A stretch of 64,000 bases of DNA from Hypomesus transpacificus. Lineage: Eukaryota > Chordata > Actinopteri > Osmeriformes > Osmeridae. The translations under genes were made by a program, and so were the position numbers. The notes beneath the pieces were generated by a model. It searched no databases, was not told the origin of the DNA, and was given only the letters and a program-made list of their open reading frames with translations. Every line of letters begins with the position of its first letter. Positions within the stretch are counted from its first letter, which is position 1. Shown in pieces: positions 1 through 64,000 of this stretch. Where the stretch lies: NCBI RefSeq assembly GCF_021917145.1, contig NC_061064.1, positions 4,197,203-4,261,202 on the forward strand, in the 5' to 3' direction.

Positions 1-120
1 AAATACATTGCTATCCAACCCACCTGACAGACATTGCTTCATTTCAACACCTTAACATGCTTAAGAGATGACACACCGGAAGGCTGGGATTGACAGATCC
101 CCTGACTGTTTATCTAACAG

Positions 121-1591
121 ATCAGTTTTAAAAGAGATGCAGCTGAAAATTACATTTTGCAGGCTCCATCAAGAAACTAATTTAAATGCAGGTTTGCAAA
201 ATAAATGTATGCTGTATTTAAAACTTGTCTTTTCAAAAACTGTCCCCTTTCCCTCTTGCTGTAGGTTTGTGTCCAATCTGTTCACTTTCATCTGGCCTTT
301 ATCCAGACTCCTCCTGTCGACGCTGTGTATCTGCCAGCATTAACAAAGGTAACCATTGTTCCACTGCAACACTTGTAAATACCTTGTCTCCATGTTCAGA
401 CCAATCACACCGTATAAGCTGGGTCCTTGACTCCTACAGTCAGTCATTTGTATTCCCTCTCTCTTCAAAACATTGCCTGAAAACCTGGTTGCCCCTCACT
501 ACACCTGACGCAAAAACTCTGCTTGACTTGAATGAATGTTGACCTTTAACTGATTGGAACTATTAGGTTTTTGCCTGTGCGCTCATATAAAATTGAAGTT
601 TAGTATAGATGTGATATATTTATAAAACACATAAGCTAGCTAGCTAATGCAATAACATTCAAGGGATGGACATTGTTCTTGCACTTTCATAAAAATGTAT
701 CACACTAGAATTTGAAAGTTTACTTTGTTGATGTTTCTGAACCCGGTCTACTATACTGCTGTGTCATCACCTTAACAACAAGGTTTCTTGGGTAGAAAAG
801 ACGTGTGTGTGGAGCTGATCCAGGCCAGGACCCACCTCTGCTCTCTCACAGGTAGTTAATCAGTAAGCACACTGTGCATTTAACACAGGAGGCCTTCCTG
901 GTATCTAATCAACATAAAAAGAGGAAGGAAAGAGAAACTGGCTTATCTAGAAACCTGACCAAATATGGGGTGAGGCGAAACTCTATGAAGTGAAGTAAGA
1001 CGTGCAAAGAGGGAGGGGCTGTATACTTTTTGTGCAACCCATGCCTGCGTTTTTTCAGCCCTGTGATTGGCTGGATTGAATGATCACACGCTGATTGATC
1101 AATCAATAACCTGAAAGTCATCATCTCACCCAAGGTGTTTGTCCTCACTCTGATTACCAGGAATCTCTTCCACTGAGAATTGCAGACAGTATTTGATAAA
1201 TAAGAATGGAAACAGGAATGAACAGGAAGGTTTTCTTGGCTACCTCTACAATGACGTCGTCCATGAACTATTACACACACACATCCTATCGACAGTTACT
1301 TCATACACTTGTGAAGCAACCAGACTGGTTCAACTGGATGTAGATTAAATACATGCAACGCGTGACCTTAACTCAAACTGACACACACCTGTGCATTCAG
1401 ACATCTACCGGTGTGTCAACCTTTTTCTTTTTTCTTTCTATGCAACGTCTGTTCTAAATATTTCCTGGTCCAGGGAAGTTTTTTTTTTTGTCTGAGTGTC
1501 TGTTTGTTTAGGAGGTGGACTACAGCCCTCCACCTTCTTTTTTTATGAGAGTCAACCTGTGTCTAGTCCACTGGAATACATGTTCAAATAG
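121..1591 (+). CDS. 3' exons of an unidentified gene, cut by the left edge
   Basis: I do not recognise this gene. Four exons can be proposed: 121-191, 265-348, 783-851 and 1512-1591, with stop TAG at 1589-1591. After the first exon every junction is phase 1 and all frames join. The second exon encodes a zinc-knuckle-like pattern, LCPICSLSSG followed by CRRC (two CxxC pairs). The third contains ELIQARTHLCSLTG. The last exon follows a strong pyrimidine tract and TTTAG acceptor and ends PLEYMFK. The acceptor before 783 is weak in pyrimidines. Earlier exons would lie left of the window. Consistent phase and the paired cysteines argue for a real gene, but no family can be named and no function is proposed. 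Confidence 0.45.
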
Positions 1592-2048
1592 CATTTTGTT
1601 TGTTTTTCTACTGAGAGGCCTGGGTTGTCCTCTGACAACATTCTACAACACCATCAGGTAAACACTGACTGTGAGATCTCTGACTGGAAATCCCATAGAT
1701 TTCTTCGACTTGTGCCTTCTACAATTCATTCATTCTTCAAGGCTCAGCCTATCCCCTTTTTTCCCTCCTTTCTGCCCGCCCCCTCCCTCTCCCTCTCCCT
1801 CTCTCTTAAGTCTCCGGCAGCCTTTGCTCGATCTGTTTATCTCAACAGGGCTGAGCTCCGAATACTCCCAGCACAAGGGGAGGGCCTTGCCTGCTTTCAA
1901 TCAATAACCTCTGGAATTCAGAAATACTAGTAGGTCCTGTCTCTGGCAGACTGTGACACACTTGTGGAGGGCGGGCTCCATAACGCACTGGAAGTTACCT
2001 CTGCCTCTCTCTGGTTTCGCAGGTCTGTTTGTGTGTGTTTGTGTGACG

Positions 2049-5000
2049 ATGGCTGAGCCCATGTCTCCGGATTACTTCAGCTGCCCTCTATGTGTTGGCT
2101 TGCTAAGGGACCCCGTAGCTATTCCCTGTGGCCACAGCTTCTGTATGGACTGCATCAGTGGCTACTGGAACGAGGCTGACTACACGGGAATCTACATCTG
2201 CCCTCAATGCAAGATCACCTTCACCCAAAGGCCTGTGCTGAGGCCCAACACCATGCTGACTCAGGTGGCTGAAAAGATCAAGAAGACAGGCCTTAACCAA
2301 ACCAACACGTCCCCAGGAAACAGCTTTGCCGGCCCAGCCGACGTGCCCTGTGACTTCTGTTCGGGGAAAAAGCTCAAGGCTGTCAAGTCCTGTCTGAACT
2401 GCCTGGCTTCCTACTGTGAGAAGCACCTGAAGCCCCACTACGAGTCAGCCACCTTCAAGAGGCACAAGCTGGTGGATGAGCTGGGAAACCTGGACCGGAA
2501 GATCTGCCCTCAGCACCAGAAGTCCCTGGAGCTGTTCTGTCGTACAGACCAGATGTGCATCTGTGCCATCTGCACAGTCAGCGAGCACAGGGGCCATGAT
2601 ATTGTCTCAGCTGAGGCAGAGAGGAGTGAGAAACAGGTAAGAGGCAGTCAGCCTTCCTCTCTCAGTATTAGGCTACACTGTACGAATGCACCTGCTCAGT
2701 GTGACCCAAATAGAATGAAAAACAACAGCTTACATTGTAGTCATTGCAAAACATTAACAGGTTTGAAATTGTGCCTGTCATTCTGTCAGAAATTGATCAA
2801 AGAACTCAAATACAGTTTGACAGAAACTATTATACTCTGTCACTTTAGGAGGAGTGTTCCACTATTCCAGTTTCAAAGGTTAACTGACTAATGGTTTATT
2901 GAAAGGCATATCCAGAACTACATTTCCCTTTGTCACTGAGAACATCACTCGAACATTAGTCAGAAGGGAGGTATGGGTAGGGAGGACGGGTTGGGAGAGG
3001 TGGGTCTTTTGATGGAGGAATGTGAGTTAAAGCAGACGTGTAGTATTCCCAACCCCCATCCATGCACTATCACTAAAGTTTGTACTTTGACCCAGCCTTC
3101 CAATGCTATCAGACACTCTTGAAGGCATGTACAGCCAAAACAATTACAGCACCCTGATTAGACCTGGGGTCTGCTGAAGGAATGTGTTCATAATCAGTGA
3201 TGAAAACTCCCCTAAGCTTGCGGTGTCACAGCTGTGCACGGCGGTGGAGGAAGACCGACACCAAAGAAACTACCACCTAAACTACACAGCCTCTATTCTC
3301 CTAGGCTGAAGCCCTCCTGTGGGAGGGACTGCAGGCGATATTAGTGATACTGGAAATCTGCATTGGTGGGTCAAGGCCCTAAACACTTCACCTGGTAACA
3401 AACCAACGTATATAAACATGGACTTTGTGACGGTGACTATGCACTGCACAGTAACCTGCGGATTCAAAAACATTTACGCGGGCAAGAAACAAACCTGTAA
3501 TGGATGTTGCAGAGATTTCTCAAGAACATTTGCATCAAGCATGTCAGATAATTGTATGACCTCATCTTAAATAGAAAACGAAGCTTTTCAAACTTGGTTT
3601 ACAAAGCTACAGTAATAATTCAAGCTTTTTTGTTGTTTACTAAATGGAAAGTCTGGTTCCTCTCATCCCTGGATTTACAACCTGAGTCTCCCATGGCTGA
3701 CTGCTTCTCTCTCACACTCCACTCCCTCCCTCCTTCTCTCCCCCCCCTCCCCAGATTCCCAACATTCCTCAAGCTTATCTTGAAGAATGGATCGGTGGGC
3801 TTCAGTAAAGGCTGAATTAGAAACCCCTCACAGTTTTCTATAGGCCAGGACGTGTGCACCTTGAAACATCTCTTTAGAAGTCAGGCAGCGGCAGTTTCAC
3901 ATTCCTTGCATGGTCTAGATTCCATCAACCCTATTTTCCCTCCTTCTGAGATCAAGTTGCCCTTTATTAAGTAGATCCTCAGACCTTGGTATATTAAAAA
4001 CAAATCTTAATTACTCAAAAATGCAATGCAATGCAAAAGATGTGAAGCTCATTACTTTCTGGAAGCAGAACGCATATGATGTGTACTAGTATATGTAAAA
4101 TGTATAATCCATGCACGCAGTTAAATGTAATCGTCCAGTTTTATTACCTATATATAACTAGATGTGAAGTCGCAGAGATGCGGTTTCCACGAATAATCCC
4201 TTAGATAACACTACACTACATATATGGAAGTTGAGAACATTCAGCACACGAATGTAATGTGAATGTGAATGAATGTGATTTCACAAGCATGAAATGGATT
4301 TCATGAATTCCAAGCATGAATGCTGCTAAATTTGAAATGCTGATTACCATTTAAACAATTACTGTTCATATCACCAGAAACTCCTGGGGGTGTCTCAAGC
4401 TGAGATCAGGCAGAAATGTCAAGAAAGGGTGAAGGAGCTGGAGGAGTTAAGAACCGCAGTGGACTCATTAAAGGTAAGAAGGAATTATCGCAACGCAATA
4501 ATCTAATATTTCTTTAATCACCTACTGCAAGATGATCTAACATGTTAGTAAATGCAAGAATTTACTTTAGAGACTGACAGTGTTTATATGAAACACTAAA
4601 AAGTCTTCTAGAATCATATAGATCCTAGATACAATAATTGTTTTCTTTTGTCTCGCAACATCCCTATCTACATAACAAACCAGAATGACTACTTATGAAA
4701 GTTCTTTGATTGTATTACTATTTTATCTCTATCTCGTACAGAGCTCAGCCAAGAGAGCAATGGCAGAGAGCGAAAAGATGTTTGAGGAGATGATACGTTC
4801 CATAGAGAGAATGAGGTCTGAGGTCACTAAGCTCATTGGCATCAATGAGAAGGCTGCCTTTAACCAGGCTGATGGCTTGGTCGAGAGGCTGGAGCAGGAG
4901 ATTGATGAACTGAAGAAAAAGGAGATTGGCCTCAAACAGCTATATAGCACTGATGACCACATCCACTTCCTGCAGGTGAGAAATCCAGCAGAAAATCCCC

Positions 5001-6353
5001 AAAGACTTAACACATTCAATCTCTGCTCTAGCAAAAAAGAATTATTTGGAAACACTTTTAATGCTTCTCCAGGAAACATGACGCAACACCATTATTCATC
5101 CTAATGGGAGTAATTTGGATAGTTGCTAGTGGAGCAGGCTCGTCTGACAAGTTATCTTTTCTTCTCAGAATTTCAACTATCTTTGCACTCCCACCGATGA
5201 TGGATTCATACCCAGAGTAACGGTGAACCCAGATTTCTCCTTTGGCGCAGCCAGGAAAGCCGTGGCTGAGATCAAAGAACGTCTGGAGGAGCTAGGAAGG
5301 GAGGAGCTATTGAAGATCTCCAAGTCAGGTTAGGACCACACTGTACTAATGGCAGAAGACATGAAGAGCTGTTGTTGGTTACAAAGAACAATGAGTTCAG
5401 GTTGGTTGCTTACCTTACCGTGCCTCTTTAACCCTGACAGTAAATGAGGTTCCTGTTTATACAACTGAAACTCGATCCAGAGAGAAAAGCAGCAGAGGTA
5501 AGTCAGTTGTCACCATATAGAATATAAATCAAATCATGATGCCACATTGCATTTGGTTGTTATTTTAAAAGAAATCGCAATACTAAATGTATGCAGTTTT
5601 TTGACTGAGACATAACAGCAAATCTTTTTAATTTTAGTGAAAGAAATAACAGTGGACAGTGCTCCTCCTGCAGAGCCTAGAACCAGAGCAGACTTTCTGA
5701 AGTGTAAGTATCTCCTAAAAGGTGATAAATGTGTCTTAAAATGTTCTTCTCACCTCAATCCGCTCAATCAAACACGTTATCCACGTGGGAGGTGTCTAAT
5801 GGTAAGCCTGTCTAATTTACCCTCACTCCTAGACTTCTGCCAGCTCAGACTGGATCCTGCCACAGCCTACAAGGAGCTGCACCTGTCAGACAGCAACAGG
5901 AAGGTGATCAGAACCAGGGACCTGCAATCCTACAGCGACACCGCTGAGAGATTTGATAGCTTCGCCCAGGTCCTGTGTCGTGAAGCGCTGTCCGGAGGTC
6001 GCTTCTACTGGGAGATAGAGTGGAGTGGGGAGTTCTCAATGGGAGTGGCATACAAAGGCATCAGCCGCAAAGGCAAAGGCTCTCTGTGTCTGCTGGGCTA
6101 CAATGATAAGTCCTGGAGTCTTCTGTGCTCTGACTCAGGATACTCAGCCTGGCACAACAGGGTGGATAAGGCCATCCATGCCCCCCACTCCCCCAGGATA
6201 GGAGTCTACCTTGACCATGGTGCAGGGGTGCTGGCTTTCTTCAGTATAGGCAACAACATGACCCTTCTTCACAGATTTGAGACCACCTTTGTTGAGCCTC
6301 TCTATCCAGGCTTTGGCGTTGGAACCTCGGTTAAGATCTGCCAACTAAAATGA
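2049..6353 (+). CDS. TRIM E3 ubiquitin ligase (finTRIM/TRIM25-like, RING-B-box-coiled-coil-SPRY)
   Basis: Exons 2049-2636, 4378-4473, 4742-4975, 5169-5328, 5441-5497, 5638-5703 and 5833-6353 join in phase to 573 residues. The 96-nt and 234-nt second and third exons are the usual TRIM coiled-coil exons. Residues 12-54 form a C3HC4 RING (CPLC, CGHSFC, CPQC). Two B-boxes follow at about 98-141 and 150-186, then a coiled coil to about 310. A PRY-SPRY domain starts near residue 401, with LHLSDSNRKV, GGRFYWEIEW and YPGFGVG. The start at 2049 (MAEPMSPDYF) was chosen because it sits just before the RING, although the frame is open upstream. Such proteins are cytoplasmic E3 ligases, often antiviral in fish; the exact subfamily and substrate cannot be told from sequence. 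Confidence 0.93.
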
Positions 6354-6482
6354 ACATTTATATGCGCCTCTGATTTATTAATGAAAACACTAAGAAAGCA
6401 AAAATGTTTTCCATGCTCTTATTTGATCTAATTGTTCATACGTCATTGTAAACTTTGCCCTACAAGACTTTTGGTGATATTC

Positions 6483-6689
6483 AATAAATGTACTACCTAT
6501 AAGTGAGTGTGGAATATTATTTTGTTTGTAATGTTTTTTTTTCTCCCTTAATCCATTATCATGTTCTCTTTACTATGCTCTGTGCAAACTGTCCTATGTA
6601 TCTAGTCAATACAAAGACCAGTGTGGTTTTACAGGATATCAGTTTGCTCATTGTGATGACAAAAATACTCTTCAATAGTTTTCAATAAA
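6483..6689 (+). terminator. two poly(A) signals of the TRIM gene
   Basis: AATAAA occurs at 6483-6488 and again at 6684-6689, 130 and 331 bases past the TRIM stop codon. Alternative 3' ends about 200 bases apart are therefore likely. Confidence 0.6.
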
Positions 6690-6699
6690 GAATGTATTA

Positions 6700-7870
6700 A
6701 AATACATTTGTGCTTCTTTTGAATTGATGTGTTTTGATTACATACTGTACACATTACACACCATGGTTAATTGTCTAAATACATCATCTACAGTGTATCC
6801 CTATGCAGTATCTATGGTTTATAGTCAAAGCAAATTACTGAAGACATTCTAAATGTTGTAGGCTATTTACATTGCGTTTGTTATCCCAGCTGCTAAATCA
6901 AATTAGGCATTTTCCATGACATGAATATTTATATGATTAGTTATGTAATAAGTTAAAGACTTCAGGGTGATGACCCAATTATGTCAAATTACTAGGAGAA
7001 GATTTTCCACATTTCAGTAACGGTTTTCAGTCTTCACTAAAATCAACAAATTGTCACACTCCTACAGGCATTAAGCATCCATCTAAACACATTTGCCTCA
7101 GAACTGGTGTACAGGGCTTCCTGTTTACAAAAGTAGGCTAATTAATCTAAATACATAGTAATCAAAACAGTAATAAAAAGATAATTAAAACACGAATCTT
7201 CAGTTCTAATCGATTCAGTAGCTAATAGTGTCCAATGTACAATAATATTGCAAGCTTTATGTTGTTGCCCTCACTAACTAAACGTTGTATATAGTGCACT
7301 CTACTGGTAGAGTGTAAAATCATATATTATCACATATAAGTTTGTTTAAGCACATTGAATATCTATGATATTTCCATCACAACATTAAAGGCAGACCGTT
7401 TGGTATCGAATATTGTCTACCCGCCCTCCTAATCATTCTCCACTAATTTGTAAATGGGCGGTGCTTTGTTGTTTGAGTGATGTTGTGTGCGTCCAATTAA
7501 AACGGTTTTCACCATGGAAACCAAGACGAACGTCAAGTTTACACACACACTTAAACCCATCTAGCATTCTAGCAAAGCAGGGAAAATATTTACTCTGCGC
7601 ATTCAACAAGCTAGCAAAGGCTATTCAAACGTTCCTTATGTATGTAAATCTAATTTGCAGCGCTAAACTACAGTCCTGCTAGCTACACTTTAGCTAGCTA
7701 ACGTTGATACGGTACCTCTAGCCTAGTCTAGAGAGAAGATAAGTACAGGACTGTAGAGCTAGCATAGACAAGCTACAGTCAATACGCTACGCTAAGGAAC
7801 CTGCTAGCTAGCTAAAGTACACCCATAAACACGCATGTTTATCCACACAAAATAAATCAGCAACGTGACA
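6700..7870. other. intergenic stretch between the TRIM gene and ift22
   Basis: AT-rich sequence without convincing exons or known repeats. The last 300 bases hold many copies of GCTAGCTA-like words just upstream of the ift22 start and are probably its promoter region. Confidence 0.4.
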
Positions 7871-8946
7871 ATGTTCAAGGCGAAGATTATTGTAATTGGA
7901 CCGAGTGAGGTAAAAAAAAACTAACTTTTTTTTGTGTGTTGTCAGCTACAGTTTAGGGCATAGCCTGTCTATCTAGGTTAAACATCAATGTATGAATGTC
8001 GCTTGCTCTAAGTTGCTATTTGCATTAAATTGCTAATGCTTTCATGGCATTTTCTTTTGGAAACGTGTAACTTTTATATGTATTCAATTAATGCATCAGA
8101 TGTATGATGTGTTTCAGAGTGGAAAAACGGTATTGTCCAACTTCCTTTCTGACACAGTGGAGACAATTGGTGGAGAGTATAATCCCACTCAGGGGGTCAG
8201 GTACGTAACTAACTACGCCTTTTAAAAATGGAAACGTCGGCTCAATTACTAGATTAATTTAGCTACATTCTGTCAATTTAGGCCCACTGGGATGTGATAT
8301 TATTGGTGTATCTGTGCCACCATCCCATGTCTCTAGGATCCTGGAATTTGAATCACAAAATGAAGGCAGTGACAAATACTCCAGTTGTGAGGTGGAACTC
8401 TGGGACTGTGCTGGTGATTTCAGGTAAGGGAACGCAAACCTACATTCATGTTTAGATCGCAATTTAGTGCTCTCTGCTAACTTCTTTCTTTTATTAGGTT
8501 TGAATCCTGCTGGCCAGCTTTGATGAAAGACGCCAATGGTGTGATCATCGTGTTTAATCCAGATGTGCCAAACCACTTAAAAGAGGTAGAGACATGGTAT
8601 TCGATGTTCATTGCCTCTCAGGGGTTGCAGGATAACCAGTGTCTTCTGATGGCTCACCACAAGCCTGGCAGTGGGGCAGATAACATACAACCACCACTAG
8701 GTTAGCAGTAAACTCTTTAAATTCTCCTAAATGGACTATCAACTGTTTGGTTACTGTATCATTAGTAATCTACATGCTTGTTTTTGTTCCTGTGTAGCCT
8801 CAAATTTAAACAGAATAACACTCATTCACTCTAACCTGGAAGAGGAGCCAGAGGACGTGAGGCAAGGTTTCCAAAAATACTTAGAAGACGTCGTCCATAC
8901 GTTGTCAGAGAGCAGAGAACAAGAGGAGATGTCAATCATTACCTAA
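7871..8946 (+). CDS. ift22: intraflagellar transport protein 22 (RabL5 small GTPase-like)
   Basis: Five exons, 7871-7909, 8118-8200, 8337-8423, 8498-8700 and 8798-8946, give 186 residues; human IFT22 has 185. The start MFKAKIIVIGPSE runs into SGKT across the first intron to form the P-loop GPSESGKT (residues 10-17). The G3 motif is WDCAGDFRF. The usual Rab NKxD guanine-binding motif is not seen (AHHKPGS lies there), and there is no C-terminal prenylation cysteine (the end is EEMSIIT), as in RABL5. The family protein is a peripheral subunit of the IFT-B complex that carries cargo along cilia. The gene converges on atp5mg; its AATAAA is at 9187-9192. Confidence 0.97.
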
Positions 8947-9186
8947 TGCTGTGTCCAAATATGTAAAACTGTATGCAAGCCTCAATTCTTCCATTTAGCT
9001 GATCTTGGAAATCTAAAAAATTCCAAAACTAATGGCATGCATCAGCTAGTTACTTGGTCTTCAAAAGGATTGGCATTGATCAGTTAGGTATTTTGTACCT
9101 TTTTTTTTAGGCTGGAATTAGCAATTTAAAAGGTAACATGACTGTGAATACACTTTACTTGTAAACTAAATGTGTTAATTTATTCA

Positions 9187-9242
9187 AATAAATTTTCTAA
9201 ACAAAATTACACAAAGCTGTACTTAAACAATAGACATTTATT
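9187..9242. terminator. facing poly(A) signals of ift22 and atp5mg
   Basis: A plus-strand AATAAA at 9187-9192 serves ift22. A minus-strand AATAAA (TTTATT at 9237-9242) serves atp5mg. Only 44 bases separate them, so cleavage 10-30 bases downstream of each would give transcripts whose tails meet or overlap. Confidence 0.7.
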
Positions 9243-9322
9243 CATTGAATCAATAGTTTGGAGCTGGAAGGTGAGAGCATACAACACTCAGCAGAGCAAA
9301 AAGTAACATGACAGTTCATGAT

Positions 9323-10319
9323 CTAAACATCGTATCCAATGAGACCTCCCTTCCCGATGATCTCTCCGATGTAGAACCACATCAGCACTTCAGTGGCAAC
9401 CAGTCCATTCCTCACAGCGTCCTGTGAAATAAAGATGTTGGTTAATGCTTGTCTTAAATTCCTCATAGTTAAGACATGCCTTAAATATCCATGTCTCTTT
9501 TACAATCATGTATATGGGTGATTGTATAACACCCTCGACTGAGATCTGATATTACAATATGCATAAAAAGACGAACACAAACTTGAAGTATATGTGCTTT
9601 ATGTTCTCACTTTAACCGTGGTTTGTCCTAGACGTCCAGACTGGAAGCCCTTGACTATGTTCGTAAGCCCACTGATGGCCTTGGGAATCTCGGCAGGGGA
9701 AGGGGGCACCAACTCCACACGGGCGTAATACCAGAAGGTCGCTAGCCTAGGTTTTGAGTATGTGACAGCGGCTGAAACAGAAAACAGAAGTACCGAAATA
9801 ATTATTGGTCATAAACCTTAGCACCAACTACGCACTCTAACCACAGTTAAAGTAGCTAGTCAATTCCAGACAGGCAGTAATGAATGAAAAGCAGGGCAAT
9901 GGTGACCTGACAGGCTGCTGCTCGCGCTAGCTTAGCGTTAGCTAGCTTGCTAACTCATGCTAATAACTAACTAGGTTGCCAACGTACATAAGTTAGCCGA
10001 CTATACACTGGCTTTAATATACCTAGCTTGCAAAATGCTATGAAAATATATCGCCTATATGCTTGTCTAAATTAATTACTACTGTGCCGGATAATGTTTA
10101 CAGCTAGTCAGCTAGCTAACGCAAATTCATAGCGCCTGCTTCTTCATCGAGATGAGCGTCTCTGAAATAACACACAAGGCCAAGCGAGTCACTGACAGGT
10201 AGCTAGTTAGCTAATGTAAAAGCTGATTTACTCTGACACAACCCTTTTTCTTGTCAGGAAAACTTACCGCCGACCAATGTTGGTACTTTGGCCACCAATT
10301 TCTGCACAGCTTGTGCCAT
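9323..10319 (-). CDS. atp5mg: mitochondrial ATP synthase membrane subunit g
   Basis: Three exons (10268-10319, 9611-9771, 9323-9421) encode 103 residues, the same length as human ATP5MG. The protein starts [18 protein letters not shown], continues with [16 protein letters not shown] and ends [19 protein letters not shown]. The C-terminal hydrophobic helix with a small-residue motif (GEIIGKGG) is the membrane segment used for dimerisation of the F1Fo enzyme in the inner membrane. There is no cleavable presequence, as in the family. The gene is tail-to-tail with ift22 and about 750 bases downstream of the nherf4 3' end, on the same strand. Nothing in it looks broken. Confidence 0.97.
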
Positions 10320-11064
10320 TTTGGAGTAGTTTCCCTGCTTCTCTAGTCAACTGCTTCGCTGCGACTGAATGTCACCTCCAGCTAAGAAGGACCCTACCGT
10401 GTAGCTGTTTAAACTACTGCCTGAACAGAATATTGGCATCGGCTCTTGGCTGCCTTTACGTAATAATGTAACCACCCCCTAGCACAGGTGCAAAGGGTAC
10501 GTGGTCTTTTTTTTAACCAAGGGTTTACATTGTAACATAACTTTGATTTCCAATTTCCTTTGCCAGATACAACTGCTTTGAATATGCCAAGAATGGTAGG
10601 AAGCAATTGTATTAATATAAACGTATAGGAGGTAGGTAGGTCTACTGTTTAATTTAATGTATTTTAATGACGACAATGTTTACTATTGTGAATCCAGTGA
10701 AATTTCATTTTATTTTCACAGATGTAGAACGCATTGTTAAGGCCTACAATTTACATGAATATTTTACCAATATATGTATACAACATTCTTTTTTTAAAAC
10801 ATTACATTACTTGGAAACTAATAGCTTAACATTTTATTTTCTTATCTGGTCATTGTTATTTTGTGGTGTGTCTTTCTTGTGAATCCACCAGACAACTAAT
10901 GCAGACCTCATGTACTGTACTGTACAAACCAGGGTGAGGTTTTAGCTCGGGTGATAAGTAAACAAGAACACTTTTATACCTAGGTTAATACAGTTTGGCT
11001 TGCTTTGAGTAAGGGGCTCTGTCCTATGGTCTTGTGGGTGAGTCGTCAAGATGTGAACTATCTG

Positions 11065-14000
11065 CTACAGGAATAATAACTCTTCAGCTTCTTTCTTCTG
11101 TAGAGAGAAAATCCACATAACATCATAGAAATAATGCCGAAATGTATCGAAAGCAATGAAAAGAAGCTTCTTTTAATTTTTAATTTTACCTGTGAGTCAT
11201 ACTTCTCAGTTTCTGCTTCGGTGGTCTGCTGGGTATTCTTTTGCTCGCTGCTATCACTCTTTTCCATAACCAAGAGAGAGAGGAAATGTCCTCCCTCTTT
11301 CACTAGCATAATCACATCTTCTATGTATTTATCTTCCATTCCTTGTCCGTTAACTTCAATAACCAAATCTCCCTCCTTTAGTCCTGCTCTATGGCCAGAG
11401 CCCCCTAGAACCACCTGCAAGAGAAGAGGAAACATTGGAGTTAAACATATTCCTGTCTTCAAGCAACATCCTTTAGTTTGCCTAGCAATTAGCCCCTATA
11501 TCTGCCCTACCTGGCTTATAAAGGTCCCTGGAGTCTGCGGGTCACAACCCAAGTTGAAGCCAAAGCCTAAAGGCCCTTTCTGGAGGACACAGAGTCGTTG
11601 ACTGGACACTGATGGAACCTCCTCTGGTGCTTCTACTCTTACTGGTTTGGGGGGCACCATTTTGTTTCCTTCATTTTCCTTAGGATCACTCCCACAGAAA
11701 AGAAGAGGACATAGACCCAGCTGAAGGAAAGAATGTAAATGACAACGTTTACGAGTTCATTAGATACACATTAAACCTACTAATCAATAACTGTAAACAA
11801 TAACTGTGTTTCAGGGGTGTACACACTTTCTGTTATCATTGATTTCACCCACCTGTGTGTAAAAGTGGAGCCCCTGGGCAGTAATACAGGTGAGGGTGAC
11901 AACCTGGCCACTCTGCCTCACTCTGTCCACAATGTCTCCATGCTCCAAGGACTCCACAGGATCCCTGTTGACCTCCAGCAGAATGTCCCCCTCCTGCAAG
12001 CCTGCCTTCTCTGCAGGACTGTCTCTGTCCAGCCCACGCATAACATGAACTACAGATGAAAACAGGATCACATTCACAGTTGTCTTGTGACACCTAGAGT
12101 GACAGTTTGTTACAGCGCTTACACACACGTGTGTATCTCACCTATTTTTCCTGATGGTGTTTTCTCTTGTCTGAGGAGGAAGCCGTAACCCTTAGACCCC
12201 AGCACAAGGTGGAGTCTCTGGGGGGTGTGGGGCAGGTTGTGGGCACCGACCATGGCAGGTAGAATGGGCATCCGCCTGCGGACGTAGCTCTTCTCGCTCT
12301 CACTGTCAATGACTAGGATGGTCATGTGATCCTTGCACTTCATCACCTGCACATATGCACTTGTTTTACAATCAAAAGACCAGCTTCATAATGGGTGGAT
12401 AACCAATCAATGCAGGGAGCAGTGGCTAACCTACCATCTTGCTGAGTGCAGAGTTGGTAAGCTCAGATACGTTTGCTCCGTTCATCCATACCAGGTGGTC
12501 TCCCTGAAACACTCCTGCCTTGTGAGCAGAACCCCCACTTACCAGGTTAACCGTAAACCTTCCTTTCTGCCCTAAAGGGTGGTCACATAACTGAAAGTTA
12601 ACAGAGTAATACTATTCCACAAAGACGTCTCAGGGAGTTACTGTCAGATCTTACGTACATGGTCCTTACAATGTCTACTGTCTCACCTTCCACAGGTACA
12701 AAGTTGATGCCCAGGCCAGTGGCAGTATCTCTGGTGATGTGGCACATCCGTGGCTGCTGGCAGTCCTCCCCTCTGTGATTTCTTGCCAGAGACCGGAGGT
12801 CTAATCCCTGTGACACAGCCTGGTCATACTCCTCCCCATCCATCACCAGCAGACATAGCTGGTTCCCACTCAGCAGTATCCTCCTGGCCACCTGACCACC
12901 AAACAGAGAGACAGGAAGACTAAGTTCACAGGTGAATGCATTTGTTGACAAACATCATTGTATAGTCTGTTTGTGTCGTTCTCACTTCCACGTGAGGGAT
13001 GTCATCCACGAAGCTTTCGTTGACCTCCAGAAGCCGATCTCCATCCCTCAGGCCACTCCGCTCCGCCACCCCCCATGCAGTCAACTTTCTGATCACATGA
13101 CCACAGCGCCCCCTCTCCACACGCAGATGGAAGCCGAAGGACTCGCCTTCTTGACGCTTGAGCGCACATAGGCGTGGCATGGGTGCTGAAACTGATTCTA
13201 GGGGGGGGGGGGGGGGGGGAGGAACTGTGAGTGTCTGCTAGGCCATTCCTTCAGAATACCTGGGAAGAAGAATGTTCCGGAAGGAGTAAAAGGTGTTTCT
13301 CGTGTAGGTCACCTGTATCATCTGAGATCATCAGTACTGGATTGTCTATTCCCTCTTTGGGATTGAAAGTGAATGTCCTGCATAAAAAAAATATTTATTA
13401 AAAGGGTTTCCCACATCAAAAGGGTACCGACATGAACATATCACCTGTTATGTCGGTATGTATATAATACTGCAGTCTGGGCTGTAGTTATCTGTACACG
13501 TGGTTGCTTATCTAGTGCTTGAGCCCAAAGTCTTGAAGTTGTCAAGTAAAAATGTCTAAAGTCAGTCAGTTCAGCCACCGTTTATTGCCAAGAAACAGAA
13601 CATGCATGATCCTTTTTATTTAATCAGTCAACAATTGGCACACAAGAAAGTATTGAAACAATACTTGTGGGTCAGAAAAGGTTTAGTATGCTAATTAACA
13701 CATGCTCAGACCTACAATAACTACAGGGACATTCCCCCAAGGCAAGTAGGGTGAAGTGCCTTGCCCAAGGACATAAGTCATTTGGCTCGGCTGGGAATCG
13801 AACTGGCGACCTTCAGATTACCAGCCTGATTCCCTCACCGTTCAGCCACCTGACTCCCATCTGCTGTGTCAGCTGTAGCCTAGCTCTCACATTGTCTTAT
13901 TATTATTGGGAATGAGGGTTTAATAACAGCCATTTATTAGGCAGTCTTTACTTTGAACATTTCCAGCATCAAGTCAACCCAACTAAATATTTTACACAGT

Positions 14001-15026
14001 GAGGAAATTCATTGGCCTAATAATGTGGCGAAATTACAAGACAAAGATTTTCAGAATGTGTAATGATAGTTGAAAGAAGACTTACTTGTTTAGCTTGATG
14101 ACCTTCAGCAGCCCTTGGAAAACGAAAAAACAGAAAATGTATTAGGGTTAGCCGTGTCATTGTATTACAGTAGTCATTGATGACAGTGGGAACTGCTGAA
14201 GTAAATATTGATTGTAACTTCCTTTAATACTATCAGGTTGACCGTAAGTCCATATGAAGGTTCAAACAAATTAACCCATTATAAAGATACCCGGTATATT
14301 CCCATCATGTCTACAACAGCTATATCCAGAACAGCTCTCAGCATAATTTGCCTACATTTCTTGCAACTCATTAACACGTCTTAATGATTTAAAAAGTGCA
14401 ACTGAATAACAGACCTTAACACTTATTCTTTACAATTGCATAAGGGTTCTGTGTCCTATTAAGCTGTCTGCTTAATGCTTTGAAACTGCTGTTCTGCATG
14501 CACTTAAAATTCCACGGCTGTTGACCCTAGTTATCAGACGAGGCCTGATAAGGCTGCGCTGATCATTGTTATTGTCTCTCTTCTCACCTACCTTTAGTCC
14601 TCCAAGTGAGAGGTCATTGAAAATTATTTTTATGTAAACCTCCTCAAAACAAGAGCAGTGGGAGTCTGTGGAGATGTGTGTAAGTGACTGATGTAAGTGA
14701 CTGTACAAGCTAGTCATGCATAACTAGGGCCAGAACAATCTGTGAACTCCATCACCTGTTTTTCACAGAGGGGATGATGCAGGCTTCCCGTTCCAACCCA
14801 ACCTAATCTATTAGTCTTTTAGTGGGTTTTCTCATCCCATCCTGTTGAGATGAGATGATAAATACAAAAGTCAAATATTTGTATTCCTCCTCTGTGCTGA
14901 ACTGAACAAAGGTTAGTGTCAGTTAGAGTGTTGTTTGAAATGAACTGTTAATATTTCAAACAATGATGCCATAGAAGCATGATGTTTGACAACATAGAAG
15001 TAACCTTGCCCTGAGGATTCTGAGGT

Positions 15027-15065
<39 letters not shown>

Positions 15066-15724
15066 GTCTCATCACATCACCTACCTCCACCACAATCGTT
15101 TTAGTTCTGTTATTAGGGATGTTTGTTTCTCCTTCCATAAAAATCCACTCTTGGTGGTCGTAAAGCAGATTTTCCAGTCACCATTGTGACCCCAGAATGT
15201 TCCTTGTACTAGGAAACCCTAGCATCACACACTCCCAAATGATTTAGTCTCAGAAGTTTAGAGATCTTACTGTCATTAGAGTCTAGCTAACCCACTAGCC
15301 TTAATGGATACTAACACTTAAAGTATGATTGCGTTATTCACTCATCCTTAAAAGATACTGCAGTAGAAATGTAAAACAGCCTCTGGCACACAACATTGAG
15401 TGATATCTACAATTGAATCTACGTGCGTAAACATAACTTAATGCACCATAATTGTCACCATAAACAATCTGGTAATCATCACAGTGCTAGTGGGAACAAT
15501 GAGGGAAATGTTTGATTCAATCTGAGAGATAAACAGATGATGAGAAATGAATGAGAATGGATGCAAAAAGGTGAGAAGACAATAAGAGACGATAAGAGAG
15601 CTAAAAACTAAAGTTTGGTACCTGTAGTTTGTATCATGTTGAGTCCCTCCCCAAGTCTGTCAGCAGGGAAGTGAACAAATACATCAAATGTTTTATCCTT
15701 TCCCTCAGTCCTGCTAGCCACCAT
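11065..15724 (-). CDS. nherf4: Na/H exchange regulatory cofactor NHE-RF4 (four PDZ domains)
   Basis: Eleven exons join in phase to 535 residues: 15622-15724, 14086-14113, 13313-13377, 12986-13185, 12687-12891, 12435-12571, 12142-12346, 11853-12049, 11511-11720, 11190-11414 and 11065-11097. The N-terminus includes TFTFNPKEGIDNP, which I recall from human PDZD3. Four PDZ domains start near residues 68 (RLCALKRQEG), 185 (MCHITRDT), 290 (RLHLVLGSKGYGF) and 422 (RLCVLQKGPLGFGF). The family scaffolds apical transporters and guanylate cyclase C in epithelia. The short last exon encodes KKEAEELLFL and follows a 92-nt intron with a good TTTTCTCTCTACAG acceptor. PDZK1 was the alternative; the N-terminal motif and position beside abcg4 favour NHERF4. 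Confidence 0.93.
13201..13219 (+). repeat. poly-G run in a nherf4 intron
   Basis: A run of about 19 guanines lies 16 bases from the nherf4 exon that ends at 13185. On the gene strand it is a C-rich pyrimidine tract just before the acceptor. Confidence 0.8.
13721..13858 (-). repeat. tRNA-related SINE fragment
   Basis: The sequence has GGCAAGTAGGGTGAAGTGCC, then GGGAATCGAACTGGC, whose reverse complement is a pol III B box (GTTCGATTCCC). It ends with CCTGACTCCC. A second related copy lies at 61838-61986. This is a common kind of teleost interspersed repeat. It sits in a nherf4 intron. Confidence 0.65.
15026..15066 (+). repeat. GA microsatellite
   Basis: A (GA)n tract of about 40 bases with one interruption, within the first large intron of nherf4. 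Confidence 0.85.
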
Positions 15725-16029
15725 GACTCCACCCCCCACTTACTTAAGAGACACTGCTAGGATTAATGTTTAATCTGTGTGTGTGTCCCACCTACTCACC
15801 TATCCCTCCTGATGTCTTCTGAGTGTGTATTATAAGTGTGTTGTAGGTTATACGGGTTGGTTACTTAACCCCATTGAACTGTTATTTATGCATCCCCACC
15901 ACATCATAAACCTTACAACCTTACATCACAAAGTTGCCATGCTGGTCTGAATGCACAAGCTAGAAGAACATGTCCAGATTTGTGTGGTTTTAGTATCAGG
16001 GAAAGCTTCTTCTTATCGCTCTGTATGCG

Positions 16030-16081
<52 letters not shown>

Positions 16082-19000
16082 TATGGAAACAGAGAGGGAA
16101 AGTTTTATCCAAGGCTGCTGTCAGGCTGTATTGACTGTGAAGGTCACTCAGACTGAACAGTACCCAGATGAGAACACTACAGAGGACAGGACGTCACAGG
16201 ACACAAAGGTTCCCTGCACTGAGGGATCAGGCTGTTAAAAACGACAGTGGTTAGGAATAGTTGCTACAGGCCTACACTGTACATATTCAATGACAACAAA
16301 TATTACAACACAGACCTTACAAACACTAGAATAGTCTTGGCATCTGAAAAAAAAACGTTTTCTAATATTTGTTTGTGGTCAACCAACTTCGCACAGTTCA
16401 TAGGAGCAGTTATAGCATGAAGTGACTTAATTTAGCCAGCAGAGGGCTCTCCTGCTTAAACCAGCAGCAGTATGACGTAGGCGGCTGTACATACATTGTT
16501 TTTTTGCTCATGCTCAGGTCGTCTGCTCGTTAATATGTGTTAGATTGAAAACATTAAACAGTGCGACAAAAACAAACACGCTGAGTAAGAGATGAGAAAC
16601 AGGTTATAAATAGTTGTATTTATTATAATCCTCTGAACAGGGTTCAGTACACGTGACTTGCATTGCTGAGGTTGAGAAACACAATACCAACAGAAATCAT
16701 AAACAAATCAAAACAAACAAAACAGTTAAATCATCTGTTAAGTGTAAACAGTCTGTTGTTCCATTATTGGTCATCAGCAGCATCATTACCATCATGACAT
16801 TGGTCGATCTGCACACAAGACATATGGGCCATGCTGGACAAAGTGCAAATAGGTAGATGTGGCTTAATTAAAACATGGTACATACTAAACATATAAAATT
16901 ACCTTCAGGCTTTGCCAGAATGACTAGGTCACCCCCCTTTTACCCTAAACCCATATGTCAGAGGTTTGACATACTTCTTGTAGGTAGGCTATTGCACACA
17001 GAACAGTCGAAAGCCAAACAGACCAAGAATCGAATATGAACTCATCAGAAGCAAACAGAGGGAAACAGAGGACGAACACACATAAAGCATGACAACTATT
17101 GCTATTCTGCTATTAGTGACAGCTTCACAACTGTATTACAAAAAACTTGACCAAGGGTAGCACTAATCTGGATATAAATCACCATACTAATCCTTCAAAT
17201 CCACCACTAGGGAAACCCATCCACATGCTATAGCTACTCATTTGTTTTCAATGGGGCTCATTTTTTCCGGCAACCATAGGATGCTGTTTACCATCTTGTG
17301 CATTAGACATCTGTGTAACGTTCTGATGGAATGTTTATTTAGGTTGAGGGAGAGTAGGTTCCCGTATAAATATAAAATGTCATGGCCACAAAGAGAGATA
17401 TTGTTGAGAGGCCCCTGGTTGCCCTGTTCCCTTAGTACCACAAGTACAGTAGGTATCAGGGAAGGAAGTACATCATCATTCTGCTAAGCTCACTAATTCA
17501 ATATATTGTATTTCATTCCACAAAATCTTCATGCAACATCGAGTTGCTGACAACTTCTACCTTCAAGCAGCACTCCTAACATCAATATACAAAAAGAAAA
17601 TAAAAGACAAATGAAAAGCAATAAACATACATCAAATGTGTGCATATGTACATTTCTTTACAGCATAGAATACTTACTGTACAATCATTGATTATATACT
17701 CACACTATTATATGCATTATAATGAGGATTACTAAGTAGCATAGTTTAAAGTTTACTTGAAAAGAATATATGCGATGCCTCGTGACACAAAAAAGGTTCT
17801 CTACAGCATGTTAGAGTGTGAGTGTGAGACTGTGTTCATGTGTATATGCTTGTCTCTGTATCTTTGTGTGTGTGTGTATGTGTGTGTGTGTATATGTGTG
17901 TGTGTGTATGCGTGTGGGTGGAGGGCATACGGTATCTGTGCAAATAATGTGCATCGAAGCAAAAGGAACAAAGACCATTCCAGTGCAGAGGCACACAAAC
18001 TGCCTAGCCAGCATTTCAAGTATCTAGCAAAAGTTTTGACAACACACGTCCGTCATCCTGCAACAATGCAAGTAAAAAAGAAATTCAATTTCCTAGCTCA
18101 ATAAGGAGTCAAACTAAACGGTCATATAACAAGCAGAAACAAGCAGTACAAGGTTCTGTGTCAAAGGACACCAAGTACACGGACCACACTTTCTACCACA
18201 GAGTTGGCTATTGCACTTACGTCAAAGAAAATACTCACTCCTAAAGGTCTCCCACGTGGAATTGTCTTCCTGTATGTCCAAAAAAGACTCTACCACATCA
18301 GAAAACAACGTTTCAGAGGAACCTTGCTATTTCCTCGTTCAGAGCTTGACAAGTTCCCCAAATCAACCGATGCTATGAACGGCAGAACAAAAGGACCTGC
18401 TGGTCCTCCACATCCTCTGCTGCTGAGATCTGAGACATAGCGTGTGGTCGCAGTGAGTCGACGTCTTCAAGGACACTTACAGTACATCCATGTCTAATTG
18501 ACGATTGATGGGCAGCTGTCAGTCAAAGTGGGGTTTGGATGGCCAGGGGGCGGGGGAGATGGGTGAGGGGGTGAGGGTTGGGGTGAGGTAAGGGTAAGGG
18601 GTAAGGGGGTGAAGATCCTGGAGTGGCTACATCACTGATGATAGGAGCACCAGTCCTATAGAGCCTCTGGCTGTTTGTCCCTGTGGTGCTCATCAGAGAC
18701 CTCAGTCCAGTTATGCGGAACCAGTTTGACAATGATGATCCAGGTAGCCAAACAGAGATAGAGAGAGAGAGAACATATGCTTACTTCCCCTCACATACCC
18801 GGGGGCTGAGAAAACCTACAAGCAAACATGGTGTCCCTCATCAGTCTGAGAGAGAGAACGAACGAGAGAGAGAGAAACAGAAATTCATGGAGTTTCCTCC
18901 AGACCTATCCCAATTATGTGGGCTTCTGTGTCCATCCAGTATACAACACAGCCATGTTTGAACCTTCCTGCCTGGTCAATATAGGGCCTTCCCCTCGAAT

Positions 19001-19594
19001 AAGGTCCCCTGCAAGATTAGCACTCAGGGGCAGTGCCTTTGAGATACAGTCCTGGAGAATCCTGGACCGGGTCATCTGCAGCTGATCTCTGAGCCCTGTA
19101 GCTACTGACACAGGCTTGGTATCAGTATACTGGATGTTTGTTCAGTGTGGAGTGCATTCCCACTGTATTTCTATCTTTGATAAAGAAGGTGACACATTAA
19201 TCCAAATAATACACCTGTAAACTAGATCTGGATAAATTAGAACAACTGTTGGGAACAGATTGAGAAATTAACATTTGTGGTGGTCTTCACTATGATTCCT
19301 TTAAAGAAATATTTTGCTCTGCAAAATGTTGCAAATTCAGTTCCCCACACCAAATCCACAAACATCCTCTAATCATCTAAGCTATTGAGTACAGTTGTAA
19401 CAGTTGTACTGTAATAACGATACAGCACCGATTTGAATGCATGTGTGTGTGTAGGTGTCCATGGACGTAAAATGCATCCACACTTGTGTATGTTCACGTG
19501 TGTGTGTGTGTGTGTTATTGTGTGTGTTTGAGTGAATGTGTGTGCCAGTGTGTGTTTGAGTGTGCCTATGCATTGGGCATAGACTGCAGCATTC
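15725..19594. other. intergenic region between nherf4 and abcg4
   Basis: No convincing exons. It holds the likely nherf4 promoter, a pure GT run at about 16032-16078, a TATG/TGTG-rich stretch at 17865-17912, a G-rich purine stretch at 18535-18615, another GT-rich patch at 19441-19560, and probably the long 3' untranslated region of abcg4. NLRX1, which lies here in human, is not seen. Confidence 0.5.
16032..16078 (+). repeat. GT microsatellite
   Basis: About 23 uninterrupted GT units followed by TTTT. Open frames across it are low-complexity artefacts. Confidence 0.9.
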
Positions 19595-27302
<7,708 letters not shown>

Positions 27303-28477
27303 ACCAACAGACTGGAAAAGGGGAGACACGTGACATATCGTAATTATGTGTGTGGTAGTGAATGATGGTCGATTCTGCTCGTTAGTTAGCATTACAGCTA
27401 GTTAACTATCATCATAAGAGCCTTAAGAGCATAACATGATTTGAGTTCACTTTTCACTGCTATCAAAACATGGTTTTGTTTGTGAATACAACAAACTATA
27501 CAGACACATTCTTCTCAATGTCCATCTGCAAGAGTCATACAGCTGCTTACTGCAGCAAGGTGTGAAATAGAATTCAGATTAACTGACCAACTGCACACGT
27601 CATAAAGCAATGGGGTGATTGATGAGGGGGAATATTGATTGATTTCCTTCGAGCAGATCTGTGTGATGGTGGGTGTTGTTGTTGCGCCTGCAGCGGTGAG
27701 TCAGAGTGATGTTCGAGAGATGGCACACATGCTCCTGGAGGTAAGTTGGGAGGTGATAGGATTACAGATATGCTATGGACCGACTGCATGAGGGGAATGC
27801 GATTCGGCGTGTGAGGAGTAGAGATCTGGTTACAGCAGGGCAGCAGAGCCAGAGTGCTGATTCACACTAAACCGCTGCTACAGTAGAGATTCCTCCCCAT
27901 ACAGTGCTCCCCTGCTCCCCCGCCCTCCCCCACTACTCCCATACTCCCCAGGTCTTCTCTCTCCCTCACCCCTGCTCCCCACTTCTCCCCCCCCCCCCCC
28001 CTCTGTAAATCTTCCACATACTCACCTCTACCCACTCCTACACCTTCTCTTCCTAACTACCCCACACACTTGACAACACCTCCCCCCCTCACCCCCTGAT
28101 GCCTAACCACCTCATTTCTCCCCCTCCCCGTTCCCTCACCTCTGCCACACAGACCACACCTCCACAAGGAGGACACATGCAACACATCAACCAGAAGCTC
28201 CCATACCGGTATCCTTCATCACGACAGACAGACACTCACAGTCCAGTGCCTAGGAGCTCAGAGTCGGGGTACAGAAGTCTGTGGCCTCAGCTGGTTCCCA
28301 TGCATCTCATAGCGGCTATGACATCAAATCGAACCTTCTCCCTCCCTTCTCCCTTGATTCCATCCTGTTGTGACTCATTCTCATTCTGGGGCTTTGTTTC
28401 TGTTGTAGGGCAGGAGATGCATTCTGAGAGGCTGGGCTGCTACACCTATAGTACCAGGATGAATCACTCTTTAGCCT

Positions 28478-28504
28478 CTTTCTCTCTCTCTCTCTTTGTC
28501 TTTC

Positions 28505-28551
<47 letters not shown>

Positions 28552-28570
28552 TTCTTTCTTTCTCTCTCTC

Positions 28571-28603
<33 letters not shown>
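28478..28603 (+). repeat. CT/CTTT microsatellite
   Basis: About 125 bases of CT repeats broken by TTTC and GTCTTTC units. Open frames over it are serine/leucine artefacts. Confidence 0.85.
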
Positions 28604-28608
<5 letters not shown>

Positions 28609-29195
28609 AGACCAGCTCTAGACATCTTAATTCATCTACAGAACTGCTTATTAAAAATCGAATGAAAGTGATTCCATGCTGCTTGGAAAGGAGGAAAACA
28701 CAATTTCCAGCCATCGATGAGTGGGTATCATTTACCAAACATTAGAGGTAGGCCAAACTGTCATAAAAAGTGCAAATGTATTTCACTTAAGTGAAAATTG
28801 AAGTGAAATCTCTATAGTCAATATAAAGAGATTGTCATATTGTACTTCCCTGACACCTTCCAGAATGTTCACAAACAGGATGACCCGTAGCACACAGGAA
28901 CTTTCATCTAAACCATGTATCCTGGCACACAAGGGTGAAGGTCAAAGAGTTAGTGAACCAGGTTAACAACCCTACTGTACCTACTACCCTCACTCTTCCT
29001 ACGTCATAAGTGCAGACTTATGAAGACAGCTCCACTGCCCTGTTTGCAGGAAGACATGTGTGGCAGAGATCAAGCCTCTAGCACATTTGAAAGCGAGAAA
29101 GAGGAGGGAAAACTGGCCATGTATTGATTGACTACCATTAGAGAATTGCCATTAGCACAAAGCCAAGCTGCACAGGACCCTGTCAGAATTTAATC

Positions 29196-29198
<3 letters not shown>

Positions 29199-29240
<42 letters not shown>
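29199..29240 (+). repeat. CT microsatellite
   Basis: Roughly 20 uninterrupted CT units, upstream of abcg4. Confidence 0.85.
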
Positions 29241-32000
29241 ACTGATGAGGGCCACCATGTTTGCTTGTTGGTTTTCTCAGCCCCCGGGTATGTGAGGGGA
29301 AGTAAGCATATGCAGCATGAGCATGCGGAGGTTATGAGGAGTAGCTACATTATCTATCTCTTTGATTTATCTGTTGTTTGCGAGGCACCTGTCACCTGTT
29401 ACTTTGTCGCCAAGGAGGCTGCAAAACTATTACAAGCTATGATCTTTTGGAGCACATGCTTCGGTGAGCTCTTTCCATAACAACAGTGCACATTAGCTGA
29501 ATTAGAGCAATGTGGCTTTATGAGCTCATCATGGAAGTGGGTGGAGGAGAAGAGGAAGGGGTAGATGAGACAAGATATTGGCCAATGACATCATACATGT
29601 GAACTGCAGATTCTGAAATACTTTATGTTGTACTTGACACAGACTGCACACACACACACCCACATTGACACACACACACACCCACATCGACACACACACA
29701 CACACAAACAGTGCATCCACAGAGTTTACGATAGGTTATGTAGTAATGATGCACTAGGTCAACATACTTATTCTTGCTTGTTGAAGGGACCGATAGCTAG
29801 AACCTCGTTCCTCTTTTCTTGGGATCTGTGATCAGTTCATTCCTCAACAAACGGCAGCACAATCCAGCAACAGGAGCTAGTCCTCACAGTCCCGTACCAG
29901 GCAAAATGGTCACTGTGCGCCGGTGTCTATCGGATTGTTTCGGATGTGATGGAGGAAACCGACTTCTCCTCCAGAATATCTCTTGGTGCACGGTACATCG
30001 TCCCGCATCAAAAAAGCAACTTAGTGGAAATTAAAATCACTCCGGCCCTGTATCCTCAGCTACAAACAGTGATTACTGAGTTGAATAATTCAACAAACGC
30101 TGCATCCGTGCGTGTCAGTTAGGAGTTCGATTTCTAACAGTCGTGGTCCTTTGATGAATATAACGTCCTGGACATCTAGCAGGCTACTCACACGTATTCC
30201 CAGTGATAGATTGGTTTCCTGCCCGGTCGTTTCTCCACATCTTCTGTATGGTGTGCTGCAGTAGCTCAATAGCACGCAGTACCGTTATCTAAACCGGTCA
30301 GTGCATCTCTGGCACGCCCGCCAGTCTGAGGTACAGGGCGTTACTCTCAGGTTTTTTGAGAAGATAGTCCGCAGGAGGCCCGTATCGGATTTATTAAGGG
30401 ACAAGGTGGTACGTTTCGTCTCCAAGCGCTGTCTTGTTATGTTGGCCTAATGTCTTTATTCCAGATTACATATCCTACAACTGTAAATTTCAGGACGGCT
30501 ATATCACATTTGTTTGAGAACATTGCAATACTTACCACAGGAAAAGTACAGGATCATTAAAATCCTGAAAAATGGTAGAATTAAAGATGTTTCATTCTGA
30601 AAGGAACACTATTTTAGGGTAGCCTTTAAAACCTCTTATGATTTCCTGCCATGGCACAGGCACACTATCATCGCCCACATCTGTCCATCTTGTTTTACAC
30701 TTAGATTATGAACATAATATAAGTCACACTAGGTAAAATCCTTTTCTGATTAGCAATTAGGTAAACAATGGAAACTCATGAACTGAAACGCGCGGTCTCT
30801 TTAAAGACCGCACCTGCGCATCTGCCTGGTACTGGTGCTGATGGTGCAGTGCCCGGGTTATTTTCGGTGAAACACTTGGGGTTACTTGCGTTCAAATAAC
30901 GCCCTACATCACTCGCAAGGGGAAACCATAAAAAATGTTTTTCCTTACAACGAATAAAGATTTTACACGGTGCACAATAGGGCCAAATATGTCATGGTCT
31001 TTATTTTTGACGCCTTTATTTATTGAAACGAATTGTTGTCGTGCATTGTAATCCAAACGGGATTCATTTTCACAGTTTCAAGAATTGTAAAATATTGTTG
31101 ACTGTATGGGCATACGCGCAATAAAAAATATAATAACCGCAGTAATAACTAAAGGTTAAAATTGAAGTTTGATATATTTATGAGAATAAATTATTTTAAA
31201 TGAAATTAACGTGATTTTTGGAATCAGTCGTTATTTTTTTGCTCAGGTATATGCGGCCTTCTAAACTAGTGGCTTATAAGTGAAATGTACAGCACACAAG
31301 CTTTCTATATTTGATCTGTGCCGTTCTTGTGCATACAGGTATGTGTCGCACTACGTGTGGGAGACTGGAAAAGATACTGTGCTACAGGGACACCGTGTGG
31401 ATAGTATAAGTATTTCAGTGTGGTCCACCATTGCATTTTACTGCAGCCCACTTGAAGAGTGAGAAAAGTCTGATATCTATACTTCATGTAATAATATTGA
31501 TAAAGGTGCAACCTCGAAAACTATTGATTGGAAAACAATTAACATGTACGCTTAATGCTTCTGAAGCCCCAAGAGAAACGTAATAAGGAAATGACTGTCA
31601 GAATATTTTTTGAATGTTTAGCGGGAGTCTGAGCCGAGGTCATGCACCTCTAAGCTATTGTTTGCGCTCTAAGTACTTTCTTTGTAATTGATTTGCATTC
31701 TCATTACTCACACCACACAATAAGGGACACAAGGTCAAGGAGCCATGGTAGATCATTACTCACCTACCTGTACCTGTCCTCCCTGATCTATGTTACATCA
31801 AAGGTATTCCAACATACTTCTCTTTATTTCCAATACAGTAAATATTGGTACAGTTTTCTTTCTGTGGGGCAAGAACAAACACAACTTATTTTAGGCTGAA
31901 CTTTTGAAAGAGCCTGGAGAGAAAGATTTAGCTGAGTTATTGAAAAATAACCTTGGTAACCTGGGATTGGAATGCAGTCATAAACCGGGGTTAGGTAGAG

Positions 32001-32008
32001 TATAAGTA
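32001..32008 (+). promoter_or_regulatory. TATA-like box
   Basis: TATAAGTA lies 48-55 bases upstream of the ATG at 32056, a sensible place for transcription to start near 32030 with a short leader. Confidence 0.55.
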
Positions 32009-32055
32009 GTGCTCACCAGAGTGAGAAGGAGGTCTGAACTGAAAGAGTGGACAGG

Positions 32056-32778
32056 ATGGCTGTGCGAGGAACAACTCTACTGTCCGTGGCTTTTTTCTTG
32101 TTACTAGCCACTTTCACACAAGGAGGTGAGTCAACACTGCATGAATGTTTAGGCCTGGAGGCCTTATTGGCCATACTTTATACAAACTGTCAATTAAAGT
32201 GGAATATATCGCCTGAAATTTTCCAACCGCCTCATTTTCTGGTTGTTGCTGCGTAGGTCCATCCTCACTCCCCATCAGACTGTCTGTGGAGAACGCTCAG
32301 TCCAATGAGGCGACTTCGTCCTACTCTGTTTCTATGGTGGAGGGGGGTGTCTTGCTGGGAGCTCTGAAGAGGCTACAGAACACAGGCCAAGACTTCAAGT
32401 AGAAAACCAATACTGTTTATTTGTGATGAGCAGTACTATTGGTGAAAGCATCCAGAGAGAGCTGACTCACAAGCATGCCTGTCTTGACAGGTTCACAATG
32501 ACGGATGACCCAGACTTCGGCCTTCTCCTGGAGAGTGTGAATGGAGTGGCTGGCAATAAGGCTAAACAGACCTACTGGGAACTTTTGTCTGAATCCTCAG
32601 GCAAGGAGACCAGGCTGGAGGCTGGTGAGGATGCCCTTCCTGTGCATGTTTGTATTCTGCTTGATTGTCATGAAATTATTCACATCCCTGTTTCCCCCCC
32701 CCCCCAGGAATTGGCTGCTACAAGCCCAAAGCAAATGAGCACATTATCCTGAGACTCAACACTTGGTCTGAATACTAA
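32056..32778 (+). CDS. small secreted cobalamin-binding-domain protein (transcobalamin/intrinsic factor C-terminal type)
   Basis: Four exons (32056-32125, 32257-32398, 32491-32624, 32708-32778) encode 138 residues. A signal peptide (MAVRGTTLLSVAFFLLLATF) is followed by one domain of the DUF4430 type, the beta-rich C-terminal part of transcobalamin and intrinsic factor. Recognisable pieces are FTMTDDPDFGLLLESVNGV, QTYWELLSESSG and IGCYKPKANEHIILRLNTW. The alpha-barrel that covers cobalamin in full-length carriers is missing, so binding of the vitamin is an inference from the family. A TATA-like box lies upstream and AATAAA is at 32836-32841. The gene converges with the sushi gene. Stand-alone proteins of this kind occur in fish; I cannot assign a symbol. 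Confidence 0.85.
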
Positions 32779-32835
32779 AGACGGAGTCTGCAGTTACTGA
32801 TTTAACATGTTTATTATGGAACTTCCGAACATGCA

Positions 32836-32853
32836 AATAAACCAGTTTTTATT
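32836..32853. terminator. facing poly(A) signals
   Basis: AATAAA on the plus strand at 32836-32841 ends the cobalamin-domain gene. A minus-strand AATAAA (TTTATT at 32848-32853) could end the sushi gene, although that would give it a long 3' untranslated region of nearly 800 bases. Confidence 0.45.
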
Positions 32854-33632
32854 GTGGAAGAACATTTGACTTTGAACTCACTTGTTATACCTCTGTACAT
32901 GTATCTCACATGACAGTCACACATTTCAACGATTCATGGAAAAATAACGATTCACTGTACAAACACAAAGAATTCCAAAATGTTTTTCGTTTTTCGTTTT
33001 TTTTACACAACACTCTCTAATACACTCAAATACAATCTAGATCGGAAATACAAACACTTAAATACTGTTTAGATGACCCTGGTATCTGACCTGCAGCAGC
33101 CAGACCACCTCTCTCCGATGCAGTATCGGAGTATCTCTCCGATGCTTTATCTATCCGGGCTGGTAACCAGATTAAGGTCTCAGCTTTCCATCACGCTCAT
33201 TCCGGGACAGATTGAAAGAGACTTAATCCCCACGGACACTGCCTGCAGAGTAATGATACACTCTGTCTCTCTGTCTATACATGAACACATCCACACAAGA
33301 GACTAGAGGATACATACACAAGGGCTGCTATACACACATATTTGTCTCCACTGTGTGCCTTGTCTTTAGTCCTTAACAACAACAAAAAAAGGCCTTTGAG
33401 GCTCGGTTGAACATGGTTGGCCTTTCACACAGGGGAGAGAAGGAAATAAGACGGTGGTTTTAGCCCCGGAGTTGACCACAGTAGAAGGTAGAAGTCAGGT
33501 CCACAGATGTGTGTCTCAAGGTCATCCTTCCAGCCACCCTTCCCTGGACCAAGTCACACACGGGATGAATCAGGAGGGATGCAATGAGGATTCCTAGATG
33601 TACATGTGCCAGAGATTTATCCTCTCCAGCCT

Positions 33633-34927
33633 TTAGCCTGCAGACGCTGTAAGACAAAACCACAACAGAGCTAGACAAGAGAGTCTGTTATATAGTATTT
33701 AACGTTAAATACTATATATATAGTTACACAATACATTTATATAAATGAATCCTGACAACTAATGAGTTAGTTGTTAGCCACTGATTGATTGCTCACCACA
33801 TGCAATGGAGCAGTCACACTGACAGGAGTCACAGCCGGTGAACCAGCCGTTCCAGGCAGACTCCTTCTTCCTGCAGTTGTCGATGCGGCTGCAGCCATGT
33901 TTGGGAGGACCTACGTAGGACTTGGACGGACAGCTGGAGGAGCAAAACCCATCTAGGTCCCTCTCGTTGACATCTATACTGCCCCGCCGACACACCCCTG
34001 AGCCCCAGAGAAATGAGGAGGGACAGGAGAGAGAGACAGAGACACAGAGAGAGAGGGAGAGAGAGAGACAGAGAGAGAGAGACAGAGAGAGACAGACAGA
34101 GAGAGACAGAGAGAAAGAGAGAGAAAAGGGAAGAAACAGAAGAAGCTGCTGAACAGTCTGTTCTCTGGTGGACTGCGTGTGAAACTGTGTGAGACCCGTC
34201 TACTCACTGAGACAGAAGGGCTTGGGGGTCCAGCGGCCGTTTGACTGGCAGGCTCGGGCCGGGTCGCCCACCAGAAGGAAGCCGGCGCGACAGGTGTACC
34301 TCACCACAGAGCCCACCCACCAGTCGTTCCCAAACACCGCGCCATTGAAGTCCACATCTGGCCTCCCACAGTTGACTGTCACACAGGGCAGGACCAACAC
34401 AACAGAGCAAGGGGGAAACAGCAACAGCACATTGCATGACTTGGAAAAAGGACAGTAACGTACACAAAGGAAGGCAGAGAACGAGATCAATAGCGCTGTT
34501 AGTCACAGTCAGGCGGACCTCTGCAGAGAGATTTGTAGCCGAACCAACAGCAGTCCGAGTCTCCACAGCGGTCTCTCTTCAGCTCCTGGTGTCTCCCATG
34601 ACACCCCCCGAGACACAGGGGGGCCGTGCCCGACCAGTAGGTGTCATTCACAGGCTCCGGCAGTGGAGTCTCCCCGATCCCACCTGAACCACCGGGGCCT
34701 GATCAGAGTCAACATCTCCGGTAATCACGTCCATCAACCTTCCCACGCATCATTAACAGTGAAGAACCATAGGCACATGCCACATCAGTTAGTCACTCCT
34801 AGTAATAAGCGATATTGTTCTCGTTTTTCTTACCGCTCCCTTCCTCTTCTTGTATCAGCTCAGGCAGCTGTGTGGACACCCCGAGAGAGGACCCAAGCAG
34901 CAGAAGCAGCAATGCACACAGCCTCAT
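33633..34927 (-). CDS. secreted Cys-rich protein with one sushi (CCP) domain
   Basis: Five exons, all joined in phase 1 (34834-34927, 34519-34698, 34208-34375, 33797-33997, 33633-33646), encode 218 residues. A signal peptide (MRLCALLLLLLGSSLGVS) leads to a 6-Cys module containing WSGTAPLCLGGC and CGDSDCCWFGYKSLC. One sushi domain has the four expected cysteines and the Trp (VNCGRPDVDF, RYTCRAGFLL, ACQSNGRW, KPFC). The C-terminal module has ten cysteines (VCRRGSIDVNERD, FCSSSC, GCDSCQCDC). The last coding exon is only four codons plus a stop (ASAG) and is the least certain part. The protein should be extracellular; complement-like or adhesion roles are possible but not shown. I do not recognise the outer modules. 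Confidence 0.82.
34028..34127 (+). repeat. GA-rich microsatellite in a sushi-gene intron
   Basis: About 100 bases of GAGACAGAGA-type repeats. On the gene strand it is a pyrimidine-rich tract within the intron before exon 4. Confidence 0.85.
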
Positions 34928-36064
34928 GGTGGCCAGGCCTCGGTCCCTTAGTGCAGCCGTCGTCTTTCAAACGAGACACCTCATTAGCCTCCCTCCTAAA
35001 CCACAACGTGCCTCCCTGGAAAGCATGCACGGGAGTCCTCAGCTGTGTCGCGTTCAAGCTGCCCTACTGCAGAGTGGGGCTGCAGTGCTGCAGTAGGAAT
35101 GGTGATTACACTAAGCTCTGGAGCCTGGCTAATCCCTTAAACACAGATTAAACCAACCATCCACTACCAAGAGATATCATCCCGAGTTGGCATGGAGCTT
35201 TGGCAATGGTAAACAGGGAGGAGGATAAATCTATATTGATGGGTGATGATGATACTTTCATTGTGTAGTGTAAATAGTGCTTGACCTTTGGAAGCCCTTA
35301 CACCCTGGCATGTCAATCATTTGTCTAGAATATCTAGAAATCTATTTCTGTCCAGCAGCTTCTGAATGTCTGCCAGTCTATCAATGGAGACGGATGGATG
35401 GCAGGTCCAGTAAGTGGATTACATTTTACGCCAAAATGACTCATTCAATCCAACTCTCTCTTTAACACCCATGCGTGCCTACACACAAACGCAAGCTTGC
35501 ATTCTCACAGACAGCTAATCAATGGTTATGATCAAACAGCTGCACCATGTTCCAGTGAATCCCCGTCGTCTGGAAATGCGTCACTGGATACGAGACCAAA
35601 GGTGAAGACGGTTAAAAAAACAAAAACAATTTATTGAGCAAAATAATAATATTTATAATAATAACAATAAAAAGAATCTCACGAATCTCTGCTAATCGTG
35701 ACACGATTCAGTCAGTCAGTTATTACATAATTGGAAAACAATATCCTTTCTAAATAACACGCTCAGCCTCAACAGAAAGTCCAGCTCCTGGGAGAGCAGC
35801 ATATCTCTCTGAGTCTGTTCACTCAGAGCAGCACACTTCAAACTCTCTACGGACCGTTCGGAAGTGAAAGACCGCTCCTGGGTGTGATAACAATTTCATC
35901 TGCCGCCTTCTGTTTTCAGTCCGACGTCCTGTGAGACCTCCCAGGCTCTGTAGGGCAGGATAGGAGCAGCGAGGCTGGGGGATCCTACCAACACAGCCTC
36001 TTCTCCCCATCCGGATGCAGTGGCTCTGCTCATACTCAAGGGAGAAACTGTCCTGGGAAGGCCC

Positions 36065-36100
<36 letters not shown>

Positions 36101-36104
36101 GCGG
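34928..36104. other. intergenic region between the sushi gene and hinfp
   Basis: No convincing exon. It should hold the sushi-gene promoter and the 3' untranslated region of hinfp. A GT microsatellite of about 31 bases (36067-36098) sits just past the hinfp stop. Confidence 0.45.
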
Positions 36105-38756
36105 TCACACCACCTGCATGCCCAGCTGCTGAGCGGTATCCTGCAGCTGCTGCATCACGGAGCCCTCCCCAGAGTCAGGTGAGCTACTCGTCAGCACATA
36201 GAACATACTCTCTCCCTGCTGACTCATCCCGGCAACAGTCTGTCCCCCCTCCTCCTCCTCCTCCTCCAACAGCACTCCTCGCAGCTCCACCTCCATCTCC
36301 CTGGGCGTGCCTGCCCCGGCCTCGTCGTCGTCCTCCTCCTCCCCGGGCTCCAGCCCCTCGGCCTGGGCAGAGTCCTCGCCCTCCTCCCCCTCCCGGCTCT
36401 CCTGCCTCTCCCTCATCAGCTGCTCCGTCAGCTCCACGCTCTCGTAGCGGATGAGCTGCAGGCGCATGAAGCCGTCCTCGTGCTCCTTGTACCTGAGGCG
36501 ACGGGGAGAGAGGGACACGCCATAGAGCTATAAGGGAGTCCCAAGTCACACGGTGGGGGGCAGTGTGGGACTGAGAGATATTACCTGAATCGGGGGTGTC
36601 CTGAGGGCCATTTGAACTGGTGCTTCTTGCGGAGGTGGGCGGTGAGGTTGTTGCCTCTGGTGAAGCACTGCTCACACACATGGCACTTGTAGCGTGCCAT
36701 TAAATCTCCCTGGGGAGATAAGTGGATGTATAGATAGTAAAGACCTTTTATGGAGTACATCACAGAGTTTGCCTGTCCCCTGTGTATGTGGACTAGGAGC
36801 GAATCTTGTCTTCTCTCACCTCGTGCACTTTTTTGTAGTGGGCCTTGATGGAGTGGAGGGAGCGGGTGGTGTAGTCACAGCTGGTGAAGTCACAGCGGTA
36901 GGCGGGCTCGGCACTGTGGGTGTCCAGGTGTTTGCGCAGGTCAATCAGGTTCTTACAGCTGAAGGACAGAGAGAGAGAGACACAGAGAGAGAGAGAGACA
37001 GAGAGAGACACAGAGAGAGAGAGACACAGAGAGAGAGAGAGACAGAGACACAGAGAGAGAGAGAGAGAGAGAGAGAGGCTTGTGAACACCGCTTCCACAA
37101 GCTCAGAAGCGTGACTCAGCTCAGACGCGACCACTGTGCTGCACCTGTACTCGCAGTATTCACAGCTGTAGGGCTTCTCGTTGCTGTGGCGGAACTTGAT
37201 GTGGTTACGGAGAGACGAGGGGGATGGGCAGGTCATTTCACACAACGGACACTTGTAGTGGTTCACTGAGGGGAAGAAGTGAAGAGCAACAACAACAAAA
37301 CAATCATTGAGTTCCACTGGAGGGGAACCCTGGGTAGGGTAACACGCTGCAGGCTGGGGCTGGAGAAGGTTACTGACCATGGTTCCTCATGTGTTCTCTC
37401 AGTAGTCTCTCCGTGGCAAAGCGTTTGGAGCAGTGGGAACACTGGAACCTCTGCCCTGCACGATCCCACACGAGGAAAGGAAGCACAGGACGTGAAACAA
37501 GGCAACAGGAACCTCCGCACAGAGTCAAAAGGAAGCTACGGCGCGTCACCCTCGACGCCAACCGAGTCTCAGCATCTTACCCTCGTAAGCGGTCTGGCGT
37601 CGGATGTGGTCGAAGAACTTGGTGTTGTTGGCGAACATGCCTCCACAGGCAGGGCAGGCCACCACCTTCTCCTGGGTGTGGCTTCGCAGGTGCTCCCGCA
37701 GCTTGAAACGCCCTTTGAACGTGGCCCCGCAGTCTGGAGGCCAGAGCATACAGACAGGGCCTTACTGAGGGGCACCTGGCTGTTCCTCCACTCCTTATAT
37801 GCAAGTCAAGTGCCCCTTCCGCTCATTTACCAAACGCTAGGAACATCTATTTTGCCCTCACCTTTCCAGCCACAGCGCACCAAACAGTCCTTATCTCCCG
37901 GGGGTACGTCGATGCACAGGCTATGCATCTCCACGTGGCGATAGAACCATTCTGGATTCACTTGGGACGGTTGCTGTTGACACCAGGGAAAAAGATCATT
38001 TCCAGGTCTAGTTAGCTGACCACGTCCAGTAACAACATGTGTGGAATGGGCCCCCCTTGGGCCTGGTAAATACAGATGTTACATTCCTGGACTCTGACCA
38101 CCAAAATGCAGAGTACTTTCACCGTGCACTGTTTTGTTTGACACCTTGGAGAAAGGCGTCTGCTAAACGGTTAGCATGTACATGTACCTCACATTGCTCC
38201 CATTGACAAATGAAGTTGTCCGTTATGTCAGGGACGATGTTGCGGTTCTGGTAGCCTATGGCGCAGGCGCCGTGGCTGGGCTGGGCCTTGAGCACCCTCA
38301 TCCCCCACTGCTTCAGTTTAGTGTGGTAACAGTGGAAGTAAACATGGCGGAACAACTCGTCTTCACTCTCCACAGAGCAGAAGCCGCAATCTCGCCATAA
38401 ACAATTGTGTCCGTCTGCAAATAATACCGAGATTTTAGGGAGTACCCATATATTATAGCACTGCTTTACTTTTTTATGGTTTATTGATCATTTAGCACAC
38501 AGGGGTTCAAATGTTTCGGTTTTGTGTATGTCTCTCCCTAAACAGTCCCCTTTGCCTTCTTGTACAGGCCCCGACTGACAACTCAACTCTTACCTAGTGG
38601 GTAACTGTCACCGTCCGGTATGCTTAACGCCTTGAGGTGACACTCAACATGCTTGCAGAAGTCCTCCATCCGATCCAACGACTCTTCACAGGAGCCCCAC
38701 TCACACCCCAGTTCCAGCGGTGCGTCATCTTTCCTCGACCGTTTACTTGAAGGCAT
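36105..38756 (-). CDS. hinfp: histone H4 transcription factor (HiNF-P/MIZF zinc-finger protein)
   Basis: Nine exons (38594-38756, 38188-38414, 37862-37973, 37581-37733, 37378-37455, 37145-37265, 36820-36958, 36585-36709, 36105-36492) give 501 residues; human HINFP has 517. The start is [20 protein letters not shown]. About nine C2H2 fingers follow, for example [53 protein letters not shown] and [19 protein letters not shown]. The C-terminus is acidic (runs of Glu/Asp) and ends QLGMQVV. The protein binds histone H4 promoters with NPAT at the G1/S transition. The acceptor of exon 3 could shift by a few bases; all other junctions are clear. It shares the conserved block with h2ax. Confidence 0.95.
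36965..37078 (+). repeat. GA/CA purine-rich tract in a short hinfp intron
   Basis: About 110 bases of GAGACACAGAGA units fill most of the 186-base intron between hinfp exons 6 and 7. On the gene strand this is a long CT-rich run upstream of the CCTTCAG acceptor. Confidence 0.85.
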
Positions 38757-40054
38757 CTCACACTGAGTTGATGAGCAAACTAACCACCATCAATCACTGC
38801 AAAGCACGGCAGTCTCGAGAATGGTAACTAGCTTCTTTGTAAACATAAACAAAAAATGTTGGCTGCTGTCACTTGACATTAGCTAGCTACTCTACCTACA
38901 GCAACAGCTAGCTAACTGACCTGTGTGACCAGCTATTAGACAACTCGTGACTAAACCTTTCATTTACAAGGTAATACCGGTGCTTAGATTAACCGAACCG
39001 GTTACATATACAATGGTTTTTTTTCTTTTCTTACAAACGTTCAAACAAACCAGTGTTTTAGCTCGTTTGCTACTGAGCTCCAGTCCTGTGAAATAACACA
39101 TCGAATGTCAGTAACCAATAGGCATTCCCAAAATGTAGCCGCTGTTACGTTTTAGCCAATCGCGTATTGAGATTTGATGGACGCGCGCTGTACGGCAGAA
39201 ATATTTGTCCCCGTTAATGAGAACACCAACATCGTTCCGGACAGATACGTCTTTTTATTCGGCTAAATATCTAGCGTATTTGACATATACAATTAATCAA
39301 CGTTTGTCTAATGTTTTTTTTGTAAGTAAAAAAACTAACAAAAAAGATTTAAACGTTTGCACTGAGCAGTTTTATTTTGTCCATTCCATACCAACAACAG
39401 ACACAATAACGTTTTAGAATTCTTGCCTTTCTTCACCAAGCAGAATGTCAGTGTCAAATCACATGAGAGCTTCACATAAGAAAGCTTCCCAAAACGTTTG
39501 TATTGAGAACATATTATTTATACATTTCATATGAGCATGTCCATACATATAAATCTCAAGAATTAACCAATGTCAAAACACCAATGTAAGAAACTTCCAC
39601 CTATCCCTTCAACTTACCCTACTTTGGCTTTCTTAGTATCTAACTCCCACACCAGATAGTATTCACTACTATTCCCAATCTCTCCCTATGAAACATGTGC
39701 CAAAAAGTATTTGTATTCAATATAGACTTCGAACGGGATGGGCTTGGACCTCTCATTCCTTTACATTGGTTTGATTGCTTTTCAGTGCTTCATCCACAAC
39801 TGCAAAATGTTTCATTCAAGATACAGATTCTTGATTTGATCTACTGCAGTGACCCGGCAGTATCCTCTGTCCATCATCCTGTTTACTTGACTGGGAAGAA
39901 GAGGGGAAAAGAACCCCTCTAAAGTCTTGTTGTAAATGGGCCAGTCTCAAAAGTTGTAAAGGAGAGGTAAAGCAATAATCGAAGACTCAGTCAGGTAGCA
40001 TAAGAGAGGAGTGTTCCAGTACTGACATCACTGTAGTCTCTCAGCCTTGTCTCT
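38757..40054. other. intergenic region upstream of hinfp and downstream of dpagt1
   Basis: No exon recognised. The first 450 bases are the likely hinfp promoter, including two CCAAT-type words (ACCAATAGG near 39114, GCCAATCGC near 39155). The rest is AT-rich and probably holds the dpagt1 3' end. Confidence 0.45.
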
Positions 40055-42238
40055 CTAGACATCATAGAAGAGTCGCACCAGATGGTAGCGGATTCCAAAA
40101 GCCACAACACTCCCAAACACCTGTGCAAGACAATAATAAATAGAACATGTTCGGTTATAAAATGTGCCAATGTTAAGAAAGACATTTTCAAAGTGACTTC
40201 CAATTTGAATGAGCTTGTACCTGTATGAGTAGCATGATGGTTGTGAGGTTTCTCTCATGAGTAGGTCCTATAAACTTAAGCACTAGATTAATTAAAGTCA
40301 TGTTGTTACACTCCACAAATTCGTCATCTTCTTCCTGCCCCCTCTGTACCTCCAGCAACTGTAGCATCTCTGCCACCTGGTGGACACACCATGCATTACT
40401 AACACATCACGTTATCACACATATTAACGTCAAGTCACAAATGTCATGGTTTACCTTTAGTATTAGGTCTCCTAATTTGGAAAGGTCCTTCCTTTTGAAT
40501 TTGGAGTAGCTCATTCCTAATTTTCCCGTGTCTGGGTTTAGTCTTTATCCGTCAGACAGGTGGAGGATAAAAGTACAACCAGGTTTAAGAATACAAAGTA
40601 TATTCTGGAAGGTTGAACACACCTAAAGAAGAGAGAAGAGGAAGGGAGTACTTTCGAACACCCACGTTACCTGGGGAGACGGTGTCTGGGGCAGGGGACG
40701 ATGTGGAAAAGCTGTGGCAGTGAGTAGACAAAGTTGACCACCTGAGGGATGAAGAAGAGCAGCATGGTTTTGCTGAAATGGCCCAGGATGCCCACCACAG
40801 CAAACGTCATCCCAGCGAAGTAGCAGAACGTGTCACCCACAAACACAGACGAGGGGTACCTGCGATAGGATGTGATCAAGGTTGAACTGTAGTTTCAGAG
40901 GAAAGACTTCACGGGTTGGGTTTGGCAAAGCTACAAACCATATGCTTTGTAGGTCAGAAACTTTTTAACTCACCAATTATGGTAGAAAAGTGCCAAAGTG
41001 GTGAAGAAGAATGGTAGCATGAAGTACAAGGAGAATACATGGTCGTCCTGGTAGTCTCCTGTGTTAGGGGAACAGTGACAAGAGCAGGTCAAGACGCACT
41101 GTAATACCACAACTTTATACAGCACTTTGATCAGCATTGGATGCTTTTAAATGTGCTTGATAAATAAATAGACTTGACCCTCACATATACAGTAGTCAAC
41201 CTTGGTTGTGTACACAGTAGACAGATAAAGAAACCGAAATATGTAGAAGGTTCATAATGACAACAGCCCCTCACCGCCCAGCTCCAGCAGGTTGAAAATG
41301 ATGATGGAGCCGGAGATGAAGAGGGCCTGTCCTGACTCGATACCGTTGATACCCGCCAGGATGTTGATAGCGTTCGTACAGAACACTGCCAGCATTCCCA
41401 TGTAGACGTAGTAAAGAATCCCTACACAGACAAAAAAGTAGCATTCAAAACACGTTGCTTGAACATGGTGGAACACTGTATACTGGCCCATGTGATACAG
41501 TACAACACATGGATAGCCCCCGTATCATAGCACTCACCCAGATCCAAGTGCATCCCCAGCAGGACTCTGAAGGGCTTGGGCACCACGATGACCGTGTTGC
41601 CAAAGTTGGTGAAGTAGACCATGAGCAGAGGCAGGGAGGCCATGGTGGGGAGCAGGAGCTTATGCCTCCAGCGCAGGTTCAGTACGTCATCAGCAAAGCC
41701 CAGGAAAATCATACAACAGATGGCCAGCAGGGCACCAATCAGCTGGACAAACTGATGAAGACAGAAGGAGTAAATATCAACAAAATGATTGGAGGTACTG
41801 TTTTTTGAGAAGCTCAAATGCTTTGGGATAGTCACAGATGGGGTGGCCTCCTGTGTTCACCTCATCGTGTGGGAAGCCCATACACTGCTCTCCCACAAAG
41901 CAGCTGAGGAAAGGCACCGGGATGAAACAGAACAGGATGATGAGGAACACCGTCCCACTGATGACGCCTTGAGACTCGGGACTGCAAAAGGGATGAGGGG
42001 AGAAAGAGAGAGAAATGTATTAGAAGAACATTCACTCCTTGTGTGTTCCTAGTACAATTAAGCGGGCCAACGGCAATACTCACATTTCCTTTTTAGAAGT
42101 TTTGTTCAGGTCCATACCATACAACCTTGCTGCGATGAAATGATCTTTGAAGGCTGGAATGAGTTTGATTGTGGCCATGCACCCAAGTGCAGACATACAA
42201 CAGTTGATGACAATTGGGAGGACTGGAATCGGTGACAT
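40055..42238 (-). CDS. dpagt1: UDP-GlcNAc:dolichyl-phosphate GlcNAc-1-phosphate transferase
   Basis: Nine exons (42084-42238, 41861-41981, 41538-41751, 41275-41421, 40974-41058, 40671-40859, 40455-40542, 40221-40376, 40055-40120) give 406 residues; human DPAGT1 has 408. The start [14 protein letters not shown] was chosen because it aligns with the human start; the frame is open further upstream. Hallmarks are [52 protein letters not shown] and the end [11 protein letters not shown]. The enzyme has about ten membrane helices and makes GlcNAc-PP-dolichol in the ER, the first and tunicamycin-sensitive step of N-glycosylation. All motif residues look intact. It is head-to-head with c2cd2l, the ATGs about 1.57 kb apart. 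Confidence 0.97.
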
Positions 42239-43812
42239 TGTGAACAAGGTAATATTACACTTTAAGTTCGACGGCAATCTGATATATAGGGTAGGGTAGA
42301 CGACTAATGCCTGAAGAATACAGCAAGCTAACATAAACCTTGCAACAATTGTATAGCCTAGGCCAACGAACATTCGTAGACTACACTAGTAGGGCGGCAT
42401 AGAACAAAGCATACCGAGCCGTATAAACATGCCGCTACATATGTCACCAATTGTGTCGTAAGTAATATGCGTCTATAACTCATGGCTAACGATAATCCAT
42501 ATACTGTAACTACCAAGTTAAGTGCATACTCGCTGCGTATATAGGCGACTTGTCCTTGTTTCTACACGAACATTGTTGTTCGTTGAACAAATTCCACGTC
42601 TGCTTCCGCAAATGCAATAAGGGCTATGTTCAAAAAAGTCAAGCGTTGCACACTGTACCCAACCTGAAACCGCGTAAGAACCATACAGTATGCTAGGAAC
42701 TAACGTTTATCAATAGTCTCTGAAAATAACCGGTGACATTTTCGGCTCTGCCATTTCAATCTGTGACAACAACGGAGAGAATTCTCCCAAATGATGCACA
42801 TTGTTGCCAGGTTCCCTTAACAGGCTCCTTAACTACGTTAAATCTACACGATAAGGATGCCTTTTCAACGAAGACACCTTATTATTTTATGCTATTTTTA
42901 CAGTTTGTATTTGCATCCCTCGTTGAGATAGAGAAGCCCAAAAGAGAAACGCTAGAGTGTGTGGCACTTTAAGTGTATTGGTTGTGCACGCGTTGTGCCA
43001 CGGTTTGACAGCTCCACTATAGCTTCTGCGCATTACCAATGCCGACTTTGCACTGCATCGGAGGTGGGAGGATGGGGTATAATACAATCACAATTCAGTG
43101 TTTTTCTTATTCAGTTGTCTACTTTAGTGATGGTTGAAGTACAATTATTATAGTAATAATTTACGGACATTTCTTAAGGATTGAACAACTGCAACCACCG
43201 AAGATGACACGTAAAGTCTTGTTGTAATACACTGGGATTAATGTTGTTACAATGCCTTGATCATGATCAGCGAGATGTTGCCAGCTACCGACATGTTTAT
43301 ATTGATACCAGATAATACCATCCAAGAGAATAAAACGGTAGGTATATATTAATTTAGTTAATGTTAAGTTGTTGGCATTTAGCTACGCACGGCATCGCTA
43401 AATTCGCTGTATGTTTTTATGCATGGTTTATTTCTGCATTATCATCCTAATGTGTTAAATGCCGACGTCGCTCCGACATGCACATGCAGCATTTTGAAAG
43501 TGACCTATAGTCTACCGCACAATTTCATAGTGTAGGCCTACTGTAAACACTGTCCATACGAAACTCGGTGTAGGTGATAGATATAGCCTACTCATATTCA
43601 CCACAAGTATTTTCTTAGTCGACATGTATTTATCTCACGTACACAAGGCATAATTTAGCGATTTCTTAATTTCTCTTCGTTTTGAAACATTGTGTAACAT
43701 GTACAGTCTCCGTCATGATTCATCATTTGGACCCACTGTTCTCCGCAGGCATAGGACAGTTCAAGACCTGATCTTTATCCTGTGATGATATGAGAGGCCA
43801 GAAGAGTTGGTG
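42239..43812. promoter_or_regulatory. shared upstream region of dpagt1 and c2cd2l
   Basis: The two genes diverge from this stretch of about 1.57 kb. No coding exon is seen. It may contain two separate promoters or one bidirectional promoter; no specific site can be claimed. Confidence 0.45.
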
Positions 43813-53947
<10,135 letters not shown>

Positions 53948-56451
53948 GGGCACTGAAGGATTTGGAGGTTAAGCTGCTGTATCAGAATGGATGATTGTCT
54001 GGGCTCATGTTGTCTCTGTTCATCCAGAGTTGGAGACCTTAACTTTAACAGTTGATGGAGGCAGGACACCCCAGGTGGGTGGTCACTGGTTTTCTCGTCA
54101 AAGCTTACCTCAGAGTGGAATAACACTGCACCTTCAAGGAGGAGAATGGAGAGAATTAGTCTGGAATCACACAGAAACATATTTAATTTAAGAAGTCCCT
54201 GCTGCTCATTGGATTGAAGGGGACTAGTCAAAACATAAATAAACTTGAAGATGTGGGAATGCTGTTGGCCCCATTGAGCAGAAGGGGGCAGTAGAGGAAG
54301 ATGGCCTGTGAAATGGATTTATCTTTAAGAATTGTAAAATATATATAAATGAAAAGATCTTCTTGGTTGCACTTTTTAGGACTTTATCTGATTGTTTACA
54401 GCAATTGAAAGCTTGTCCTTGTGTATTTTAAAATTATTCATTTTTTTTATTCTTCTTTGCTCTTTGATCCGACTCTTTGAGTCCTTGTGTACCCCAAATA
54501 TTGAGTCATGGTAGTTTCAGTGTGTAGTACAGACTTGAATAGGTGTGATTTATTTCTTGCTTAGATAATAATAAACATAAAAGCGTAGTGGATGAATAAA
54601 TATTAACCATCAGTCTTAAGTTGATAATATTGACTTAGTGTCTTATTTAATTTGTTATGATGTTCATAATTATAATCTCTATAGAAAGCAGAATGCTTTC
54701 CTCTGCCTGTGTTTGTATTGATTTTCTCAGATCATGTTGTGACATTTTAAGGGAGACTTTTTGGGAAACACAACCTTTGTTTAATTTAAACCTTGCTCAA
54801 CCAGCCTTTCAATAGGGTTAAGGTTGGGGTTTGAAGTTCAATTTTGATCAGAACAGCAATATGTATTGAGGATATGCAATCCCTTGATAAAAAAGAACAC
54901 TTTTAATAATTTGATCGTAATTGTTTCAGGTAGTTGAATCAGGTAAATGCTTTAAGTGATCAACACACTTTTCAGATGGAACTCTAGATGCAAACGGTTA
55001 GCCCTTGTTTTGGCTTTGCAATGCAAGACAAGGGGTCTTCCCTCCAGGACACATGTCCAGCCCCTCATGATGAACATATTTGACATATATAGATGTACAT
55101 AAATAGTTTTCTTTCTTTATTGGTATGTGTTTTGTAAAAAATAAAAAATAAAGATATACAAAAAAGAAATATCAATCAATGTACATCTTGTCAATAAGAT
55201 AATGCAGTACTTGTGTATTTCAAAACTGCACAATGTAACAAATTATTTTGACTTACTCTCAGAGTTTGTATTGTATCCCTACAGCATATTTGATGTTACA
55301 GATAGGGAATGTCATACCATTGGAAAAAATGGAACTTGACAACCCCCGCCCACGTTTTAAGTAGAACTTCCAGAATTGCATACTCTTTGCATATAACACA
55401 AACTATCTTTGTTGGTGCTAAAAATATAAAATAATGTATTGATAATTTACTAAATTTAAAAACGTTGGCTTCAGCATACACATGCTCCTCGTGCATTTGC
55501 TGGCAGTCCTAACGTGGTCTGTTCTATAATGAGGGGCATTTAAAAAAAGATGAAAATCTTGAAATAACTTTTCATGTTTGGAGGCAATGCTTAAATTATC
55601 ATGTTTAATTTATTTTAAATAAATTATTTTTTAAACTCACTGTAGCTTGCTATACTTTGTAGTTTTTTGGGGTACAGACTACAAGGATCCCACCTCCGAC
55701 GTTGTATTCATTTACAGTGACAGATAGTCATTAACAAATGCAATAGCTTGTGATGACCCATTCATTTCCAGCTCTGAATAATGTTAAATGGGAAAAGAAA
55801 GAAGACAAAATGAAACGGGGGACTAGAATGTGAAGGGGTGAGGTGGGGGAAGGTGAAGGGCTGATAACAACTCTTGGGACTGGAAGCAACATTTGGGAGA
55901 AACAGTTGGTCTCCTCCTCCCGGATGCGCAATCCACTAACCATGTTTCAGCCAAGTTTTAAGAATCGTGCAACGTTTAGATTTTATTGAAACTACTACTA
56001 CCACAACCACATTCGTGATGATGACAAGACTTTTCTGTTTTTCATGTTATTACAGAACCAAAACAGCATGGTCGGGAAGTGTGGACCTCTTGCGGATAGT
56101 AGAGAATCGGCACGTTTACAAATTCAAAATAAATAACTAATAATTTACAACAGCATCCCCATTTAAAATGTTGTCACTAATGCCAATATGAGAAGTTGAT
56201 TTTATACTGTTTAAGTGGAAAGTATTTTAGATTACATTAATTGATAAAATATCTGTCAGACGACAACCAATAAGTAATGAGTTGTGTCGACATAAAGTTC
56301 ACAAGCCAATCATAGCACACTTCCTGCTCCAATAACCAATAACAATCGAAGGCGGGACCAAAGTAGTGCGTTTATATTCTTCCGTAACCGCGTAACTACT
56401 TATTCATTACTTGATCGGCTTTGAAGAAGCGGTGGTGCTAAACTGTACAAA
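53948..56451. other. c2cd2l 3' untranslated region and h2ax upstream region
   Basis: AT-rich. Poly(A) signals that could serve c2cd2l are at 54570-54575 and 54595-54600, with further AATAAA copies near 55140-55152. The last 190 bases are the h2ax promoter. No other exon was found. Confidence 0.5.
56267..56380 (+). promoter_or_regulatory. h2ax promoter with four CCAAT boxes
   Basis: CCAAT occurs at 56267-56271, 56306-56310, 56329-56333 and 56336-56340, followed by GGCGGGA (56351-56357, an E2F/Sp1-type word) and a TATA-like TTTATATTC at 56371. Repeated CCAAT boxes bound by NF-Y are usual for S-phase histone promoters. Confidence 0.65.
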
Positions 56452-56880
56452 ATGTCTGGAAGAGGAAAAACTGGAGGAAAGGCCCGTGCCAAGGCGAAGA
56501 CTCGTAGTTCCCGCGCAGGACTGCAGTTCCCTGTGGGCAGAGTCCATCGTCTGCTGCGGAAGGGAAACTACGCCGAAAGGGTTGGTGCTGGTGCTCCTGT
56601 TTACCTAGCTGCTGTGCTTGAATACCTCACTGCTGAGATCCTCGAGCTGGCTGGCAACGCTGCCCGAGACAACAAGAAGACTCGTATCATCCCTCGCCAT
56701 TTGCAGCTCGCCGTTCGCAACGACGAAGAATTGAACAAATTGCTTGGCGGGGTTACCATTGCCCAGGGAGGCGTCTTGCCCAACATCCAGGCTGTTCTGC
56801 TGCCGAAGAAAACCGGACAGGCTGCACCAAGTACTGGCAAGGCGGGAAAGAAGGCCTCCTCTCAGTCTCAAGAATACTAG
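56452..56880 (+). CDS. h2ax: histone variant H2A.X
   Basis: A single exon of 142 residues with no introns. It starts [20 protein letters not shown] and carries the H2A fold ([37 protein letters not shown]). It ends KASSQSQEY, so Ser139 lies in the SQEY motif that ATM/ATR/DNA-PK phosphorylate at DNA breaks. This tail separates it from canonical H2A. Downstream there is an AATAAA (57016-57021) but no obvious histone stem-loop, so the mRNA is probably polyadenylated. It sits between c2cd2l and hmbs as in human 11q23.3. Confidence 0.98.
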
Positions 56881-57015
56881 CAAGCTAACTAGTTAGCTAG
56901 TAACTAGTTAGCTGCAAGACGGACTAAACTCTCGAATTCGACATGCCCCCTCACTGGTTTTGCTAGATTCAAGCTTTCATCTGTTCCTTTTTAAGCGCAT
57001 GTTTTTTTTGGTTGC

Positions 57016-57021
57016 AATAAA
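57016..57021 (+). terminator. h2ax poly(A) signal
   Basis: AATAAA 136 bases past the stop. The usual replication-histone hairpin (GGCTCTTTTCAGAGCC type) is not seen between stop and signal; a different palindromic stretch of TAACTAGTTAGCTA words follows the stop at 56883-56913. Confidence 0.7.
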
Positions 57022-57108
57022 TGCGGTTTTATACAACTCACGGAGTGGCTCTGCAAAATTTTTCACTGTCGTTGTGGTATTGTAGGTAACTAGTTGAGTA
57101 AAATGTCC

Positions 57109-57327
57109 TTAACCCTGTTAGACCCCTTGTAAAACTACAACGTCACCTTTAGATCTTGCATTGCTCTTTTTTTTTTTTTTTTTAAAGACCAAATGTATCC
57201 AATAGCATTGCAAGACAATAGGACCCATTGGTTATGTAAATGTAGTCGTTCCAAAAAAAGTTATTTGCAATTGTGATTTTGAGAGCTAAAGGTGATGTTG
57301 AGATTAAGTCGGGTTTTACAGGGTTAA
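57109..57327. mobile_element. piggyBac-type MITE flanked by TTAA
   Basis: An element of 211 bases has TTAA on each side (57109-57112 and 57324-57327). Its ends are inverted repeats of about 40 bases with mismatches: CCCTGTTAGACCC..CACCTTTAG on the left and CTAAAGGTGATG..ACAGGG on the right. TTAA target sites and CCCT/AGGG ends are the piggyBac pattern. There is no coding capacity. A diverged relative lies at about 62500-62652. Confidence 0.75.
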
Positions 57328-60300
57328 TTTGTGTGATATTAGTGAACTCAAGTAGGCTTCCGATATCAGGGCCACAAACTCCATGCAGGTGAATTGCTAA
57401 AATCAGTTGATTTGAACATGTGTTCCAAAAGTGCACTCATGCCAGTAGGAAATCCGACAAAATGTTTGGTCTATTTCAATATCACTTAAAAATTACAAAA
57501 TCGTTAACCTTTTTGAATATGGAATGAAAGATTTTAATTGTATTAAAACAAACGTTCACAACAGAAAATCCTTAAATCAAATATACCGTTCGTGATAGTC
57601 ACTGATTTGTTACATTTAGGTATTCTGGCTAAATTTAGGACTCATTACGGCTGTCCCAAGTGATAAACGGACAACATTGCTCAGTAATGGTAAAAAGTAG
57701 GCACCCATTCATTTAATTTCCCACATCCCCATGAGTTACACAAATATGGTCATGCAAATTTATGCTTTGATCAAATTACCCCTAAAATATAATCTGCCCA
57801 TATATAGAGTAAACATTGGTGACTGCTTGCACAGTGTTTTGAAGTAATAATCAATTGCTTCAACGGACAACATTGAGCAGCCGAGCAGTAGTCGAAATGC
57901 CCATGGCTCCTTTGCTGAGCAGGCGAGTAGCCAGATCAACTCCCAGCTTCTCTGCTGCATCCTGGGAAGACTGTGGCATGTTGCGGGCTGTTATCCCAAC
58001 ATGCTGGGTGTCCGCTGGCTTTTTACCCTGAAATACAGAGGTGTCATGTAAAGACCCATGTATCATACCACCAAAAGAATACAGTGTTTAGGGCAGTCAG
58101 TTAGAGAAGCCTCTGACCTGTTTGCCAGTATCCACACTGGTCTGCATGTCCTCCTTCAAGCTTTCTGCGCCATCAAAGCTAAACACTGCCGCAGTCATGA
58201 AGAGCTGAAATGGGGGGAAACCATTAGGCCAAAGACACATCGTCTCCATTCCCATTTTGCTAAACGTGTCTGTCAGACTGGTAAAATGACAGTCAAGTTT
58301 CTTACCATTAAATCCTTTATTCTGTGTGAACAGCAACTGGTAGGCTGCAACTTTTCTCCTGAGGGCACAAAATAGACGGATCAAGAATGATCCCTGGCAG
58401 GCAGGACTGAGACAACCAGAATTGTTAACCTCTGTAGCATTTCTGTAAACGGCTGGATTTCACAGTCCTTTTCAACTGTTGCAGCTGCCAGCTGGTGGTC
58501 ACCTGGCTATGGCTATAGACAAGTAGAAATGTTAACTTGCCAGGTGTTTGAGGAAGGCACGCTCTGCAATGCAGCGGAGCACTGTATCTGGGTGGTGCAG
58601 GGTGGAAACCATCTCCAGGATGTCACTATCCTGCGCACGCACCTTTACTGCCAGGGCCCCCTGGGTGACATACAACAACAGAGCCTCAGAGTTCAAATGG
58701 AGCAGGAAAATATGCATTGTTAGATTGTCAAATATTTTTCGGGATTAAAATAGGTTTCAGATTTCTATCTTTTCAAATTGATATTCCACATGCACATGCA
58801 TGGCTGCGTGCTTACACACAATCATGCCACATTCAGTAACGGTTGTAACTGTTGCCAAACCAGGTGTTTCCTTTTGACGTGCCAGTAGTGGAACAACACC
58901 AATGTTTACATATGTAGATACGTATGTATGTCATAAAACAAATATTGCACATAAGTCTTCCTCAAAGACACCCCAAATTTGAATTTGGTCATTTCAACAA
59001 GATGTACCCACCTGGCCAACAGCATACATACAGTCTTCAGGTCCCAGAATCTGAAGAGAAAGATAACAGTCAAACCTTTCCTTTTTAGGGGCAGCAATAT
59101 AACTTATGATAAGCATGTAATATGCACCCTGCTGGCTAGACTGTACCTGACTGATTCGTCCTTCCCGGCCTGTCCTCTTCAGGCCTGCTACTGCTTGGAC
59201 GATGGCAGCGTACTCTTCCTTGTCATCGAGATTCTTAAGATGAATGTCGAGTTCACCTTGCTATTGTCGAAAAGTTAAGAAACAATATCAACATATGTAT
59301 ACATTTTGTGACTTACAGTTTATACACATTGAAAAACACAGTAGTTATGTGTTGGGCATACAATTTGCTTAAACTCCAGGTGGGGAAACCTCTTCTTCAG
59401 TTGGGCTGCCCGGCGCACAGAGCTTGTCCCAATCACACTGTCAAAAGAGACGACGTAATAAGAGCGGCTTGGTCTCTACTCTTCTCTGTCATACACTGAA
59501 TATATATTGCCTTGAAAAACTTTAGGGCCAAGGAGGTTGTATGCCCAAAACAGTATATTGCAAGACAGCCGTTCCTTTAATCTCCTCTTACTGGCATTCC
59601 TACCTGTCACTTGGCAAGGTGTCCAGAGTGAGTCCAGCATTCTTTGGATGAAGCACCACTGCATCAAGGGGGTTTTCACGTCTGGGGAAACACAGAACAA
59701 CATGTCAAAGAGGGTTCTGACCACAGAATGACTTAACTTCACAACGCATGGTGTTTCATTAAACAACATGACCACTACTATTAGTAATTGGACAGTCATT
59801 CATAGGGGGAATGTTAGACATTTCACCGGAATTACTGCTTCGTTTTGCAGCCTTGGCAGCAGTGTTTTAAACATTGTGGATGATGTAAGGTGTACACTCA
59901 CTGAAGCACAGCTCCAATAGTAGACCCTGGTGGCAGAGTAGTTGGAAGATCTTTCAAAGAGTGCACTACAATGTATACCCTGAAGGAGAGACAGCCCAAA
60001 CATGATTAGATTACTGTGAAAAATTACAGTGAACTAACCCTTGATTTGTACATTAGCCTCTCTGGCGTAACCATGTCATACACTTGTCAAAGTCCGCCAA
60101 GAACAATTTCAAGACCAAGACCATAATGCAATTCATTGTTTTGTCAATAGGAGTTATTTAACAGACTTGTTACAGGCCAATATGTTCAAAGAAGGGAGTG
60201 ATATCTGCTGTTTCATGTCCTGTGAAGCGCAGTGGCTCCTTGAGGATTAACATGTCAAATATAGTGATACTGTATTTAGAACATACTCATTCTTCTCCAA

Positions 60301-60626
60301 AGCATTCTCCAGTTCTTTAGTAAAAAGAACTTTCACGTCAATCTGAAACACCAAAGCACAATAATTAGATAATCTTGTAATCAGTCAAGCCTGTCTACTG
60401 AAATAAATCAAGTCAAGTCTCAAAATGCTTTTCTTAACTTCAGCTAACCTTTGGTAAAGCAGGGTCCTGGATTATGGCACCAATTGTGGATAGGGCAACT
60501 GCAGAGAAAATAACCAAGTTAGCAACGAATACTGCAAACACAGCCGTGGGCTCATCAGTTCCATTTGACTAGATTTGTCTAATATTGCCTAAAGACACTG
60601 AACTCTCTGTGAGTGCAGTTATGTTG

Positions 60627-61031
60627 TGTGACGTCACGAGAGGCTGGGTCCTGGAGGGGTGCTACATTCCCCGGAGGTGGCTGCAGCCCTGAGCAGCTGT
60701 GGCTCCCTCTGCTGGGGGAGTCGGGAGCTCCATCCCTCCCTCATAGCGGGGCGTTCCCGCGCACCTGGGACTGATCAGACGCTGATGACCAGAGGGGTTT
60801 TGTTTAAGAGGGAGAGCCACAGTTAGGTCGTGTGTGGGGTTTGGAGAGGAGGAGGATTTCTGCGCCAAGAAGAGGCGCCGTGTACGTTTTTTGAAATCCT
60901 ATGTGAGTTTGGGAGTTCTTTTGTTAATTCTGAAGATCTTTAATCAACTCCTTGTTTTTGTTTGACCCCGGTGTCTTCGCACTACTTTGAGCTGTCCCGC
61001 CAAGGGCTGTGTAGCTTCTCGTGGCGTCACA
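60627..61031. mobile_element. LTR-like element with 14-bp inverted ends
   Basis: The 405-bp block starts TGTGACGTCACGAG and ends CTCGTGGCGTCACA; these ends are inverted copies with one mismatch. TG...CA ends, a GC-rich first part and a T-rich region near 60895-60960 suit a lone LTR. The direct repeat AGTTA lies a few bases outside each end (60617-60621, 61034-61038) and may be a target duplication. No coding part is attached. It lies in an intron of the hmbs copy. A non-autonomous DNA element is the alternative. Confidence 0.5.
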
Positions 61032-61049
61032 GTAGTTAAACCCATCCAC

Positions 61050-61320
61050 TTCCGAACCAGGGGCGAATATAGGTTCCCACTTTTAGAGGGGCTAAGCCCC
61101 TAGATAAAACCTATTTTTTTTCCTGTAAACATTTTTTTAAATATGCTCTTAAATAGCGTCTTCTAGTGGGTTTTAGGAAGAGAAATGAACACATTTAGAT
61201 TTTAAAATATGAAAATAAAATGTATATAATTTATATATATTTTTTAATTATAATAATTTTTTGGGGGGGCTACTGAAACTTTTAGGGGGGCTCCAACCCC
61301 ATTTTCCTATCTGTTCCTTT
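61050..61320. repeat. AT-rich interspersed repeat, type uncertain
   Basis: It opens with GGGGCGAATATAGG, contains the palindrome GGGGCTAAGCCCC, then a long AT-rich core, and closes near GGGGGGCTCCAACCCC. This resembles non-autonomous hAT-like repeats of fish, but I could not define its ends. Confidence 0.35.
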
Positions 61321-61837
61321 TTGTTAGGGGATTGAAAGGCAGATGGAGAGAGGAGAGAAACACAGAGAGACAGAAAGCAGCCAAGAGAGGAGGATGAGAG
61401 TAAGTGTGTGATAGTGTTATTGTGTATGCATCTAAACCTTTTCTCACCTATTTCCAGATGGACATCTGGATACAGAGTCTTGAGTTTTTCAGCCACATAG
61501 TTTGTCTGGATGCGGGCCAGCTGTAATATAAACATTTCAGACCCCGATTAGTCGTTGTGAGATTGTTGCTGCCTCATATCCTATGAGTGTACGAAGACCC
61601 ACCTTTTTCAAAATGTATCTTTATCTTTCCAACAGAGAGATAAAGATACCAAAATGCCATTATTTCCCAAATCAATATTAATGGTATTGGATTACAAAGA
61701 TCCAAACTTGTATAAACAAATGGATGGTGTGCATTGTACTATCTGAATGGATGCGAATCGATCAATGAATCAACATGGAATGAATGAATGAGGTTATAAT
61801 TAAAATAGGTCAGTAAGTAAATCAAGAGAGGAAATGA

Positions 61838-61986
61838 CATGTAGTCATTTAGCAGACGCTCTTATCCAGAGCGACTTGCAGTATGTACTGGGGCATTCCC
61901 CCTGAGGCAAGTAGGGTGGCCGGGAATTGAACCAGCAACCTTCTGGTTAAAGGCCCGATACCTTTCCTGCTCAGCCATCTGACCCC
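61838..61986 (-). repeat. tRNA-related SINE fragment
   Basis: It carries TTTAGCAGACGCTCTTATCC and AGAGCGACTTGCAG, then GGCAAGTAGGGTGGCCGGG and a B-box-like GGGAATTGAACC, ending CATCTGACCCC. This is a fuller relative of the copy at 13721-13858. It lies in an intron of the hmbs copy. Confidence 0.7.
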
Positions 61987-62373
61987 AATAAAATCTGGTA
62001 TTACCTGGCTCTGTCTGGTCCCAATTCTGATGACTCGGCTCACTTCAACTCCATCCTGTTAAGAGAATAAAAGTATTTTTTTTTATAAACTTCTCCAGTT
62101 TGTACTATTTTAAGCCACTGATTAACTCCACACTAAAGCAAACACTTTCAACTCACTCGAATCACTTATATGGTCCTTCCTCCATGATACAGAAACTGAA
62201 TGATGGATCAATGTGCTGGGATATAAGCAACTACAATGATGGCTCACTGGGGTGTATGTGGAGATAACTGCAGCAAGAGGAAGCCCCTACTCTGAATCGC
62301 TCTTGTGTTCTGGGCCTCCACCTTTTTCTCCTGATAGCTTTGATAAATCAAGAATGGCAATTCATTGTGTCTG

Positions 62374-62424
62374 TCGGTGTATGTGTGTGTGTGTGTATGT
62401 GTGTGTATGTGTGTGTGTGTGTGA
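62374..62424 (+). repeat. GT/GTAT microsatellite
   Basis: A (GT)n tract with TATG interruptions, in the first intron of the hmbs copy. Confidence 0.85.
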
Positions 62425-62499
62425 CAGCAAGACAGAGAAGGGGGGTTGAGAAAGAGCAGTCTAATTGATACATGATTTTAAACAGTAGTCACTTTTAGC

Positions 62500-62652
62500 T
62501 CTTTAATTGCTCTTTTTTGTTGTTGTTGACATGTATCCAATAGCATTGCAAGGCAAGACAATATGAAAAAATATCTTAGGCTACTTGCAAATGTGTTTTT
62601 TTGGGAACTAAAGGTGATGTTGTAATTTTAAACCGGGTCTTACAGAGTTAGT
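62500..62652. repeat. diverged second copy of the TTAA-type MITE
   Basis: It shares TGTATCCAATAGCATTGCAA and CTAAAGGTGATGTTG with the element at 57109-57327. The right end is recognisable (GGTCTTACAGAGTTA) but the left end and TTAA sites are lost. It lies in the first intron of the hmbs copy. Confidence 0.6.
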
Positions 62653-63175
62653 GGGCCTCGGGAGGTGACTTACCTTGTGTGTCTGTCCCCCCTTCTTCAC
62701 CACTTTCCTGTTCACGCTGTCCATGTTGCTGTCCTTTTTTCTAGATTCAAACTATATGTTCTACAGTAGTCAGTTAGGGTTATTCAGCACATTTCTGATA
62801 CTTGCATATTCAGTTTACAAAGAATTATTGGTGTTAAATATTTCATTTGACTCATTTGAGAGAACCTCAACAGTGGTAATCCGGAAGATTTTACATTTCG
62901 TTTAGAGATTTGTTAGATGGACCCACCCAGTAATAAAATTGGACCCGCAAGCAATAAGTTCCTAAAACCCTTTAGAATACAATGGGAAGTTTAAAAACGC
63001 AGTCCCACCCACAAAAAAATAAGAAAATTAAGTCTCTGCAAAAAGTGCTGACCCTTATATTTTACATACCCTCTTGGTTGTTCACTTCAAGACGAATGGA
63101 AGTCCGGTTGCGTTCAAGTTCCTCCCAAGACTGAGAATGATTTCACTCTGACGGTTGTACGATGGCACGATCAAT

Positions 63176-64000
63176 ATATACGCTTCTAAATCCAGCCAAC
63201 ACCCCTCATCAATGTATCCAATTAATCAAGTTAATGCAAGTCCTTGCTTTGGGTGACAGGCGCCTAAGGTGACAAGAAGAGGGGGCCGCAGTTTGACTGA
63301 TGTTGCGCAAAAAGAATGTACAGTATTAAGTAAAGTACAGGCCCTGCACATCTGGTGCCCTAGGCGAAATGTATGAACAGAACAATTGAGTTATCAAAGT
63401 TGTCGAGTTCACCTTGCTATTGTCGAAAAGTTAAGAAACAATATCAACATATGTATATATTTTGTGACTTACAATTATACACATTGAAAAACACAGTAGT
63501 TATGTGTTAGAAACCCCCCGCCCCCCCCCGCCCGAGGAGCTCAAATCGTACTGCCGCCCCCCCCGCCCCCCCTGTGCCGCCCCCCCAAACGCAACACAGA
63601 GATATCACGTGGCGCGGTTGGCCCCCTCTGCTGGTACTGCGGGAGAGTTCATTAATGGATTCAACTGGGAAAATTCCGCCCCCCTCTTAATGCCACCCTA
63701 GGCGGCTGCCTAAGTCGCCTGTAGGAAGGACCGGTCCTGTGTGCCATCTACCTGCATTTAATTAAAATTAACGTGATCAACTGACAGAACCAGCTGAACC
63801 AGATGGTTCCCTGGTTTATCTCCCTCCCACCTGACACATATACGCTTCTAAATCCAGCCCACACTCCTCATCAATGTATCCAATTAATCAAGTTAATGCA
63901 AGTCCTTGCTTTGGGTGACAGGCGCCTAAGGTGACAAGAAGAGGGGGCCGCAGTTTGACTGATGTTGCGCAAAAAGAATGTACAGTATTCAGTAGGACAA
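63176..64000. repeat. direct repeat with 662-base spacing running off the right edge
   Basis: About 160 bases beginning ATATACGCTTCTAAATCCAG at 63176 recur at 63838 with few changes and continue to the window end. The spacing of 662 bases suggests a tandem duplication or a larger element repeated in the same direction. Confidence 0.8.
63338..63739. mobile_element. non-autonomous DNA-transposon-like element carrying an hmbs piece
   Basis: Left end CAGGCCCTGCACATCTGG then GCCCTAGGCGAAAT; right end GCCACCCTAGGCGGCTGCC then GGACCGGTCCTG. CAGG ends with internal CCTAGGCG words are typical of a common teleost hAT-like repeat. The ends are only loosely inverted and no 8-base target duplication is visible. 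It encloses a 108-bp copy of the hmbs locus (63401-63508) and a C-rich stretch at 63516-63590. Confidence 0.5.

Follow-up and report, generated by a model that had tools for sequence, protein, structure and literature searches.

A frameshifted hmbs copy and an open-frame relative, both without Arg167 and Arg173: remains of a possible HMBS pseudoenzyme lineage

The hmbs copy of the window

The window, by which we mean the whole 64,000-nucleotide stretch of DNA analysed (G000:C5:4197203-4261202), contains a 14-exon gene resembling hmbs, read from the minus strand (62724-57860). It is adjoined by a DPAGT1-like piece (Pfam Glycos_transf_4) and by an open reading frame for a histone H2A on the plus strand (56452-56880; Pfam Histone and Histone_H2A_C), which is h2ax-like. 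A search of the genome (437 Mb, 376 contigs) returned five hmbs loci: A on contig C15, B and the window gene, C, on contig C5, and D and E on contig C366. Homology to the D locus covers window 57448-63332 (blastn blocks, 88-92% identity). Exons 2-11 of C match HMBS in the PDB, with human chains at E about 1e-97, and Pfam places Porphobil_deam and Porphobil_deamC above their curated cut-offs in D and B, the two copies scanned. The family resemblance to HMBS, or porphobilinogen deaminase (EC 2.5.1.61; PF01379 and PF03900), extends to the same domains, exon borders, cofactor cysteine and catalytic aspartate. What sets C, D and E apart from the enzyme is the absence of Arg167 and Arg173 and a rewritten lid, to which C adds a frameshift.

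A putative first exon (MDSVNRKVVKKGGQTHK, 62674-62724) is 98% identical between C and D. An alternative first exon, exon 1b (62156-62185), begins MEEGPYK and has lost one base in C, where these seven residues are followed directly by a stop. Exon 2 (62005-62055) contains Arg26 and, in C as in D and E, lacks one codon relative to A and B; exon 3 follows at 61448-61520. The active-site lid is encoded by exon 4 (60449-60498, VALSTIGAIIQDPALPK) and ends in exon 5 (60287-60342, IDVKVLFTKEL). At human positions 58-62 C reads TIGAI, as the first-pass annotation had said; the starting motif is TIGDK, as in A and B, rather than the TTGDK it assumed, and the change is DK to AI. K62I is common to C, D and E, and D61A is found in C alone. 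Exon 6 (59902-59979) retains SLKDLP with Lys98 and Asp99, and exon 8 (59362-59437), which lies beyond exon 7 (59604-59681), retains SSVRRAAQ with Arg149 and Arg150, both as previously read. Arg26, Arg195 and these four residues are kept in C and D alike.

Exon 9 (59147-59260) reads QGELDIHL in C, D and E, where A and B have the expected RGNLNTRL; a numbering check agrees with the earlier assignment of the altered arginines to human R167 and R173, which are Gln and His here. Exon 10 (59012-59050) and exon 11 (58541-58660) are followed by the cofactor exon, exon 12 (58306-58358). The claim that this exon is one base short and runs into a stop holds: it has 53 nt in C against 54 nt in each of the other four copies. 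Exon 12 reads EKSCSLPVAVHTE and then a stop in C, the missing base lying in an A-run by comparison with B, D and E, which read EGGCSVPVAVHTEIKDLM over their 54 nt; the cofactor exon of A and B reads EGGCSVPVAVHTE. The cofactor cysteine, Cys261, is present in C, but the frame terminates within the same exon; in D this residue stands in an open frame. Exon 13 (58118-58204) and exon 14 with the stop codon (57860-58027) complete the gene. From exon 2 to exon 14, each of the 12 introns starts with GT or GC and ends with AG, and the single GC donor, after exon 11, is also present in B, D and E. The gene had been described as keeping its structure over eleven exons; its borders are indeed usable, at 12 introns, and its exons number 14. 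Three features go beyond that description: the base loss in exon 1b, the replacement of GG259-260 by KS next to the cofactor cysteine, and a tandem copy with an open frame just beyond the window.

Upstream of the gene, window 63401-63513 is a copy (97-100%) of intron 8 and the first 16 nt of exon 9 of C (59245-59353). It sits between 157-bp direct repeats of 98% identity (63176-63332 and 63838-63994), and within the D locus it matches only the exon 8-9 region of D itself.

Five hmbs loci and the order of their changes

A and B are open over 358 and 357 codons, respectively, and both have RGNLNTRL. Upstream of each, in opposite orientation, lies arcn1 (both pieces match coatomer delta in the PDB), while C is placed between B and the h2ax-like gene. 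The arcn1-hmbs arrangement is therefore old and C is a derived daughter. The stop codon of B lies 3.6 kb upstream of the first exon of C in the same orientation, which makes C and B a tandem pair. The first-pass annotation had put C at the ancestral hmbs position: the place is right, and it is occupied by this pair, in which B keeps the ancestral-type first exon. Since A and B are open with RGNLNTRL and each stands beside arcn1, haem synthesis is covered, which bears out the expectation that another copy carries it. The absence of a second hmbs from the genome, which would have spoken for a working gene in the window, is ruled out by the five copies. Zebrafish papers reportedly name two genes, hmbsa and hmbsb.

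On contig C366, D and E occupy the two arms of an inverted repeat of 13.4 kb with 99.4% identity. D is open over 364 codons; E has one-base losses in exons 13 and 14. QGELDIHL, K62I, most lid changes and repeat DNA in intron 3 are common to C, D and E, and the repeat is absent from B, from which it follows that C, D and E split from one another later than from B. This intron 3 repeat (window 60628-61314), partly present in C, D and E, has at least 50 matches in the genome, with 40 of 409 candidates scored. D and E share the arginine losses yet have the full 54-nt exon 12, which dates these losses to before the frameshift; the opposite order is ruled out by the same losses in the open copy D. 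Acquisition of exon 9 by conversion from a distant paralogue is likewise ruled out: B and D differ there by 2 synonymous and 13 nonsynonymous changes. The suggestion that selection on catalysis has gone therefore stands for the arginines, with the correction that they were lost before the frameshift of C, in a frame-keeping ancestor of C, D and E.

Two tandem arrays lie near D and E. One, of units of ~5.7 kb, lies inside the D/E inverted repeat (L028-L032, C366:1439932-1482774), and by reading of its open frames one of its loci (L029) has endonuclease-like and reverse-transcriptase-like frames; an RNA-gene array was ruled out, as no Rfam family scored above its gathering threshold in L028-L030. 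A second array, of ~135-bp period (L022 and L011, C366:1365302-1376323), ends ~100 bp before the E arm. As D and E lie in a palindrome-like repeat, a role of hmbs in fish sex determination was considered, and no paper on it was found in the open-licence literature.

The copies also differ in their first exons. Exon 1a begins MSGE or MSGD in A and B. Homology of C to B ends in intron 1, near window 62466; that of D and E extends through intron 1 at 78% identity and breaks off ~32 nt before exon 1a. None of the three daughters matches the 412 bases that directly precede exon 1a in B. The stretch of B that contains exon 1a is matched neither in window 62466-64000 nor in the DNA between C and B, and its match to D and E is confined to the intron part. 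The daughters thus lack both exon 1a and the B DNA preceding it. C and D have a different exon 1, MDSVNR(K/N)VVKKGGQTHK, with which neither A nor B starts; blastn did not find it in E, the E arm ending short of it. This exon matches C5:4284512-4284604 (L039; 77% over 93 bp), 23 kb beyond the window. It was apparently captured from a neighbouring locus, and on sequence similarity C5:4284512-4284604 (MDSVNRNVVEQGRQTHQVLQ) is its likely source.

Exon 1b is conserved from A to B; A, B, D and E each have it with an open frame and a GT donor. In B, C, D and E it is preceded by a GATA-like TTATCT (window 62156-62260 in C), and exon 1b is a candidate teleost erythroid start of hmbs. For human HMBS an erythroid isoform of residues 18-361 is described (PMC7827610), and we infer that exon 1b may be the fish equivalent of the human erythroid start.

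Residue changes and substitution rates

Haem-pathway enzymes are normally under strong purifying selection. We wondered whether the changes shared by C and D reflect plain decay, that is, a daughter lineage that was never functional, in which C, D and E drift neutrally as unprocessed pseudogenes and D has escaped disabling hits by chance. This is the main rival to the reading that we prefer, and we regard it as possible but on balance doubtful. The lack in the daughters of exon 1a and of the DNA upstream of it in B speaks in its favour.

Changes were polarised with A as the outgroup, and the branch to the C-D ancestor is referred to as internal. Nonsynonymous and synonymous changes number 41:2 on the internal branch, 1:4 in B, 20:12 in C and 18:12 in D, with 9 ambiguous. 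Within the human-alignable core 27 codons changed internally, and human, A and B agree at 23 of these sites (19.5 expected), which makes the direction of change clear. The lid (codons 56-76) has 8 of its 21 codons changed on the internal branch against 2.2 expected (P=5e-4, in a test made after these changes had been seen). Codons in 56-76 or 165-198 account for 20/36 internal changes and 4/37 terminal ones (Fisher 5e-5, the block 165-198 having been picked after the data were seen). Such enrichment of the lid for internal but not terminal changes is not what plain decay predicts. A list of 30 pocket residues is not enriched for internal changes (4 versus 3.1 expected).

Later changes differ between the two daughters. 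Only 5 of the 13 core changes private to D fall at sites identical in human, A and B (9.4 expected, P=0.009), an avoidance of conserved sites that again argues against plain decay; the core changes private to C show no avoidance (5/8, 5.8 expected). These counts refer to the core, outside which lie 5 further D codons and 11 C codons. Although the statistics are modest, the pattern agrees with continued constraint on D and none on C.

The rate of change on the internal branch has a different meaning under different models. In a free-branch codon model dN/dS is 1.17 internally, 0.60 in C and 0.75 in D, none of them different from 1, as plain decay predicts for C and D. However, A is saturated at synonymous sites (dS 1.6), its branch is at the bound in the codon-model fits and it polarises synonymous changes poorly, and for this reason the free-branch model cannot split synonymous change between B and the internal branch. 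Under a clock, the codon model gives an internal dN/dS of 9.8 (LRT 16.24, p=5.6e-5), and the clock is not rejected (lnL -2722.25 versus -2721.79 for the free-branch model with two more parameters). Joint analysis of codons and 8 introns gives 3.28 with a clock, which differs from 1 (p=4e-5), and 0.86 without one, which does not, the latter fit being slightly better (2dlnL about 3); in the profile of this analysis the point at 2.5 is poorly converged. The introns place the length of the internal branch at 0.0166 per site (0.0099-0.0228 by site bootstrap, 0.0091-0.0262 by intron-block bootstrap). By this yardstick 13.1 nonsynonymous changes are expected internally, or 21 at the upper block bound, against the 41 observed. 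The internal-branch excess over neutral change depends on the clock assumption. Neutral decay, which the first-pass annotation had implied, accordingly disagrees with the counts if rates are clock-like (41 nonsynonymous changes against ~13) and agrees with a dN/dS near 1 if they are not.

A neutral internal dN/dS comes at a cost: it needs almost no neutral change in B, with 2-3% each in C and D. It also lengthens the time over which the frame was kept. Counting stops, splice losses and frameshifts as disabling, 7.0-9.7 such mutations are expected on the internal branch without a clock and none is observed (P 0.0009-0.0001). With a clock the internal branch is short, 2.0-2.8 are expected (P 0.06-0.14), and their absence says little, which leaves room for plain decay. 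D itself has none of the 3.5-4.8 disabling mutations expected (P 0.03-0.008). Simple decay thus fits the internal branch poorly with or without a clock, for different reasons; if rates are clock-like, the changes to the arginines and the lid do not resemble simple neutral decay.

Frameshifts in C and the predicted product

A further possibility is that C is frame-intact in the animal and that its one-base losses are long-read indel errors. Both losses, in exon 12 and exon 1b, sit in runs, and the assembly does contain this kind of error: a comparison of the D and E arms over 13.3 kb gives 13 substitutions and 3 longer gaps against 52 one-base indels, of which 51 are in runs of two or more, a clear pattern of residual sequencing error. 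In the hmbs introns, however, D and E are separated by 10 one-base indels, 9 of which are changes of E alone; the remaining one falls in an A-run that also differs in C. The introns of C have 2 private one-base gaps, 1 private one-base insertion and 2 one-base differences that B does not polarise. Given that the C stretch has no E-like burst of one-base changes, its losses are probably real. C also carries D61A, D91Y, F108S and the change of GG to KS at sites common to A, B and D, and we consider an assembly artefact unlikely.

Studies of human HMBS suggest what a D-type protein might do. In one, R173W keeps 0.6% activity and halts at ES2, its cofactor still loaded, and R167W is slow (PMC7907807). 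Another assigns the lid (56-76) to substrate recruitment and elongation and finds Arg167 tolerant in a yeast complementation map (PMC10577081). Cys261, Lys98, Asp99, Arg149 and Arg150 are tied to cofactor binding and assembly in these two papers, and D retains all five without Arg173. That D, and once C, is a working isozyme still making hydroxymethylbilane, perhaps in erythroid cells from exon 1b, would agree with the residues kept in D (these five, Arg26 and Arg195), with a Pfam catalytic domain score of 237 bits against 279 bits in B and with the tolerance of Arg167 in yeast, but Arg173, central to chain elongation (PMC7907807), is His and 8 lid codons have changed, two of them to proline, which makes this reading very improbable. 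The D-type protein is most likely a folded, cofactor-bearing HMBS that would stall early. Binding or buffering of pyrrole intermediates as its use is a guess.

The reading that we prefer, and hold to be evenly poised between right and wrong, is that of a probably non-catalytic, lineage-specific hmbs lineage with fast change in the lid, of which the window copy would since have died while A and B supply the enzyme. In this account an open, conserved hmbs (B) would have been duplicated in tandem. The daughter lineage (C, D and E) would have been left without exon 1a, which A and B share in type with human HMBS, and would have kept exon 1b; C and D would have captured a first exon, whose sequence is present and whose use, like that of the other first exons, is presumed. 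The lid and the stretch from Arg167 to Arg173 would then have changed quickly with the frame open, and faster than neutral if rates were clock-like. The product would keep Arg26, Lys98, Asp99, Arg149, Arg150, Arg195 and Cys261 and lack Arg167 and Arg173; judging from the human mutants, it would probably fold, perhaps with the dipyrromethane cofactor, and would not perform normal pyrrole chain elongation. The daughter would also have been copied to contig C366 as D and E, D staying open throughout. Single-base losses in exons 12 and 1b would later have turned C into a pseudogene of the side-branch, with enzyme supply left to A and B. The evidence for this sequence of events is DNA from one genome.

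More specifically, and more tentatively, this lineage may be an HMBS-derived pseudoenzyme in which positive selection rewrote the lid and the substrate-docking arginines and which may bind or stall pyrrole intermediates, with D, perhaps also E, encoding it and C a relic. Judged by its predicted protein, D combines loss of catalytic residues with a maintained frame. Pseudoenzymes that arose by gene duplication show the same course, in which the duplicate of an enzyme has its catalytic residues replaced, keeps its frame and changes fast after duplication; here the course is predicted from the DNA sequence. A plant indole pseudoenzyme is said to be one example. Like an unprocessed pseudogene, C has introns, stands in tandem with its parent and bears two disabling one-base losses; unlike one, it underwent most of its amino-acid change before it was disabled, and an open copy has that change too. 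Human acute intermittent porphyria alleles hit the same two positions, Arg167 and Arg173, and 3EQ1, the top PDB match of the window protein, has Gln at 167. In contrast to those alleles, the changes here are in duplicates beside open copies and are accompanied, on the branch where they arose, by changes in 34 other codons (36 in total).

A duplicate enzyme turned pseudoenzyme or pseudogene is a known outcome. A search of the open-licence literature, judged by titles and abstract beginnings among the papers listed, found no hmbs pseudoenzyme, hmbs pseudogene or tandem hmbs copy in fish. A survey of animal haem genes reported positive selection on residues of teleost ALAS2, arthropod PBGS and teleost UROD only (PMC3904948). 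If the pseudoenzyme reading is true, a frame-open hmbs duplicate would be a natural experiment on the HMBS fold without chain elongation, and what Arg167, Arg173 and the lid each contribute would become testable.
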